NCBI RefSeq assembly: GCF_019039035.1
Contig: NZ_JAHNZT010000004.1
Coordinates: 1 to 64,000 of the forward strand
DNA from: Citreicoccus inhibens
GTDB taxonomy: Bacteria > Myxococcota > Myxococcia > Myxococcales > Myxococcaceae
Reading direction: 5' to 3'
Length of the DNA: 64,000 bases
The position numbers and the translations under genes are program-made. This document shows positions 1 to 64,000 of the stretch, piece after piece; position 1 is the first letter of the stretch, and each line of letters begins with the position of its first letter. The notes beneath the pieces are model-generated. The model was given only the letters and a program-made list of their open reading frames with translations, ran no database searches and had not been told where the DNA came from.

Positions 1-210
1 GGCGGAACGCTCGGCGGCGGCGGCGGCGCGCTCGGCGGCGACCGCGGCGCGCTCGGCGGCCGAGGCATCCGCGCTCGGGGCCGTCGCGGGGGCGGTGGCC
101 TGCGCCACGACGGCGCGCGTGGGCTTGTCCTCGCGCGCGGGCTCCTTCGGCGCGGGAGCGGGGGTTTGAGCCTGTAACGACGTGGCGAGCAGCAGTGCGG
201 CGGAAAGCAT
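1..210 (-). CDS. Secreted Ala-rich protein, N-terminal part only
   Basis: The reverse strand from 210 reads an open frame of 70 codons that runs off the left edge. It starts MLSAALLLATSLQAQTP, a short signal peptide with an AQA-like cleavage site. A Pro/Lys linker and then an Ala/Glu/Arg-rich stretch with repeated AAERAA units follow, probably a helix or coiled coil. The gene is truncated by the window, so the domain that would define its job is not visible. It is divergent from the acetyltransferase gene, and the 160 bp between them should hold both promoters. No function is assigned. Confidence 0.6.
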   Translation of the reverse strand, partial: MLSAALLLATSLQAQTPAPAPKEPAREDKPTRAVVAQATAPATAPSADASAAERAAVAAERAAAAAERSA

Positions 211-370
211 GACGACTCCGTGAAGGCAGTGAGTGGTGGGAGGGCTGGCGAGCGCAAGCCCCCTCGCCCGAGGGGTCTTTCTTAGCGCAATGCCGCCAGC
301 ATCGGCCCCCTCCTTTTGCGGACCGCGCGAGCTGCTGCGCCCCGGCAAGTCCACGGGTACCCTGGGCCCC

Positions 371-1330
371 ATGCACCTGGTCCTCGCCACCGCTGCGCAG
401 AAGGCACAGCGCGACGCCGTCACCCACGCCGCCTGGGGCTCACCGCTCACCGTGGCGCAGTTCCAGGGGCGCGAGCTGCGGCTGCGCTCCCATCCGTGGT
501 GCCGCGCGGGCATGAAGACCTGGCTGTGGGTGGGGGACGACGGCGCCGTGCTCAGCTCGTGCGAGTCCTTCTCCAATCACAGCCATCTGCGCGCCCCGGA
601 CGGCACCCGCGAGGCCGGTGAGAGCTTCTCCATCGCGAGTGTCTATACAGAGCCCCACCTGCGCGGCCATGGCCACGCCACGCGGATGATGGACGCGGTG
701 GCCCAGGAGCTCGGGCGCCTGTCTCCGCGCGCGCACGCCGCGGTCCTCTTCTCCGACGTGGGCGCCCCGCTCTACCGCCGCTCCGGTTACGTGGAATCGG
801 CCGCCTGGGATTGGACGGCGCCGTCGGAGGGCGCGCCGCCTGGACGCGCGGAGCGGCTCGGCGAGCACGACGTGGCCTCGGCGCTGGCGCGGCTGCGCGT
901 CCCGGATGCGCCCCTCGTGCTCTGGCCCAGCGCCGCGCAGCTCGACTGGCATCTGGAGCGCGAGCGCATCTACGCGGAGCTGCTCGAGCGGCCTCGCCCC
1001 CAGGCGTGTGGCGCGGTGGTGGGCGACTCCACGGCGCTGTGGTGCATGATGGCCCGCTATGGCGAGTTGGTACTGTTGATGCTCGACGCGCGCTCGCCCG
1101 CCGACGCCGAGGCGCTGCTCACAGAGGCTCGCCGCGTGGCGCAGGGGGCTCGACTGCCGCGCGTGGTGGTGTGGGAGGAGCCGGGCACCGCCGAGGTGCT
1201 CGCCGCCGTGGCGGGCCGGGTGGGTCTCACCCGCGCGGCCCGGGATGGCGCGCTGCCCATGACGCGGCCCTTGCACGCTCGGCTTCCCGTCGTGGAACCC
1301 GTTCCCTTCTCGCGCGCCCTCTGGGTGTAA
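371..1330 (+). CDS. GNAT-family N-acetyltransferase, LYC1-like
   Basis: Protein of 319 residues. The central part (about residues 60-135) has the GNAT acetyl-CoA fold: SIASVYTEPHLRGHGHATRM is the strand-4/pyrophosphate-loop region with an R/G-x-x-x-A pattern, and LFSDVGAPLYRRSGY is the usual C-terminal GNAT block. The layout, with an HPWCRAGMKTWLW block before the GNAT core and a second domain of about 150 residues after it, resembles the LYC1 lysine-acetyltransferase-like proteins best known from fungi. The substrate is not shown by the sequence. The frame is open from 233, but ATG 371 is preferred because the family homology begins at once there. It is followed after 19 bp by the zinc-finger gene on the same strand and may be co-transcribed with it. 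Confidence 0.7.
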   Translation: MHLVLATAAQKAQRDAVTHAAWGSPLTVAQFQGRELRLRSHPWCRAGMKTWLWVGDDGAVLSSCESFSNHSHLRAPDGTREAGESFSIASVYTEPHLRGHGHATRMMDAVAQELGRLSPRAHAAVLFSDVGAPLYRRSGYVESAAWDWTAPSEGAPPGRAERLGEHDVASALARLRVPDAPLVLWPSAAQLDWHLERERIYAELLERPRPQACGAVVGDSTALWCMMARYGELVLLMLDARSPADAEALLTEARRVAQGARLPRVVVWEEPGTAEVLAAVAGRVGLTRAARDGALPMTRPLHARLPVVEPVPFSRALWV

Positions 1331-1349
1331 CGGCGGATAGGATGCGCGC

Positions 1350-2495
1350 ATGGCCAAGCGGACCCGCATCATCGAGGGCACCTGGAACTGCACGTCCTGC
1401 GATGCGAAGAAGATTCTCGCGCGTCACAAGCGCTGCCCCTCTTGCAAGAACCCTCGCGAGCTGACGGGCAAGGAGTCCGAGTTCGACTTCGGCGAGGTGG
1501 ACCACGCCTCCGGGAAGTTCCTGCGCGAGGGCGTCACGGACGAGAAGGCCCTGGACCTGGCGGGCGCGGGAGCAGACTGGTTCTGCTCCTTCTGCGAGGC
1601 CTCCAACCGCGGGGACGGCAAGCAGTGCACGCACTGCGGCGCCGAGCGCGACTCGGACGCCAAGGAGGCCCACGCCGACCCCGACGAGGACGAGGATGAG
1701 AAGCCGTCCGAGAAAGCCCCGGCGCCTCGGCGCTTCAGCCGCAAGACGATGTTCCTCCTCGTCGGGGCCCTGTTCTCGTGCTGCTTCGGCTCGTGCCTGT
1801 TCTCGCAGTGGGCGCGCGCGACGCACGAGGAAGACGCCGAGGTGGCTCGGAGCACCTGGCGGCAGGTCATCATCCGCGAGCGCTTCACGCCCATCACGCA
1901 AGAGGACTGGCAGGGCAACCTGCGCCTCACGGCCGCGGTGATGCCCGTCAATGGCGCGGGCGAAGTGCCGGGCGTCGCGGACATCCGCGCCTGCACGCGC
2001 AAGCAGCGCTCGACCCGCCGGGTCGCCGACGGCACCGAGCGCGTGTGCTCATCCAGGACGCGCCGGGTCGCGTGTGGCACGGAGGAGAAGTGCTCCCGCC
2101 GGAGCAAGGGCAATGGCTTCTCCGAAGAGGTCTGCCACGACGTGACGAAGTATTGCAGCGAGAGCTACCAGGACTGCCGCGACGAGACGCGCTACCGCAC
2201 CGAGCCTGTCATGGACATCTCGTGCACCTATGACACGCATGAGTGGCAGCAGGTGGAGCGCACCGAGGCGACGGGCTCGACCGAGGAGCCGCGCTGGCCC
2301 GCCGTGGCGCAAGGCCCGCTGGAGCGGCTGCGCCGCGAGGGCACGTACGGCATCACGCTGCGCTATGCGCAAGGCAAGAAGGAGTACGAGCTCACGCCGA
2401 AGACCGAGACGGAGTACCTCCAGTGGCGCAAGGCCCCTGGGGCGCGTGTCACGGTGACGAACATGGGCAAGGCGCTGAGCGCGGTGCCTCGCTGA
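1350..2495 (+). CDS. RanBP2-type zinc-finger membrane protein
   Basis: Protein of 381 residues. Two Cys4 zinc fingers lie in the cytoplasmic N-terminal part: C14/C17/C29/C32 in a divergent copy, and near residues 75-95 WFCSFCEASNRGDGKQCTHC, which fits the RanBP2 finger consensus W-x-C-x2-C-x3-N-x6-C-x2-C exactly. An acidic linker (DPDEDEDEKP) leads to one transmembrane helix (about residues 131-150, LLVGALFSCCFGSCLF). About 230 residues follow, with many Arg, Thr and Cys pairs, probably outside the inner membrane. RanBP2 fingers in eukaryotes bind ubiquitin, Ran or single-stranded RNA; the bacterial partner is unknown. It starts 19 bp after the acetyltransferase and ends 7 bp before the YkgJ-like gene, so an operon is likely. 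I do not know its function. Confidence 0.75.
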   Translation: MAKRTRIIEGTWNCTSCDAKKILARHKRCPSCKNPRELTGKESEFDFGEVDHASGKFLREGVTDEKALDLAGAGADWFCSFCEASNRGDGKQCTHCGAERDSDAKEAHADPDEDEDEKPSEKAPAPRRFSRKTMFLLVGALFSCCFGSCLFSQWARATHEEDAEVARSTWRQVIIRERFTPITQEDWQGNLRLTAAVMPVNGAGEVPGVADIRACTRKQRSTRRVADGTERVCSSRTRRVACGTEEKCSRRSKGNGFSEEVCHDVTKYCSESYQDCRDETRYRTEPVMDISCTYDTHEWQQVERTEATGSTEEPRWPAVAQGPLERLRREGTYGITLRYAQGKKEYELTPKTETEYLQWRKAPGARVTVTNMGKALSAVPR

Positions 2496-2502
2496 GGGAT
2501 TC

Positions 2503-2808
2503 ATGGAATGCACCCGCTGTGGCGCCTGCTGCGTGGCGCCGGACATCGCCGCGTTGGACAAGCCGCTGGGGCTGCGCTGCCCGCACCTGACGGAGGACAA
2601 CCTCTGCTCCGTCTATGAGCGGCGCCCCCAGGTGTGCCGCAGCTACGAAGCGGACGAGGTGTGCCGGCGCATCGAGGCCCCCACGCTGGAGGAGCGCGTG
2701 CGCAAGTACCTGGACCTGTTCGGGCTCGCGGCGGAGGCTGAGGCCGTGAGCCAAGGCGGCTGTGGCTCCATGCGCGCGGCGCGGAAGCTTCGCCCAGGCG
2801 ACGCCTGA
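2503..2808 (+). CDS. YkgJ-family cysteine-cluster protein
   Basis: Small protein of 101 residues that begins MECTRCGACCVAPDI, with the CxxCxxCC cluster at residues 3-10 typical of YkgJ/UPF0153 proteins. Further Cys in LRCPHL, NLCSVYERRPQVC and a late GCGS complete a putative Zn- or Fe-S-binding set. Members of this family are thought to bind metal, but no reaction is established. It sits 7 bp after the zinc-finger membrane protein gene and 59 bp before the hydrolase, all on the same strand. It is slightly shorter than many YkgJ proteins but appears complete. Confidence 0.75.
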   Translation: MECTRCGACCVAPDIAALDKPLGLRCPHLTEDNLCSVYERRPQVCRSYEADEVCRRIEAPTLEERVRKYLDLFGLAAEAEAVSQGGCGSMRAARKLRPGDA

Positions 2809-2867
2809 GTGAACGCGGGCGCCCTGCTCGCTTGTGCCCCGCGGGCGCGGGCGCTATCTGACGCGAG

Positions 2868-3854
2868 GTGAGCTTCGAGCCGACCGAGCCCTTCGTCCCC
2901 GCGTCCGGATTGAGCAACACGCACGCACAGACCATCTACGCGTCCCTCGTGCGCCCCACCCACGTGCCGCCCCTGCGGCGCGAGCGACGTGAGTTGCCCG
3001 ACGGGGACTTCGTGGACCTGGACACCTTCGATGGGGCTCGCGGCGCGCCCCACGTGGTGGTGCTGCACGGGCTGGAGGGGTCGTCCCGCGCCGGCTACGT
3101 CACCGAGGTGCTGCGCGGCGCCGCGAAGCGCGGCTGGGGCGCCACCGCGCTCAACTTCCGCTCGTGCAGCGGCGAGCCCAACCGGCTGGCGCGCTCGTAC
3201 CACTCCGGTGAGATTGGGGATGCGCTGACCATCCTCCAAGACGCGCGCACACGGGCCACGGGGCCGCTGCTCGCGGTGGCCTTCTCGCTGGGCGCCAACG
3301 TGCTGTGCCGCCTGCTCGAGGAGACGGGGAATGACGCTCCGGTGGACGCGGCCACGGCCATCAGCGCGCCGTACGACCTGGACGCGTGCTGCCGCAAGCT
3401 CGATGGCGGTGGGGCCTTCCACCTGCTCTATCGCCAGCGGTTCCTCAACACGCTGAAGGACAAGGCCCGCGACAAGCTGCGGCGCTTCCCGGGCGCCTTC
3501 GACGGCCGCGCCATGGAGGCCGCGCGCACCATCCGCGCGTTCGATGACGCCGTGACCTCGGTGCTGCACGGCTTCCGCGACGCGGCCCACTATTACGCCG
3601 AGGCCTCGTCGGGCCCTCGGCTGAACGCCATCCGCCGGCCCACGCTGCTGCTCAGCGCCGCGGATGACCCCATGCTCGAGGCCCCCGTGATTCCGCTTCA
3701 GGCGCGGGACAACCCGCACTTGAGCGTGGCGCTGACGCCGACGGGAGGCCACGTGGGCTTCGTCGGTGGCAGCCCGTGGCGCCCTCGCTTCTGGGCGGAG
3801 TCCCAGGCGTTCGCGTTCTTCGAGTCCCAGCTCGGACTCGCGGCCTCCGCATAG
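2868..3854 (+). CDS. YheT-like alpha/beta hydrolase
   Basis: Protein of 328 residues, GTG start. It opens with the N-terminal signature of the YheT/ABHD family (SNTHAQTIYASLVR), then VVVLHGLEGSS as the oxyanion region and NFRSCSGEPNR. The nucleophile elbow is AFSLGANVL with Ser at about residue 140. A likely acid is in LLSAADDPML and the catalytic His in TPTGGHVGF near the C-terminus. The length fits the family. Such hydrolases act on acyl esters or lipids; the substrate here is unknown. It is the last gene of the rightward group and converges on the next gene with 6 bp between stops. Confidence 0.85.
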   Translation: MSFEPTEPFVPASGLSNTHAQTIYASLVRPTHVPPLRRERRELPDGDFVDLDTFDGARGAPHVVVLHGLEGSSRAGYVTEVLRGAAKRGWGATALNFRSCSGEPNRLARSYHSGEIGDALTILQDARTRATGPLLAVAFSLGANVLCRLLEETGNDAPVDAATAISAPYDLDACCRKLDGGGAFHLLYRQRFLNTLKDKARDKLRRFPGAFDGRAMEAARTIRAFDDAVTSVLHGFRDAAHYYAEASSGPRLNAIRRPTLLLSAADDPMLEAPVIPLQARDNPHLSVALTPTGGHVGFVGGSPWRPRFWAESQAFAFFESQLGLAASA

Positions 3855-3860
3855 TCGCGC

Positions 3861-4469
3861 TCAGAAGAAGAAGAGCGCGAAGCCCAGCTTGGCCGAGGGC
3901 CGCAGCTCGAAGAGGCCCCAGGGCTTCTCCTCGGCGGGAGACACCGCGTGGCGGAAGGGTTCGTCGAGTCCCGCGAGTCCTCGGGCTTGCAGTTGCACGC
4001 AACTGACGCCGCCTCGCACGAAGAACGTGAGCCGGCGAGAGGCGTGCAGTTCGAAGCCCACGAGCGCGCTGGCGTACGTGTAGCCCACGCCCTCCATGGA
4101 CGATGAGGGCGGCTGGGTTCGGTCCTCCAATCGCCGCGACAACGCTTGCGCATCGGCGGGCTGTGCGTGCCCGGCCTCCAGCGTCAGCGAGGGTGACACG
4201 TTGCCTCGCAATGGGAGCAGCGTGAGGCCCGCGCGGGCCGCGCCTCGCAGGCCGTTGTGCGCGGCCCCGAGATGAAGCTGCAGATGTGGCGAGGGGCGGA
4301 ACGCCACCGAGAAACCAGCGCCTCCCGGCATGCCCGCGTCCAACATCAATCCGAATGGCGACAACCGCTCCGGGTCCTGCGGAGAGCGCCCGGGCTCTCG
4401 ATTCTGCGCCTGCACTCCTTGTCCCGCGAGGACCATCACCACCGTGGCGAGCACGGACACCGGCCCCAT
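3861..4469 (-). CDS. Secreted envelope protein, probable beta-barrel
   Basis: Protein of about 202 residues from ATG 4469. This start gives a signal peptide, MGPVSVLATVVMVLAGQGVQAQ; the upstream in-frame ATG at 4496 would put nine polar residues before it. The mature part alternates hydrophobic and polar residues in short strands (for example FSVAFRPSPHLQLHLGAAH and RLTFFVRGGVSCVQL) and ends ALFFF, the aromatic C-terminus common in outer-membrane barrels. No enzyme motif was seen. It is convergent with the YheT-like gene. It may be an outer-membrane protein of the type common in myxobacteria; its role is unknown. Confidence 0.6.
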   Translation of the reverse strand: MGPVSVLATVVMVLAGQGVQAQNREPGRSPQDPERLSPFGLMLDAGMPGGAGFSVAFRPSPHLQLHLGAAHNGLRGAARAGLTLLPLRGNVSPSLTLEAGHAQPADAQALSRRLEDRTQPPSSSMEGVGYTYASALVGFELHASRRLTFFVRGGVSCVQLQARGLAGLDEPFRHAVSPAEEKPWGLFELRPSAKLGFALFFF

Positions 4470-5050
4470 GAGCCCATCCCCCGTCCCTGGCGTCACGCAA
4501 AGCGCGACGCGCCCCCTCCCCCATCCTCGAGGACGAACCGGATGCCCAGGACCACCGCCATCCGAGCCCGGCGCCGTTCCCCGCCCGCGCTACCGCATCG
4601 CGACCGCCCATCCCCTGACCAGCGAGCCCCTCCCCCTCCGCCCCTGCGCCGCCCTGCCCCACCCGACCTCACTGCTCCCGCCCCGCCACTGTCCGCAACG
4701 CCCCTTGTACGGCCTCTCGGCGCGCAGCGGCGCGGCTCATCCCCGCCGCCATCCAGCCCGCTCACCTTTGCGGCGCTCCGCGAGGCGGCTCATGCGCGCC
4801 GCCACCCGCGCTGCTCGCCTGTCCTTCGCGGTTTGAAGCTGCGCTGCCTGCCCTCGCTCCTGATGGCCGTCCCGCCTATCCTCGCTCCTAGCAGCCGCCA
4901 TGCCGTTCTCCGTGGATGAGAAGGACACCTCTTTCCAAGTGGTTGCAGTGTCCTGCGGCGCGTCCTGTGCCCCACTTCCTGAGCGTCCGGAAAAAAGTCC
5001 TGCCCCTCCAAGTGACCGACCTAACGTCTGGCGCGTCCGTTGAGGGGAGG
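4470..5050. other. Long intergenic region, C-rich on the top strand
   Basis: About 580 bases between two divergent envelope genes with no convincing gene. From about 4500 to 4720 the top strand is strikingly C-rich and G-poor (runs such as cccctccccctccgcccctg). Open frames here lack the normal third-position pattern. One weak possibility on the reverse strand is a basic, helical protein of about 54 residues starting at ATG 4901 (MAAARSEDRRDG...), which I do not call. The segment should carry both promoters. Confidence 0.5.
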
Positions 5051-5839
5051 ATGGAGAGAACCGTGCGCCTGCTCGCGACCGTCGCCGTGCTGCTCCTGGC
5101 CGCATGCTCGCGGTCCATGGAAGGTCCCCAGCCCACGCTGCGGGGCGTCACCAATCCCTTGCAACGCGCCGAGACGCCCGCGCGAGTCTGCAACGCCCAA
5201 GGCGGACCGCAGGGCTGGCCCCTGGAGTTGATCGGGACGCGCTTCATGCCCGTGCCTCGCGACGCGCTCACCGACACGCCCACCGTCGAGCTGCCCGAGG
5301 TCACCCTGCGCGGGCCCCTCGTCGTCACGCTGGACGACACGCGGATCCACCTCGACAGCCCCGAGCTCTTGCGCGTGGACATTCCCACCCGAGACTCGTC
5401 CCCCGCGCAGGAGCTGCCCCCCGGACTCTACGCAGTGGACGTGACGAACCCACTGGGCGGCGCCGCCTCTCTCGACGGAGCGCTGCGCGTGGTGCTGCCT
5501 CCCACGGTGACTCGCGTGACCGCGCCCCAAGGCTTCACGCGCGCCGCGGGCGGACCGCTCGTCATCGAGGGCACGGACTTCCAGCCTGGCGCCCCACCCA
5601 CCGTGGTCCTTCGCCGCCCAGGCGCGCCCGACGTACCCCTCGCCGTCTCGGGAGCCCCCTCGGCCACGCTCCTCGACGCGCAGGTTCCTCCGGGCGCCCC
5701 GGAGGGCGTTCATGATCTCGTCGTCACCCGCGCGGAGGGATGCAGCGTCACCCTGGCCCGAGCCGTCGACGTCGCCTATGCGCGCGTGGGGCCGCTCGAC
5801 AGCAGCGCCCTGCCGCCCGAGTCCGGGGCGGCCCCATGA
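5051..5839 (+). CDS. Lipoprotein with IPT/TIG domain
   Basis: Protein of 262 residues. ATG 5051 is chosen because it gives a clean lipoprotein signal, MERTVRLLATVAVLLLAAC, with lipobox LAAC; the frame is open further upstream without one. The middle and end form Ig-like strands, and residues about 155-245 (PTVTRVTAPQGFTRAAGGPL ... VIEGTDFQPG) match an IPT/TIG domain, an extracellular adhesion-type fold. Its stop overlaps the start of the following barrel gene (ATGA, 4 bp), so the two are translationally coupled and probably act together at the outer membrane. A binding or scaffold role is inferred only. Confidence 0.75.
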   Translation: MERTVRLLATVAVLLLAACSRSMEGPQPTLRGVTNPLQRAETPARVCNAQGGPQGWPLELIGTRFMPVPRDALTDTPTVELPEVTLRGPLVVTLDDTRIHLDSPELLRVDIPTRDSSPAQELPPGLYAVDVTNPLGGAASLDGALRVVLPPTVTRVTAPQGFTRAAGGPLVIEGTDFQPGAPPTVVLRRPGAPDVPLAVSGAPSATLLDAQVPPGAPEGVHDLVVTRAEGCSVTLARAVDVAYARVGPLDSSALPPESGAAP

Positions 5840-6450
5840 GTGCGCTGGGCTGGTTGCTCGTCGCGGCGCTCGCGGCCTCTCCACGGACTCCGAAACGCGC
5901 TCCTGAAGAGGGCGCGTCGAGCTTCGTCTTCCTCGCGCCCAAGGTGGGCTTCTTCAAGTCCACCACGCGGCTGTCGGGAGATCTCTTCATGGGCCTGGAG
6001 GTGGGCTACCTCCTGCCCGTGCTTCAGCGCCGGCTCGCGCTGGTCGCGGAGGTCAACTACCACCGGCCCCAGCACACCGGCACGCTGGACGACGCGCGGC
6101 TCTCCGAGTCGAGCGACCGCCGCTACACGCTGGCCGAGCGCGAAGTGGGATTGCTCGTGTCCGCCATCTTCCGCTTCGATGACGCGTGGGGCCCCATCAC
6201 GCCGTATGCGGGCGCGGGCCCCGGGCTGTACCTGCACCGCGCCACGGTGGAGGTCCTCGGCGAGACGGCCTCCGAGAGCGGCGGACGCTGGGGCTTCCAG
6301 GTCCTCGGCGGCGCGGAGATGCGCGTGGGCCCGGGCGGCCTCTTCGTGGAGACCCAGTACCACCTCGCACCGCTGCGCTTCCTCACCACCGGCGAGGTGA
6401 ACGTCGGCGGCTTCCTCGCGGCCAGCCTGGGCTACCGCGTGCGCCTGTGA
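5836..6450 (+). CDS. Outer-membrane beta-barrel protein
   Basis: Protein of 204 residues starting at the ATG that overlaps the upstream stop by 4 bp. It has a short signal peptide (MSALGWLLVAALAASP), then repeated amphipathic strands of a small barrel: FLAPKVGFFKSTTRLSG, GLEVGYLLPVL, LALVAEVNYHRPQ, ITPYAGAGPGLYLHRATVEV, FLAASLGYRVRL. The Y-A-G-A-G-P-G segment and the final strand are typical of OmpW/OmpX-like porin-fold proteins. It is coupled to the IPT/TIG lipoprotein gene and probably forms a complex with it. The ligand is not known. Confidence 0.75.
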   Translation: MSALGWLLVAALAASPRTPKRAPEEGASSFVFLAPKVGFFKSTTRLSGDLFMGLEVGYLLPVLQRRLALVAEVNYHRPQHTGTLDDARLSESSDRRYTLAEREVGLLVSAIFRFDDAWGPITPYAGAGPGLYLHRATVEVLGETASESGGRWGFQVLGGAEMRVGPGGLFVETQYHLAPLRFLTTGEVNVGGFLAASLGYRVRL

Positions 6451-6456
6451 GGTCCT

Positions 6457-6861
6457 TCAGGCCTTCCCCACGGGCGGCTTCAACGCCCCGAGGAGCGCGT
6501 GGGCGCACACGTCGCTGACCGCGCGCTTGAGCGCCACGAGCATCTGGTGCAGGGCCTCGGCGGAGTCGCCGGGCGCGTCGACGACACGCTCCTCCCGGCC
6601 GTCGAAGACACGCAGGCGTCCGGGAATCAGCGCGATGACAGGCAACGTCGGATGCCGCTTGCGCAGCAGCCCGATGAACAGCGAGGGGTCCTCATCCGGA
6701 CGACGCAAATCCACCACGACGAGCGCGGGGCGCTGGGCCGTGATGGCCGTGAGCGCCTCATCCACGTCACCCGTCGCGCGGACGGTCAGGTGGGTGTCCG
6801 CGAGGATGCGGCCCAACAGCTCGCGCGAGGCCGTGTGGCCACTGACGATGAGCAGGTTCAC
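6457..6861 (-). CDS. Degenerate response-regulator receiver protein
   Basis: Protein of 134 residues from GTG 6861, which lies one base after the stop of the upstream transporter gene. A stand-alone receiver fold is visible: NLLIVSGHTASRELLGRIL as strand 1/helix 1, ALVVVDLRRPDEDPSLF with a possible phospho-acceptor D51, and LPVIALIPGR as strand 4. The paired acidic residues after strand 1 (usually DD) are replaced by S-G-H, and the conserved Thr/Ser and Lys are not in place. Normal phosphorylation is therefore doubtful. It may be a pseudo-receiver acting by protein contact. An upstream in-frame ATG at 6957 would lie inside the transporter gene and gives no homology. Confidence 0.6.
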   Translation of the reverse strand: MNLLIVSGHTASRELLGRILADTHLTVRATGDVDEALTAITAQRPALVVVDLRRPDEDPSLFIGLLRKRHPTLPVIALIPGRLRVFDGREERVVDAPGDSAEALHQMLVALKRAVSDVCAHALLGALKPPVGKA

Positions 6862-6862
6862 G

Positions 6863-7312
6863 TCAGCCCTTCCAGACCGCGATGGCGGCCCCAGCGAAGG
6901 CCACCACCGAGCCGACGATGCGCGCGGCGGTAGCGGGACGGTTCTCCACGAGCGCATCCCAGACGAGCCCGGCCACGAGCTGCGCGGCGATGAGCAGCAG
7001 CACGGACTGCACCGCGCCCAGGCGGCTGATGGCCAGCGGCATGCCCGCGACGATGACGACGCCGCACAGCCCCGGCAACACGTGCCACGGGGTGAGACTC
7101 CCGAAGCGCGTGAGCACCGAGCCGCCCCCTGGCAGCACTCCCGGAGCCCAGCGCAGCAGCGCGTACACCGAGAAAGTGGCCACGAGCGCGACCGTCATGT
7201 TGAGCAGGGCCGCGCTCCACAGGCCCCACTGGCCCGCGAACCGACGATTGAGACCGCCCTGCGTCACCACGGCGAGGCCGCAGAGCAGGGGGACAAGCGG
7301 TATCCAACGCAT
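6863..7312 (-). CDS. DMT-superfamily transporter, YdcZ/DUF606 type
   Basis: Protein of 149 residues with four to five hydrophobic helices: WIPLVPLLCGLAVVTQGGLN, WSAALLNMTVALVATFSVYA, HVLPGLCGVVIVAGMPLA, SVLLLIAAQLVAGLVWD and IVGSVVAFAGAAIAVWKG. The G-x-x-N-x-x-F segment after helix 1 and the overall size fit the half-size DUF606 family, whose members usually act as dimers of antiparallel halves. The substrate is unknown. The degenerate receiver gene follows with one base between stop and start, which implies coupled translation. Confidence 0.8.
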   Translation of the reverse strand: MRWIPLVPLLCGLAVVTQGGLNRRFAGQWGLWSAALLNMTVALVATFSVYALLRWAPGVLPGGGSVLTRFGSLTPWHVLPGLCGVVIVAGMPLAISRLGAVQSVLLLIAAQLVAGLVWDALVENRPATAARIVGSVVAFAGAAIAVWKG

Positions 7313-7413
7313 GCCCGGCTGCTATCGCGAACCGCACCGCCGCCGCAAGACGGCCCGCGTCCCCGGGAACGGTGGCGGCCCGGGAGACAACCGGATACTT
7401 CCCCCCTGTCCCC

Positions 7414-8817
7414 ATGACTCCCGCCTCCGCCGGGCCCCCGCCCACCGAGCTCCACTTCGACTGCGGCACCCTGGTGGCCCCGACGCTGCCGGAGGACTCG
7501 CGCCTGCGGACCCTCTTCCAGAGCGACCCGCGCACGGGGGTCCAGCGCGCCCCCGCCTGGCACTACCGCGAGGTGGTGCTGCGGCTGCGCGAGCGAGGCC
7601 TGCCCTACGAAGACAAGGCGCGCCGCTTCGAGCCGCTGGCGCTGTCCCTGGCCACGCCCATCACCCCCTTCCCCCATCAGCGCGCGGCGCTCGACGCCTG
7701 GACGAAGGCGGGCGGCCGGGGCCTGGTGGAGCTGCCCACGGGCGCGGGCAAGACGCTGCTCGCGGTCCTGGCCATCGCCTGGGCGAAGCGGCCCACCTTG
7801 GTGGTCGTGCCCACGCTGGACCTGATGGCGCAGTGGCAGAGCGTGCTGGCGCGGCACTTCGCGGTGCCCGTGGGCATGGTTGGCGGAGGCGTGACGGACC
7901 GACAGGCCTTGACGGTGACGACGTACGACTCGGCGGCGCTCCAGATGGAGTTCACCGGCAATCGCTACGGCCTGCTCGTCTGCGATGAGTGCCACCACCT
8001 GCCCGCGCCCCGCTACCGCTTCATCGCCGAGGCCGCCCTGGCGCCGTTCCGCCTGGGCCTCACCGCCACGCTGGCCCGCGCCGACGGCGGCGAGCGCGTC
8101 TGCGAGGAGCTGCTCGGGCCCTTGGTGCACCACACCGGCATCCACGAGCTGCAGGGCGAGTACCTGGCGCCCTACGAGGTGCGGCGCATCGAGGTGGAGC
8201 TGACGCCGGAGGAGAAGGCGCGCCACGACGAGGCCCGCGCGCGCTACCTGGCGTTCGTGCGGAAGCTGAGCGTGCCCTTGGCCTCACCGGATGGCTGGGC
8301 GCGCTTCCTCGCGCAGAGCCAACGCAGCGACGAAGGGCGCGCGGCCTACCAGGGCTACCGCGAGCAGCGCCGCATCGCGCTCACCTCCAGCGGCAAGCTG
8401 CACGCGCTGTGGCGCATCCTGGTGGAGCACCGCGAGGACCGCGTGCTCGTCTTCACCGACGACAACGAGACGGTCTACACGCTGGCGCACCGGCTGCTGT
8501 TGCCCGCGCTCACGCACCAGACCCCCATCCCCGAGCGCAAGGCGCTCCTGGCCGCCTTCGCCCAGGGCGAGCTGCCCGTGCTGCTCACCTCCCGCGTGCT
8601 CAACGAGGGCGTGGACGTGCCCGAGGCGCGCGTGGGCGTGGTGCTCAGCGGCAGCGGCAGCGTGCGAGAACACGTGCAGCGCCTGGGGCGCATCTTGCGC
8701 AAGCAGCCCGGGAAGCGCGCCCTCTTGTACGAAGTGTGCACCGCGCAGACGGCGGAGAGCGGCATCAGCGAGCGCCGCCGCCAGCACAGCGCCTACCAGG
8801 AGGGCGGCGAGTGCTGA
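7414..8817 (+). CDS. XPB-like superfamily 2 DNA helicase
   Basis: Protein of 467 residues from ATG 7414; GTG 7372 is an alternative. All SF2 motifs are visible: Walker A LPTGAGKTLL, VVVPTLDLM (Ia), CDECHH (II), LGLTATL (III), VLVFTDDNETV (IV), TSRVLNEGVDVPEA (V) and HVQRLGRILRK (VI). The order and compact size match archaeal-type XPB, the 3'-5' translocase of nucleotide-excision repair, which opens DNA at lesions. It overlaps the next gene, a DUF790/Bax1-like nuclease, by 7 bp, the same partnership as in archaea. This strongly supports a DNA-repair role rather than a restriction or RNA helicase. Confidence 0.85.
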   Translation: MTPASAGPPPTELHFDCGTLVAPTLPEDSRLRTLFQSDPRTGVQRAPAWHYREVVLRLRERGLPYEDKARRFEPLALSLATPITPFPHQRAALDAWTKAGGRGLVELPTGAGKTLLAVLAIAWAKRPTLVVVPTLDLMAQWQSVLARHFAVPVGMVGGGVTDRQALTVTTYDSAALQMEFTGNRYGLLVCDECHHLPAPRYRFIAEAALAPFRLGLTATLARADGGERVCEELLGPLVHHTGIHELQGEYLAPYEVRRIEVELTPEEKARHDEARARYLAFVRKLSVPLASPDGWARFLAQSQRSDEGRAAYQGYREQRRIALTSSGKLHALWRILVEHREDRVLVFTDDNETVYTLAHRLLLPALTHQTPIPERKALLAAFAQGELPVLLTSRVLNEGVDVPEARVGVVLSGSGSVREHVQRLGRILRKQPGKRALLYEVCTAQTAESGISERRRQHSAYQEGGEC

Positions 8818-10022
8818 CGCGCGAGCTCTTGAACTCCCGCGTGCGGGACGGCGTGCTGCGCCCCACCTTCGTGAAGCGCGACGACGCGGCGCTGCTCGCG
8901 CTGGCCACGGAGCTGCTCGCGGACATCGAGGCCGCGAAGGGCCATCCTCGCGACGAGGTCGAGGAGGCCCTGGCGCTGAAGGCCGGCGCCTTCGCGCGCC
9001 CCAAGGTGGCGCGGGGCCTGGTGAAGCTGCTGCTCGACCGCGTCGTCTTCGACGAAGCCGAGGCCGGTGTCGCCGAGACGCGCTGGAGCCACCTGCGCAC
9101 CGCGGTCCAGGTGCTGCGCGCGCTGCCACCCGACGCGACGCTGGAGACCTACGACGCCCGACTGGAGTCCGCGCTGGGCACGCCGCTCGGCGCCGTGCGC
9201 GAGGCGCTCTACGTGGACCTCCCCGGCAGCCGCGCGCTCCTGGGCTGGGATGGCGAGCGGCTGTCCGCGCAGGACCTGGTGGACCGCTACAACCTCGCGC
9301 TCGCGCAGGGCCCGCTGATGGGCGCGCGCCGCCTCACCTTGCGCGCGTTCGCGCCGGAGCTGCTGCGGGTGCGCAAGCTCCTGCGCTGGCTGAAGTTCTG
9401 CCGGCTGGTGGCCGAGGTGCGGCGCGTGGGCGACGACTGGACCCTGGAGGTCGAGGGCCCCGGCGCCATGCTGGCGCTCCAGAAGAAGTACGGCCTGCAG
9501 CTCGCGAGCTTCCTGTCCGTGGTGCCCGTGCTGGCGCACTGGGAGCTGAGCGCCGTGGTGGATGACGGGCGACGGCGCGCCACGCTCGCGCTGAGCAACA
9601 AGGATCCGCTGCGCTCGCCGCTGCCCGCCGCGCTGGGCCACGTGCCGCCCGAGGTGGCGTCGCTGGCGTCGGGCTTCGAGGACGCGGACTGGGAGCTGGA
9701 CCTCACGCCGCTGCCGCGGCACATGGGCGCCGCGGGACTCTGCGTGCCGGACCTCACGCTCCGACACCGCGTGAGCGGTCGCGAGGTCGCGCTGGAGCTG
9801 TTCCATGCGTGGCACGCGGCTCCGCTCGACCGACGGCTGGCGGAGCTGCGCTCGCGTCCGGACGCGGGGCTCCTGCTCGGCGTGGATCGCGCGTTGGCGC
9901 GCGATGAGGGGCGGAAGGAGACGCTCGAGGCCCACCCCCAGGTGCTGCTGTTCAACGGCTTCCCCTCGGCGAGGAAGCTGCGCGAGCGGCTCGCCCTGCT
10001 GGAGCCCGCGCGCAGAACGTGA
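8811..10022 (+). CDS. DUF790/Bax1-like nuclease, XPB partner
   Basis: Protein of 403 residues starting at GTG 8811, inside the last codons of the helicase gene. It opens LTRELLNSRVRDGVLRPTFV, the characteristic N-terminus of DUF790 (Bax1, binds archaeal XPB). A helical middle part contains YVDLPGSRALL and YNLALAQGPLMGAR. The C-terminal part has a PD-(D/E)xK-like core: VPDLTLRH, then VALELFH. In archaea Bax1 is a structure-specific endonuclease that cuts near bubbles opened by XPB. The long open frame upstream of 8811 is only the shadow of the helicase gene. The pair probably works as an unwinding and incision unit. Confidence 0.8.
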   Translation: MLTRELLNSRVRDGVLRPTFVKRDDAALLALATELLADIEAAKGHPRDEVEEALALKAGAFARPKVARGLVKLLLDRVVFDEAEAGVAETRWSHLRTAVQVLRALPPDATLETYDARLESALGTPLGAVREALYVDLPGSRALLGWDGERLSAQDLVDRYNLALAQGPLMGARRLTLRAFAPELLRVRKLLRWLKFCRLVAEVRRVGDDWTLEVEGPGAMLALQKKYGLQLASFLSVVPVLAHWELSAVVDDGRRRATLALSNKDPLRSPLPAALGHVPPEVASLASGFEDADWELDLTPLPRHMGAAGLCVPDLTLRHRVSGREVALELFHAWHAAPLDRRLAELRSRPDAGLLLGVDRALARDEGRKETLEAHPQVLLFNGFPSARKLRERLALLEPARRT

Positions 10023-10031
10023 GGGGTGTGC

Positions 10032-10397
10032 TCAGCCCTTCGGTTTGAACTGCGAGGCGAGCACGCTGAGGATGCGGATGGAGCCTCGGTCCAACTGCTT
10101 CGCGCGGCGCAAGAGCCGGCGCAGCTCGGCGGACTCCCCGGAGTCGGACGGGGGCTCGGCGGCCCACTTCACGTCCTGCGACGGCTTGAGGCCCAGCGCC
10201 TCGTCCGCGGAGATGGACAGCACCACGCACAGCCGGCGGAAGGTCTGGATGCTCGGGAGCATGTGGCCACGCTCCAGTCGCCCGTAGACTTCGCTCGCGA
10301 TTCCGATGCGCTCCGCGACATCCGCCTGGGTCAGGTTCAGGCGGCTCCGAGCGCTACGCGCTGCTCCTCCAAGTCGGGTTGCGAGGGTCTTTTCCAT
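10032..10397 (-). CDS. XRE-family helix-turn-helix regulator
   Basis: Protein of 121 residues from ATG 10397. Residues about 14-65 form a Cro/C1-type HTH: ARSRLNLTQADVAERIGI, the turn, then SEVYGRLERGHMLPSIQTFR. The tail is helical and charged (ELRRLLRRAKQLDRG), likely for dimerisation. Starts further upstream would add residues that look non-coding. It is convergent with the Bax1-like gene and divergent from the receiver-like gene at 10522. The 125 bp divergent region probably holds its own operator; targets are unknown. The single-domain layout is that of many small chromosomal repressors. Confidence 0.8.
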   Translation of the reverse strand: MEKTLATRLGGAARSARSRLNLTQADVAERIGIASEVYGRLERGHMLPSIQTFRRLCVVLSISADEALGLKPSQDVKWAAEPPSDSGESAELRRLLRRAKQLDRGSIRILSVLASQFKPKG

Positions 10398-10521
10398 GGT
10401 CGTTAACCTACCGGGTTCGCCCATGTCGATATGACTTGAGAGGTTGGCATCCAAGAACTTCCGGGGTAGTCTTGAAGCGGTCCAACCCCTTGCGTTACGC
10501 CGTCCGAACCCACCCTCGCGC

Positions 10522-10908
10522 ATGGCCTCGCACGACCCCAATCGCCCTCGGTTTCTCTTCGTCGAAGCGGATCCACGCGCGCTCGCGGCGCTGCGCCGAC
10601 TGGCGCGCGAGCTGCCCGGACCCCAGCTCTTCGCGGACTGCGCGCGGCAGGCGTGCGCCCTCGTGAAGGAGCGGGAGCCCCGGGTGGTGGTGAGCGGCTA
10701 CGGCCTGCCGGATGGCGACGGGCTGGCGCTGCTGGAGTGCGTGCGCGCCAGGGACCCACGCACCGCCTGCGCCCTGCACACCGCGCAGCCGCCCGCGCGC
10801 CTGCGGGAGTCGCGGGGCATTGCCTGGATGGATCGCGCCGCGCCGCCCCGACAAGTGCTCGCGCTGCTGGACGCCCTGGCCGCAGATGTGCCCAACGGCT
10901 CGACGTGA
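10522..10908 (+). CDS. Receiver-like protein lacking the phospho-Asp
   Basis: Protein of 128 residues. The receiver fold is recognisable: PRFLFVEADPRALAALRRLA for strand 1/helix 1 with acidic E15 and D17, and PRVVVSGYGLPDGDGLALLE for strand 3 and its loop. By alignment with the common S-D-Y-x-x-P-x-x-D-G pattern, the phospho-acceptor Asp is Gly59. The Lys region (SRGIAWMDRAAPPRQVLALL) has no clear Lys. It is therefore probably a pseudo-receiver. ATG 10522 is chosen; residues from an earlier ATG at 10444 show no homology. No output domain or adjacent kinase is present. Confidence 0.65.
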   Translation: MASHDPNRPRFLFVEADPRALAALRRLARELPGPQLFADCARQACALVKEREPRVVVSGYGLPDGDGLALLECVRARDPRTACALHTAQPPARLRESRGIAWMDRAAPPRQVLALLDALAADVPNGST

Positions 10909-10995
10909 CACGTCATCCCTGACCCAGGGACGCAACAGGTGCGCCACGGCGCCATGCCGGTGAGCGAGGTGCGCGTTAAGGTGCGAGTTCGCGCC

Positions 10996-11829
10996 ATGAA
11001 GCTCTACGCCATCAGCGACCTGCACTTGCGTCACGCCGACAACCGCGCGGCCCTGGAAGCACTGGCCCCGCATCCGGAGGACTGGCTCATCGTCGCGGGT
11101 GACGTGGGCGAGACGCTCGCGGACATGGACACCATGCTGCGCACCCTCACCCCGCGCTTCGCGAAGCTCGTGTGGGTGCCCGGCAACCATGAGCTGTGGA
11201 GCATGCCCACGGAGAAGCCCGCGCTGCGCGGCGAGGCCCGCTACCTCCGGCTGGTGGACTTGTGCCACCAACACGGCGCGCTCACGCCCGAGGACCCCTA
11301 CCCGCGCTGGCCCGGCGAGGGGCCGCACCGCATCCTCGTCCCCATGTTCCTGGGCTACGACTACACGTTCCGCCCGGAGCACGTCCCCCCGGACAAGGCG
11401 CTGGAGTGGGCCTGGGAGGAGGACCTGATGTGCACCGACGAGGTGCTCTTGCATCCGGACCCCTACCCGAGCCGGCAGGCCTGGTGCGCGGCGCGCGTGG
11501 AGCAGACCCGCGCCCGGCTGGAGCGCCTGCCCCCGGACGCCACCACCATCCTCATCAACCACTACCCGCTGCGCTACGAGCACGTGCGGCTGCCCCGCAT
11601 CCCCCGCTTCTCCATCTGGTGCGGCACGCGCCTCACCGAGGACTGGCACACCCGCTACCGCGCCGAGGCCGTCGTCAGCGGCCACCTGCACATGCCCGCC
11701 ACCCTGTGGCGCGACGGCGTGCGCTTCGAGGAGGTGTCGCTCGGCTACCCCATGCAGTGGCGCCACCGCGGCGAGGTGGACCGGATTCTGCGCGAAGTCC
11801 TCCCCGGCCCCACATCCCCTGCCAGGTAG
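10996..11829 (+). CDS. Metallophosphoesterase
   Basis: Protein of 277 residues starting at ATG 10996. The calcineurin-like motifs are all in order: ISDLHLRH (D-x-H), VAGDVGET (GDxx), WVPGNHELW (GNHE), LINHYPL (second His group) and SGHLHMP (GHxH). These residues hold a two-metal centre that hydrolyses phosphomonoesters or diesters. The large insert between the GNHE and NHYP motifs, with many Trp and Pro residues, is probably the substrate lid. The substrate cannot be read from the sequence. An upstream in-frame ATG at 10939 would add a basic, unrelated-looking stretch. The DUF418 gene follows after 48 bp. Confidence 0.8.
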   Translation: MKLYAISDLHLRHADNRAALEALAPHPEDWLIVAGDVGETLADMDTMLRTLTPRFAKLVWVPGNHELWSMPTEKPALRGEARYLRLVDLCHQHGALTPEDPYPRWPGEGPHRILVPMFLGYDYTFRPEHVPPDKALEWAWEEDLMCTDEVLLHPDPYPSRQAWCAARVEQTRARLERLPPDATTILINHYPLRYEHVRLPRIPRFSIWCGTRLTEDWHTRYRAEAVVSGHLHMPATLWRDGVRFEEVSLGYPMQWRHRGEVDRILREVLPGPTSPAR

Positions 11830-11877
11830 TGGACCTGGGAGGTTGACGACCGGCATGGGCGGGCATCTGCTGCCGCC

Positions 11878-13200
11878 ATGCCCGATTCCCCTTCTCTCCC
11901 CGCTGACCCGCCTCGCGCGAAAACCGAGGCCGGCCCAGTAGACACGTCCGAGCGCCTCACGCTCCTGGACGCCCTGCGCGGCTTCGCGCTGTGCGGCGTC
12001 TTCGTCTCCAACTGCTTCGGCTGGTTCAGCGGCCGCGCGCTCCTGTCCCGGGAGCAGGCGCTGGCGCTGGCGGCGCCGCTCCAGGAGACCGTGGTTGCCT
12101 CGCTCTACCAGTTCTTCGTGAACCAGAAGTTCGTCACCATCTTCTCGTTCCTCTTCGGACTCGGGTTCTCCATCCAGCTCGCCCGGGCGGAGTCGCGCGG
12201 CACCTCGCTGGTGCCCCTGTATGCGCGGCGCCTGTCGGTGCTGCTGGCCATGGGCCTGGTGCACCTGTTCGGCCTGTGGATGGGAGACGTGCTCTCCACC
12301 TACGCGGTGGTGGGCTTCGTGCTGCTGCTGTTCCGCCAGCGCTCGAACAAGACGGTGCTCACCTGGGCCCTGGTGCTGATGGTGTTGATGACGCTGGTGG
12401 TGCCGCTCGCGCAGCGCTTCATCCCCATCCTGACCCTGGGCGCACAAGCCGCGCTGGAGGCGTCCCGGGCCGCGCAGGTGAAGGACGCCGCGCATCGCGC
12501 CGGCTTCCTGGCGGAGCTGGCCAGCGACTCCTTCCGCGTCACGCAGGCCGCGAACGCGCGCTTCGCGGCGAGCAACTTCCTGGGCCCGGTGCGGCTCGTG
12601 TGGATGGGCGTGGTGCTGGCCAACTTCCTGTTCGGACTCCTGGCGGGGCGCCTGCGCTTGATGCAGGACGTGGCGGCGCACCGCGGCCTGCACCTGAAGC
12701 TCTTGCGCTGGGGGCTGGTGGTGGGCGGGGTGTGCAACGGCGCGACCGTGACGCTGATGCGCCTGCGCTCCCTGGGCGTCATCGACCCGGACGTGGCGCG
12801 CTGGACGTCCCTCACGCCCTTCATGATGGAAGCGGGCTTCCTGGGGTTCGCGGCGGCGTACGTGGCCAGCTTCGCGTTGTTGTTCGAGCGTGAGACGTGG
12901 CGCCGAATCCTCGGCGTGCTGGCGCCCGTGGGCCGCATGGCGCTCACCAACTACCTGATGCAGACGGTGATGGGGCTCGTCCTCTACGATGGATGGGGCC
13001 TGGGGTTGGTCGGGAAGACGCCGCCGGCCCTGTGCGTGGCGCTCGCGCTGGGCGGCTTCGCGCTGCAGGTGCCGTTCAGCCACCTGTGGCTCCAGCACTT
13101 CCGCTTCGGCCCGGCCGAGTGGCTGTGGCGCTCGCTCACGTACGGGCGCATGCAGCCCATGCGCGTGAAGGCGCCCGCCGAGGTGAGCGTGGCAACCTGA
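11878..13200 (+). CDS. DUF418 multi-pass membrane protein
   Basis: Protein of 440 residues. After about 25 polar residues comes the DUF418 opening RLTLLDALRGFALCGVFVSN, followed by eight to ten hydrophobic helices. The C-terminal family block is also present: GRMALTNYLMQTVMGLVL, then LWLQHFRFGPAEWLWRSLTY. This family (YeiB-like) is an inner-membrane protein related in topology to acyltransferase and transport proteins; its reaction is not established. Length and both end signatures indicate a complete gene. It ends before a converging metalloprotease gene, with an inverted-repeat region between the two stops. Confidence 0.85.
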   Translation: MPDSPSLPADPPRAKTEAGPVDTSERLTLLDALRGFALCGVFVSNCFGWFSGRALLSREQALALAAPLQETVVASLYQFFVNQKFVTIFSFLFGLGFSIQLARAESRGTSLVPLYARRLSVLLAMGLVHLFGLWMGDVLSTYAVVGFVLLLFRQRSNKTVLTWALVLMVLMTLVVPLAQRFIPILTLGAQAALEASRAAQVKDAAHRAGFLAELASDSFRVTQAANARFAASNFLGPVRLVWMGVVLANFLFGLLAGRLRLMQDVAAHRGLHLKLLRWGLVVGGVCNGATVTLMRLRSLGVIDPDVARWTSLTPFMMEAGFLGFAAAYVASFALLFERETWRRILGVLAPVGRMALTNYLMQTVMGLVLYDGWGLGLVGKTPPALCVALALGGFALQVPFSHLWLQHFRFGPAEWLWRSLTYGRMQPMRVKAPAEVSVAT

Positions 13201-13214
13201 CCCCGGACGAACGA

Positions 13215-13260
13215 AGCCCCGGGCGCCGCGAGGAAGCGGACACCCGGGGCTCCGCGGCGC
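13215..13260. terminator. Interleaved inverted repeats between convergent genes
   Basis: Two perfect 8-bp inverted repeats are interlocked: agccccgg at 13215-13222 pairs with ccggggct at 13244-13251, and gcgccgcg at 13223-13230 pairs with cgcggcgc at 13253-13260. The order A-B-A'-B' allows either two alternative hairpins or a pseudoknot. The element lies between the stops of the DUF418 and metalloprotease genes, so a bidirectional terminator is the simplest reading. There is no T-tract. Confidence 0.45.
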
Positions 13261-13286
13261 GACTCACGCCGCGCCGTGACAGCGGA

Positions 13287-15524
13287 CTACTTCACCTTGT
13301 ACGAGGCACCCAGGACCGTCTTGATGTAACCGTTGACGGTGGTGTCCTTCAGGCTCTTCGCGCCGAAGACCTGGATGTAGTAGCGGCCGGCGGGCGCGTC
13401 CTTCAGGACGACGCGCTCAGTGGCGCTCTCGCTGACGCTGCGGCCGTCGTACGAGCTCTGGTTCGGGGCCGAGCCGCGCTGCACGTACAGGTCGGCGTTG
13501 CCCTCGCCCTCGCCCAGGACCACGGACAGGGTGTTGGTGCCGGAGCCCGTCTTGAACTCGGGCATCTCGATGACGAACACCTGCGACGAGCCCGGCAGAC
13601 CTTCCAGGTTCTCGATGCGCGTCTCGTTGCCGATGTTGATGTAGCCACCCTTCCAGGTCACGGTCAGCGTGGTGCCGGAGTAGGCGGTGAAGCCCACCAG
13701 CATCACGTACCACTCACCCTGCGCCGGGGCCGCGAACGCGCAGGTCTCGTTGTTGCCGGCCTTGTACGGGCGGCAGTCGTAGGAGGACGTGGTCGGAGGC
13801 GTCCCGGCGCGGACGTAGAGGTCCGCGTCACCCGTGCCACCGGACAGCGTGAAGGTCAGGTCCGTGGCGCCCTCGGGCAGCGTGACGGAGAAGTACTGCT
13901 TCGCGCCGCGCGCACCGGACAGGTCCGGCACCGGGACGTTCTTCTGCAGCACGACGTGCTCGGGAATCTCGACGGGCAGACCCACGCCCACGGCCTTCCA
14001 GGCGTTGCCGGCGTCCGTGGCGTCGTAGCCAAGCTGCGTGGCCGCCTGCTCCGCGGCCGTCTTCGCGTTGGCGAAGGTGGAGTTGGGCAGCAGCAGGTCC
14101 ACGTTCATCTTGTAGAAGATGCGCGCGGCCTTCTCGAAGCCCTGGCCCACGACGACCTGCGCGGACTTGTTGCGCGGGTGCGTGCCACCCTGCGACGTCA
14201 GGTAGAACGCCAGGTTGGAGATACCCGAGCTGTAGTGCACGTCGACGCTGTCGTCGTAGTCGGCGAACCAGTCGAGTGAGTCCCCGTCCTGCGTGGGGTT
14301 GTTCATGTAGCGCAGGCCGTCACCCGGGATGGACGGGGTCCAGACGTCGTCGCCGACGATCCAGGTGTTCGCGTCAACCACCTTGCCCTTGCTGTACCAC
14401 TCGCAGACCGCGCCGAAGATGTCGGACATGGACTCGTTGAGGCCGCCCGACTCGTTGTCGTACACGAGGTCCGACTCGGAGCTGGTCACGGCGTGGGTCA
14501 GCTCGTGCGCCGTCACGTCCAGCGAGTTGGCCAGGTTCGACGCGTTCACGCCGTCGCCGTCGCCGTACACCATCTGCACGTCATTCCAGTAGGCGTTGAC
14601 GTAGTTGGTGCTGTAGTGGACCGAGCTGATGAGCGCGGCGCCCGCGTTGTCGTACGAATCGCGGCCGAACAGGCTGTTGTAGCAGTTGTAGACGGTGCCG
14701 AGGTGGCCGTAGTTGTTGTTGACCACGGGGTCCGCGACCTCGGGCTGACCCTCGGAGCGCGCCAGCGTGCCGGGCAGGCTGGTGCCGTGCTTCAGGTCAT
14801 ACACGCGGCGCACGAGCGCCGAGTGGATGTGCGGGATGCGCTCGATGACGTCGCCGTTGAGGGCGTTGACGAGCACGGAGTCGTCGACCGGGGTCTTGTC
14901 CTCGAGCTCGCCCTTGACGCGAACCTCATAGACGAGGAGCAGCCGGTCGCCGTCACGCCAGTAGACGAGCTTCGCGTCGTCCGCCTTGGCGTCGCGAGGC
15001 GAGCTGCGATCCAGCGTGGCCGCCGACACCGCGGCCTCGGCCGCGATGGTGGCCTTCTCCGGCGCGGCCAGGTCGCCACGCGCGTTGGTGTTGGCCGCGA
15101 AGACCTTGCCGTTGCGCGCGTGCAGCCGCACCTCGGCGCCCTTCACCTCGGTGCCGTTCTTGCGGACGCCGTAGCGGAAGTGCGTGTCCCCATCGAAGCC
15201 GACATAGGCCTTCTTCAGGTACAGGTCGTTCGTGTCCAGGTGGAACACGGGCGCGACGTTCGCCAGGGTCGCGGTCAGCTGGGAGGCCTGGAGGGACTTG
15301 ATGGACTCGGCGGTCGCCGGCGCCGTGCCCAGGTCACCCGTGATGAAGCTGGGAACCGCGTCCTTGTCGGCGGCCACCACAGTCTGGCCTCCGGCGAGGA
15401 GAGCGGCGGAGGCCTTCTGCTCCTTGGCCTCCTGGTTCGCTGCAGGGGTGCTGTCAGTGCAAGCACCCGCCATCATGGACAGCGCGATGAAACCGAGCGC
15501 GCTGCGAACTCGCTTCTCGACCAT
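13287..15524 (-). CDS. Secreted M4 (thermolysin-like) metalloprotease with PPC domains
   Basis: Pre-pro-protein of 745 residues with a strong ribosome site (aggagg 5 bases before ATG). The signal peptide may be a lipoprotein type (MMAGAC, Cys22). Residues about 45-240 are an FTP/PepSY-type propeptide that inhibits until cleaved. The catalytic M4 domain has HELTH at 340-344 and Glu364 in [11 protein letters not shown], exactly the thermolysin spacing, and a catalytic His in [10 protein letters not shown]. Two bacterial pre-peptidase C-terminal (PPC) domains follow ([17 protein letters not shown] and [16 protein letters not shown]). It should digest proteins outside the cell, as expected of a predator. 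The AT-rich upstream region suggests its own regulated promoter. Confidence 0.92.
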
Positions 15525-15817
15525 TTAATCCTCCTAAGTGGAAAGATTAGGAAGAAGAGTGTCACAAGAGAGCCGCAGTTTTCAAGTCTATGCGAGATTT
15601 CTGCTGTTTGCCTAATTATCATGATTTGATAGGGCAATCCAACTATCTGACTTAATTGGTTATTTCACACTTTAAGGACCTCTCCAGTCTGTAACTTCAA
15701 AGAGGACTCCTTGGAGTGTCAGAAGTGAAGCAGCGTGGCCGGACGCGGGTCTGGGGGGTCCGGCATGGCTTCCGGCGGCGGCGGGGGTGGGCTAGGCACG
15801 AGTGCTGGAGGAGACAC
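15525..15817. promoter_or_regulatory. AT-rich divergent promoter region
   Basis: Between the protease and the oxidoreductase genes, about 15590-15680 is markedly AT-rich compared with everything around it (for example ttatcatgatttgatag and aattggttatttcacacttta). Reading toward the protease, ttggat and taatta lie 18 bases apart and could serve as -35/-10 boxes, though this is a weak match. The oxidoreductase start has a good ribosome site (ctggaggag) 5 bases before ATG 15818. Confidence 0.4.
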
Positions 15818-16789
15818 ATGCGCGCACTACAACTGCAGCGGCTGGAGGGGCCGGACGGGCTGGCGGTGGTGAACATTCCGGAGCCCGAGGCGGGGGACGG
15901 AGTGCTCATTGATGTGGTGGCCGCGGGCGCGAGCTTCCCGGATCTGCTCCTGACGCGGGGCCTGTACCAGATGCAGCCGCCGCTGCCGTTCGTGCCGGGG
16001 GTGGAGGTGGCGGGCGTGGTGCGCAGCGCGCCGGCGGGGGCCTCGGTGCGCCCGGGGGACCGGGTGATGGCGTTCACCTTCACGCTGGGCGGCTTCGCGG
16101 AGGTGGTGGCGGTGGCCCCCGAGATGACGTTCCGCATCCCCGAGCGCTGGAGCTTCGAGGCGGCGGCGGGGGTGGTGATGAACTACCACACCGCGCACTT
16201 CGCGCTGCACCGGCGTGGGCGCTTGAAGGCAGGCGAGGTGGTGGTGGTGCACGGCGCCGCGGGCGGAGTGGGCACCGCCGCGGTCCAGGTGGCGCGAGGC
16301 GCGGGCGCCAAGGTGCTGGCGGTGGTGAGCGACGAGCGCAAGGCGGAGGTGGCCCAGCGCGCGGGCGCGCACGAGTCGCTGTTGTCCACCGGGGATTGGA
16401 TCTCCCGCGTGCGCGAACTGACGGATGGCCGGGGCGCGGACGTGGTGCTGGACCCGGTGGGCGGGGACATCTTCGACAAGAGCCTCAAGTGCCTGGCGCC
16501 CGAGGGCCGCCTGCTGGTCGTGGGCTTCGCCAGCGGGCGCATCCCCGAGGTGACAACCAACCGGCTGCTCTTGCGCAACATCGACGTGGTGGGCGTGGCC
16601 TGGGGCGCGTTCCTCCTCCAGGACCCGGGCCTCACGGCGCGCATCGCGGGCGAATTGGAGTCCCTGGCCGCGCGCGGCATCCTGGAGCCCCTGGTGGGAC
16701 AGGTGTACCCGCTGGAGGAGGGCGCCCAGGCCCTGCGCGACCTGGAGGCGCGGCGCGCCACGGGAAAGCTGGTGCTGCGCATCCGTTGA
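15818..16789 (+). CDS. MDR-family NADPH:quinone-oxidoreductase-like enzyme
   Basis: Protein of 323 residues starting after ctggaggag. The N-terminal GroES-like fold contains AAGASFPDLLLTRGLYQ and PFVPGVEVAGVV, both typical of the quinone oxidoreductase (QOR) branch. The nucleotide-binding domain has VVVHGAAGGVGTAAVQ (glycine motif AxxGxxGxxA) and GRGADVVLDPVGGDIF. No catalytic zinc ligands are present in the usual positions, consistent with the zinc-free QOR group. It probably transfers hydride from NADPH to a quinone, enone or other unsaturated carbonyl; the substrate is not known. The glycosylase-like gene follows after 22 bp. Confidence 0.85.
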   Translation: MRALQLQRLEGPDGLAVVNIPEPEAGDGVLIDVVAAGASFPDLLLTRGLYQMQPPLPFVPGVEVAGVVRSAPAGASVRPGDRVMAFTFTLGGFAEVVAVAPEMTFRIPERWSFEAAAGVVMNYHTAHFALHRRGRLKAGEVVVVHGAAGGVGTAAVQVARGAGAKVLAVVSDERKAEVAQRAGAHESLLSTGDWISRVRELTDGRGADVVLDPVGGDIFDKSLKCLAPEGRLLVVGFASGRIPEVTTNRLLLRNIDVVGVAWGAFLLQDPGLTARIAGELESLAARGILEPLVGQVYPLEEGAQALRDLEARRATGKLVLRIR

Positions 16790-16811
16790 GGGTGAGACAG
16801 ACTTCTGTCTC

Positions 16812-18008
16812 ATGCCTCGCGCCGTCGCCGCCCCCCTTCCCCCGCCTTCCCCCCTCACCCCCGAGGAGGCCCGGCGCTACCTGGTGGGGCACCTGGGTCT
16901 GGCCCGGCCCGCCTACCCCGCTGGGGCGAGGGGCGTGCGGGCGCTGCTCCAGGGGCTGCGGTGCATCCAGCTGGATCCGCTCGATGTCATTGGCACCAAC
17001 GCGGACCTGGTCGCGCTCGCGCGCGTGGACGGCATCGCCCGGGGTGACGTGTACCGACACCTGCTGCCAGGACACGCCTTCGAGCACTTCGCCAAGGAGC
17101 GCTGCCTGCTACCCGGCAGCGCCTTCCCGTACTACCGCGAGCGCACGGCCCTGGCCCCGTGGCGACAGGCCGAGCGGCTCCGGCGCGTGCCCGAGGCCGT
17201 GCTCCACGCGGTGCTGGAGGAAGTGCGCGCCCGCGGCCCCGCGAGCGCCGAGGACCTGACCGACCACGGCCGCGTGGATCCGCTGGACTGGAGTGGTTGG
17301 AAGGGAACGGGCCGCGCCACCACCATGGCGCTCGAGGTGCTGTGGGCGCGCTGCCAGGTCGTGGTGTGTGGCCGAGGCTCCTCCGGCAAGGTCTACGACA
17401 TACCGGGCCGCGCGCTGCCGCGAGTGGCCGAGGCGAAGCCCGCCGAGACCTTCGAGCGCTGGGCCGTGCGCGAGCGCGTGGAGGCCGCGGGGCTGCTGTG
17501 CCGCGTGGCCGGGCCGCACTGGTCCGTGCTCTCCGACATCCGCACCTCGGCGCTGCCGGATGAGCTGGTGCGCGAGGGTGAGCTGGAGGAGGTCGTGCTC
17601 CCGGGCTCACCGCGGCGCTTCCTCGCGCCGCGTGGCTTCCGCCAGCGCGAGGCCACCGCGCCGGATGACCGCATGAGAATCCTGGGGCCGTTGGATCCAC
17701 TGCTGTGGGACCGCACGCTGGTGCGACTCGCGTTCGGGTTCGACTACGTGTGGGAGGTGTACAAGCCCGCCGAGCAGCGCCAATGGGGCTGGTACGTGTG
17801 TCCGCTGCTGTATCGCGGCGAGTTGGTGGGGCGCATCGAAGCGCGCGTGCGCGAGGACACGCTCCACGTGGAGAAGCTGTGGCGCGAGCCGAACGCCGTG
17901 CTCGATGACGCGGCGCTCGACGAGGCACTCGCGCGACACGCGAGCGCCTGCGGTGCCGAGCGCGTGCGGCGTCCGCGCTCCCGCAGCACGGCGCGGCGCG
18001 CGAGCTGA
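16812..18008 (+). CDS. YcaQ/AlkX-like winged-helix DNA glycosylase
   Basis: Protein of 398 residues, the usual length of the HTH_42 family (E. coli YcaQ/AlkX, Streptomyces AlkZ). Tandem winged helices occupy the first two thirds. The catalytic segment is RCIQLDPLDVIG, which has the Q-x-D version of the family's Q-x-Q/Q-x-D motif; the Q-x-D form is the AlkX type that unhooks interstrand crosslinks and removes bulky alkylated bases. Other family blocks are LDYxxER-like FAKERCLLP, LDWSGWKGTGRATTMALE and the C-terminal GPLDPLLWDRTLVRLAFGF. It could protect against DNA-alkylating metabolites made or met by the organism. The stop is followed by a 434 bp intergenic region. Confidence 0.8.
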   Translation: MPRAVAAPLPPPSPLTPEEARRYLVGHLGLARPAYPAGARGVRALLQGLRCIQLDPLDVIGTNADLVALARVDGIARGDVYRHLLPGHAFEHFAKERCLLPGSAFPYYRERTALAPWRQAERLRRVPEAVLHAVLEEVRARGPASAEDLTDHGRVDPLDWSGWKGTGRATTMALEVLWARCQVVVCGRGSSGKVYDIPGRALPRVAEAKPAETFERWAVRERVEAAGLLCRVAGPHWSVLSDIRTSALPDELVREGELEEVVLPGSPRRFLAPRGFRQREATAPDDRMRILGPLDPLLWDRTLVRLAFGFDYVWEVYKPAEQRQWGWYVCPLLYRGELVGRIEARVREDTLHVEKLWREPNAVLDDAALDEALARHASACGAERVRRPRSRSTARRAS

Positions 18009-18442
18009 CCTCGCGCTCGCGGACTGGAAGCCCGTCTCCACCGCCTGTCGGGGAGACATGCGGGCGCCCCCTGGTGCGCCGCGGCACGCGACACACGAGC
18101 CCTCGCACGACCTTCCGGACACATGCGCGATGAAACACGTGCGCGCGCTCCACCACATCCCTATCGGAAAAACACAGAACGACCGCAGTGCCGCGGCGTC
18201 GGAGGGACCTGTTGCTTCAAATACATACTCACACTGAAACGAAAACAAGAAAACCATGGATTAACTAGCGGGTGGTGAAACGCCCAGGGGTGGAGTGAGA
18301 CACCCAATTCCGGGCGAGGGGTCTCTCCAACGCCTCTCATGCGTCGCATGGGCTGACGGTCCGCCGATTGATTCATGCCTGCCATCTACTGGACAGTCAT
18401 TGGCCCGGCCTCTCCCCAGCGCCTGGAATAGGAAATCCCATC
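18009..18442. promoter_or_regulatory. Intergenic region with AT-rich patch upstream of the A-T-R gene
   Basis: No gene with normal codon bias was seen here. Between about 18165 and 18270 the base composition drops to clearly AT-rich (for example ttgcttcaaatacatactcacactg and gaaaacaagaaaaccatgg), as in active promoter regions of this genome. A weak short inverted repeat (gggtg...caccc) lies near 18280-18297. The likely start of the downstream gene, ATG 18443, has only a weak ribosome site (taggaa). Confidence 0.4.
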
Positions 18443-21442
18443 ATGCCCTCACCGCTCGTCCTGCGGCTTCCCGAGACTTCGCAGGTTGTTTTTGGACACA
18501 CGGTGCTGAATCAGCCGGAGTTGTTGCGGCGCGCGACGCTCATCGCCGAGCGGCTGCGCACGGACTTCGGAGTCGTGGCGGGAGACCGGGTGGGGTTGAT
18601 GACCGTCCCCGGGCCAGACGTGGTGCCCGCCCTGCTGGGCATCTGGATGGCGGGGGCGGCCTACGTGCCGCTCGACCCCTTCCTCCCGGATGAGCGATTG
18701 CTGCGCATCGTGCGAGACGCGGGCCTGCGAGGCATTGTCACGCAGCGCGAGCACCGCATCACCCTGGGCCTGCTCGAGAGCTGGCTGGGCGGGGCCCTGC
18801 CCTCGTTCGCGGTGGACGCGGAGGAGGAGTTCTCCCAAGCGCCCGCCCGCGCGCCCTCCGCGGACCTGGAGGTGCCGCCCGAGCGGCCGGCCTATCTCAT
18901 CTACACGTCTGGCAGCACGGGTGAGCCCAAGGGCGTGGTCTGCACCTTCCAGGGCGTGCACAACCTCATCCAGGCCGCGCGCCCCATCATGGCGCTGGGC
19001 TCCGCGACCCGTCATCTCCAGTTCGCGAGCATCAACTTTGACGCCTCGGTCTGGGAGCTGTTCCCCACCCTCTTCTGGGGTGGCACCGTGGTGCAGGGCA
19101 GCCGCGAGGAGCTGTTGCCTGGCCGCCGGCTGGCGCATGCACTGCATCACCATCGGGTGACCCACGTGTGCTTGCCGCCCTCGGTGCTGGGACAGCTCGG
19201 GCCGTTCGTGGACGCGCTGCCGGACCTCACCGACGTCATCATGGCCGGCGAGCGCTGCCCGCCTCCCTTGGCGGATCGCTGGCATGTCTCGGGGCGCCGC
19301 GTCTTCAACGCCTATGGCCCCACCGAGACCACGGTGTGCGCGACGATGTATCGCGTGCGCGGAGACGAGGCACCGGTCCCCATCGGGACCCCGCTGCCGG
19401 GGGTGCGCCTGCGCGTCATGCACGCCGGGGGCGAGGAGGCCCGCCCGGGACAGACGGGTGAGCTGTGGATTGGAGGCGCGGGCGTCGCCGCGGGCTACCG
19501 CAACCAGCCGGACAAGACGCGCGAGGCCTTCCCGCGCGATGCGGCCGGGGACGTCTGGTACCGGACGGGAGACGAGGTGGTGTACCGAGACGACGGCGAG
19601 CTCGTCTTCCTCGGGCGGCTGGACCACCAGGTGAAGCTGCGCGGATTCCGCATCGAGCTGGAGGCCATCGAGCAAGCGCTGTACGCCTTCCCCGGCGTCG
19701 CGCAGGCGGCGGTGAAGGTGTTCGAGGAGACGGACGCCCAAGGGCAGGTCTCCGGAGAGCTGGTCGCCTACTACGCCGTCCATGAAGGAGCCGCCGTCTC
19801 GCGCGACGCGCTGCGCGCGCAGGTTTCCGCGGTGCTGCCGGACTACATGGTGCCGCACCACTTCCAGTCGCTGCCGCGGCTGCCATTGATGCCCAACCTG
19901 GGCAAGGTGGACCGCCAGGCGCTGCCGCCCCCTCGGGACTGGAAGCGCGCCGACGCGGCCCGCCCTCCCAGCACCGCCAGCACCCCCATGGAACGGCTGT
20001 GCCGCGTGTTCGAGCAGACGCTCCGCGCGGCGCCGGGCACCTTCACCGAGTCCACCCACTTCTTCCATGCCGGCGGGGACTCGCTGGGCGTGGCCCGCGT
20101 GCTGGCGCGCGTGGAGGAGGAGTTCGGCGTCTCGCTTCCCTCTCGACAGCTCTACTCCCACCCCACGCCCGCCGCGCTGTTGCCCTTCTGCGCCACGGAT
20201 GGCGGCGCGCTCCCCCAGCCAGACTCCGTGCGCGACACGCTGCTGGCGGACGCGGCCTCCGTGCCGTCGCTCCGGCTGAACGCCCGGGGGACTCAGGATG
20301 CGCGCCCACCGCGCGCGGTGCTGCTCACCGGGGCCACGGGGTTCCTGGGCATCCACCTGCTCGCGGCGCTGGCCTCGCGCGTGGAGCGCGTCTACTGCCT
20401 GGTGCGTGCCCGGGACACCGCCGAGGCCCAGGCCCGCGTGCGCGCCACGGCGGCCCGCTACGCCGTCACCCTGCCCTGGAGCGAGGACCGCATCCGCGCG
20501 GTGCCGGGCGACATCACCCGCGAGTCGCTGGGCATGGAGCCGCTGCTGCATGACACGCTGGCGCGCGCGTGCGACGCGGTGGTGCACGCGGCGGCGAACA
20601 TCAGCTACATCCTGCCGTACGCCGACGCGGGCCGGCCCAACGTCGCGGGCACCCAGAACGTGCTCGCCTTCACCGCCTACGGCCGGCTCAAGGCGCTGCA
20701 TCACGTGTCCTCGCTCAGCGTGTACGGCGCGCTGGGCACCCTCAAGGACCGGCAGGTGGTGCCCGAGGACTTCGACCTCGACGAATCCCTGGACCTGATG
20801 CGCTACGAGAACGGCTACACCCGCGCCAAGTGGGTCGCGGAGCGGCTCGTCACGGCCGCGCGCGCGGCGGGGATGCCCGTGAGCATCTACCGCCCTGGCT
20901 TCATCGAGGGCCACAGCCGCACGGGCATCGGCAACGCGGATGACCTCTTGTGCCGGCTCCTGGTGGGCAACATCCAGATGGGCATCTACCCGGACTTCCC
21001 GCAGAAGTACTGGCTGCCCGTGCCGGTGGACTACGTGGCGACGGCCATGGCGCACCTCGTGGTCAACCAGCCACCGGGTGGCAACTACAACCTGGTGGCC
21101 GAACGCAGCCAGGAGCCCTCGCACAACGAAATCTTCGAGAGGCTCGGGGGCAAGGGGCATCCGCTGTTCCGCGTGCAGCCGCACGTGTGGCTGCGAGAGC
21201 TCACGCGGTTGGGACCGGACAACGCGCTGTTCCCCTTGGTGGGGTTCATGCGCGAGAAGGTCTACCACGGCACGCGAACGCTGCTGGAGCTGCACTACCG
21301 CTCCCCCATCGCCGACACGACGAACACGCGCGCGGCGCTCGCGGGCAGTGGCATCCAGTGCCCGGACATCGACGAGGCCCTGCTGCGCCGCTACCGCACG
21401 CACCTGCTCCAGCGACACCGCCACGCCGTCCGCGCGGCCTGA
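18443..21442 (+). CDS. NRPS-like A-T-R amino-acid reductase
   Basis: Protein of 999 residues from ATG 18443; ATG 18368 is an alternative. Adenylation domain (about 1-500): YLIYTSGSTGEPKGVV (A3), FDASVWELF with Asp200, NAYGPTETTVCATMY (A5), YRTGDEV (A7) and NLGKVDRQAL with Lys488 (A10). Reading the ten specificity positions against GrsA gives D-A-W-C-I-A-A-V-C-K, close to the Phe code. Carrier domain: FFHAGGDSLG with Ser547 for phosphopantetheine. Thioester reductase domain (about 615-985): VLLTGATGFLG (Gly630) and a Tyr792/Lys796 pair in GYTRAKW. There is no condensation domain. It should activate an aromatic amino acid and release it reductively as aldehyde or alcohol. No other biosynthetic gene adjoins it. 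Confidence 0.88.
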   Translation: MPSPLVLRLPETSQVVFGHTVLNQPELLRRATLIAERLRTDFGVVAGDRVGLMTVPGPDVVPALLGIWMAGAAYVPLDPFLPDERLLRIVRDAGLRGIVTQREHRITLGLLESWLGGALPSFAVDAEEEFSQAPARAPSADLEVPPERPAYLIYTSGSTGEPKGVVCTFQGVHNLIQAARPIMALGSATRHLQFASINFDASVWELFPTLFWGGTVVQGSREELLPGRRLAHALHHHRVTHVCLPPSVLGQLGPFVDALPDLTDVIMAGERCPPPLADRWHVSGRRVFNAYGPTETTVCATMYRVRGDEAPVPIGTPLPGVRLRVMHAGGEEARPGQTGELWIGGAGVAAGYRNQPDKTREAFPRDAAGDVWYRTGDEVVYRDDGELVFLGRLDHQVKLRGFRIELEAIEQALYAFPGVAQAAVKVFEETDAQGQVSGELVAYYAVHEGAAVSRDALRAQVSAVLPDYMVPHHFQSLPRLPLMPNLGKVDRQALPPPRDWKRADAARPPSTASTPMERLCRVFEQTLRAAPGTFTESTHFFHAGGDSLGVARVLARVEEEFGVSLPSRQLYSHPTPAALLPFCATDGGALPQPDSVRDTLLADAASVPSLRLNARGTQDARPPRAVLLTGATGFLGIHLLAALASRVERVYCLVRARDTAEAQARVRATAARYAVTLPWSEDRIRAVPGDITRESLGMEPLLHDTLARACDAVVHAAANISYILPYADAGRPNVAGTQNVLAFTAYGRLKALHHVSSLSVYGALGTLKDRQVVPEDFDLDESLDLMRYENGYTRAKWVAERLVTAARAAGMPVSIYRPGFIEGHSRTGIGNADDLLCRLLVGNIQMGIYPDFPQKYWLPVPVDYVATAMAHLVVNQPPGGNYNLVAERSQEPSHNEIFERLGGKGHPLFRVQPHVWLRELTRLGPDNALFPLVGFMREKVYHGTRTLLELHYRSPIADTTNTRAALAGSGIQCPDIDEALLRRYRTHLLQRHRHAVRAA

Positions 21443-21479
21443 GGCAGACGGGGCCGCGTCGTATTAGAAGGCACTCCGC

Positions 21480-21902
21480 ATGTCGTCCACCGCCCCCCGC
21501 CGTCGTGAGCCGCACGCGCCACCCCGCTCCTGGTGGCGGCAGGTGCTGGACTTCCTGGAGCTGTCCAGCCCCGAGGGACAGAAAGGCCTCGCCCTCGTGG
21601 TGGGCCTGCTCGTCGTCGGATTCGGGCCGCTGGTGCTGCTCGCGGTCCTGGACGTGAGTGGCCCTTTGCGCAAGCTGCTGGTCGCGCTGGGGCCCGTGTC
21701 CATCTGTCTGGGATTCGCGGGCCTCGTCCTGGTGTGTGGCTACCGGTATGGCGAGGCGCTCAAGTGGTCGCGCCGCCAGACGTGGGGACTCGCCGCGATG
21801 TTCGTGGGCCTGGGCCTGCTGGGTGGCCTGGGGCTCTGGTTCAGCGAGAGCTCGCCGGAGCACGGCCAGCGCCCGTCCTCGGTCGGGGACGAGCGCCCGT
21901 GA
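21480..21902 (+). CDS. Small three-helix membrane protein
   Basis: Protein of 140 residues with an Arg/Pro-rich N-terminus and three hydrophobic helices: GLALVVGLLVVGFGPLVLLA, LVALGPVSICLGFAGLVLVC and WGLAAMFVGLGLLGGLGLWF. The end is polar (SESSPEHGQRPSSVGDERP). No family motif was recognised. It starts 37 bp after the reductase gene and may be co-transcribed with it, but nothing in the sequence ties it to that enzyme. It converges on the trigger-factor-like gene with 13 bp between stops. Confidence 0.6.
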   Translation: MSSTAPRRREPHAPPRSWWRQVLDFLELSSPEGQKGLALVVGLLVVGFGPLVLLAVLDVSGPLRKLLVALGPVSICLGFAGLVLVCGYRYGEALKWSRRQTWGLAAMFVGLGLLGGLGLWFSESSPEHGQRPSSVGDERP

Positions 21903-21915
21903 GCACCTGGAGCGG

Positions 21916-22992
21916 TCAGCCCTGCTCCGCGCCCTCGAAGACGACCTTCGCCTGGTTCATGACGTGCTCGACCGCGAGCAGGTACCAGCCCATCTCGGTG
22001 AGGCGCCTGGTCGTCTCCGGCGTCTCACGCAGGGCGGCGTGCACGTCCGCCGCGGTGAGCCCGAAGGGCTCCGTGGAGTCGCGGATCAACTGCTCCAGCT
22101 TCTCCGCCGTGAGCTGTAGCTTCGCGGCTTCGGTGACGGCCTTCAGCACGAGGCCAATGTGCAATCCGCGCTCGGCGTCCGCGCGCGTGGTCGGGTCGGT
22201 GAGCCAGCCGCGGAGCGCCTCTTGCTGCTCCTCGACGTCGAACTGGTACGCGACCATGGCCTGACCCTCGGCATGGACCCAACGGCGGCGGAGCTCCTCA
22301 TCCACCAACGTCGGTGACAGCTCCACCGGAGCGCGCCGGGCCACCTCGTCCAGCACCAGGTCCTGGGCCTGCACCCACAGCTGCGCCGCGAGCGCGTCCT
22401 CCATCTCCTCACGCAGCTGGCTCATCACTTCATCCAGGGTGCCGCCCATGCCGAGCTTCGAGAGGAACTCGGGCGAGGTCTCCGGCAGCATCGTCACCTG
22501 GTGCGCGCCGAGGATGTCCACGAGGAAGCGCGCGGGCTTCCCCTGGAGCGACTCCACCGGATAGTCGTCCGGCAGCACGAGGGCGATCTGCATGGACTCG
22601 CCCACCTTGCCCCCTTCCGCGACGCCCTCGCAGAACCCAGGCAGCGCCTCGATGGGCGCCAGCTCCGTCCGCATTCCGAAGCGCGCGCTGAACGGGATGA
22701 GCGTCCCATCGCAGTAGCCCACGATGTTGAGCTGCACGTCGTCGCCCAGCTCCAGCGACTCGCCGGCCTGACGCTCGCGCGTGGTGGCCACGGCCCGGCG
22801 CTTCTCGTGGAAGTTGCGCAGGAGGTCTTCCTCGGTCAGGTCCTCCGGAGTGGGGACGCGCACGGAGAGCCCGTCCAGGGACGGGGCCTTCACGTGGGGG
22901 AGCTTGAGGGCCTCGGCGGAAGCGCTGCTCACCACCGGGCTCATCTTGAGCAGGCGCTCGACACCCCGACCTGATGATTGCTTGCTGCTCAC
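21916..22992 (-). CDS. Trigger-factor-like chaperone without ribosome-binding domain
   Basis: Protein of 358 residues. GTG 22992 is chosen because gggag lies just upstream; ATG 23058 has no ribosome site. Residues about 80-185 read as a trigger-factor PPIase domain (LGDDVQLNIVGYCDGTLIPF, ELAPIEALPGFCEGVAEGGK, VLPDDYPVESLQGKPARFLV). The rest matches the helical chaperone arms (VMSQLREEMEDALAAQLW, VELSPTLVDEELRRRWVHAE). The N-terminal ribosome-docking domain with its G-F-R-x-G-x-x-P loop is absent, replaced by about 45 low-complexity residues. It is probably a ribosome-independent holdase/foldase. It lies directly downstream of the glycine-zipper gene, 121 bp away on the same strand, and may serve that product. 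Confidence 0.72.
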   Translation of the reverse strand: MSSKQSSGRGVERLLKMSPVVSSASAEALKLPHVKAPSLDGLSVRVPTPEDLTEEDLLRNFHEKRRAVATTRERQAGESLELGDDVQLNIVGYCDGTLIPFSARFGMRTELAPIEALPGFCEGVAEGGKVGESMQIALVLPDDYPVESLQGKPARFLVDILGAHQVTMLPETSPEFLSKLGMGGTLDEVMSQLREEMEDALAAQLWVQAQDLVLDEVARRAPVELSPTLVDEELRRRWVHAEGQAMVAYQFDVEEQQEALRGWLTDPTTRADAERGLHIGLVLKAVTEAAKLQLTAEKLEQLIRDSTEPFGLTAADVHAALRETPETTRRLTEMGWYLLAVEHVMNQAKVVFEGAEQG

Positions 22993-23113
22993 GGATGCTC
23001 CCGGGAGATAGGCGTGCCAGCGCCCGCGCCAATGGGGAACAAAGCGACGGCTCGGCATGGACCCAAGGCTTAGTCCAGCCGAGCCGCTCTGACAAACGAC
23101 GAAGCGGTGAGGC

Positions 23114-24157
23114 TTACTTGAAGAAGGCGCCCACGATGCTGGACACCGTGGAGACCGCGGCGCCGACCTGGCTGACCACCGGGATGTTGGTGGCCGCGGC
23201 GATGGAGCCCACCGCGGTGATGACAGACGTCACCTTCTTGCCCACGCCCGCGTTCTTGTCCATCAGCGTCGCGCCCGCGTTGGCCACATCGACGGCCGCG
23301 ATGGCGACGTTGACGCCCGGAGCGAACCGGCCCAGCGCCTTGGCGGCGGTGCCAGCGGCGGCCTTCGCGCCCGCCTTCACCGCGACCTCACCGGCCTCCT
23401 TGCCCACCGCGGACAGCGCGGCCTTGGCGGCCGAGCGGGTGCCGCTGCCCAGGATGCCCTTGGCCAGGGAGCTGCCCGCCTTGGCGGCATCGCCCGCGGC
23501 GGTGCTGATGGCGCGACCCACCGTCTTGGCCGTGCCGGACTCGAAGAGGCCCTTGGTCGCCGCGCCCTTCACGGCCTTGAGCACGTCCTCGCTGGCGTGC
23601 GGCAGCGCCTTCTTGAAGGTGTCGAGCGCCTTCTTCCCGGCGTCCAGCTTGCCCTTCATGATGTTGCCGCCCAGGATGCCGCCCATCACCTTGCCGCCGA
23701 CGATGCCGCCCGTCGTGGCGGTGATGCCCGCCTTGGCCGCGTCCATGCTCGACCGCGTGGCGGCGAGGATGTCGTCCTTGCTGCCCGTGCGGATGGCCTG
23801 ACGGATGTCCTTGAACGCCGTGGCGCCCGCCATCGCCGCGCCGGGGATGCCCGCGTAGCGCATGGCCGCGTTCATCTTGGCGCCGAACTGGGTCACGCCC
23901 TTGAACGTGCCCTGCGCGAACGTCGGGTTCCGGACGAAGTCCAGGTTCGTCTTCCCGAGCAGCCCCTCAGCGCCCTGCTTGAGGTTCTTGATCTGCTGGA
24001 AGGCGTCCTTGCTGAACGCGAAGCCCTTCACGCTCTGGCTGGCGACAGCGACCCCGCCCTTGATGAGTTCCTTGTTCTCCGACAGCGTCTTCTCGACGGT
24101 CTTCTGAACGTTGGTGCGGACGGTGTTGAAGGTCTTCTTGATGTCGGGGAAACCCAT
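23114..24157 (-). CDS. Ala/Gly-rich protein with glycine-zipper segments
   Basis: Protein of 347 residues from ATG 24157 (gagg 8 bases upstream). No family was recognised. The first 70 residues are amphipathic and Lys-rich (DIKKTFNTVRTNVQKTVEKT). The middle has glycine-zipper runs (GGIVGGKVMGGILGG), followed by Ala/Lys helices (AAGTAAKALGRFAPGVN) and a hydrophobic tail (PVVSQVGAAVSTVSSIVGAF). There is no signal peptide. The pattern suggests a soluble protein that can insert into membranes, such as a pore former or secreted effector, but this is inference. The trigger-factor-like chaperone gene immediately downstream is a plausible dedicated partner. Codon use is like the neighbours. Confidence 0.6.
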   Translation of the reverse strand: MGFPDIKKTFNTVRTNVQKTVEKTLSENKELIKGGVAVASQSVKGFAFSKDAFQQIKNLKQGAEGLLGKTNLDFVRNPTFAQGTFKGVTQFGAKMNAAMRYAGIPGAAMAGATAFKDIRQAIRTGSKDDILAATRSSMDAAKAGITATTGGIVGGKVMGGILGGNIMKGKLDAGKKALDTFKKALPHASEDVLKAVKGAATKGLFESGTAKTVGRAISTAAGDAAKAGSSLAKGILGSGTRSAAKAALSAVGKEAGEVAVKAGAKAAAGTAAKALGRFAPGVNVAIAAVDVANAGATLMDKNAGVGKKVTSVITAVGSIAAATNIPVVSQVGAAVSTVSSIVGAFFK

Positions 24158-24365
24158 GGCGGGGCCTCGCGAATTGGCGAAAGGGATGGAACCTGCCTGG
24201 ATTGTCGTCCCCAATTCCTGAGAGTTGCGTCAGGACGCTCGAGGCTCGATGGCAGCCTGCGTCATCCGCCTGCGAGTGGCGCAATTCGTTGCATGGTCAA
24301 CCATTGCGTGCGGTAGGCCCGCAAGAGTCCGCCTGAGCTGTTCTTGCAACGCTTGCCTGCCTGGG

Positions 24366-25610
24366 TCAGTGGCGGCCGGACGGCGCGCTCGCGGCCTCTC
24401 GGAGCCGGTAGTGGGACAGCACTGGCTGGTGGTCCGAGGACTCGGTGGAGCGATCCACCTCGAAGAGCACGGGCTCCAGGCTGGGGCTCGCGTAGAAGTT
24501 GTCGAACCGCTTGCCGGTGGCGGGAACGAGGCCCGCTTCATCCGGCAGGGACGACAGCGTGGCGCAATCCGCCACATCCTGGAGCCGCAGCCACTCCTGA
24601 CCGCCGCGCGCGACGTGGCCCGAGCGCAGCGCCTCGCGCGCCGCGTGGGGCGTCATCACCGAGCCATCCGCGAGGCGCACGTGCACCTGCGCCGCGTGCG
24701 CGATGGTCTCGGGCAGCGCGTGCTCCAGGTGGTGGAGCGCGTGGCGCAGGCGCGGATCCGCGATGTTGCCCACGCCCCAGTCGCCCACCGTGGCCCTCGG
24801 CGTGCCGTACCGGGCGCGGTACTCCTCCACCGTGTCCGTGTCGTCGTACGCCCCCCAGTGGGCCCACAGCCAGGAGCCACCGCGCTTGATGGCGGTGTTC
24901 GCGTTGAAGTCCCCCAGCACCACCGCGTCCGCGTCCTCTCGGTGCCGCAGCAGCACGTTGAGCTGCCGGAGGTTGTGCGCGTTGATGCCCGAGTCTCCCA
25001 AGGCGTGGTGCAGGTTGTAGAGAGACACCGAGCGCCCCGCCACGTCGATGCGCGCCCAGAGCACGCCTCGGTCTTCCACCAACTCGCCGGGCTCACCCTG
25101 TCGCGCGATGGCCGCGTCGCGCTCCGCGTCCGCAATGACATACGTGAAATGCGCCGCGTCCCGCAGCGGATGCCGACTGAGCAAGGCCTTGCCATTCACC
25201 AGCCGCGCCGCGCTGCCGCCGTCATTCCCCTGATAGGCGAGGTGGAAGCCGAACCGGGACGCCAGGAGCGCGGCCATGGGCACGCTGGCTTCCTGCAACC
25301 CGATGACATCCGGCATCCGCCCGGCCTTCTCCAGCTGCGCGAAGTACGCGAGCAGCGGCTCGCGGTACAGCCCGCCGAGCAGGATGTTGTAGCTCATGAC
25401 CGTGAGGCCCGGACCTCGCGGCGGGGTCACGGCGGGGTGGCGAACCACCAGCGTGCGCCCGTCTCCCAGCCGGCGCTCGCCCGACGGCCGAGGCAGCGCG
25501 GTGAAGTCGGTGAAGCCCAGGGTCTCCTCGCGCCGAGGCCACTCCTCGGTCCCGCGCGCGAGCCGAGGCCCCACCGCGGGCAGGTGCTCCAAGAGCTCAG
25601 GGACCTTCAT
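24366..25610 (-). CDS. Endonuclease/exonuclease/phosphatase-family protein
   Basis: Protein of 414 residues. The EEP fold motifs are in order: LTVMSYNILLGG, IGLQEASVP (metal-binding Glu), LYNLHHALGDSG (His), VVLGDFNANT (D-x-N) and SSDHQPVLSHY (final D-H). An N-terminal extension of about 65 residues precedes the catalytic core. Family members hydrolyse DNA, RNA, phosphoinositides or sphingomyelin; no feature here chooses between them, and there is no signal peptide. A gagggg ribosome site precedes the ATG. A 183 bp gap separates it from the upstream rpiA gene on the same strand. Confidence 0.8.
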   Translation of the reverse strand: MKVPELLEHLPAVGPRLARGTEEWPRREETLGFTDFTALPRPSGERRLGDGRTLVVRHPAVTPPRGPGLTVMSYNILLGGLYREPLLAYFAQLEKAGRMPDVIGLQEASVPMAALLASRFGFHLAYQGNDGGSAARLVNGKALLSRHPLRDAAHFTYVIADAERDAAIARQGEPGELVEDRGVLWARIDVAGRSVSLYNLHHALGDSGINAHNLRQLNVLLRHREDADAVVLGDFNANTAIKRGGSWLWAHWGAYDDTDTVEEYRARYGTPRATVGDWGVGNIADPRLRHALHHLEHALPETIAHAAQVHVRLADGSVMTPHAAREALRSGHVARGGQEWLRLQDVADCATLSSLPDEAGLVPATGKRFDNFYASPSLEPVLFEVDRSTESSDHQPVLSHYRLREAASAPSGRH

Positions 25611-25793
25611 GCCGGGCCCCTCGCGCGGCGCGCGTGGGATAGCGAGAGTCTGGCAAGGTGAGCCTCCGGGGTTCTCCCCTCAAGGTCGGGGCGGGGACGC
25701 GGTCACGCCAGCGGCGAGGACCCTCCACCCTCACGTCCGGGCGGCGCCTCGCTCGCCACACGGCCATCCCCTCAACTGGCTCGACGCGCCGGC

Positions 25794-26495
25794 TCAGCGC
25801 GAGCGCAGCACGACGCCGTCAGGGCCCGCCACCACCACGTCCGTGGCCAGCCCCAGGAACAAGCCATGCGCCAGGATTCCCGCGCGCGCATCGAGCCGCG
25901 CGGCAAGCTCCACGGGCTGCGCGATGGGCCCGAAGGCACAGTCCAGCACCGGGTTGCCCTGGTCGGTGAGGAACAGCGCGCCGTCCGCGCCCACGCGCGG
26001 CACCGCCTGCGCGCCCAGGGATTCCAAGAAGCGCGCCTCCACCCGCAGCGCCATGGGCACCACCTCCACGGGCACCCTCGCGCGCGTGCCGAGACACGGG
26101 GAGAGCTTGGCCGCGTCCACCACGATGACCTCGCGGCGGCTGGCCTGCGCGACGACCTTCTCGCGCAGCATCGCGCCGCCCGCGCCCTTGATGAGCGAGA
26201 AGTCCGGGGCCACCTCATCCGCGCCGTCGAGGGTGAGGTCCACCTCGGGCCTCGCCTCCAGCGTGGTGAGGGGGACGCCCAGCTCTCGCGCCAGCCGCTC
26301 GGTTTCGATGGACGTCGGCACGCCCACCACGTCGAGCAGGTGTCCCTCGGCGCGCAGCACCGCCAGCCGACGCACCGCGAACGCGGCGGTGCTGCCCGTG
26401 CCCAGGCCCACCACCATGCCCGGCTGGATGAGCTCCACGGCCCGCTCGGCGGCCTCGCGCTTGAAACGGGACGTGGCGCTCACATCGAGGGTCAT
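25794..26495 (-). CDS. rpiA: Ribose-5-phosphate isomerase A
   Basis: Protein of 233 residues from ATG 26495, whose ATGA overlaps the tal stop by 4 bp. RpiA signatures are clear: GMVVGLGTGSTAAFAVRRL (phosphate loop), GVPTSIETERLARELG, DLTLDGADEVAP (catalytic Asp-rich loop), LIKGAGGAMLREKVVA (Lys and Glu of the active site) and FLTDQGNPVLDCAFG. It interconverts ribose-5-phosphate and ribulose-5-phosphate in the non-oxidative pentose-phosphate pathway. Coupling to transaldolase puts two steps of the same pathway under one promoter. Confidence 0.95.
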   Translation of the reverse strand: MTLDVSATSRFKREAAERAVELIQPGMVVGLGTGSTAAFAVRRLAVLRAEGHLLDVVGVPTSIETERLARELGVPLTTLEARPEVDLTLDGADEVAPDFSLIKGAGGAMLREKVVAQASRREVIVVDAAKLSPCLGTRARVPVEVVPMALRVEARFLESLGAQAVPRVGADGALFLTDQGNPVLDCAFGPIAQPVELAARLDARAGILAHGLFLGLATDVVVAGPDGVVLRSR

Positions 26496-27595
26496 GCGGG
26501 CGCTCCGGTGTCCAGGTGGGAGGGCAGCGCGTCCATCTTCTGCGCGATGCACTCCATCAGGCGATCCCAGGATGCCACGAACGCGTCCGCGCCCTCGCGC
26601 TGGAGTTGCTCGGCCAGCGCGTCCACGTCCACGCCATCCGCGGCGAACGCGGCCAGCACCTCCTCCGCGTCACCGCCATCCCTCGCCATCAGCTGCCCCA
26701 CCCGGCCGTGGTCGGCGAAGGCCTTCAGCGTGGGCTCCGGCAGCGTGTTGATGGTGAAGGGCGCGGCGAGCGCCTCCACATACAGCGTGTCCCGCGCCGC
26801 CGGGTCCTTGGTGCCCGTGCTGGCCCACAAGAGCTGCTGCACGCGCCCGCCTTTGTCCACCAGTCGACGCATGGACTCGCTCTCGCGCAGCTGCGTGTAG
26901 GCGCGGTAGACGCGCCCCGCCATGGCGATGCCCAGCCGATTGCGCAGCGCGGGCGCCACCTTCTTCTCCACCGCGCGGTCCCACCGGCTGATGAACAGCG
27001 ACGCCACCGAGGGCACATCGGGAGAGCGCCCCGCCGCGAGCCTCCGCTCGATGCCCAACCGGTACGCGTCCGCGGCGGCCAGGTACTGCTTGGCGGAGAA
27101 GAGGAGCGTCACGTTGACGGGCACACCCGCGAAGGTCGCGTCCTCGATGGCGCGCATTCCTGGCGGCGTGCCCGGAATCTTGATGAAGAGGTTGGGCAGC
27201 CCCGCCAGCGCATGCAGCCGCACGGCCTGCTCCACCGTCCTCGCCGAGTCGTAGGCCAGGAGCGGCGAGACCTCGAGCGACACCCAGCCATCCCGCCCGC
27301 CCGTCGCCTCGTGGATGGGACGGAACAGCTCGGCCGCGCGCGTCAGGTCCTCCAGCGCGAGCGGGAAGAAGGCCGCCTCGCCCGTGCGCCCTTGGTCGCG
27401 CTGCTCCAGGATGGAGGCGTCGTAGGCATTCCCCTGGCGGATGGCCAGGTCGAAGATGCTCGGGTTCGAGGTCAGTCCGCTGATGCCGTACGCCTCGGCG
27501 TAGCGTGCGAGCGTCCCCTCGTCGAGCAACCCGCGGGTGATGTTGTCCAGCCAGAGACTCTGGCCCAGCTCACGAAGAATCTGGGTGGCGAGCAT
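26492..27595 (-). CDS. tal: Transaldolase
   Basis: Protein of 367 residues with an excellent ribosome site (ggaggggg). Motifs: SLWLDNITRGLLDEG, ISGLTSNPSIFDLAI, FIKIPGTPPGMRAIE with the Schiff-base Lys, GVPVNVTLLFSAKQYLAAAD and LWASTGTKDP. This is the longer transaldolase subfamily of actinobacteria and myxobacteria rather than the short TalC type. It moves a dihydroxyacetone unit between sugar phosphates (sedoheptulose-7-P and glyceraldehyde-3-P). It is the first gene of a two-gene operon with rpiA, divergent from the SRPBCC gene across 222 bp that must contain both promoters. Confidence 0.95.
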   Translation of the reverse strand: MLATQILRELGQSLWLDNITRGLLDEGTLARYAEAYGISGLTSNPSIFDLAIRQGNAYDASILEQRDQGRTGEAAFFPLALEDLTRAAELFRPIHEATGGRDGWVSLEVSPLLAYDSARTVEQAVRLHALAGLPNLFIKIPGTPPGMRAIEDATFAGVPVNVTLLFSAKQYLAAADAYRLGIERRLAAGRSPDVPSVASLFISRWDRAVEKKVAPALRNRLGIAMAGRVYRAYTQLRESESMRRLVDKGGRVQQLLWASTGTKDPAARDTLYVEALAAPFTINTLPEPTLKAFADHGRVGQLMARDGGDAEEVLAAFAADGVDVDALAEQLQREGADAFVASWDRLMECIAQKMDALPSHLDTGAPA

Positions 27596-27780
27596 GCGCC
27601 CCCTCCTTGTCCACGGCCGCGCGGAGCGACCTCCTGTCGCTCAAGGTGCGCACGCCGCACGCGAGGGACAGGACCCTCGCGCTCCGCGTCATGGGGTGTC
27701 ACGGATGACAGGGCCGCGAGAGGACGCCATGGGTTGGGTGGAGTCTTGAGATGCGGGGCCCGCAGCGTCTATGACGCGCT

Positions 27781-27799
27781 CGCCCCCCCAATGGGGGCG
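27781..27799 (+). promoter_or_regulatory. GC hairpin just upstream of the SRPBCC gene
   Basis: A perfect 7-bp inverted repeat, cgccccc (27781-27787) and gggggcg (27793-27799) with a ccaat loop, ends 18 bases before ATG 27818. In the transcript it would sit close to the ribosome site (caaggacc) and could affect translation or mRNA stability. It could also be a chance feature of GC-rich DNA. Confidence 0.35.
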
Positions 27800-27817
27800 C
27801 TCGCTCAAGGACCGACC

Positions 27818-28447
27818 ATGCTCAAGAAGATTCTTCTGGGTCTCGCCGCCGTGATCCTCATTTTCGTGGGCATCGTCGCCACGCGCCCCGCCACCTTCTC
27901 CGTCAGCCGCACGGCGACGCTCCCGGGCACGCCGGACATCGCGTTCGCGCTGGTCAATGACTTCCACCAGTGGGGGCAGTGGTCGCCGTGGGACAAGTTG
28001 GATCCGAACCTGCAGCGCACGTTCTCCGGCGCGGAGACCGGCGTGGGTGCCGCCTACGCCTGGACCGGCAACCCGCAGGTGGGCGAGGGCCGGATGAACA
28101 TCGAGGAGAGCGTCGCGGACACGTCCATCCGCATCAAGATTGAGTTCCTCAAGCCCTTCGTGGCCACCAACACCAGCCGCTTCACGTTCAAGCCCGTGCC
28201 CGAAGGTGTCTCCGTCACGTGGAGCATGGAGGGGGAGAACAACTTCATCAGCAAGGCCTTCTCGCTCTTCTTCGACATGGACAAGCAGATCGGCGGGGAC
28301 TTCGAGAAGGGCCTCGCGAGCCTGAACGCCCTGGCGAAGGCGGAGTCCCTCAAGCGCGCCGAGGCCGCTCACGCCGCCGAGGAGAAGGCCGCCGCCGCAC
28401 AGGCGCCCGCCACGGGCACGCCGGCCGTCGCCGCGCCCACGCCGTAG
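27818..28447 (+). CDS. Membrane-anchored SRPBCC (polyketide cyclase-like) protein
   Basis: Protein of 209 residues from ATG 27818. One N-terminal helix (ILLGLAAVILIFVGIVA) anchors it. An SRPBCC/START-like domain follows: TFSVSRTATLPGTPDIAFAL, the family block VNDFHQWGQWSPWDKLDPN, GVGAAYAWTGN, GRMNIEESVADTSIRIKIEF, and the final long helix GDFEKGLASLNALAKAE. The tail is Ala/Pro-rich. The fold makes a hydrophobic pocket, but no catalytic residues are evident, so a ligand-binding role is as likely as catalysis. It is a single-gene unit bounded by its own terminator at 28471-28505. Confidence 0.8.
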   Translation: MLKKILLGLAAVILIFVGIVATRPATFSVSRTATLPGTPDIAFALVNDFHQWGQWSPWDKLDPNLQRTFSGAETGVGAAYAWTGNPQVGEGRMNIEESVADTSIRIKIEFLKPFVATNTSRFTFKPVPEGVSVTWSMEGENNFISKAFSLFFDMDKQIGGDFEKGLASLNALAKAESLKRAEAAHAAEEKAAAAQAPATGTPAVAAPTP

Positions 28448-28470
28448 CCCCTCCCATCGCATCTTCCCGG

Positions 28471-28505
28471 GGGCGCGCCGCGACCTCGCGAGCGCGCCCT
28501 TTCTT
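28471..28505 (+). terminator. Rho-independent terminator
   Basis: The stem gggcgcgc (28471-28478) pairs with gcgcgccc (28492-28499). An inner stem, cgcga with tcgcg around a cc loop, extends it with one bulged A. A tttctt tract follows at 28500-28505. This is the clearest intrinsic terminator in the window and ends the SRPBCC transcript. Confidence 0.85.
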
Positions 28506-28640
28506 GTCTGGCTTGGCGCGCATGCCTCGCGCGCTGTTCAGCCGGTGGATCTCTTCGGGACCCGAGGGTCATGGACCTGGGGGGTCGCGCCTCGCATCGT
28601 CCGCGCTCCGCCCCATGGGGGCGCCTACCTGGAGCGCGCG

Positions 28641-30035
28641 GTGCGATGGACTATCCTCGGACGCGGCTGGCCCCTCTTGCTCGCGCTGACCTTGGCGAGC
28701 GGCGCGGCGGCGCAGGACGCGCACTACTGGTCGCGACAGTTCGGCAATCGCGCGTGGCTGCTCGGCGGTTCGCTGATGGGCGCGCCCGCGGACATCAGCG
28801 CCGTCTATTACAACCCGGGCGCGCTCGCGCTCCTCACCACGCCCGAGTTCGAGCTGTCCGGCTCCGTCGTCGAGTACTCGCGCATCACCGTGGCCAACGG
28901 GCTCGGGCCCGGCAAGGACCTGACCACCTCGCGAATCAACGTGCCGCCCGCGCTGCTCGCCGGCACGCTGCGCTTCGGCTGGCTGGGCCGAGCCCGCATG
29001 GGCTACGCCTTCATCACGCGCGAGGGTTTCGACACGCGACTGCAGCGGCAGGACACCTTCTCGGGGATGGACGTCCTGGGAATCAGCGGGCTGCAATCCC
29101 TCTCCACCGACGTGCGGCTGGAGCAGGGCGTGCGCGAGTACTGGACCGGCGTCAGCCTCGCGTACCCCCTGGGGCGATTCCTGGGCGTGGGCATCACCCC
29201 CTTCCTCGCGGTGCGGGACGAGCACGCGTCGCTGCTCGCCATCTCCCAGGGCGCGGGGAACGAAGGCCAGCTGCTGCTCGCCACGCTGAACCGCGACTAC
29301 CGCATGCAGCACGCGCGCTTCCTCGCCAAGCTGGGCATCAGCTACCAGGAGCCGAAGTGGGCCGTGGGCCTGACCGTGACGCTGCCCAGCCTGAGCCTGT
29401 GGGGCAAAGGCGAGGCGACCTTCGAGCGGGCGCTCGCGCACGAGGGGCTCTCGCTGGGGCCGCTGACGCGCGTGTCTGACTTCCAGCAGAACACGCGCGC
29501 CACGTTCCGCTCACCGCTGGCGGTGGGGCTGGGTGGCAACCGCACCTTCGGCAGCACCACGGTGCACGCGGCGGTGGAGGCCTTCGCGAAGGTGGCGCCC
29601 TTCCGGATGGTGGACACCCGCCCCATCGAGCTGCCCGACGGGGAGGAGCTGCCCAGCGCCGACATCTTCTATGGGCTCGACCCCGTGGTGAACGCGGCGG
29701 TGGGCGTGGAGCAGCGATTGGCGGAATCGCTGCGGGCCTACGTGAGCTTCCACACCGACTTCAGCGGCGCGGTGGACCTGCCCAACACCAGCTCCCTGCT
29801 GTCCACGTGGGACCTGTACCACTGGGCCATGGGGTTCTACTTCCGCGTGGGGTACTCGCGGGTGACGCTCGGCACGGACCTCGCGTGGGGACGCCGCACC
29901 ACGCAGCGCCTCACCGAGCTGCTCGCCCAGTCCGGCCTGCCGCCCACCAGCGAGGGCCAGGGCGTGCGCTACTTCCAGGCCACGCTCATCCTCGGCGCTA
30001 CTTTCGGACTCGATGACCCTCGGCCCTTTCAGTGA
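28641..30035 (+). CDS. FadL/OmpP1-like outer-membrane transport protein
   Basis: Protein of 464 residues from GTG 28641, which has ggag 6 bases upstream and gives a proper signal peptide (GRGWPLLLALTLASGAAAQ). The mature part opens like FadL/TodX proteins, with a short plug region (GGSLMGAPADISAVYYNPGALAL, the family's A-x-x-x-N-P-A/G block). About 14 barrel strands follow, such as RVGYSRVTLGTDLAWGRRT. FadL-type porins carry long-chain fatty acids or other hydrophobic molecules across the outer membrane. The last 7 bp overlap the convergent AI-2E-family gene. Confidence 0.78.
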   Translation: MRWTILGRGWPLLLALTLASGAAAQDAHYWSRQFGNRAWLLGGSLMGAPADISAVYYNPGALALLTTPEFELSGSVVEYSRITVANGLGPGKDLTTSRINVPPALLAGTLRFGWLGRARMGYAFITREGFDTRLQRQDTFSGMDVLGISGLQSLSTDVRLEQGVREYWTGVSLAYPLGRFLGVGITPFLAVRDEHASLLAISQGAGNEGQLLLATLNRDYRMQHARFLAKLGISYQEPKWAVGLTVTLPSLSLWGKGEATFERALAHEGLSLGPLTRVSDFQQNTRATFRSPLAVGLGGNRTFGSTTVHAAVEAFAKVAPFRMVDTRPIELPDGEELPSADIFYGLDPVVNAAVGVEQRLAESLRAYVSFHTDFSGAVDLPNTSSLLSTWDLYHWAMGFYFRVGYSRVTLGTDLAWGRRTTQRLTELLAQSGLPPTSEGQGVRYFQATLILGATFGLDDPRPFQ

Positions 30036-31228
30036 GGCGGGGTCCCCTTACCTTCCGGCGTGGGGCGCGACGGCTTTCGAGGCCCCCCGCGCGCGGAGGA
30101 CATCGGGCCGGCGAACAACAGGCCCTCATCCACCGCGCCGCGCATGAGCGGGAGGGCGCGGGGGTGCACGCGTCGCCACTCCTGCTTCCACTTCCGACGG
30201 CGCGCGCGGTGGACTTCCTGGAGGACGACTTGCGTGGCGGCGGCCACGGGCACGGCGATGACGGCGCCCAGGAGCCCGGCCATTCCGGCGCCCACCAACA
30301 CCACCACGGAGATGAGCAGCGGGTTCATCTTGACGGCGCGGCGCTGCACGAGCGGCCCGAGCAGGTGGGACTCGAGCTGTTGGTACAGCATGAACAGCGC
30401 CAGCGCGATGAGGGCGCGGCGCAGCCCGACCGTGGCGAGCGTGGTGAGGCTGACGAGCAGCGCGCTGATGACGCTGCCAATGTACGGAATGACACCGAGC
30501 ACCGCCGTCATGAGTCCGAGCGGGAGGAAGTACGGCACGCCGAGCACCAGGGACACCAGCGCGGTCATCGTGCCTCCGAAGGTGGAGACGAGCAGCGTGC
30601 CGGCCAGGTAGTTGCCCACGGCCTCGCGCATGCGGCCCACCACGCGGCGGACTTGCACGCGCCGACGCGGGCGCACCCAGCCGAGCATCGTCGCGTAGAG
30701 GTCCTCGCCGAAGAGCAGTCCGAACACGGCCAGCGCCAGCATGGTGATGCCGGCGCCCACCAGGGCCAGTGTCGACGAGAGGACATCCACGAGGGGCTTG
30801 GCCAGCTCTCCGGGCGCGACGTCGAAGGCCTCCTGCGGGCGGGTGAGCACGCCGTAGCGTTCATCCAGTCGGTGGATCCACTCGATGCGAGACAGCTCCG
30901 CCACGAAGCTCGGCAGCGCACGCACGAGGCTCTGGAGTTGGTTGACGAGCATGGGGACGAGCGTGAAGACGAGCAGCCCGGTGAGCGCCAGGAGGAGCAG
31001 CGCGACGAGCGCCACACCCGGGCCCCGGCGCACGCCCCAACGGCCGAGGAGGCGGACGAGCGGATCCATGGCGAGGGCGAGGAGGAGCGCCAGCGACAGC
31101 ACGGTGAGGACGGGCCCCAGGTGGCGCAGCGCGGTCCCGACCAGCACCAACAGCACCACCTGGGCCCCGACGGCCCACACCGTCCGAGGCGGCACGTAGA
31201 CGGGAATCTGCCGACGCGAGGCCTTCAT
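30029..31228 (-). CDS. AI-2E-family membrane permease
   Basis: Protein of 399 residues from ATG 31228; ATG 31258 would add ten residues, and neither has a good ribosome site. Typical AI-2E/YhhQ-PerM topology is visible: two N-terminal helix pairs (VVLLVLVGTALRHLGPVLTVLSLALLLALAMDP region), a large periplasmic amphipathic segment (LPSFVAELSRIEWIHRLDER), and a helical C-terminal block with the family motif FLPLGLMTAVLGVIPYIGS and MAGLLGAVIAVPVAAATQ. Despite the name, substrates vary and autoinducer export is proven for few members. Convergent with the FadL-like gene. Confidence 0.88.
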   Translation of the reverse strand: MKASRRQIPVYVPPRTVWAVGAQVVLLVLVGTALRHLGPVLTVLSLALLLALAMDPLVRLLGRWGVRRGPGVALVALLLLALTGLLVFTLVPMLVNQLQSLVRALPSFVAELSRIEWIHRLDERYGVLTRPQEAFDVAPGELAKPLVDVLSSTLALVGAGITMLALAVFGLLFGEDLYATMLGWVRPRRRVQVRRVVGRMREAVGNYLAGTLLVSTFGGTMTALVSLVLGVPYFLPLGLMTAVLGVIPYIGSVISALLVSLTTLATVGLRRALIALALFMLYQQLESHLLGPLVQRRAVKMNPLLISVVVLVGAGMAGLLGAVIAVPVAAATQVVLQEVHRARRRKWKQEWRRVHPRALPLMRGAVDEGLLFAGPMSSARGGPRKPSRPTPEGKGTPPH

Positions 31229-31363
31229 GCGCCACAAGGTAGGGAGCGGCGACGGCATCGCGCCGAGCGAACGGCCGCGCCCTCATGGGCCGCCCCGTAT
31301 CCCTCTTGCCATGCGAGCAAGCATGGGGTGCTTCGTGGCGGGTCATGCTAGGCACGCGGGCGC

Positions 31364-31738
31364 ATGGACCAGGTCAGTCAGACGATGACGTCTTTCGTGA
31401 AGGTGTTGGTGACGGACGCGGAGCGCTCGGCGCGTTTCTATGAGGCGCTCGGCTTCGAGCGGATCAGCGCGGAGCCGCCGTTCATCCGCTTGCGGTGGGG
31501 AGAGCAGGCGGACCTGTACCTCATCACGCCGCCGCCGGGAGTGACGATGGAGGGGCGCAAGGGGATGGGCGTGCTGCTTGGCTTCCGCACCGGCGAAGGC
31601 GGAGTGGACGCGCTGCTCGAACGCGCGCGAGCCCAGGGCGCGCAGGCCGACGGGCCCACCCGGCAACCCTGGCACACGCGAGAGATCATCGTCACGGATC
31701 CAGACGGCTATCGCCTGAACTTCATCGAGCCCGCGTAG
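31364..31738 (+). CDS. VOC-superfamily (glyoxalase-fold) protein
   Basis: Protein of 124 residues. The single vicinal-oxygen-chelate domain shows KVLVTDAERSARFYEALGFER at the start, GVDALLERARAQGAQADGP in the middle, and REIIVTDPDGYRLNFIEP at the end, where the last Glu is a usual metal ligand. Such proteins include dioxygenases, glyoxalases and antibiotic-resistance binders; two half-modules would come from a dimer. The ligand is unknown. ATG 31364 is used; ATG 31385 would trim seven residues. It stands alone between a leftward permease and the toxin cassette. Confidence 0.85.
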   Translation: MDQVSQTMTSFVKVLVTDAERSARFYEALGFERISAEPPFIRLRWGEQADLYLITPPPGVTMEGRKGMGVLLGFRTGEGGVDALLERARAQGAQADGPTRQPWHTREIIVTDPDGYRLNFIEPA

Positions 31739-31882
31739 GCAAACGCACGGCTGAAGCTGGCACACTGCGCCAGCCCCAAAGTCGCATGCGTATTGGGACC
31801 ACATCTGCGTCAACGGGCATGTCTGACCAACGTGATAGCCCAAGGGCTTGGCCCTGAAGCAGAAACGGGTCTGGAGGACGAC

Positions 31883-33250
31883 ATGCTGCCGAAATGGGGG
31901 GGAGCACTTCTACTGGGGTTTCTTCTCGTTGGCTGTGCGACGAGCCGTGCGGTGCGCCTGGATACAGGGCAAGGAACGCCCATCGTCTACACTCCACCGA
32001 CGAGGGCAAGCCCCGTTGAGATCCACGAGCGCGAGTTTCGACGAGCCATGGCCATGCTCCTCCTGGACATGCGCTTCTCGCTCCGTCCCACCGAGGAACG
32101 AACCCCACCTGTTCAGCGCGCGTCGTGGGATACCTCTGACCGTCACCATGGCCAGGACTATGACAGTTGGTGTTTCCGACAGGTCAATCCCGGCGAGTGC
32201 CGAGCCCTGCTGGGGCGCGGCCTCACCCTCATGGACGGCCCAGCACGTCGCGACCTGGCACTGTCCTTCGCATGGGATGGGGTCTGGGCAGGCGCTCAGG
32301 ATGTCGTGAGTGAAGTCATCAATCCGCTCGCGCTCAAGGTCATGATCACGTCGGCCATGGCGACCTACATGCTGCTCGTTGTGGCCCCTGAGCCCATCAC
32401 CAAACTCGTGGCAATTGCTCTGACGACCTATGTCATCGCGTACATCGGACTGGAAGCCTTCACCAGCTTGGTGAAGGGCTGGCAGCAGCTGACGTTCGAC
32501 TCAGAACGAGCTCTTACTTTCGATGAACTGGAGGATGCAGGCCATCGGTTTGGACAAGTGATGGGGCAGAACGGCGCACGCGTCCTCATTCTCGCGCTGA
32601 CAGCTGCGCTGGGTGGAGGTGCATCCAACATGGCCTCGAAAGGCCCCATGCTACCGGGATTCGCAAGCGCGGCGCTGGCGGCAGAAACGAACATCGGCAT
32701 TCAGGTGTCCGCAGCAATGTCGGGCGGAGTTCGCGCCATTGCGTTGACCGAGGGAGCATTGGCAGTGAGCCTCGCGCCCAATGCAGTCGCCATGGCGGTG
32801 CATGAGGGGGCTGCTGGAAATCACCCGCCAGCATCGACTAGCGAGCATCAGGGCAAACTTCTTGCAAACCAGCAGCCTCGGCTTCTCGCAACTGAACTGG
32901 AAACCGCACAACGCCTTGGCATCAGGCCAGCATCCTCGACGGATCCAGCGTTCCTTCAGTATGTGAATGAGGGCCGGATCAAATGGGTCGTCACTGAGGA
33001 AGGCGTTCTGCGAATCGTTCCTCATTCCTGGCGAGGAATCGAAATCTCTCACGCGGTCGCCAGCAATGGCCGCTCAGTCCTTGCTGCAGGTGAGGCCGAC
33101 ATCGCCGTTCATGGGGGCAGTCGCGTCGGAATCGAAATCTCGTCTCAAAGTGGACACTATCTAAACGGCGCATCCTCGGCGGTGAGCGCCCGAGCGCTCG
33201 AAATCGGGCGACAAGCGTTCGCCAACTTGGGCATCATCTTCCCTCCGTAA
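31883..33250 (+). CDS. SitA-like polymorphic lipoprotein toxin
   Basis: Protein of 455 residues from ATG 31883, after ctggaggac. The lipoprotein signal MLPKWGGALLLGFLLVGC has a good lipobox (LVGC). The middle carries a conserved-looking carrier region (WCFRQVNPGECRALLGRG, FAWDGVWAG) with hydrophobic helices (VMITSAMATYMLLVVAPEPI). After about residue 330 the sequence changes to a compact C-terminal domain with GIEISHAVASNGRSVLAAGE and EISSQSGHY, probably the toxin warhead. This lipid-anchor, carrier and variable-tip layout is that of Myxococcus Sit toxins, which pass between cells by TraA/B-mediated outer-membrane exchange. The next gene, 11 bp on, is the likely immunity. GC is clearly lower than around it, a sign of transfer. 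Confidence 0.7.
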   Translation: MLPKWGGALLLGFLLVGCATSRAVRLDTGQGTPIVYTPPTRASPVEIHEREFRRAMAMLLLDMRFSLRPTEERTPPVQRASWDTSDRHHGQDYDSWCFRQVNPGECRALLGRGLTLMDGPARRDLALSFAWDGVWAGAQDVVSEVINPLALKVMITSAMATYMLLVVAPEPITKLVAIALTTYVIAYIGLEAFTSLVKGWQQLTFDSERALTFDELEDAGHRFGQVMGQNGARVLILALTAALGGGASNMASKGPMLPGFASAALAAETNIGIQVSAAMSGGVRAIALTEGALAVSLAPNAVAMAVHEGAAGNHPPASTSEHQGKLLANQQPRLLATELETAQRLGIRPASSTDPAFLQYVNEGRIKWVVTEEGVLRIVPHSWRGIEISHAVASNGRSVLAAGEADIAVHGGSRVGIEISSQSGHYLNGASSAVSARALEIGRQAFANLGIIFPP

Positions 33251-33261
33251 CACAGGGCCCC

Positions 33262-33807
33262 ATGGACACGACGCAAGACGTGCTGAGCGCAATCCTGACC
33301 CGTTCCCCAGAGGAAGTGGAGGCATGGCTCGATGGGCAATCCATTGGCGAAGACGTTGATGGCTCCCAATTCAACTGGGAGGTGTTCGCATTCACGGCGG
33401 CGGCCCGGGCGGGCGACGAGCGCAGCACGGCTTGGGCCCGCATCGCTCTGCGCATCTATGCGGCGCTTGCCGCGCGAGCAGCGCCCCGCATCGCACATGC
33501 ATACCGGTTCTCGGCGATGAACTTGCGTGCGCGAATGATCTCCGAACTGGGCGTGCGCGACGGCGATCGAGTCCTGGACCTCCAGCCTCTCATCGACTGG
33601 TTCCAACGACTCGCCACCGTCTCGCTCGATGAGGCCACCTCGCTGGCGACCACCTCGGAGCTTCGCGCCATTTCACCGACCCACCTCGTCACACTCAGAG
33701 ACCTCAAGAACGCGTTGAATGTCCTCGCCTTGCTCGCGATCTCCGGCGAGGTGCCGGGACATCCAGAGCTGACGGGATGGCTCCAGCTCAGGCCCCGACT
33801 GCCCTGA
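33262..33807 (+). CDS. Probable immunity protein for the SitA-like toxin
   Basis: Protein of 181 residues, mostly helical, with no signal peptide or membrane segment, so cytoplasmic. It begins 11 bp after the toxin stop, the usual toxin-immunity spacing. Visible blocks are AILTRSPEEVEAWLDGQSIG, FNWEVFAFTAAARAGDERST and RVLDLQPLIDWF. I do not recognise a named family; the role is inferred from position, size and the shared lower GC. It should bind and neutralise the C-terminal domain of the upstream lipoprotein in sibling cells. Confidence 0.6.
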   Translation: MDTTQDVLSAILTRSPEEVEAWLDGQSIGEDVDGSQFNWEVFAFTAAARAGDERSTAWARIALRIYAALAARAAPRIAHAYRFSAMNLRARMISELGVRDGDRVLDLQPLIDWFQRLATVSLDEATSLATTSELRAISPTHLVTLRDLKNALNVLALLAISGEVPGHPELTGWLQLRPRLP

Positions 33808-33876
33808 CCCCGCTGCTCCTGTCCTGCCAGCCGGACTTTCGCCTCGGGGCTCGCGCTCCTAGAGGGGCAGAGCGTC

Positions 33877-35298
33877 ATGGAATCCGCGCTCGCTCAGCGG
33901 GCTGGGGAACCAGCCCTCGCCCTTGATCGCCCGATGGGCATGCGCGAGCCTTGGGATTCCGCCTTGAGCCCGCCCCGCTACTTCATCCCCCACGCCGCCA
34001 GCCCCGCCGAACCGGCGCGGATGGACGCGTCCGCCATGACGCACGCGGTGGATGCCTTCACCCTGGACGCTCCCTACCTGGGCGACCAGGAGTTCATCGT
34101 GGGCACCGACATCGTCGGCAACGTCCTCGTCGTCCCCGCTCGAGAACGCGACACCCTCGCCTCCTCCATCCAGGCGCAGCTCGCACACCACGAGGTCGCA
34201 TCCGCCCGGCCGCCTCGGCGCGTCGATGCCCATGCGCTGTTCTTCTTCTCCATCGAACTCGTCGAGCACCCCGCCAACGCCGAGGGCCTCAACGACCCCG
34301 TCTATCTCTACGGCACCCTCACCGGCCCCTGGCCCGGAGAGTCCGCCGCGCGCGTCCCAGGACAGCTCACCGTCACGCGCGGCGATGTGCTCGCGGCCTT
34401 CACCCGCTGCGCCCCCGATGCCTTCCAGTACGCGCGCGACGCCGAGAGCAAAGACGTGCCGCGCGGCTTCCACGCCCTCCTGCCGGGAGATCGCCCGGCC
34501 GCGCTCGCGGAAGGTCGCGGCCTCGTGCTCGCCTACCCTGCCGTCCCCGCCGAGCTTCAGTCGAGCCACGCCGCGAATGGCCCCCAGGTGGCGTCCCTCC
34601 TCCACGATGTGCTCGCGCGGCTCCAGGCCGATGCGCGCGAGCACGGCGGAATGTCCGCGTTCGCCTCGCGCGAGCTGCCGGTGCCGAGCCGCGCCCTCGC
34701 CATCGCGGAGCTGGAGCTTCGCGGCTACGAGGTGACCGGCGACGTCGCGCAGCAGAAGAGCTCGCGGCCCGGGCTCGCGGGCAAGCTCGCGGAGTGGCTC
34801 CACGGTGAGAAGGTGAAGGTGCCACGCGAGGCCCCGCCCGTTGAGTTCCTGGAGCTGGCCCAGAGCGCGCTCGAAGCGCTCCCTGGCTGGCCCAGCGAGA
34901 CCGAGCGCACGCTGCGCGCGCGCAGCCGTCCGGGCACGGGGGGACCCGCTCCCCGCGTCGTGCCCGCCGCACCATCCGCGCCGCCGCGCGTGATTCCGCC
35001 GCGCGCGCCCCAGCCGCCGCCGCGCCCCAGCGACTGGATGCAAGACTTCCTCGACGCGCACGCCACCCAGCGCGGCGCGAAGTCGACCGTCACGCGGCTG
35101 CAAGCCCCGGCGCGCGCGCCCGAGCGCAAGTCGAGCGCGCCCGAGCGCAAGTCGAGCGCACCCGAGCGCGAGTCGAGCGCGCCGGATTGGATGACAGACT
35201 TCGCCTCCGGACCTCCGGTGCCCGCTCGACCTCGCGCCGAAGCTCCGCGCGCCGCCCCCGCGGGTAAGCCGGATTGGATGAAGGACTTCGACGACTGA
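33877..35298 (+). CDS. Unknown protein with three D-W-M-x-D-F motifs, first gene of VWA operon
   Basis: Protein of 473 residues; agagggg precedes ATG 33877 by 9 bases. No known family was recognised. Residues about 50-330 form an alpha/beta region (EFIVGTDIVGNVLVVPARER, DAHALFFFSIELVEHP). A Pro/Ala-rich disordered tail follows with three spaced copies of a short motif: SDWMQDF, PDWMTDF and a terminal PDWMKDFDD. Between them lie three 7-residue SSAPERK-type repeats. Repeated short motifs on a flexible tail suggest multivalent docking, perhaps to the VWA proteins encoded next (15 bp downstream). It has no signal peptide. It may be a cytoplasmic scaffold. Confidence 0.65.
   Translation: MESALAQRAGEPALALDRPMGMREPWDSALSPPRYFIPHAASPAEPARMDASAMTHAVDAFTLDAPYLGDQEFIVGTDIVGNVLVVPARERDTLASSIQAQLAHHEVASARPPRRVDAHALFFFSIELVEHPANAEGLNDPVYLYGTLTGPWPGESAARVPGQLTVTRGDVLAAFTRCAPDAFQYARDAESKDVPRGFHALLPGDRPAALAEGRGLVLAYPAVPAELQSSHAANGPQVASLLHDVLARLQADAREHGGMSAFASRELPVPSRALAIAELELRGYEVTGDVAQQKSSRPGLAGKLAEWLHGEKVKVPREAPPVEFLELAQSALEALPGWPSETERTLRARSRPGTGGPAPRVVPAAPSAPPRVIPPRAPQPPPRPSDWMQDFLDAHATQRGAKSTVTRLQAPARAPERKSSAPERKSSAPERESSAPDWMTDFASGPPVPARPRAEAPRAAPAGKPDWMKDFDD
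35116..35178 (+). repeat. Three tandem 21-bp repeats in coding sequence
   Basis: Units at 35116-35136, 35137-35157 and 35158-35178 follow gcgcccgagcgcaagtcgag plus c, with few substitutions, and encode APERKSS/APERESS. They lie between the first and second D-W-M-x-D-F motifs of the unknown protein and act as a spacer that could vary in copy number. Confidence 0.75.
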
Positions 35299-35313
35299 CC
35301 GCAGAGGAACACC

Positions 35314-36249
35314 ATGGGACACGAGAAACCCGTCGAGCCGTTTTCGGACCTCCACCTGGAAGAGGGGCGCGTGCGCGCCGTCCTGCTCCATGACCCCACC
35401 GTCGAGGGGCTGGACATGGCCATCTACGTGGATGCGTCCGGCAGCATGAAGAACGAGTACGCCTATACTCAGCCCACCCGCACCTTCCTGGAGTGGCTGC
35501 GTGGCACGCCACTCAAGGAGGCCTCCAACCAGGTCGAGCCTCAGGTGCAGTGGATGCTCGAGTACCTGGCCACCAAGGACCGCAACGGCCTCTTGCGCGT
35601 GGCGTATTGGGCCACCGGCAACAGCGGCAAGGAGATTGAAGTCATCGGCGAGTTGAAGGGCACGGACGTCAAGCAGTACAAGTTCCCCGGCGCGAAGAAG
35701 CTCGGGGGCTACACGTACCTGGTGCCCGCGCTGAAGGACTACGTCCGCTATATCAAGGAGCAGACCAAGCAGGGCGCCAGGCGCGGCTGCGCCATCATCG
35801 TCACCGACGGGCGCCTGCATGACGCGGAGGAGGTGGAGCGGTTCTCCGCCGAGGTCGCGCGGGAGATCGCCGCCGGTCGCCTGCCTCGCCTCAACTTCGT
35901 GCTCGTGGGCGTGGGCAGCGGCGTGGACGAGGAGCAGCTCGAGAAGATCGCCCATCAGGAGTTCCCCGGCGTAGGTCACCTGTGGTGCCACCGCATCGCG
36001 AAGGAAATCACCCAGGTGGCGGAGCTGGTCGCCGTGCTGGTGGACGAGACCATGACCGTCGCGGCCGGCGGCACCATCTACGACGACAAGGGCAAGGTGC
36101 TGAAGACCTACGAAGGCCGCCTCCCCGCGGTGCTGGAGTTCGACGTGCCCGAGGGCGCGGAGAGCTTCACCCTGGAGGTGAATGGCCAGCGCTACACCCA
36201 GCCGCTGCCGGATGAAGACCACCACGACGAGGACGAGGACCACCACTGA
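35314..36249 (+). CDS. VWA-domain protein with His/Asp-rich tail (paralog 1)
   Basis: Protein of 311 residues. The von Willebrand A domain occupies residues about 20-230: MIDAS motif AIYVDASGSMKNE (D-x-S-x-S), a Thr in the GGYTYLVPALKDYV region, and the third metal site CAIIVTDGRLHDA. A small beta domain follows (GGTIYDDKGKVLKTYEGRLP) and the protein ends PDEDHHDEDEDHH, a likely metal-binding tail. The fold resembles the VWA of TerF-like tellurite/stress operons. It is cytoplasmic (no signal). Its stop overlaps the start of the paralog by one base (TGATG). Metal-dependent adhesion or assembly with the upstream D-W-M-x-D-F protein is inferred. Confidence 0.8.
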   Translation: MGHEKPVEPFSDLHLEEGRVRAVLLHDPTVEGLDMAIYVDASGSMKNEYAYTQPTRTFLEWLRGTPLKEASNQVEPQVQWMLEYLATKDRNGLLRVAYWATGNSGKEIEVIGELKGTDVKQYKFPGAKKLGGYTYLVPALKDYVRYIKEQTKQGARRGCAIIVTDGRLHDAEEVERFSAEVAREIAAGRLPRLNFVLVGVGSGVDEEQLEKIAHQEFPGVGHLWCHRIAKEITQVAELVAVLVDETMTVAAGGTIYDDKGKVLKTYEGRLPAVLEFDVPEGAESFTLEVNGQRYTQPLPDEDHHDEDEDHH

Positions 36250-37211
36250 TGGCCGGGCATGAAGTCATCAAGCGTCCGTTCTCGGACGTGCACCGCATGG
36301 GCAACAAGGTCGTGGCCACGCTGCTGCACGACCCCACCGTGGAAGGGCTGGACGTGGCCCTCTACATGGACGGCTCCGCGAGCATGGAGAACGAGTATGG
36401 CCCTCGCGGCATCCTCGCCAAGCTCGCGCCGGTGAAGAACCAGGTCGAGCCGCAGATGCAGTGGATGCTGGAGTACCTGGCCAACAAGGACCGGGACGGC
36501 AAGGTGCGCGTGGCGTACTGGGCCACGGGCGACGGCACGCAGATCGAAATGGTGGGCGACCTCACCGGGCCCGAGGCCAAGGGCTACCGCTTCCCCGGCC
36601 CGCGCGCCTACGGCAAGGCCACCGTGATGCTGCCCGTGCTGCGCGACTTCGTGGCGCACATCAAGCAGCAGGTGCCCGTGGGCGCCAAGCGCGGGCTGGC
36701 CGTCATCATCACCGACTCGCAGCTCAACGACGCCCAGGACGTCATGGCCTACGCCACGCAGGTGGCCAAGGAGATCGCCTCGGGCCGGCTGCCTCGCATC
36801 AACTTCGTCTTCGTGGGCGTGGGCAGCAACGTGGACGAGGAGCAGATGGAGGAGGTCTCTCACACCAAGTACCCCGGCGTGGGCCACCTGTGGTGCCACC
36901 GCATCGCCGACCGCATGGAGGAGATGGCGGAGTTGGTGGCCGTGCTCGTGGATGAGACGATGACCGTCGCGGCGGGCGGCACCGTCTTCGATGAGCAGGG
37001 CGCCATCCTCAAGACGTACGAGGGTCGCCTGCCCGCGGTGCTCGAGTTCGACGTGCCCGCCCAGTGCAAAGCCTTCACCCTCGAGGTCGCCGGGCAGCGC
37101 TTCACCCAGCCCATCCCCGAGGACCACGACGACGACGACCACGACGAGGACGAGGCCGAGCCCCCACCCGCTCAGGCCCCCGCCCGTCCGCAGCGCGGTC
37201 ACCGCCACTAA
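36249..37211 (+). CDS. VWA-domain protein with acidic/His tail (paralog 2)
   Basis: Protein of 320 residues that aligns with the preceding gene along its whole length, so the pair is a tandem duplication. MIDAS is ALYMDGSASMENEYG, the third site is AVIITDSQLNDAQ, and both keep the blocks VQPQ/VEPQMQWMLEYLA and PGVGHLWCHRIAD. The tail is EDHDDDDHDEDEAEPPP, then basic. The paralogs differ most in the tail and in the loop after MIDAS, which suggests different partners. The metal ATPase gene starts 21 bp downstream. Together these genes point to metal-linked regulation or stress response. Confidence 0.8.
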   Translation: MAGHEVIKRPFSDVHRMGNKVVATLLHDPTVEGLDVALYMDGSASMENEYGPRGILAKLAPVKNQVEPQMQWMLEYLANKDRDGKVRVAYWATGDGTQIEMVGDLTGPEAKGYRFPGPRAYGKATVMLPVLRDFVAHIKQQVPVGAKRGLAVIITDSQLNDAQDVMAYATQVAKEIASGRLPRINFVFVGVGSNVDEEQMEEVSHTKYPGVGHLWCHRIADRMEEMAELVAVLVDETMTVAAGGTVFDEQGAILKTYEGRLPAVLEFDVPAQCKAFTLEVAGQRFTQPIPEDHDDDDHDEDEAEPPPAQAPARPQRGHRH

Positions 37212-37232
37212 GACTCAGTCGCAGGGAGCACC

Positions 37233-39947
37233 ATGTCGGAGCAGAACAAGAGTCCCTCCCGCTTCGGGCAACTTCGGATCCAGGGGGCCAAGAGCGCCAC
37301 GCCGTCCCTCAAGGCCGCGCACACGCACGGCCCGGACTGTCAGCACGAGCACGACGGGCACCACGACAAACATGCGCACGGCCATGAAGGCCACGCGCAT
37401 GGCGCTGCCTGTGACCACGAACACAGACATGCGCACGGCCATGAAGGCCACGCGCATGGGGCCTCCTGTGGCCATGGCCACGACCATGACCACGGGCACT
37501 CGGCGCGGCGGCTCCACCCGCCCGGGTATCGGGCCGCGGAGGGCGGAGGCATCGCGCTCCAACTCGACCTGGAGGCCACGCTCCCGGGCGAGACGGATGA
37601 CCACGGCCGCTTCGAGAAGCTGGAGGCCGCGCTGGAGGCCCACCGGGGCATCATCGACGTGCACCTGCGCCGGGATGCGGGCCACGCGGAGGTATGCATC
37701 CACTATGACTCCACGCTCGTGAACGCCACGCAGCTGCTCGCGCTCGCGCAGAGCACGGGCACGAAGGTGGCGGAGCGCTACAAGCAGCACACGTGGTTCG
37801 TGCGCGGCATGGGCTCGGCGGACGCGGCGACCGTCATCGAGCACGCGGTGGGCAAGCTCCCGGGCGTCCTCACCGCGAGCGTCGCCTACGCGAGCGAGCG
37901 CCTGGTGCTGGAGTACGACAGTCAGGTCCTCGCGCTGAAGGACGTGGAGGCCCGCGCGCAGGCGCTCGGGTACGCGCTGGAGGTGCCGACCGCGGGGCAC
38001 GCGTGCTCGCACCACGCGCACGGCGGCGGCCTGGCGCCCAAGCTGGAGCTGCCGTTGGTGGTGGCCTCGGGCGTGCTGCTCGCCTCGGGGTGGGTGCTGG
38101 AACGCTTCATCCCCGCGCCCCCCCTGGCGTCCGTGCTCGTGTGGGCGCTCTCCATGGCGAGCGGCGGGTTCTTCGCCATCCGCGGCTCGGTGCAGTCCAT
38201 CCTCCAGCGCCGCATCGACATCGAGACGATGATGGTGGTGGCGGCGCTCGGCGCGGCGGTGCTGGGCGCGTGGTTCGAGGGCGCGTTCCTCTTGTTCCTC
38301 TTCAGCGCGGGACACGCGCTGGAGCACCGGGCCATGGAGCGCGCGCGCCGCTCCATCGAGACACTGGGCGAGCTGCGTCCCGAGGTCGCCCGCGTGCGGC
38401 GCGGCAACGACGTGGTCGAGGTGCCCGTGGCGGAGGTCCAGCGCGGCGAGCGCGTCGTGGTGCGCCCGGGAGACCGCGTGCCGCTCGACGGCGTCATCCG
38501 CGAGGGCAAGAGTTCGTTGGACCAGGCGGCCATCACCGGTGAGTCCATCCCCGTGGCTCGCAAGCCGGGAGACGAGGTGTTCTCCGGCACCATCAACTGC
38601 GAGGCCGCGCTGGAGGTGGAGGTGACGCGCGTCTCCTCCGAGTCCGTGCTCGCGCGCGTGGTGGACATGGTGGCGCAGGCCGAGGCCCAGAAGGGACGGC
38701 GGCAGCGCTTCGCCCAGCGGCTGGAGCGCACCTTCGCGCCCCTGGTGATGGGCGCCGCGGTGGTGTTCCCGGTGGTGCTGGTGCTGCTCGGCACGCCGCT
38801 GAAGGAGGCCATCCTGCGCGCGGTGGGATTGCTCGTCGCGGCGTCTCCGTGCGCGCTGGCCATCTCCACGCCGTCCGCCGTGCTGTCCGCGGTCGCGGCG
38901 GCGGCGCGAGGCGGCGTGCTGGTGAAGGGTGGCATCCACCTGGAGCTGCTCGCGGGCGTGCGCGCCGTCGCGTTCGACAAGACGGGCACGCTCACCGTGG
39001 GGCGGCCTCGGCTGCTCACCACGGCTCCGACGCCGGACTCGACGGCCGAGGAACTCTTGAGCACGGCCGCCGCGGTGGAGTCGCTCTCGGCGCATCCGCT
39101 GGCGCGCGCCGTGGTGGACGCGGCCCAGGCCGCGGAGCTTTCGCCTCCCGCTGGCAAGGACTTGGAGGCCATCCACGGACAGGGCATCCGCGCGAAGGTG
39201 GGCGAGGACACCGTGGAGGTGGGGAGCCTCGCGCTCTTCTCGGCGGCCCCCGTCCCCGAGGCGCTCTCGCGCGAGGTGAACCGTCTGGAGGAGCAGGGCC
39301 AGACGACCATGGTGGTGCGCCGAGCGGGGCGCTTCCTCGGCGTGCTCGGCGTGGCGGACACGGTGCGCCCCGGCGCGCGGCAGGCCGTGCTCGCGCTCAA
39401 GGAGCACGGTGTCGCTCGCACGGTGATGCTGTCCGGGGACAACGCCCGCGTGGCCAGCTCCATCGCCGCGCAGGTGGGCATCGACGAGGCCCGCGCGCCC
39501 CTCATGCCCGCGGACAAGGTCACCGCCGTGAAGGAGCTGGGCCAGGAAGGCCCGGTGGCCATGGTGGGCGATGGCGTCAACGACGCGCCCGCGCTCGCCG
39601 CGGCGGCCGTGGGCGTCGCCATGGGCGGCGCGGGTTCGGACGCGGCCCTGGAGACCGCCGACGTGGTGCTGATGAGCGATGACCTCTCGCGCCTGCCCTT
39701 CGCGCTGGAGCTGTCGCGCCGGGCCACCGCGGTGATGCGCCAGAACCTCGTCATCGCGCTCGGCGTGAGCGGCGTGCTCGTCCTCGCCACGGTGCTCGGC
39801 CTCACGCGCATCAGCCAGGCCGTGGTGCTCCACGAGGGCAGCACGCTCCTCGTCGTGTTCAACGGACTGCGGCTGCTCGCGCTGCGTCCGAGCGCGAGCA
39901 CACCCGAGCCCTCCGCCGCGCCTCACGCCGCGCCCATCACCGGCTAG
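37233..39947 (+). CDS. P1B-4-type heavy-metal ATPase with His-rich N-terminus
   Basis: Protein of 904 residues. Residues about 30-90 are extremely His-rich. Two HMA-like regions follow (about 105-265) without the usual C-x-x-C. The ATPase core has [12 protein letters not shown] (actuator), SPC in [10 protein letters not shown] with Cys540, DKTGTLT with Asp582, [11 protein letters not shown], and [12 protein letters not shown]. The last helix has [21 protein letters not shown] in the sixth helix plus H-E-G-x-T in the last is the P1B-4 signature, a group that exports Co2+, Fe2+, Zn2+ or Cd2+. It is the fourth gene of the VWA operon. P1B-4 enzymes usually lack large N-terminal metal-binding regions, so this one is unusual. 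Confidence 0.9.
37371..37459 (+). repeat. 32-bp direct repeat in the His-rich region
   Basis: An identical stretch of 32 bases occurs at 37371-37402 and 37428-37459, a period of 57 bases or 19 codons. It encodes [11 protein letters not shown] twice in the metal ATPase N-terminus. Identity even at silent positions suggests a recent duplication that raised the His count. Confidence 0.85.
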
Positions 39948-40031
39948 CCAGCGCATCGCGTCGGGCCCATGACTCCTCGCGGCATTGCTTGGGATGCCAA
40001 GGGCTCGGACGCTGCGACGAGACGAAGTCAT

Positions 40032-40055
40032 GCAGGCGGTACGCGGTCCGCCTGC
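40032..40055 (+). terminator. GC hairpin between the ATPase and serine dehydratase genes
   Basis: Perfect 8-bp inverted repeat gcaggcgg (40032-40039) and ccgcctgc (40048-40055) with an 8-base loop. It lies 85 bases after the ATPase stop and 84 bases before the dehydratase start. No real T-tract follows (ttcgg), so it may be a terminator of the metal operon or a leader structure of the next gene. Confidence 0.4.
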
Positions 40056-40138
40056 TTCGGCCGGAATCCGTCACATGTCCGCATCACGGCGGCCGAGCGT
40101 GCGAGCGAAGCGCCAGGGACGTGGCATGGTGCGCGCCC

Positions 40139-41551
40139 ATGGCCGTCAGCGTCTTTGACCTCTTCAAGATTGGTATTGGACCGTCCAGCTCGCACACCGT
40201 GGGCCCCATGCGCGCGGCGCGGCAGTTCGTCACGCGGCTGCAGGACGCGGGGAAGCTGACGCGGGTGGAGCGGCTGAAGGTGGAGCTGTTCGGTTCGCTG
40301 GGCGCCACGGGCAAGGGGCACGGCAGCGACAAGGCGGTGCTGCTGGGCCTCCTCGGCGACACGCCCGAGGGCGTGGACGTGGAGGCGATTCCGGAGCTCA
40401 TCACGCGCTGGCGCGCCGAGGGCCGCATCCGCCTCTTGCGCCAGCACGAGGTGCCCTTCCGCGACGGTGAGCACCTGGTGATGCACCGCCGTCGGGTGCT
40501 GCCCTATCACCCCAACGGGATGCGCTTCACGGCCTGCGCCGGGGACGGCACCGAGGTGGACACGCGCGTCTACTACTCCGTCGGCGGAGGGTTCGTGGTG
40601 GATGAGGCCGCGGCCGAGGGCCAGTCTCCGCTGCGCGCGGACGAGACGCCCCTGCCCTTCCCCTTCAAGTCCGCCGCCGCGCTCCTGGAGCACTGCGAGC
40701 GCGAGCGCGCCTCCATCAGCACGCTGATGCTGCGCAACGAGCGGGCGTGGCGGAGCGAGGAGGAGATTCGCGCGGGACTCCTGCGCATCTGGGAGGTGAT
40801 GCAGTCCTGCGTGCGCCGAGGCTGCACCACGTCGGGAATCCTCCCGGGTGGCCTCAAGGTGGAGCGCCGCGCCGCGGCCCTGTATCAGCGCCTCTTGAGC
40901 CGCCCCGAGGCCGGGCTCACCAACCCGCTCACGGTGCTGGACTGGGTGAACCTGTACGCGCTCGCCGTCAACGAGGAGAACGCGGCGGGAGGCCGCGTCG
41001 TCACCGCGCCCACCAACGGCGCGGCGGGCATCATCCCCTCGGTGCTGCACTACTACTGGCGCTTCGTCCCCGGCGCCAACGACGACGGCGTCGTGCGCTT
41101 CCTCCTCACCGCGGGCGCCATTGGCGTGCTGTACAAGGAGAACGCCTCCATCAGCGGCGCCGAGGTGGGGTGCCAAGGCGAAGTGGGCAGCGCGTGCTCG
41201 ATGGCCGCGGGCGCGCTCACCGAGGTGATGGGCGGCACGCCGCTCCAAGTGGAGAACGCGGCGGAGATCGCCATGGAGCACAACCTGGGCCTCACGTGCG
41301 ACCCCATCGGCGGGCTCGTCCAGGTGCCGTGCATCGAGCGCAACGCCATGGCCTCCGTGAAGGCCATCAACGCCACGCGCATGGCCCTCTCCGGAGACGG
41401 CCGCCACTTCGTGAGCCTGGACAAGGTCATCAAGACGATGCGCGACACCGGCCGCGACATGAAGGACAAGTACAAGGAGACCGCGCGCGGCGGCCTCGCC
41501 GTCAACGTGCTCGAGGTGGCCAACCTCAGCGTGGGTCTCCCCGAGTGCTGA
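40139..41551 (+). CDS. sdaA: L-serine ammonia-lyase (iron-sulfur, single chain)
   Basis: Protein of 470 residues from ATG 40139, where family homology starts immediately: [20 protein letters not shown]. It joins the beta domain ([23 protein letters not shown]) and the catalytic alpha domain ([60 protein letters not shown]). The Cys residues in these last blocks hold the 4Fe-4S cluster that dehydrates L-serine to pyruvate and ammonia. Length is that of the one-chain type II enzyme (E. coli SdaA/SdaB). The gene stands alone. It helps an amino-acid-feeding predator use serine. Confidence 0.95.
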
Positions 41552-41615
41552 GCGGCTCGGCACCGCGCGGGTGAGCCGCGACGCCAGTCTCAGTCAAAAG
41601 GCAACGACATCCACG

Positions 41616-41764
41616 GAGTGTGAACAACCACACACTCCCGTCAGAGTCCGCACTAGCATTGGCGAGCCGGGACGGAGTGCCGGTTCCGGCGTCTCTGCGG
41701 CAAAGAGACACATTCACCTCAGGCACGGGGCGCGGCGCGTCCGCGCCCACGAGGTCGCTCGCCC
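41616..41764 (+). promoter_or_regulatory. Conserved structured leader, copy 1
   Basis: This segment upstream of the first CxxCH lipoprotein gene is nearly the same as 45013-45163 upstream of its paralog. It starts exactly at a 7-bp inverted repeat, gagtgtg (41616-41622) and cacactc (41631-41637), which looks like an operator. It also has gccggttccggc (41679-41690) and a hairpin gtctct (41691-41696)/agagac (41704-41709). Homology stops just upstream of the first repeat. Confidence 0.65.
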
Positions 41765-43303
41765 ATGTCCGCAATCCAGAAGAACCTCTCGCCCTGGCGC
41801 GCGCTCGCGCTGGGAGCCGCCCTCGCTGTCTCGGGCGGCTGTGAGTCCCCTCCCGAGGCCTCACCGCCCTCGGAATCCCTCTCACTCGAGGCCGCCGAGC
41901 CCGTGCTCCACCCGGAGCGTCGAGGCATTGGCGCCATGGTGCTGCCGCCGCGTGGCCCCTCCGCGATGTCCCTCTCGGTGGACTCGCGCAGCTCGCTCAT
42001 CGTCACCGACACAGCCATCCTGGTGAACTTCAGCTTCCAGCGGGTGATGACCCAGTTGGTCGCGCAGTCTGGCGTCCCGGGGCTCACGCCGCTGCGCTTG
42101 TTCCAGGAGTGGTGGGACACGAACAACTCCGCGCCGGGCCTGGGGCTGGGCGGGCCACACTGCGATGACGCCGGCTTCGAGGGGCAGGCGGCGCTGAACC
42201 TGTTCCCCTATCTGTGCGCGCGCATCGAGGGGACGCAGGCCACCCTCAATCCGTTTGATCCCAACGCCAAGGCGCCAGCCTACGTGCCCGCCGCAGTGGT
42301 CAATCGCTTTGATCTGGCGCCCGCGAATGGCTCGGACTGCGGCGAGTACCGCATCGTCTTCGTCAAGCGCACCGGCATGACGGACCCGAGCAATCGCAAC
42401 CTCCTCATCTTCGAGGCGGTGCTGCCCAATCCCAATCCCGCGCAGGGGCTCAATGGCTGCCGCCCCGTGGCGGACCTGTGGGCCAAGCTCAGCACCGTTC
42501 CCGACGCCGCGGAGCGCTCGAAGATGCTGTCCAACTTCTACTTCGAGGGGCTCGCGGGCTTCATGCCGGTGGTGCACATCGACAACTACGGCAACCGCTC
42601 GGGTCCCGTGGCCACGGGACAGGTGCGCACCAACCAGTTCATGGCGCCGCCCTGGACGCTGCGCGAGTACAAGGTCCGCCAGCAGTTCTGCTCCGGCGTC
42701 ACGCCCTGCGCGATGCGCTTCATCCCGGTGACGGTGAAGACCAACCCGGGCGCCACGCTCTTCTCCCTCTTCTCGGGGCACCCGCAGGCACCCGCCTTCC
42801 AGAGCACGGCCTTTCCCTCGCAGGTTCCCTTCCTCGCCTTCAACGACCTCAACCTGTTCAACTACTCCGTCGCGGACAGCTTCAACAGCGGCGAGAGCAA
42901 TGCACAGGGTACCGACAACGACTACATCCAATCCTTTGGCTTCAGCACCAGCCCGTTCCGAACCACCATCCAGGCGCGGCTCACGGCGACCGGCAGCACG
43001 CTGAGCCCGGTGGACATGATCGCGCGCGCGCAGGCGCTCTCCTGTGCGGGCTGCCACCAGCTCAGCAACGGCGCGAACCTGGGCGGCGGCCTCAGCTGGC
43101 CTTTCTCCGCGGGATTCACGCACGTGTCGGAGCAGCAGGAGACAGGCCCGTTCGGCCCGCGCTTCCAGATTTCCACCGCGCTCACCGGCACGTTCCTGCC
43201 CCACCGCAAGGCCGTGCTGGAGACGTTCCTCAACAGCTCCTGCGGCGACGCAATCTGCCAGCCGTGGGAGACGCACGCGGCGTGTTCGAAGGACTGCCCG
43301 TAG
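41765..43303 (+). CDS. Lipoprotein with one c-type heme motif (paralog A)
   Basis: Protein of 512 residues. The lipoprotein signal is SPWRALALGAALAVSGGC. The body has family blocks FQRVMTQLVAQSGVPGLTPL, FQEWWDTNNSAPGLGLGGPH, GSDCGEYRIVFVKRTGM, IFEAVLPNPNP and VVHIDNYGNR. Near the end, ALSCAGCHQLSNGANLGGG is a CxxCH heme-attachment motif. The tail is Cys-rich (CGDAICQPWETHAACSKDC). I do not know a named family beyond di-heme-like c-type lipoproteins. It is probably at the outer membrane or cell surface and may do redox work. It has a full-length paralog at 45164 with the same leader; the region between them holds a toxin cassette. A strong hairpin terminator follows. Confidence 0.75.
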   Translation: MSAIQKNLSPWRALALGAALAVSGGCESPPEASPPSESLSLEAAEPVLHPERRGIGAMVLPPRGPSAMSLSVDSRSSLIVTDTAILVNFSFQRVMTQLVAQSGVPGLTPLRLFQEWWDTNNSAPGLGLGGPHCDDAGFEGQAALNLFPYLCARIEGTQATLNPFDPNAKAPAYVPAAVVNRFDLAPANGSDCGEYRIVFVKRTGMTDPSNRNLLIFEAVLPNPNPAQGLNGCRPVADLWAKLSTVPDAAERSKMLSNFYFEGLAGFMPVVHIDNYGNRSGPVATGQVRTNQFMAPPWTLREYKVRQQFCSGVTPCAMRFIPVTVKTNPGATLFSLFSGHPQAPAFQSTAFPSQVPFLAFNDLNLFNYSVADSFNSGESNAQGTDNDYIQSFGFSTSPFRTTIQARLTATGSTLSPVDMIARAQALSCAGCHQLSNGANLGGGLSWPFSAGFTHVSEQQETGPFGPRFQISTALTGTFLPHRKAVLETFLNSSCGDAICQPWETHAACSKDCP

Positions 43304-43324
43304 CCTCGCTCGGTGAGAACAGAC

Positions 43325-43354
43325 GGGGCGGCCCATGTCTCATGGGGCCGCCCC
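43325..43354 (+). terminator. Strong hairpin terminator after paralog A
   Basis: ggggcggccc (43325-43334) pairs with gggccgcccc (43345-43354). The loop bases atg/cat extend the stem toward a tct loop with one bulged G, giving about 13 pairs. It begins 22 bases after the stop. There is no T-tract, as is common in this GC-rich genome. Confidence 0.7.
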
Positions 43355-43699
43355 GAGGGCCAAGGGTCATGGAATGGACTGGGGCCAGGAGCGTCCTGGA
43401 GGACATCTGTGGCGCCCTTCGCCAACCACTGCGCGATGAGAAGGGCGCAGCAACGTGGCGCACCGCCATACCCACGGGCGACTCCAGTTCCGGGCAGGCG
43501 TCTTCGTCGGTGAGCAGCATCAAGAGGAGTTCATTGCCGAGGCTGAAAGTGCTTGCTCCGCTGCGGTAACGAGCCCACTGAACGCCTGCCCCCGGACCAT
43601 GGAGGGCCGGCGGTCATCGCCCGCGCCAAGTGTCGTGCGCCCCTCGAGTCTCGCCACATGTGGCGCATGGGTTGCGGCGTGAGTCTGGCGCCGCCCAGG
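43355..43699. other. Intergenic region without a convincing gene
   Basis: About 345 bases between the terminator and the SUKH gene. Several short open frames exist (the longest rightward one reads MEWTGARSVLEDICGALRQ from 43369), but their codon-position bias is weak and no motif was seen. It may be debris from the duplication or insertion that put the toxin cassette here. Confidence 0.4.
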
Positions 43700-44191
43700 T
43701 TATGTTCCTTTGCCCTTGAGCCAGAACGAGCGACCGTCGGCTGAGGTCAGTGCCCCTGCCAGGAACATCGCGAAGGAGGGCGTGATGACCGGGCAGTATT
43801 CGGGCTCGGGAAACATTTCGCGGTAGCCATCACGGATGGGGTAGCGGCCCTCACGCTGCGCGCTGACATCGACCAGAGCGTAGTTGGAGTCTTGGAGATC
43901 GCAGACGATGTACCAGTCTGGCGGACCCCATTCGTCCGTGTCCGCGAGGCCCATCACTGCCCGCGCTCGCACGATGTCCGCGAGCGGCCGGAACATGTAG
44001 GGCGAGTTCGGGCTCATGAACAGGGCTGCGCCGTCGCAGTGCAGATAGAAGGCGCGCAAGTCGTCGTCGAGCCGCCAGCCGATGCGCTTCTCGAACGCCT
44101 CGATTTGTGCCGGCGACGCGGGAGGATTCGGAAGGTGGTGGGCCGAGATCTCGCGCAGGAGGGCATCCATCGACACAGGCTCATTCACCAT
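43700..44191 (-). CDS. SUKH (SMI1/KNR4) immunity protein
   Basis: Protein of 163 residues from ATG 44191, overlapping the toxin stop by 11 bp. The SUKH fold is evident: ALLREISAHHLPNPPASPAQ, then IEAFEKRIGWRLDDDLRAFY, the hallmark LHCDGAALF, and VCDLQDSNYALVDVS. SUKH proteins are the most common immunity partners of bacterial nuclease toxins. A TTG six codons upstream is possible but needless. Both genes read leftward, against the flanking paralogs, and should be one cassette. Confidence 0.82.
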   Translation of the reverse strand: MVNEPVSMDALLREISAHHLPNPPASPAQIEAFEKRIGWRLDDDLRAFYLHCDGAALFMSPNSPYMFRPLADIVRARAVMGLADTDEWGPPDWYIVCDLQDSNYALVDVSAQREGRYPIRDGYREMFPEPEYCPVITPSFAMFLAGALTSADGRSFWLKGKGT

Positions 44192-44810
44192 AGGGGTAAT
44201 CCGCTCCAATGCGAGTCCACGGCGAATTGCCGGCGTAGCACTGGTTATAGAGGCCCCTCAGGGTGTTGTGTACGGCTGGGTCCATGGGGATGAGGTTGTC
44301 CCAGTCGGTCGGGTTTCCGCCGTGCCCGAGATCTCGGATGTGGTGCCCTGGATAGTTGTTGCCCTGGATGTCCTGCGGCCATGCCCCCATCTTCTTCGCC
44401 CATTGAGCGCGGAAGCCTTCGCGGATGGCTTCCCATCTGTCGCGGCGCGCCGCTATCTGCGCGCTGGGCAGCACGTCGTAGTTGCAGCAACAGTGGGTGA
44501 TGCCCGCGCGAGAGCCCGCATCGACGAAGCGCCCGTTGAAATCCATTTTCACATCGGCCAGCCACATACAGCCCTGGAGCATGTAGCCCTCGCCCGAACA
44601 CTTCTCGCGGCAGTACGTCCAGAGAGACTGACTGCATTCCCACGGGCCGTACCAGATGACGGTACGCCACTGCCCTCCGGCGCCAAGGCTGATGACCGGC
44701 CCCTCCCACTTGCGACCAGCACCTGTCGTGATGGGAGCCACCGAGCCACATCCAGCGACGGTGACCACAATTGTGGCAGGTACCGCGACGTGCCTCAGTA
44801 CGCCAGTCAT
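44181..44810 (-). CDS. Lipoprotein GHH/HNH-type nuclease toxin, Sit-like
   Basis: Protein of 209 residues from ATG 44810. The signal MTGVLRHVAVPATIVVTVAGC ends in lipobox VAGC. A Cys-rich middle (ECSQSLWTYCREKCSGEGYM, ITHCCCNYD) leads to a C-terminal nuclease-like domain: QGNNYPGHHIRDLGHGGNP followed by WDNLIPMDPAVHNTLRG. The GHH, N-L-I-P and trailing His arrangement is that of the HNH/endonuclease VII superfamily of polymorphic toxins. The SUKH immunity gene overlaps its end. A lipid-anchored nuclease with cytoplasmic immunity fits the myxobacterial Sit system of kin discrimination, though this carrier region is much shorter than in the 31883 protein. Confidence 0.75.
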   Translation of the reverse strand: MTGVLRHVAVPATIVVTVAGCGSVAPITTGAGRKWEGPVISLGAGGQWRTVIWYGPWECSQSLWTYCREKCSGEGYMLQGCMWLADVKMDFNGRFVDAGSRAGITHCCCNYDVLPSAQIAARRDRWEAIREGFRAQWAKKMGAWPQDIQGNNYPGHHIRDLGHGGNPTDWDNLIPMDPAVHNTLRGLYNQCYAGNSPWTRIGADYPYGE

Positions 44811-45012
44811 GCGCACAAACGCTAAGGCCGCATAACACGAAATCCAAGCCATGCGGTCCAGCGCACGGAGACTCCGTCCGGCGCGTCTTTCAGGCGGTTG
44901 GCTCCCTCGCCAATTCGGGCCCTGTCCCATCGTGGCGCCCCGAGTGGGAACCGCCCCGGCCGCATGCGACAGGGGGCGAACCCGACCCCGGCCTGCAACG
45001 AATTCACTCACA

Positions 45013-45163
45013 GAGTGTGAACAACCACACACTCGCGTCAGAACCCGCACTAGCATCTGCGGGCCAGGACGGAGTGCCGGTTCCGGCGTCTCTCCGACAA
45101 AGAGAGACACGCTCACCTCAGGCACGGGGCGCGGTGCGTCCGCGTCCACGAGGTCTCACACCC
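45013..45163 (+). promoter_or_regulatory. Conserved structured leader, copy 2
   Basis: Second copy of the leader. The operator-like repeat is gagtgtg (45013-45019) and cacactc (45028-45034), again with the 8-base spacer aacaacca. Then come gccggttccggc (45076-45087) and gtctct (45088-45093)/agagac (45103-45108). Loop bases differ from copy 1 but the stems are kept. It is also close to the start of the divergent toxin gene, so it may influence that promoter. Confidence 0.65.
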
Positions 45164-46711
45164 ATGTCCGCATTTCCGAAGAGCCTCTCGCCCTGGCGCG
45201 CGCTCGCGCTGGGAACCGCCCTCGCCTTCTCAGGCGGATGTGAACCCGAGCCCGCGCGGGAATCCTCACCTCCCACCGACACCACCCCCACCGAAGCCGC
45301 CGAGCCCGCGCTCCACCCGGAGCGACGCGGAATTGGCGCCCTGACGCTGCCGCCCCGCGGCCCCTCCGCCCTGGCCATCTCGGTGGATCCGCGCAGCTCG
45401 CTCACCGTCACGGACACAACCATCCTGACGAACTTCACCTTCCAGCGCGTGATGAACCAGCTGGTCGCGCAATCCGGCGTCGCGGGGCTCACGTCGCTGC
45501 GGCTGTTCCAGGAGTGGTGGGACACCGCCAACCCAGCGCCGGGCCTCGGCCTGGGCGGGCCGCACTGCAATGACTCCATCTTCGCGGGCCAACCGGCGCT
45601 GAACACATTCCCCTATCTCTGTCCCCGACAGGAGGGCGTGCAAGCCACCACCAACCCGTTCATCAGCCCGGGCACCAACGCCGACGAGTACGTGCCGGCC
45701 GCGCTGGTGAATCGCTTTGACCTGGCGCCCGCGAGCGGCTCGGACTGTGGCGAGTACCGCATCGTCTTCGTCAAACGCTCGGGCATGACGAACCCCGGCA
45801 ATCGCAACCTCATCATCTTCGAGGCCGTGCTGCCCAATCCCAATCCCGCGCTGGGGCTCAATGGCTGCCGCCCCGTGACGGACCTGTGGGCCAAGCTCAC
45901 GTCGCTGCCCAACCCCACGGACCGCGCCAACCTGCTGAATGATTTCTATTTCAATGGGCTCCCCGGCTTCATGCCGGTGGTGCACATCGACAACTACGGT
46001 AACCGCACGGGCAGCGTGGCCACGGGACAGGTGCGCTCCAATCAGTTCATGCAGGGCCCCTGGACGCTGCGCGAGTTCAAGCTGCGCCTGCAAATCTGTA
46101 GCTCCACCACGCCCTGCGCGCTGCGCTTCATCCCCGTGACGGTGAAGACCAACCCGGGCGGCACCCTGTTCTCGCCCGCCTCGACCCATCCGCAGGCGCC
46201 GGCCTTCCAGGGCCCGGCCTTCCCCGCCGAGGTCCCCACCCTCGCCGTCAATGACATCAACCTGTTCAATCTCAACGTCGCGAATGTCTTCAACAGCGGC
46301 CAGAGCAACGCGCAGGGCCCGGAGAATGACTACCTCGCCGCGTTTGGCCCCGGCCCCAGCCCCTTCCACACCAACATTCAGACGCAGCTCACCGCGGCGG
46401 GCAGCACGCTGACGCCGCAGAACATCGTCGCGCGCGCGGAGGCGCTCTCCTGCGCGGGCTGCCACCAGCTCAGCAACGGCGCGAACCTCGGCGGTGGCAT
46501 CGTCTGGCCTCCGTCCGCGGGCTTCGTTCACGTGACGGAGCAGTTGGAGCCGGGCCCGTTCGGAACGCGCTTCCGCATCTCGCCGGCGCTCACCACCACG
46601 TTCCTGCCGCACCGCAAGGCCGTGCTGGAGACGTTCCTCAACAGCTCGTGCGGCGACGCCACCTGCCAGCCGTGGGAGACGCACGCGGCCTGCTCGGCGG
46701 ACTGCCCGTAG
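45164..46711 (+). CDS. Lipoprotein with one c-type heme motif (paralog B)
   Basis: Protein of 515 residues that aligns end to end with the gene at 41765. The start MSAFPKSLSPWRALALG, the lipobox SGGC, VVHIDNYGNRTG, the heme motif ALSCAGCHQLSNGANLGGG and the Cys-rich tail CGDATCQPWETHAACSADC are all shared. Differences cluster in the linker after the lipid anchor and in the EGTQAT/EGVQAT loop region. ATG 45164 matches the position of the paralog start; a longer open frame upstream has no homology. Retention of both copies with the same leader suggests similar regulation. It converges on the AGCS gene. Confidence 0.75.
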   Translation: MSAFPKSLSPWRALALGTALAFSGGCEPEPARESSPPTDTTPTEAAEPALHPERRGIGALTLPPRGPSALAISVDPRSSLTVTDTTILTNFTFQRVMNQLVAQSGVAGLTSLRLFQEWWDTANPAPGLGLGGPHCNDSIFAGQPALNTFPYLCPRQEGVQATTNPFISPGTNADEYVPAALVNRFDLAPASGSDCGEYRIVFVKRSGMTNPGNRNLIIFEAVLPNPNPALGLNGCRPVTDLWAKLTSLPNPTDRANLLNDFYFNGLPGFMPVVHIDNYGNRTGSVATGQVRSNQFMQGPWTLREFKLRLQICSSTTPCALRFIPVTVKTNPGGTLFSPASTHPQAPAFQGPAFPAEVPTLAVNDINLFNLNVANVFNSGQSNAQGPENDYLAAFGPGPSPFHTNIQTQLTAAGSTLTPQNIVARAEALSCAGCHQLSNGANLGGGIVWPPSAGFVHVTEQLEPGPFGTRFRISPALTTTFLPHRKAVLETFLNSSCGDATCQPWETHAACSADCP

Positions 46712-46771
46712 CAGCGACGCGAGCAGACACACCGCGCGACCACACATGAGCGCGGACTGCGCCGCGCCTCT

Positions 46772-48136
46772 CTACGCGGGGGGCGCGGCGCGCACAGGCT
46801 CGGTGGAGACCTCAGGACGGCGCAGGGTCGCGGCGGCCACGCCGCTCAAGCCCACCAGCCCCACGAGGTTGGGGAACACCTGCAAGCCATTCATCAGGTC
46901 GCCCCAGGCCCAGATGGTCTCCACCTTGCCCATGGCCCCCATCACGATGAGCCCGCAGTAGAGCCAGCGGTAGGGCTTCGTGACCCGAGGGCCCAGCGCA
47001 TAAGACAGGAACTGCTCGCCGTAGTACGCCCAACCGATGAGCGTCGTGTAGCCGAAGAGGAACGCGCAGAACGCGACCACCCAACCGCCCACGGTGGGGA
47101 TGACTGTCTCGAAGCCTCGCGCCACCGCGGCCGTGCTGGTCAGCCCCGAGGTCCACGCGCCGCTCACCAGGATGACGAGCGCGCTGAGCGTGGACGTGAC
47201 GCACGAGACGATGAACACCTCCATCACCGCCTGGAGCCCCTGCCGCACGGGCTCCTCCGTCCGGGCAGAGCCATACGCCACCGCGGCGGTGCCATACCCG
47301 GCCTCGTTGGCGTAGATGCCTCGCGCGATGCCGTAGCGCAGCGCGACCATCATCCCCACGCCCGCCGCGCCTCCGCCCGCCGCGCGCATGGAGAAGGCCT
47401 CCTGCACGACGAGCGCGAGCACCTCGGGCAGCCGCGTCACGTGCGCGAGGATGACGATGAGCCCGCCCACCAGGTAAAGGCCCACCTTGAGCGGCGCCAA
47501 CCGCTCCGCCGCGCGACCAATGCTCTTCACGCCGCCAATCACCACCAACCACGTGAGCACCGCGATGACCGCGCCTGATACCCACGGGGCGATGGCGAAC
47601 TGGCTTTGCAGCACCACCGCCATGGAGTTGGGCTGGGTGAACGGCGTCGTGGTGAGCGCGGCCACGCCCGCCACCAGCGCGTAGACCCAGGCGAGACGAG
47701 GTGCACCGAGCCCGTCCTTCAAGTAGTGCATGGGCCCCGCGGACAGCCGACCGCCCTCCGCCACGCGGTAGCGGATGCCCAGCACGGCCTCGGTGAACTT
47801 GATGGCCGTGGCGAAGAACCCGTAGACCCAGATCCAGAACAATGCCCCCGGCCCACCGCTGACGATGGCGGTGGCCACGCCCGCGATGTTGCCCGTGCCG
47901 ATGGAGGCGCCCAGCGCGGTCATGAACGCTTGGAAGGGACTCAGCGCCCCCACGCCTCGCCCCTCGGCGGGACGCATCGCGCGCAGTGCCTCGCGAAAGC
48001 GCACCACCTGCACGAAGCGCAGCCGCACGGTGAGGAAGACGCCCGTGCCCAGCAGGAGCGCGAGCGTCCAGGGCCCCCACACCGCGTTGCTCGCCACGTC
48101 GATGGCGACTCGCACCGGCTCGGGCAGGAGCACCAT
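46772..48136 (-). CDS. AGCS-family sodium:alanine/glycine symporter
   Basis: Protein of 454 residues with about 11 hydrophobic helices. AGCS signatures: LLLGTGVFLTVRLRFVQV, ALGASIGTGNIAGVATAIVS (Na+/substrate site), FWIWVYGFFATAIKFTEAVL, ARGIYANEAGYGTAAVAYG and FLFGYTTLIGWAYYGEQFL. It imports alanine or glycine with Na+. The start lies 2 bp after the stop of the phosphatase gene, and it is the last gene of a three-gene leftward operon. Amino-acid uptake fits a predator that digests prey protein. Confidence 0.93.
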   Translation of the reverse strand: MVLLPEPVRVAIDVASNAVWGPWTLALLLGTGVFLTVRLRFVQVVRFREALRAMRPAEGRGVGALSPFQAFMTALGASIGTGNIAGVATAIVSGGPGALFWIWVYGFFATAIKFTEAVLGIRYRVAEGGRLSAGPMHYLKDGLGAPRLAWVYALVAGVAALTTTPFTQPNSMAVVLQSQFAIAPWVSGAVIAVLTWLVVIGGVKSIGRAAERLAPLKVGLYLVGGLIVILAHVTRLPEVLALVVQEAFSMRAAGGGAAGVGMMVALRYGIARGIYANEAGYGTAAVAYGSARTEEPVRQGLQAVMEVFIVSCVTSTLSALVILVSGAWTSGLTSTAAVARGFETVIPTVGGWVVAFCAFLFGYTTLIGWAYYGEQFLSYALGPRVTKPYRWLYCGLIVMGAMGKVETIWAWGDLMNGLQVFPNLVGLVGLSGVAAATLRRPEVSTEPVRAAPPA

Positions 48137-48138
48137 GG

Positions 48139-49116
48139 TCAGGGCACGGCCTTCTTCGCGGGCGCAGGCGGCTCCGCGGCGGGAGCCACGGGCAACAGCG
48201 GCACGCGGCCCTCGGGATAGAGCGCGGTGACGCGGTCACCCTTCAGCTCCAGCGCGGCCAGATGGTGCCCGTAGCCCGTGCTCAGGCCGGTGTCGATGAT
48301 GAACACGCGACCTGCGAAGCGCACGTGGATGCGCCCGTCCTCCGTCGTGGTGTGGCCCAGCACCATCCGCCGCGCCCCGAAGGTGGCCAGCACCTTCGTG
48401 AGCCCCGCATCCCATTGGGACTCTTCATCCTGCGCGTAGCCTCGGAACCACAGCGGGCCATCTCGCGCCACGCCACCACCGGGCGGCTCTCCGGGCGTCA
48501 CGTCCTGGAGCACCCAGCGGTTGAGCCCCGCGAGCGTCGTCTCGGGCACGCTGGGCGCCAGCCCCCCGTGCATGAAGAGCGTGTCGTTGATGCGCACCAC
48601 GGCGGCGTGCGAGCGCAGCCACTTGCCGTAGCGACCGTCCGGCGCGTACGCCGCATGGTGCCCCGCCGTGCCCGGCGGATCCACCGGGTCGTCCGCGGCG
48701 GTGGATTGATCCGCGAACGTGGCGCGCTCCGCCGGCGTCACGTAGCGCAGGTCCCCGCGCATGTTCATCACTTCGTGGTTGCCCAACAGCGCGTGCACGC
48801 GTCCGCCCGCGCGCCGCGCCTCGACCTCCAGGCGCATGAGCAGCTCATACGCATCCCGGGTGTGCTCGCTCCGGTCCGGGATGTCTCCGGTCTGCACCAG
48901 GTGCGTCTTGCCGCCCGTCCAGTGCCCCGCCGCGTCGATGACGCCCGCCAGCTTCAGCACCTCGCGCAGCGAGTCCACATCCCCGTGGACATCGCCCACC
49001 GCGACCACGCGCTCCACCCCCTGGAAGGAGTAGGGGTCCTCGGGCTTCGGCGCCGCCGCGGCCAGCGCGGGCACGAGCAACAGCGCGGCCCAGCTCCATC
49101 GCGAGGGCGTGCTCAT
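48139..49116 (-). CDS. Exported PPP-type metallophosphatase (Shewanella-like group)
   Basis: Protein of 325 residues. The signal peptide SRWSWAALLLVPALAAAAP gives export. Motifs of calcineurin-like protein phosphatases: VVAVGDVHGDVDSL (GDVHG), VQTGDIPDRSEHT (GDxxDR, with Ile-Pro where most have Val-Val), VHALLGNHEVMN (GNHE), LFMHGGLAP (HGG) and VLGHTTTEDG (GH). The set and length match Shewanella-like phosphatases, which remove phosphate from proteins. Start ATG 49116 overlaps the upstream stop by 4 bp. It follows a Cys-rich secreted protein gene, so both act in the periplasm or outside. Confidence 0.85.
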   Translation of the reverse strand: MSTPSRWSWAALLLVPALAAAAPKPEDPYSFQGVERVVAVGDVHGDVDSLREVLKLAGVIDAAGHWTGGKTHLVQTGDIPDRSEHTRDAYELLMRLEVEARRAGGRVHALLGNHEVMNMRGDLRYVTPAERATFADQSTAADDPVDPPGTAGHHAAYAPDGRYGKWLRSHAAVVRINDTLFMHGGLAPSVPETTLAGLNRWVLQDVTPGEPPGGGVARDGPLWFRGYAQDEESQWDAGLTKVLATFGARRMVLGHTTTEDGRIHVRFAGRVFIIDTGLSTGYGHHLAALELKGDRVTALYPEGRVPLLPVAPAAEPPAPAKKAVP

Positions 49117-49436
49117 TTCCACGAGCACCCCTTGATGAGCGAGCAGTACTTCGCGTTCGTCGCCGTCTCGCACTTGGGCGGGATGCCCGAGCACATCTTG
49201 CTGCCGAAGTAGTAGATGCACCCCGGCTGCGTGTTGCAGAAGGTCTGCGAGTAGACCCCGCAGAACGTCGCCTTGCCCGTGCAGTGCCCACCCGAGGCAT
49301 CGGTCACGGCGGCCTCCTTCTTGGTGACCTGCGTCGTCCCCGCATCCGGACGCGGGCCTTGTGCCCACGCGCCCAGCCCCACCACCCACACCGCGCAACC
49401 CACCAGGAGCCCGCTTCGCTTCAATCGTCGAATCAT
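49113..49436 (-). CDS. Small Cys-rich secreted protein
   Basis: Protein of 107 residues from ATG 49436. Signal peptide LKRSGLLVGCAVWVVGLGAW ends before AQGPRPDAG. The mature part has nine Cys in a C-x(6)-C-type lattice: GGHCTGKATFCGVYSQTFCN, QPGCIYYFGSKMCSG, KCETATNAKYC and KGCSW at the end. The pattern resembles the small disulfide-rich repeats common in myxobacterial secreted proteins, but I cannot name a family. It is the first gene of the operon with the phosphatase and AGCS symporter (ATGA overlap with the next gene). Confidence 0.7.
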   Translation of the reverse strand: MIRRLKRSGLLVGCAVWVVGLGAWAQGPRPDAGTTQVTKKEAAVTDASGGHCTGKATFCGVYSQTFCNTQPGCIYYFGSKMCSGIPPKCETATNAKYCSLIKGCSWK

Positions 49437-49599
49437 GGTGCCATTGTCTCCGCGCCCGCCCCGGCCCGCATTCGTCTCCGCTCGGACACTCGCGATTCTA
49501 TGGGACTCCCCGCCAACCGCGCCAAAATGGCGGGAGCAGGGACACCCCCGGCGGGACGGTGTAGAGTCGCTGGAGCATTTGCCACCCTCCCAAACACCC

Positions 49600-51216
49600 A
49601 TGCAGCAGAAGATTGCCGTCGACCTGTCGACGACCGCCGTGCGCAGCCAGGGGCCGCTTCCTCCGGCGCAGCGCATCGTGCCGGCGTTGACGCTCGTGTC
49701 TCACCCCCATCCGCAGCGCATTGGCGAGCGGCTCCTGTTTCAGGCCCTGGCCGAGGTGGGCCGCCCCGTCAGCCTGTCGCGCAACGCGCCGGACTTCTCG
49801 CGGCCGGATGGCCTGATGGCCCTGCCGCTGGGAGACCCGTTCCTCAGCCGCAAGCCCGTGCAGTTCGAGCCCGGGCCGCGCGGCGGCCTGCGGATGCTCG
49901 TGCCCGAGGACGGCACGCAGGTGCAGGTGGCGGGAGAGGCCGTCGTCGGCGGGCGCGAGTTCTCGCGCGAGGAGCTCCAGGCGGGCGTCCCCCTGGTGCT
50001 CGCCGAGCGCATCGTGATGCTCCTGCACCTGACCACCACGGGCCGCGCGCCCGCCGTCGGAGACCTGGGCATGGTGGGCCAGGGCGAGGCCATCCAGCAG
50101 GTGCGCGAGGACATCCGCCGCGTGGCGGATCTCCTCGTGCCCGTGCTCATTCGCGGCGAGACAGGCACGGGCAAGGAGCTGGTCGCCCGCGCCATTCATG
50201 AGCAGGGCCCACGCCGCGCTGGCCCCTTCATCAGCGTCAACCTGGGCGCGCTCTCCAAGGAGCTGGTCGCCGCCGAGCTGTTCGGCGCGCAGCGCGGCGC
50301 GTACACGGGCTCCACGCGCGAGCGAGACGGCTACTTCCGCGCGGCGCAGGGAGGCACCCTCTTCCTCGACGAAGTGGGAGAGGCCCCGCCCGAAGTCCAG
50401 GTGGCGCTCCTGCGCGTGCTGGAGACGGGCGAGGTGTATCCGGTGGGAGGCCATGCGCCGGTGCCCATCGACGTGCGGCTCGTCACCGCCACGGACGCGA
50501 ACCTGGAGGCCCGCAGCGAGGAGGGGCTCTTCCGCGCTCCGCTGCTGCACCGCCTCGCGGGCTTCGAGATCCGCGTGCCGCCCTTGCGCGAGCGCCGCGA
50601 GGACATCGGGCCGCTGTTCCTTCACTTCGCCCGGCAGGAGCTGGAGACCACGGGCGAGGTGGCGCGCCTGTCCTCCGCCGCCGCGCGCGCCGAGCCCTGG
50701 CTGCCCGCGTCCCTGGCCCTGCGGCTGGTGCGCTTCGCGTGGCCGGGCAACATCCGCCAGCTTCGCAACGTGGCCCGCCAGCTCGTCATCGGCAGCCGCG
50801 GCCTGCCCGGCTTTCGCGTCGATGCGCGCCTGGAGCAGGAGCTGGATGGCGCGGCGAGCCCCGTGCCCGGCCGGACCCTCACCGACGCCACCCCGGACAC
50901 GCCCGGCCCCGCCGAGGAGAAGCCCACCCGCCGCAAGCCCTCCGACGTGGGCGAGCAGGAGCTCCTGGAGGCCCTGCGCTCCTGCTCATGGGACCTCAAG
51001 GCCGCGGCGGACTGGCTGGGCATCCCCCGCTCCTCCGTCTACGTCCTCATCGACAAGAGCTCGCTTCTGCGCACCGCTCGCGACTTGAGCCCGGAGGAGA
51101 TCACCCGCTGCTTCCACGAGTGCCAGGGGGACCTGGACAAGATGGTACAGCGGCTGGAGGTCTCCCGCCGCGCCCTCCAGCGCCGCGTGCGTGAGCTGGG
51201 ATTGGGTGAGCCCTGA
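49600..51216 (+). CDS. FHA-linked sigma-54-dependent activator
   Basis: Protein of 538 residues from ATG 49600. The N-terminal 145 residues look like an FHA domain (LALPLGDPFLSRKPVQFE-like, AVVGGREFSREELQAG), which would bind phospho-threonine on a partner and links it to Ser/Thr kinases. The AAA+ core has GETGTGKELVARAIH (Walker A), GAQRGAYTGSTRERDGYF (the GAFTGA loop, here GAYTGS), GTLFLDEVGEA (Walker B) and PGNIRQLRN. The C-terminus has two Fis-like HTH units in tandem: ELLEALRSCSWDLKAAADWL and EEITRCFHECQGDLDKMVQR. Most relatives have one. Targets are unknown. A 10-bp inverted repeat follows the gene. Confidence 0.88.
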   Translation: MQQKIAVDLSTTAVRSQGPLPPAQRIVPALTLVSHPHPQRIGERLLFQALAEVGRPVSLSRNAPDFSRPDGLMALPLGDPFLSRKPVQFEPGPRGGLRMLVPEDGTQVQVAGEAVVGGREFSREELQAGVPLVLAERIVMLLHLTTTGRAPAVGDLGMVGQGEAIQQVREDIRRVADLLVPVLIRGETGTGKELVARAIHEQGPRRAGPFISVNLGALSKELVAAELFGAQRGAYTGSTRERDGYFRAAQGGTLFLDEVGEAPPEVQVALLRVLETGEVYPVGGHAPVPIDVRLVTATDANLEARSEEGLFRAPLLHRLAGFEIRVPPLRERREDIGPLFLHFARQELETTGEVARLSSAAARAEPWLPASLALRLVRFAWPGNIRQLRNVARQLVIGSRGLPGFRVDARLEQELDGAASPVPGRTLTDATPDTPGPAEEKPTRRKPSDVGEQELLEALRSCSWDLKAAADWLGIPRSSVYVLIDKSSLLRTARDLSPEEITRCFHECQGDLDKMVQRLEVSRRALQRRVRELGLGEP

Positions 51217-51222
51217 GCGCCT

Positions 51223-51263
51223 GGACGCGTCAACCCGCTGGGTGACACACCGCTGACGCGTCC
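51223..51263. terminator. 10-bp inverted repeat after the sigma-54 activator
   Basis: ggacgcgtca (51223-51232) and tgacgcgtcc (51254-51263) are perfect reverse complements with a 21-base spacer that itself contains acccgctgggt. It begins 6 bases after the activator stop. It may be a terminator; the half-sites are also nearly palindromic (gacgcgtc), so a protein-binding site is possible. Confidence 0.5.
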
Positions 51264-51399
51264 GCGCCCGCGCCCTGTCGCCCGCGCGCGCCGCATCTTC
51301 GAGTGGCGGTGTCGTCGGCCGCTGCTGGTACGGTGCCTGCAACCTCACGTGGACCGCAGCATCCAGACTTCCCCACGTGGGGAATGGAGCCTCACCGCA

Positions 51400-51738
51400 A
51401 TGGCGCACATCACCATCGAGATACGTCCGGATGACATCCGGTACTCTCCCAGTGCCCTGGTCAATCAGGGCGATACCGTGACCTTCCACCTCGACAGCAT
51501 CATCGGGCCCGCCATCGTGTACTTTGACGACGGGACCTGTCTGACCGCGCCCAATCCGCTCACCCTGAATGGACAGACGCTCCAGCAGACCAACACCTTC
51601 GTGGCGCTCACCGCCCTGTCCGGGCCCTATCCGTTCACCGTGACGATCCCGGACATGCCGAGGCGGAGCAACAAGCACGGCGGAGAGCATGAAGTGAAGA
51701 AGGGCGGCCTGGAGGTCTCGACGGATCCGCCGAAGTAG
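51400..51738 (+). CDS. Small beta-rich protein, cupredoxin-like pattern
   Basis: Protein of 112 residues from ATG 51400; a GTG at 51349 would add 17 residues with poor codon bias. The sequence is mostly strands (HITIEIRPDDIRYSPSALVN, QGDTVTFHLDS, PFTVTIPDMPR). The opening N-Q-G-D-T-V-T-F block is like the second strand pair of cupredoxin-like folds, but the copper ligands (His, Cys, Met) are not in place. There is no signal peptide. Function unknown. It converges with the TPR kinase gene, 7 bp between stops. Confidence 0.55.
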   Translation: MAHITIEIRPDDIRYSPSALVNQGDTVTFHLDSIIGPAIVYFDDGTCLTAPNPLTLNGQTLQQTNTFVALTALSGPYPFTVTIPDMPRRSNKHGGEHEVKKGGLEVSTDPPK

Positions 51739-51745
51739 TCGGCGA

Positions 51746-54700
51746 CTACGGAAGCGCCGCGAGCCGGCCCTTCCAGACCGGCGCGAGGTTGGGGTTGTCC
51801 ACCAACGCTCGCGCCAGCTCCTCACGGGCCTGAGTCCTCCACGCCTGCTGTTGCGCGGGGGACGCGGGCCGCGTCGCGCGCGCGCCCATGAGGCCCGCAT
51901 GCAGCGCCGCCGCCCGAGCCCACTTCGGCCGCGCGGCGAGGACCTCCTCCACCCACGTCAATCCCTGCTGAAGCTCCGCCGTGGAGTCGCGGCCCTGGCG
52001 CGCCTTCCAGTCCGCCCAGACGCGTTGCAGGTCCGCCGAGGCCAGCCGCAGGTCCGCGCGCCGGGGGTCCAACTCCAGCGCCTGACGGAATGCGCTCGCG
52101 GCCCGCGCGAAGTCCTCCTCCACCGCCTGTCCCCGGGCAGCCCGCCCGCGCGCCCGCACGGCGAGCACCTCGCCCTGGGCCCGCCACGCCCCGCCCAGGC
52201 GCGGGTTGAAGCCCAGCGCCCGGCGCAGGGCCTCCTCCGCGGGACCCAGCTCCGCCTCCGGGTCTCCGCCCTGCTCCAGCACCCACGCCGCGCGGTGGAC
52301 CCGCACGCGCGCCAGGCTCGTCCACACGTCCGCGTCCTCGGGCAGCAACGTGAGGGCGTGCGTGTACACCTCCTCGGCGGCGCGCACGGCGGGGCCCGGG
52401 TCGTCCCGGCGCGCGAGCAGGAAGGCCGCGCGGGACGACCACACCTCCCCCTGGTTGTTGTAGGCGAAGCCCTGCTGGGGCGCGACGTCGCGCGCCACGG
52501 TGAAGGCGCGCATGGCCTCCGCCAGGAGCGGCTCGGGGTCGCCGCCATCCTCCCAGCGCTGCTCCGCCTGCCACAGCAGCACCGAGCCTCGCCCGTTGTG
52601 CAGCTGCGGCAGCTTGGGGTTGATGGCCACCCCCTGTCCGTAGAGAGACAGCGCCTTCTCCAGGTCGGCCGTGAAGGGCTCGCCCCGGTCGCGATGTCGA
52701 TGCGCGAGCTGCTCCGAGACGTCCGCCGCCTGGAAGCAGGCCGGGACGTTGGCGGGATTCAACGTGAGCGCGCGGGTGAGGGCATCGCGCGCCAGGGCCA
52801 GGTCCCCCGCGGCATCCGGCGCGCGCGGATTGGACGCCCGCGCGCGGTAGGCCCCCCCCAGGCAGATCCACGCGTCCGACTGCCCCTCCCGCACGCGGAT
52901 GGCCTGAAGGCAGGCGTCAATGGCCTTGCCCTGATGGACGAGCGGCTCGCCGCCGTGCTCGCCCTCGTAGTCCGCCCACACCTGCCACGTCAGGCCCAGG
53001 TTGACGTGAAAGGCATAGTCGCGCTCCTCGGCGGGGATCTGCTCGAAGGTCTCGGTGGCCAGCCGGAGCTGCTCACGCGGGTCCTGCCCCTGGCGCTGCC
53101 GGTAGCGCGCCCACAGCCGATACGACAGGGCCTGCTCCAGCGGCACCCGCGCGCGCTTCGGCGCGAGCACCTGCGCGGCGCGCGCCGCCGCGATGGACTT
53201 GGCGAGGAGCGCCTCCACGTCCTCCCCCCCACGATTGGAGCGCTGCTCCGCGAGCCGGCGGTGGAAGCGCGCCTCCAGCACATGCACGCGGTAGTCATCC
53301 AGCGCGGCCACCCGGGCGCGGCTCAAGGCATCCAGCCCCCGCTCGTAGTGCGGCATCACGTTGCCCTCGCCGTACAGCTCCATGACGAGCGCGGCCAACT
53401 CCAACCGGCCCAGCACGTAGTGCGCGCCCGGCTGGCTCTCCGCGGTCGCGGCGGCGGCGAGATAGGCCTTCCGCCCCTCGTCCAGGTCCGCCTGAGAACC
53501 GGGCCGGTCGCCCTGGTGCCAGCGCTGCGTGGCGCGCGCCAGGAGGATGTCGCCGCGCAGGAGCGGGGACTCATAGAACCAGGGCTGCGCGCGGCCCATG
53601 TCCTCCAGGTGGCCGAGCGCCTCCTCGTAGCGGCCCTCGTAGAACGCGAACAGCGCCTTCACGTACAGCGGCGGCGCGGGGACATCCGGCCCCTCGGCCT
53701 GACGCAGATACGCGAGCGCCGGGTCGCGATAGCGCTGCTCCAGTTCGCGGCGCCGGGCCTCGCGCTGCTCGGGGCCGCGGCGCTCCACGTCCAACAGGAG
53801 CTGATCCCGATACAGGTTGCCCAGCACCAGCGCGAGCGCCCAGGCCACGCGCGGCTCCCGGTACCCCTGCGTCCACGCGGACTCCAGCCGCTCGCGCGCG
53901 CCCTCCAGGTCATCGAGCACCAGCAGCGCGCGCCCCAGGGCGTACTGACCGGGCCCTCGCGCCTGCACGCCCGCGTCGCGCACCTCCGCCTCCAGCGCGT
54001 CCATGCTCTGGCGCAGCGCCGCGCGGTCCTCGCGCGTGTCGTGCAGTCGCGCCAGCGCGGAGTAGCGCGCCGCCGCCTCGATGCGCTCCACCCGCTCGGT
54101 GAAGCGACGCGACAGCCGCTCCCGCTCGGCCACCTCGCGCCGGGCATGGAGCGTCTGCCCCACCGCGCCGGACACCAGGGCCAGCGCCGCCGCGCCCGTC
54201 GCGAGCGCGACCCGATGGCGCCGGGCCTTCTTGCGCAGCCGATACCCCAACCCCTGGCGCGCCTGCACCGGCTCGCCCTCGAGGAAGCGGTCCAGGTCCT
54301 GCGCGAGCGCGTGCGCCGAGTCGTAGCGGGACGGGCGCTCCTTCTCCAGGCACTTGAGGACGATGGCCTCCAGGTCCTGGGGAATGTCCGCGTCCAGCGA
54401 GCGCGGCGCCGCCGCCTCCTCGGTCTGGAGCCGCGCGATGATCTCCTGCGCGGTGGCGCCCGTGAACGGCGGGCGTCCGGTGAGCAGCGCGTAGAGCGTG
54501 GCCCCCAGCGCATAGACATCCACGCGGCGGTCCAGGCGGGCCACCTCGCCTCGCGCCTGCTCGGGGGCCATGTAGTGCGGCGTGCCCAGCACCACGCTGG
54601 CGCTGCTGCCCTCCTCGCGCCAGTCGTGCGCCAGACCGAAGTCCATCACGAAGGGCGCGAAGTCCCCGTCCTCGCCGCGCTCCACCAGGATGTTGCCGGG

Positions 54701-55405
54701 CTTGATGTCGCGATGGATGAGGCCGGCGCGGTGCGCGGCGTGGACGCCCTCGGCCGCCTGCCGCAGCACGAGCACCTTCTGCTCCAGCGTGAGGGACTCG
54801 GCGAACACGCCCAGCGGCTGGCCCTCCACGTACCGCATGGCGATGTAGCCACGACCCTGGACCTCGCCCACCTCATAGACCTCGCACACGCGCGCGTGGC
54901 GGACGCGGGCCTGCGCGCGGGCCTCGGAGAGGAAGCGGCGCGCCAGCTCCGGGTCCTCGCCTCGCACGAACTTGAGGGCCACGTTGCGGCGCAGCATCGG
55001 GTCATACGCCAGGAACACCCACCCCATGCCGCCCTGCCCCAGGAAGCGCACCGGCTGGTAGCGCTCCCAGTCCGGCACCGGAAAGGCGGGCGCACCGGAC
55101 GACGGCGGCGGGGGGACACCGGGCGTGACGGGGGTCAGCGTGGCGGCCTCGTGCGGGAGCCCCGCGGCCTCGGCGACGGGCGACAGCTCGGGGTGGCCCA
55201 GTTCGCGCCGCAGCACCCGCAGGGTGTCCTCGGAGAGTCGCCCGCGCTCGCGCAGCAGCTCCAGGGGACCGCGCGACAGACGCAGCGCTTCCTGCCGAAG
55301 GACCGCCGCCTCCTCCTGGGAGAGCAGCCCCTCGTCCAGCGCGAGGAGCAACTCCTCCTCGTCGGCTCCTGTGTCGCGCCCCGCCATGTGCACGGGGTGC
55401 AGCAT
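51746..55405 (-). CDS. Ser/Thr protein kinase with TM helix and TPR-like tail
   Basis: Protein of about 1219 residues. ATG 55405 is preferred because the preceding in-frame codons (from GTG 55474) lack normal third-position GC. The kinase domain (about 110-380) has LGQGGMGWVFLAYD, VALKFVRGE (Lys), LIHRDIKPGNILV, MDFGLAHDW and TPHYMAPEQARGE. A juxtamembrane basic stretch and one helix (VALATGAAALALVSGAVGQ) follow. The remaining 780 residues are helical TPR-like repeats, many with A-x-x-x-R/L-x-P patterns, probably protein-binding. Such PknB-type kinases are abundant in myxobacteria. An FHA regulator lies just 500 bp away and could be a partner, though this is inference. Confidence 0.9.
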   Translation of the reverse strand: MLHPVHMAGRDTGADEEELLLALDEGLLSQEEAAVLRQEALRLSRGPLELLRERGRLSEDTLRVLRRELGHPELSPVAEAAGLPHEAATLTPVTPGVPPPPSSGAPAFPVPDWERYQPVRFLGQGGMGWVFLAYDPMLRRNVALKFVRGEDPELARRFLSEARAQARVRHARVCEVYEVGEVQGRGYIAMRYVEGQPLGVFAESLTLEQKVLVLRQAAEGVHAAHRAGLIHRDIKPGNILVERGEDGDFAPFVMDFGLAHDWREEGSSASVVLGTPHYMAPEQARGEVARLDRRVDVYALGATLYALLTGRPPFTGATAQEIIARLQTEEAAAPRSLDADIPQDLEAIVLKCLEKERPSRYDSAHALAQDLDRFLEGEPVQARQGLGYRLRKKARRHRVALATGAAALALVSGAVGQTLHARREVAERERLSRRFTERVERIEAAARYSALARLHDTREDRAALRQSMDALEAEVRDAGVQARGPGQYALGRALLVLDDLEGARERLESAWTQGYREPRVAWALALVLGNLYRDQLLLDVERRGPEQREARRRELEQRYRDPALAYLRQAEGPDVPAPPLYVKALFAFYEGRYEEALGHLEDMGRAQPWFYESPLLRGDILLARATQRWHQGDRPGSQADLDEGRKAYLAAAATAESQPGAHYVLGRLELAALVMELYGEGNVMPHYERGLDALSRARVAALDDYRVHVLEARFHRRLAEQRSNRGGEDVEALLAKSIAAARAAQVLAPKRARVPLEQALSYRLWARYRQRQGQDPREQLRLATETFEQIPAEERDYAFHVNLGLTWQVWADYEGEHGGEPLVHQGKAIDACLQAIRVREGQSDAWICLGGAYRARASNPRAPDAAGDLALARDALTRALTLNPANVPACFQAADVSEQLAHRHRDRGEPFTADLEKALSLYGQGVAINPKLPQLHNGRGSVLLWQAEQRWEDGGDPEPLLAEAMRAFTVARDVAPQQGFAYNNQGEVWSSRAAFLLARRDDPGPAVRAAEEVYTHALTLLPEDADVWTSLARVRVHRAAWVLEQGGDPEAELGPAEEALRRALGFNPRLGGAWRAQGEVLAVRARGRAARGQAVEEDFARAASAFRQALELDPRRADLRLASADLQRVWADWKARQGRDSTAELQQGLTWVEEVLAARPKWARAAALHAGLMGARATRPASPAQQQAWRTQAREELARALVDNPNLAPVWKGRLAALP

Positions 55406-55529
55406 ACCCAGGCACTCAGGAGACACGAGCGCGCTCTGGGAACTACCAGGCTCCGGGAAACCGAGAGTGGACACCGGGCCGGGTGCCCACCCTCATCAGT
55501 CTCCCGGAGCCTGCTTCACGCGCCGGGAC

Positions 55530-58500
55530 TCAGGCGCGCTTGCGACGACGCAGGCCCAGCAGGCCGAGCAGGCCCAGCCAGGAGGCATCGGGGGCGACGC
55601 TGCAGCCCCCTCCCGCGAAGGCGCGGGTGAAGGCCACGGTCCACGTGTGGACGGCGGGGGTCGCGTCCACGTTGCCCGCGGCGTCCACGGCGCGCACCTT
55701 GAGGGTGTGCGTGCCGGGCTTCACGTCGTAGGTCGCCTGGCACTCGCCGTAGGCGCCGTTGTCGAGGCTGCACTCGTAGCGCACGTCGCTCTCGGAGGCG
55801 CCGTACTCGAAGCCCGCCTGCGGGTCCTCGGTGCGCTCCTCCGGCGTGCGCCGGAAGACCGTGTCGGGGGCCAGCGTGTCGATGCGGAACGTGTCGGCGT
55901 TCGAGGCGGGGCTCGTGGAGCCCTGCGGATTGGACGCCGTGGCCGTCACCGTGTGCGCCCCGTCCACGAGCGGCGTGGTCGGCTTGCAGCTCCACTTGCC
56001 GGTGTCATCCACCGTGGCGGTGCACACCACGGTGGAGCCCTCGCGCACCGTCACCGTGTTGCCGGGGGTCCCGGTGCCCTGGATGGCGGGCGTGCCGGTG
56101 TTCAACAGCGAGCCCGGGGCCGGGCCGGTGATGACCGGCGCGGTGGGCGGCTGGAGGTCCAGCACGAACGTCTTCGCCGGCGCCGTCTCGGTGGCGCTGA
56201 CCACGGTGGACGTCACCACCGCGGAGTGCGTCCCGGAGGTCACGCCGGTGGCCGTGCAGCTCCAGTGGCCCGTGGCGTCCGCCGTGGCGGTGCACGCGGG
56301 CGTATTGCCGCCATCCAGGTACACCGTCACGGTGGCGCCCGGGGTGGCGGTGCCGCCCAGGTCCACGCCCGTGGTGCCGTGGGGCTGCGTCTGGGTGAGC
56401 GCCGGGATGAGCTGGCAGATGGAGAGCGAGTTGGCGCTCCAGGTGACCGCGGTGTTCGAGTTGTTGGCGAGGCCGCAGTCCGTGTCGATGAGGCCCACGC
56501 GCACATCCCCGGTCAGCGCGTCGAAGTCGCGCGACAGCCCGAAGCCCGAGGCCATGCCCTCCTCGCGCGTGAGCTTGGCCGTGACGGTGCCGCCGTAGCC
56601 CAGCGAGAACGCCTGGCCCGAGGCGTTGACGCCCAGGATGCCCGGGAGCCAGGACGTGTTGCCCGAGTAGCTGACCGCGCCCGAGACGTAGCGCATGTGG
56701 TAGCGGCCTGGGACGGTGAGCACCGGCTGGGCCAGCGACGCGTCCAGCGTCGGCGCCGTGGCGCTCGACACCTGCGTGCAGTCCGCCACCCCGCGGCGCG
56801 TGAAGTAGGCCTGCACCTGGGTGTTCTGGCACGCGAAGCCGGACTCCACGGCGCACGTGGCCGAGCAGCCATCGCCGCTCACCGTGTTGCCGTCATCGCA
56901 CGCCTCGGAGGCCGCCTTGACGCCATCACCGCACGTCACGGCGCACACGGACGGGTTCTGGTTGCAGGTGTAGCCGGCCTCGACGGTGCAGCTCGCCGAG
57001 CAGCCGTCGCCCGCCTTGGTGTTGCCGTCGTCGCACAGCTCGCCGTCATCCAGCATGCCGTTGCCGCAGACGTTCGCCGCGACACACACGTGGGTGGAGG
57101 GGCTGCACATTCCGCTGTCGCAGACACCAGACGCCGCGCAGGCCTGGCCCACTTCCCACAGGCAGCGCGGAGAGCAGGTGTCGCCGCTGGACAGGTTGCC
57201 GTCGTCGCATACCTCGGAGCCGGCCACCACGCCGTCACCGCAGGACGTGCGGCACGCGCTGGGCGCGCCGCTGCACGAATAGCCAGACTCCACGGCGCAC
57301 GAGGCCGAGCAGCCGTCACCCGCCTGGGTGTTGCCGTCGTCGCACGTCTCGCCCGCGTCCAGCTTGCCGTTGCCGCAGGAGTTGAAGCACGTGTTGCCCG
57401 GGGCCGGGCAGCTCCAGCCCGGCTCCACGGTGCACGTGGCCGAGCAGCCGTCACCCGCCTGGGTGTTGCCGTCGTCGCACTTCTCGCTGCCCGTGGTGAT
57501 GCCATCGCCGCAGACCGTGACGCAGGCGCTGGGCGCGCCGCTGCACGAGTAGCCCGTCTCCACCAGACAGCCCTGCGAGCAGCCGTCGCCCGCCTTCTTG
57601 TTGCCGTCGTCGCAGGTCTCGTTCGCATCCACCGTGCCGTTGCCGCAGGTGGCCACGCACACGGACGGCCCCGCCGCGGGCTGGCTGCACGCGTAGCCCG
57701 GCTCCGCGCGGCACTCGGTGCCGCAGCCATCCAGCGGCGTGAGGTTGCCGTCGTCGCACTGCTCACCCGGATCCACCTGGCCGTTGCCGCACGTCTTCAC
57801 GCACGGCTGGCCCACCACGGGGCACGCATAGCCCAGCTCCAGCGTGCACGCGTTGGAGCAGCCATCGCCCAGGTTGCTGTTGCCGTCGTCGCACAGCTCG
57901 CCCGGATCCAGGTGGCCGTTGCCGCACAGGGTGGCGCACTTGGAGGGGACATCCGAGCACTCGTAGCCGCGCTCGATGCGGCACGCCGCGGAGCAGCCAT
58001 CCGAGTCGAACACGTTGCCGTCATCGCACTGCTCGCCGGGGTCGATGGCCCCGTTGCCACACGTCTTCACGCAGGCCTTGCCCTCGGTGGGGCAGGAGTA
58101 GCCACCCTCCACGCGGCAGCTCGCGTTGCAGCCGTCGCCCGACTTGGAGTTGCCGTCGTCGCACTGCTCGCCCGGGTTGAGCGCGCCGTTGCCGCAGGTG
58201 GCGGCGCAGGTGCTCGGCTGACCGGTGCAGCCATAGCCCGGCTCGATGCCGCAGGAGTTGCTGCAGCCATCGCCGTTGGCCGTGTTGCCGTCGTCGCACT
58301 CCTCGCGCAGCGAGATGACGCCGTCGCCGCACTTGTCGTCATACGCATCCACGAACAGGTAGCGGAAGGCATTGGGCGTGGCCGCCTCATTCTCGTTGCA
58401 CAGCTCGATGCGGTTGAGGCCCACGCGCCAGGGCGAGGTGGCACCGAACTCGCGGAAGATGTTCTTCTGCCAGGGCTGGCCCGGCGGCTGGCTGATGACC

Positions 58501-59333
58501 GTGGGCGTCACGCTGGCGCCGTTGACCTTCGCGCTGTCGAACTGGTTGTCATTGAAGGTGGCCAGCCGCAGGCGGAACTGCGCCACGTTGGTCGTCGAGG
58601 GGACCATGAAGTCCTGGTACACGCAGACCGGCGCGCCCAGCGGCGCCGCCATGTAGCGCGCCGTCTGAAGCTCCTGGGGCCAGTCATTGGCGTTGCGCAC
58701 GGCCGTGTCCGAGGGCGCGTTGGAGCCCACGTAGAGCCAGTGCGAGTCCTTGCCGGACTCCAGGCGCCGGTTGTGCTCATCCACGCCCGTGTTGAACACC
58801 GCCACGCCCGCGCGGACGCAGCGGCTGGGGCTGCCCGCGCACGCGAAGCCCGGCTCCACTTCGCACTGGCGGCTGCAGCCGTCGCCCTCGAAGCGGTTGC
58901 CGTCATCGCAGATCTCCTGCGCGTAGGACGGGTACTGCCGGTTGTCGAAGACGCCGTTGCCGCACAGCGACAGGTCGCACGTCGCCGAGCACCCATTGCC
59001 GGTGTCCACCTTGTCACCATCATCGCAGGCCTCGCCCACGTTGATGATGTTGTTACCGCACAGGCTCGCCAGCGAACAGGCGCGCCCGGGCACGTGGCAG
59101 AGGTAGCCCGCCTCGATGACGCCCGTGGCGGAACAGCCGTCGCCGCTCACGGTGTTGCCGTCGTCACACTGCTCGCCCGGCTGGAGCCGCCCGTCCCCCA
59201 CGATGGAGAAGGACTGATGGGTCAGCGTGGAGGCCGCCGTCGTCGTGCGCGGCGCCTCCGACTCGCAACCCGTGAGGGAGGAAAGCAGCGCGAGCACCAG
59301 CGCCGCGGATTTGAGAGTCACACGTGTGTTCAT
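55530..59333 (-). CDS. DUF4215 cysteine-repeat surface protein with MYXO-CTERM tail
   Basis: Protein of 1267 residues. The start has a lipoprotein signal ([17 protein letters not shown]). I count 14 Cys-rich DUF4215 repeats of the form CGNG-x-x-x-x-GE-x-CDDGN-x-x-x-GDGCS-x-x-C; a domain of about 150 residues ([18 protein letters not shown]...) splits repeats 3 and 4. A further beta domain, two Ig-like (Big) units ([20 protein letters not shown]) and a final Ig-like unit follow. The end is [20 protein letters not shown] plus LRRRKRA, a MYXO-CTERM sorting signal with the Cys that myxosortase processing uses. It should be displayed on the cell surface. The OmpA-like gene lies 12 bp upstream. Confidence 0.9.
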
Positions 59334-59345
59334 GGAATGCATGCC

Positions 59346-61196
59346 TCAGTTCTTCTCGAGGGTGTCGGAGGTGGGGGCGCCCTGCTGCACCTGCACGCCC
59401 TCCGCCTCACCCAGAATCTTGAATTCCACGCGGCGGTTCTTCGCGCGGCCTTCCAGGGTCTTGTTGTCCGCGATGGGCTGCGTGGGGCCCAGGCCCTTGG
59501 ACTCCAGGCGCTCGCGGCTCACGGCCTTGTTCACCAGGTACTTCACCACGGCCTCGGCGCGGCGCTGGGACAGGTCCATGTTGTAGTTGGCGTCACCCTT
59601 GTTGTCCGTGTGCCCCTCGATGCGCACCTTCTGGATGTTGGGGTGCGACGCGAGGATGGAGGCCACGGTGTCGAGCAGCTTGTTGCTGCGCGCGCTGATG
59701 ACGTCCTTGTTCTGCTCGAAGTAGATGGACTCGAGGATGCGGATCTGCCCCTCGTCAATCTGCGCCAGCTGCTTCTCCTTGCAGCCCTTGTTCTTCTCCG
59801 GGCCCTTCTCGTCCGGGCAGTTGTCCAGCCGGTCCACCAGACCGTCGCCATCGCGATCCTGGTCGGGGCAGCCGCGGTTCTCCTTGGGGCCCGGCTCGTT
59901 GATGCACGCGTCCTTCGCGTCCGCGATGCCGTCCTTGTCGTTGTCCAGGTCCGGGCACCCGTCGGTGTCCTCGAACTGATCCATGTCCTCGGCCTGGTTC
60001 GGGCACGCGTCCTTCGAGTCCGCGATGCCGTCGCCATCCGAGTCCGGATCATCCGGGCAGCCGTCCGTGTCCTCGAAGCCGTTGATGTTCTCGGCCTGGG
60101 CCGGGCAGCGGTCCGCCAGATTCATGATGCCGTCGTGGTCGTCATCCGTGTCCGCGCAGCCGTTGAGCTGGGCGAGGCCCTTCTCGGACGGGCAGCGGTC
60201 CGCGACGTTCTTCACGCCGTCGCCGTCCGCGTCCAGGTCGGGACACTCCGCGATGGAGTAGGGACGCCCCTCCACACATTCCGCCACCCGAGCCCCGTCC
60301 GCGCCAAACGACACGCCGGCGAGCACGCGGAACTTGGGGGTCCCCGGCGTCTGGCCAAAGCCAGGGCCGCCCATCACATACACCTCCGAGCCACTGCCCA
60401 CCGCGGCGCGCAGACCGAGGAGCGCCTCGAGCGACTTGGGCGCGTTGGCCACCGGCAGGGTGCCGCGCACCACCAACTCCTCGCGCAGGCCGAACAGCCC
60501 CGCCGAGACGTTGACGCCGCCGTTCATCTCCACGCCCAGCTCATCGCGCAAGGGCTGCGTCTGGGGCGTCAACGCATACTTCTTGGTGCGCACCAGCGCG
60601 CCCAGGTCTGCGCCCACGCGCCACGAGTTGCCCAGCGACTTGCCGAGCCCCAGGCGCGGGGTGAAGACAAACCCCTGGTCCTTGGTGAGGGCGCTCTCGC
60701 TGCCCAGCGGCAGGCCGACGCCCAGGTGCACGCCGAGGTCCATGGGGCCATCGCGGTCCTCGGAGAGGACGCCCACGCGACCCTGGAGCCACGGGGTGCC
60801 CAGCGCCATGGTCTCGGGCGAGGAGACGCCCAGGGCCGTGGTGTCCGGTCCCCACTGGGACATGATGGGCACCTGCGCGCCCAACTCCAACCAATCCGTG
60901 ACGGCATAGGCGCCGCTCAGGTGCGCGGTGACGCGATCCGAGACGATGACGCCGTGCTGCTCGTCGCGCTCCAGCAGCACCAGGGGCTTGCGCTCGTAAT
61001 GCGCGGTGAGGGCGAGACGGTACTGCCCCTTCTGGAGCAGGTCGCCCGTGGACAGCACCAGGCTGTCTCGTGCGCCGGGGTTGAGCTGCAACCGCTCCAG
61101 CTCGGTGCCGGGGATGCTCTGACTCTGGGCCTGCGCGGTGAATGCCCAGAGCACGGACATTCCGCCAAGCCACCAACGATGCTTTTGCGCGAACAA
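59346..61196 (-). CDS. OmpA-family outer-membrane protein with TSP3 repeats
   Basis: Protein of 616 residues. TTG 61196 is chosen: gggagg lies 5 bases upstream and it gives a signal peptide (FAQKHRWWLGGMSVLWAFTA) cleaved after AQA; the open frame upstream has neither. Residues about 25-290 form a barrel-like region. Thrombospondin type 3 calcium repeats follow (DADGDGVKNVADRCPSEKG, DDDHDGIMNLADRCP, DSDGDGIADSKDACPNQ, DNDKDGIADAKDACINE, DRDGDGLVDRLDNCPDEKG). The OmpA C-terminal domain (IRILESIYFEQNKDVIS, VRIEGHTDNKGD, LSQRRAEAVVKYL) binds peptidoglycan. It is the first gene of a two-gene operon with the DUF4215 protein and may anchor or export it. Confidence 0.9.
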   Translation of the reverse strand: MFAQKHRWWLGGMSVLWAFTAQAQSQSIPGTELERLQLNPGARDSLVLSTGDLLQKGQYRLALTAHYERKPLVLLERDEQHGVIVSDRVTAHLSGAYAVTDWLELGAQVPIMSQWGPDTTALGVSSPETMALGTPWLQGRVGVLSEDRDGPMDLGVHLGVGLPLGSESALTKDQGFVFTPRLGLGKSLGNSWRVGADLGALVRTKKYALTPQTQPLRDELGVEMNGGVNVSAGLFGLREELVVRGTLPVANAPKSLEALLGLRAAVGSGSEVYVMGGPGFGQTPGTPKFRVLAGVSFGADGARVAECVEGRPYSIAECPDLDADGDGVKNVADRCPSEKGLAQLNGCADTDDDHDGIMNLADRCPAQAENINGFEDTDGCPDDPDSDGDGIADSKDACPNQAEDMDQFEDTDGCPDLDNDKDGIADAKDACINEPGPKENRGCPDQDRDGDGLVDRLDNCPDEKGPEKNKGCKEKQLAQIDEGQIRILESIYFEQNKDVISARSNKLLDTVASILASHPNIQKVRIEGHTDNKGDANYNMDLSQRRAEAVVKYLVNKAVSRERLESKGLGPTQPIADNKTLEGRAKNRRVEFKILGEAEGVQVQQGAPTSDTLEKN

Positions 61197-61437
61197 GGGT
61201 TCCTCCCAAAGAACAGGTGTCCGGATTTGCACGCACCGCGCCACCTGGACGCGGGACGCAGGCTCCGAGCGGGGACCGGGTGGACCCACCACATCGGACC
61301 CGGACGCGGCGCCTTCTGACACGTCAAAGGTCGGAACGCGAAGCCCTAAATGGGGCCGTTGACGCGTCAGCCGGGGGCCCTCCCTCTCGGATGGGGCGGA
61401 TTCTCATGGAATGGAACGTGCTTCGTGACCCGCCACG

Positions 61438-63306
61438 ATGAGTTCCACGCCGTCCAGCCCTCCCAATGTCTTGCTGCTCCTGGTGGGCCAGCTCCAGTTC
61501 CCCCGCTTCGCCTATGACGAGGCCAGCAAGGCGCACGTCGGCATGGCCCGGGGCATCAAGGAGGTGATGGGCTTTGCGCCCCTGAGCGAGGGCAATGCCT
61601 ATGTGAGGCATTTCCCAGGCTTCATGGCGCTGCGCGAGCACGCGGTCTGCTTCCAGCGCCACACCATCGCCAGCTCGGCCTGCACCCCCAGCCGGGCCGC
61701 GCTCCTCACGGGGCACTACGGCGCGATGACGGGCGTGACTCAGTCGGAGGGCATCTTCAAGGAGGCCACGGACCCGGCCTTCCCCTGGTTGGATCCGCAT
61801 GGCGTCCCCACGCTGGGGGACTGGTTCCGGGCCGCGGGCTATTCCACCCACTACTTCGGCGCGTGGCACGTCTCGCATCCCCGCCACGGCTCGCTCCAGG
61901 ATTGGGGCTTTGGGGACTGGGAGCTGTCCCAGCCAGAGCCCCAGGGCGCCAGCCACGGCGACCTGGGGGTCTATCGTGACATCGGATTCACGGACCTGGC
62001 CGTCACCTTCCTGCGGCGCAAGGCGGCGGGCCTGGGCTTCGGCGGCAATCCCCAGCGCGCCCGAGACGAGGCCGGCAAGCCGTGGCTGGCCGTGCTGTCC
62101 TTGATGAACCCGGGGGACATCTCCGGCTATCCACAGCAATGGAATCAGGCGCTACCCGGAGGGATGGAGCCGGGCCAGCCCCGGCATATCCCCCCGCTCG
62201 GGGCGCGCACGCGGCCTCCGCCCCAGGGAACCCTGCCGGTGGCGCTCAACCCCGAGGGACTCCCGCTCGACTGCGCCACGCTGCCGCCCACCCTGGAAGA
62301 GTCCCTGGACACCAAGCCTCGGGCGCAGTTGGACGCGTCCTACAAGGTGGGGCTGGCCCTGGCCACGGGAGGCAACGGCGCGGGTGAGGCGCGCTCGCCC
62401 CTGCCGTTCCAGCTCAGCGGAAACCCGCGCGGTTGGTTCCTGGAGTACCTGCGCTTCTACACGTTCCTCCAGCAGTTGGTGGATCGGCAGATCGCCCGGG
62501 TCATGCGGTGCCTGAAGGACAGCGGCCTGGCGGACAACACGCTGGTCGTCTTCTGCGCGGACCATGGCGAGCATGGCGGGGCGCATCGCGGGATGATCCA
62601 GAAGTGGCACAGCGCTTACGAGGAGGTCATCCACGTGCCCTTCGTGGTGTCCTCGCGGCGGGTCAACCCGGGGATTGCCATTGAGTACCGGGACGCGGTG
62701 ACGAGCCACATCGACGTGGTGCCCACGCTGTTGGGATTGGCGGGCTTCGACGCAAGCGCGAGGGACAGGCTGGCCAGGCAGATTCCGCACCAGACGGTGC
62801 AGCCGTTGGTGGGCGCCGACCTCTCGCCCTATCTGCGCGGAGAGGTGCCGAGCGTAACGGAGCCGAATGGGCAGTCGCGCGAGGCCGTCCTCTTCGTCAC
62901 GGACGACATGGTGACCGAGCCCCTGCCCACGCCGGCCCAGGGCATCCGCATGAAGTTCGGCAGCTTCCTGGAGTCCGTGCGCCGGGCGGCGAGCGAAGCG
63001 AAGGCGCCCATCCGCCCGGGCGTGGTGACGCAGCCGTGCCATGTGCAGTGCGTCCGCGCGGTGGACTGGAAGCTGGTGCGCTACTGGGACCCCAAGGGCA
63101 ACGCCGAAGCGGAGTACGAGTTGTATTACCTGCCGCAAGACGGCATCGAGGCGGTGAACCTGGTGAGCTGGCGCGGCGGAGAGCCCGTGCTGGAACCCTC
63201 GCGGATTCCCGCCCACTGGGGCCTGAGTGCGGACCGCGCGCTCAAGGCCCTGACGGGCCTGCGCGAACAGCTCACCTACCAGTTGCGTACGAAGCTGCGC
63301 GCGTAG
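61438..63306 (+). CDS. Sulfatase-fold protein with altered metal site
   Basis: Protein of 622 residues. The sulfatase signature SSACTPSRAALLTGHYG has Cys82 in C-x-P-S-R, the site normally turned into formylglycine. The late metal-binding block VVFCADHGEHGGAH (Asp375, His376) is present, as is GFTDLAVTFLRRK. However the first metal ligands, usually an Asp-Asp or Asp-x pair after P-N-V-L-x-x-x, are missing (NVLLLLVGQLQFPRF), and the usual G-K-W-H is GAWH (residues 141-144). No signal peptide. It may be a non-classical member (phosphonate/arylsulfatase relative) or an inactive form. No anaerobic sulfatase maturase or formylglycine-generating enzyme gene is in the window. Confidence 0.8.
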   Translation: MSSTPSSPPNVLLLLVGQLQFPRFAYDEASKAHVGMARGIKEVMGFAPLSEGNAYVRHFPGFMALREHAVCFQRHTIASSACTPSRAALLTGHYGAMTGVTQSEGIFKEATDPAFPWLDPHGVPTLGDWFRAAGYSTHYFGAWHVSHPRHGSLQDWGFGDWELSQPEPQGASHGDLGVYRDIGFTDLAVTFLRRKAAGLGFGGNPQRARDEAGKPWLAVLSLMNPGDISGYPQQWNQALPGGMEPGQPRHIPPLGARTRPPPQGTLPVALNPEGLPLDCATLPPTLEESLDTKPRAQLDASYKVGLALATGGNGAGEARSPLPFQLSGNPRGWFLEYLRFYTFLQQLVDRQIARVMRCLKDSGLADNTLVVFCADHGEHGGAHRGMIQKWHSAYEEVIHVPFVVSSRRVNPGIAIEYRDAVTSHIDVVPTLLGLAGFDASARDRLARQIPHQTVQPLVGADLSPYLRGEVPSVTEPNGQSREAVLFVTDDMVTEPLPTPAQGIRMKFGSFLESVRRAASEAKAPIRPGVVTQPCHVQCVRAVDWKLVRYWDPKGNAEAEYELYYLPQDGIEAVNLVSWRGGEPVLEPSRIPAHWGLSADRALKALTGLREQLTYQLRTKLRA

Positions 63307-63596
63307 CCACACGCCCAGCCGTCAAGGAGGCCGGATTGAAGCTGGGGAGTGTCCGGCACTCCGAGAAGGACAGAGGCTTCGTGGCTGGCGCGCCAGCGGC
63401 GGCGATTGGCTCGTGACTCCGAGCGGCACGAGCATTCATCCGAAGCCTTCATCCACATTGCGATGACTGGCCTCATGCCGCGCCGCCTCCAAGGCGCAGG
63501 GGGGGCCCAACGAACCTTGCGCCCTGGGGTCCTCCGCTCCAACGCAGTCGGCGTGCCCCCCACGAGCCGCCGCATGGCGCGCCATGTGGCGCTGAT
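63307..63596. other. Intergenic region with two perfect palindromes
   Basis: No gene with proper codon bias. Two perfect 14-bp palindromes were seen: gctggcgcgccagc at 63384-63397 and catggcgcgccatg at 63573-63586, both centred on ggcgcgcc. Their role is unknown; chance is possible in GC-rich DNA. Confidence 0.4.
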
Positions 63597-63869
63597 GTGA
63601 GAAGCCTGCTTCGAGCGCGTGAACGCTGTGCTCCACCGCTCATCGCGGCGATTGCATTCAATCAACCGGGCCCGCCCACGGACGTGTACCGGTACTTCTT
63701 CGACCCGCCGAAGCCCGAGGCACAGGAGCCGCTTCAGTGGCTCGTGAAGCTCACCGCCCCGGAGTCCTTCCACGTCTCCGTGGCTCAGGCCCACGACCTG
63801 GAGGACTTCCAGGTCGCGATGAAGGAAACCGTCCTGCGCCCCGAGGCGGGGAAGCGCATCTTCCGGTGA
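63597..63869 (+). pseudogene. Short ORF, possibly the remnant of a longer gene
   Basis: Frame of 90 codons from GTG 63597 to a stop at 63867-63869. From about residue 17 the sequence looks like a real protein end: IAAIAFNQPGPPTDVYRYFF, PPKPEAQEPLQWLVKLTAPE and LEDFQVAMKETVLRPEAG. The first residues (MRSLLRARERCAPP) do not, and no ribosome site is evident. I think it is the C-terminal remnant of a gene that lost its 5' part, but a small intact gene cannot be excluded. No family recognised. Confidence 0.35.
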
Positions 63870-63906
63870 GCCACTCCGCGAGCCAGCAATCCCGAGCCGC
63901 AAAGGC

Positions 63907-64000
63907 TCACACGCCCGCGAGCGGCTCGCGCGACAACTCGACGACCGGGAGGGAGTCCCCATCGTTCCCGAGGAGCCCACAGGACTCATCGCGCCAAAGC
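63907..64000 (-). CDS. C-terminus of a gene entering from the right edge
   Basis: The reverse strand from the window end reads LWRDESCGLLGNDGDSLPVV and ELSREPLAGV before a stop at 63907-63909. Codon-third GC is high, as in real genes here. Only about 30 residues are visible, so no function can be given. It converges on the short ORF at 63597. Confidence 0.4.
   Translation of the reverse strand, partial: LWRDESCGLLGNDGDSLPVVELSREPLAGV

What the first reader, a model, noticed from the sequence alone, without database searches (positions are those of the whole stretch)
18443..21442. Stand-alone A-T-R reductase predicted to use phenylalanine
The specificity residues read D-A-W-C-I-A-A-V-C-K, which differs from the GrsA Phe code at two places only. 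With no condensation domain and no other biosynthetic neighbour, the product should be an amino-aldehyde or amino-alcohol; amino-aldehydes can dimerise to pyrazines. This could be a minimal one-gene metabolite locus.
Basis: partly seen in the sequence, partly recalled or inferred. Interest (0 to 1): 0.62.

Follow-up and report, generated by a model that had tools for sequence, protein, structure and literature searches.

The report
One-gene phenylalanine-reducing A-T-R enzyme
This predatory soil bacterium has one intact gene for a small stand-alone enzyme that probably turns phenylalanine into a reactive aldehyde which pairs up to form dibenzylpyrazine; the enzyme type is already known, but here it may explain a compound reported from related Corallococcus strains for which I found no gene.

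Summary
Window 18443-21442 (+) is an intact 999-aa A-T-R protein. The specificity residues, aligned to GrsA (1amu), read DAWCIAAVCK, two changes from GrsA. The carrier serine and the reductase TGATGFLG, S and Y-x3-K motifs are present.

It is not a one-off. Orthologs sit at the same chromosomal site in 12 of 16 Corallococcus species (70-72% identity, code DAWCVAAVCK) and in the only sequenced congener (96%). In the Corallococcus species without it, the gene order closes up with only this gene missing, so it is gained or lost alone. The genome's other reductase megasynthases are MxcG (myxochelin, Lys code) and an ElbD-like lipid enzyme. PPTases are present.

Most likely mechanism: L-Phe is adenylated, loaded and released as phenylalaninal, and two molecules condense and oxidise to 2,5-dibenzylpyrazine. 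This is what Xenorhabdus indica ATRed does. Dibenzylpyrazine has been reported, without a gene, as a dominant peak in 21 Corallococcus strains. That link is my inference and is untested. The main rival is four-electron reduction to phenylalaninol, because the nearest solved R domain is the alcohol-forming MxaA.

This is a new member of a known kind, with a clear and testable orphan-metabolite assignment.

The parts
18443..21442 (+). A-T-R protein (999 aa), the whole gene
   Evidence: orthologs; dN/dS
18470..19891 (+). Adenylation domain (residues 10-483). Code residues D200 A201 W204 C243 I266 A268 A290 V298 C299 K488 = DAWCIAAVCK
   Evidence: Pfam PF00501 and PF13193; alignment to GrsA/1amu
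19991..20179 (+). Thiolation (carrier) domain, residues 517-579, with GGDSL; Ser547 (20081-20083) is the predicted phosphopantetheine site
   Evidence: PF00550; motif invariant in orthologs
20318..21412 (+). Thioester reductase domain, residues 626-990: NAD(P)H motif TGATGFLG (629-636), S756/S757, Y792-x3-K796
   Evidence: TIGR01746 264.5 bits, PF07993, MxaA as closest solved structure, residues invariant in the aligned orthologs
15716..16789 (+). Upstream MDR/quinone-reductase-type gene; conserved neighbour, probably not part of the pathway because it is also present in genomes without the A-T-R
24366..25610 (-). Endonuclease/exonuclease/phosphatase-family gene marking the downstream edge of the conserved slot; not part of the pathway

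Best explanation
The gene encodes a self-sufficient minimal NRPS. Its A domain adenylates L-Phe (inferred from the code). The carrier domain, activated by one of the cell's Sfp-type PPTases, holds phenylalanyl thioester (inferred from intact motifs). The R domain releases it reductively with NAD(P)H as phenylalaninal (inferred). Two phenylalaninal molecules condense head to tail to a dihydropyrazine that oxidises in air to 2,5-dibenzylpyrazine, without further enzymes. In Corallococcus and this sister genus the gene would then be the dibenzylpyrazine synthase.
For: Intact A, T and R domains and motifs. Purifying selection. The gene comes and goes alone from a conserved slot, as expected of a pathway that needs no partner gene. 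Three Sfp-like PPTases plus one AcpS-size one are in the genome. It is the only amino-acid A-T-R besides MxcG in the genome. Precedent: X. indica ATRed, A-T-R, makes the Phe-Phe pyrazine, m/z 261.13, also when expressed alone in E. coli (PMC7586950). Chemistry: dibenzylpyrazine was one of three dominant peaks in raw extracts of 21 Corallococcus moor strains (PMC6164225).
Against: No biochemical data. The specificity code is a predictor, and Cys at position 278 occurs only in this ortholog group in the set examined. The R domain's nearest solved relative, MxaA, belongs to a four-electron, alcohol-forming enzyme by established knowledge. The Corallococcus chemistry is stated as unpublished data in a review, and those strains' genomes were not examined; they are closest to C. 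exiguus by 16S (PMC5552953). The ATRed sequence itself could not be obtained for comparison.
Confidence: 0.62

Rival explanations
1. Same enzyme, but the R domain reduces twice and releases L-phenylalaninol, the end product or a precursor for another pathway.
For: Closest solved R domain is MxaA (194 bits, against 90 or less for aldehyde-forming CARs and 41 for AusA), sharing the GHSRTG-x3-N-x-DD segment. MxcG, the best full-length NCBIfam relative, forms an alcohol in myxochelin A (established knowledge).
Against: Similarity of R domains does not predict two- or four-electron outcome reliably. Corallococcus strains are reported to make the aldehyde-derived dibenzylpyrazine.
Confidence: 0.2
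2. The A domain takes another substrate (Tyr, Trp, Leu, a non-proteinogenic or non-amino aryl acid), so the product is a different aldehyde, alcohol or pyrazine.
For: T278C is absent from the other Phe-like codes found. ATRed itself accepts a little Trp and Tyr.
Against: Asp at 235 and Lys at 517, the alpha-amino-acid pair, are kept. W239 with A301/A322/C331 is the aromatic Phe pattern, while Leu-like codes seen here carry Gly at 301.
Confidence: 0.13

Closest known systems
ATRed (xind01729) of Xenorhabdus indica (PMC7586950)
   Same: A-T-R architecture, no C domain, one gene, Phe as predicted substrate, candidate product the Phe-derived pyrazine
   Different: Different phylum; sequence and code not available here to compare. 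Conserved, syntenic in a whole myxobacterial genus here
MxcG, myxochelin NRPS
   Same: Best full-length NCBIfam relative of the A-T-R part (528 bits); same R-domain superfamily
   Different: Has a C domain (C-A-T-R) and Lys code DAEDIGTVVK; 528 bits is far below the MxcG cut-off of 2300. The genome has its own true MxcG (2538 bits)
Carboxylic acid reductases (CARs, 5msc etc.)
   Same: A-T-R order and reductive release
   Different: Here the A domain is of NRPS amino-acid type (TIGR01733); the CAR model scores 167 bits against a cut-off of 1300
Stand-alone A-T-R proteins of Myxococcaceae and enterobacteria (L080-L083, L123-L139)
   Same: Same domain order and size (about 990-1120 aa)
   Different: 29-35% identity over the matched span; codes such as DIYTVGGIYK, DAFLLGVTIK, DVWFFAYIFK, not Phe-like
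CorA of Corallococcus exiguus SDU70 (coralinone, PMC10979478)
   Same: Corallococcus, amino-acid-derived pyrazine-type ring
   Different: A-T-C-A-T-KS-AT-ACP-TE hybrid making a methylated pyrazinone

Membership tests
Minimal NRPS of A-T-R type (ATRed-like) | A, T and R domains in this order, no C domain | tested here: met
Minimal NRPS of A-T-R type (ATRed-like) | Intact carrier serine and reductase TGxxGxxG, Y-x3-K | tested here: met
Minimal NRPS of A-T-R type (ATRed-like) | A domain with Phe specificity | tested here: inconclusive
   Code 2 of 10 from GrsA; a prediction only
Minimal NRPS of A-T-R type (ATRed-like) | Produces aldehyde that dimerises to a pyrazine | not testable with these tools
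   needs expression and LC-MS
Minimal NRPS of A-T-R type (ATRed-like) | Sequence orthology to X. indica ATRed | not tested
   Named sequence could not be fetched; enterobacterial A-T-Rs found have other codes
MxcG (myxochelin synthetase) | C-A-T-R with NF038078 score of 2300 or more | tested here: not met
   528 bits and no C domain
Carboxylic acid reductase (NF041592) | Score of 1300 bits or more | tested here: not met
   167 bits
Alpha-aminoadipate reductase Lys2 (TIGR03443) | Score of 1030 bits or more | tested here: not met
   271 bits

The most novel reading that the evidence does not exclude
A vertically kept, single-gene phenylalaninal/dibenzylpyrazine locus that marks Corallococcus and its sister genus, where the pyrazine serves a social or predatory role and the gene behaves as a portable one-gene metabolite cassette.
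Probability: 0.25. Interest if true: 0.55.

Novelty: new member of a known kind. Interest (0 to 1): 0.42.

Why it matters
If right, one gene explains a compound reported as a dominant peak from many Corallococcus strains and for which I found no gene in the papers searched. One knock-out, or one E. coli expression as done for ATRed, would settle it. Because some Corallococcus species naturally lack only this gene, natural presence and absence can be compared with metabolite profiles directly.

Tried and rejected
Structure prediction of the whole protein from 8 orthologs gave mean pLDDT 38 and pTM 0.27 and was not used. A first R-domain tree joined this group to other Myxococcaceae A-T-Rs L080-L083 at 96/92; with more sequences that join vanished, those joined enterobacterial A-T-Rs at 100/100 and this group had no resolved sister, so I claim no common origin of stand-alone A-T-Rs. 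A-T tree deep splits also rest on long branches. Rejected: MxcG paralog or remnant (own MxcG present), CAR and Lys2, pseudogene (intact frame, dN/dS about 0.1), a cluster with the MDR gene (present without A-T-R). The promoter scan found nothing above chance. Coralinone was considered and dropped. Literature searches for a myxobacterial phenylalaninal or dibenzylpyrazine gene found none, but only open-licence papers are held.

Full report
What is there. Window 18443-21442 (+) is an open frame of 999 codons with GC 0.73/0.49/0.91 at codon positions 1/2/3, the pattern of real genes in this genome. Pfam and NCBIfam place an amino-acid adenylation domain, a carrier domain and a thioester reductase domain, with no condensation domain. 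Aligned to GrsA, whose A-domain stretch was checked as identical to PDB 1amu, the ten code residues are DAWCIAAVCK against DAWTIAAICK. The carrier motif GGDSL, the reductase TGATGFLG, HVSSLS and Y-T-R-A-K are present and invariant in aligned orthologs. One small oddity, shared by all orthologs, is an extra Leu in the A10 motif (PN/PH-L-GKVDR for the usual PNGKVDR); the catalytic Lys is kept.

Conservation. The two species of the window's genus carry the gene at 96% identity, and 12 of 16 genomes of a second genus carry it at 70-72%. No ortholog passed 1e-150 in the other 24 genera of the family, including the 27 genomes of group g19. All 20 ortholog sequences other than the window keep D-A-W-C-[IV]-A-A-V-C-K (some of these are the same genome fetched twice). 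dN/dS is 0.018/0.19 within the genus and 0.22/0.53 to Corallococcus (the second dS is likely depressed by GC-rich third positions).

One-gene unit. The order M4 peptidase, MDR oxidoreductase, [AlkZ or a 159-aa gene], A-T-R, endonuclease/phosphatase-family gene is shared by window and Corallococcus. In G024 the slot reads M4, MDR, 146-aa gene, phosphatase-family gene, with 64 bases where the A-T-R would be; G022, G026 and G030 show the same closed slot, and Myxococcus-type genomes lack the gene too. So only this gene is gained or lost. Other window genes examined are housekeeping or regulatory, and the nearest other A domain on this contig is about 247 kb away.

What else in the genome could do this. 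Of the strong thioester-reductase hits that lie in a protein with an AMP-binding domain, one is a true MxcG (2538 bits, cut-off 2300) with Lys code DAEDIGTVVK, and one is a reductase-ligase-carrier-acyltransferase protein whose order resembles ElbD of ether-lipid synthesis (the ElbD name is from memory). This protein is therefore the only Phe-type A-T-R. Four PPTase-family proteins are encoded.

Mechanism. Shown: intact domains, motifs, code, conservation, isolated gain and loss. Inferred: Phe activation, two-electron release, dimerisation. The precedent is ATRed of X. indica, where an A-T-R enzyme makes a Phe-derived pyrazine both in the native host and alone in E. coli (PMC7586950). Independently, a review reports that raw extracts of 21 Corallococcus moor strains had three dominant peaks, identified as dibenzylpyrazine and two myxothiazols (PMC6164225, unpublished data); 22 of the moor strains are almost identical by 16S and nearest C. 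exiguus (PMC5552953). Joining the two gives the proposal that this gene is the dibenzylpyrazine synthase of Corallococcus. No paper found here makes that link.

Aldehyde or alcohol. The R domain is most like MxaA among solved structures (194 bits, CARs 90 or less, AusA 41). MxaA forms alcohols, so phenylalaninol stays a real rival. The reported pyrazine in Corallococcus is the main reason to prefer the aldehyde.

Relation to known kinds. It works like ATRed and fits that architecture class. Orthology to ATRed was not tested because the sequence could not be fetched. Stand-alone A-T-Rs are common: enterobacterial and other myxobacterial examples carry many different codes, and trees do not support a single origin or a definite sister for this group. 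Verdict: real, functional-looking, a new member of a known kind, with a testable product assignment.

Noticed in passing
L080-L083 (regions of G057, G055, G061, G055): Myxococcaceae genomes hold other stand-alone A-T-R proteins (1038-1123 aa frames) with codes DIYTVGGIYK, DAFLLGVTIK, DAFLLGLTVK and DMHSIGAIYK; their R domains group with enterobacterial A-T-Rs at 100/100.
   Followed up: partly
L068/L085 and L084 (G008, G005): A-T-R-containing frames of 1168 aa with about 195 extra N-terminal residues and code DASDVGVICK; the N-terminal part was not identified.
   Followed up: no
L114-L116 (G030, G026, G022): Three Corallococcus genomes without the A-T-R have extra gene(s) between the M4 peptidase and MDR genes, with frames of about 990 and 567-647 aa where the contig reaches far enough, not seen in the others.
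   Followed up: no
window 21916-23058 (-): A trigger-factor-like protein matching mainly the C-terminal domain, below the NCBIfam trigger factor cut-off (121.7 against 180.2 bits).
   Followed up: no
window 21480-21902 (+): Small gene with hydrophobic stretches starting 37 bases after the A-T-R on the same strand, kept in the congener but not at this place in Corallococcus; no Pfam match.
   Followed up: partly
L079 5768-10147 (own genome, contig C35): Reductase-ligase-carrier-acyltransferase fusion, order as recalled for ElbD of myxobacterial ether-lipid synthesis.
   Followed up: partly
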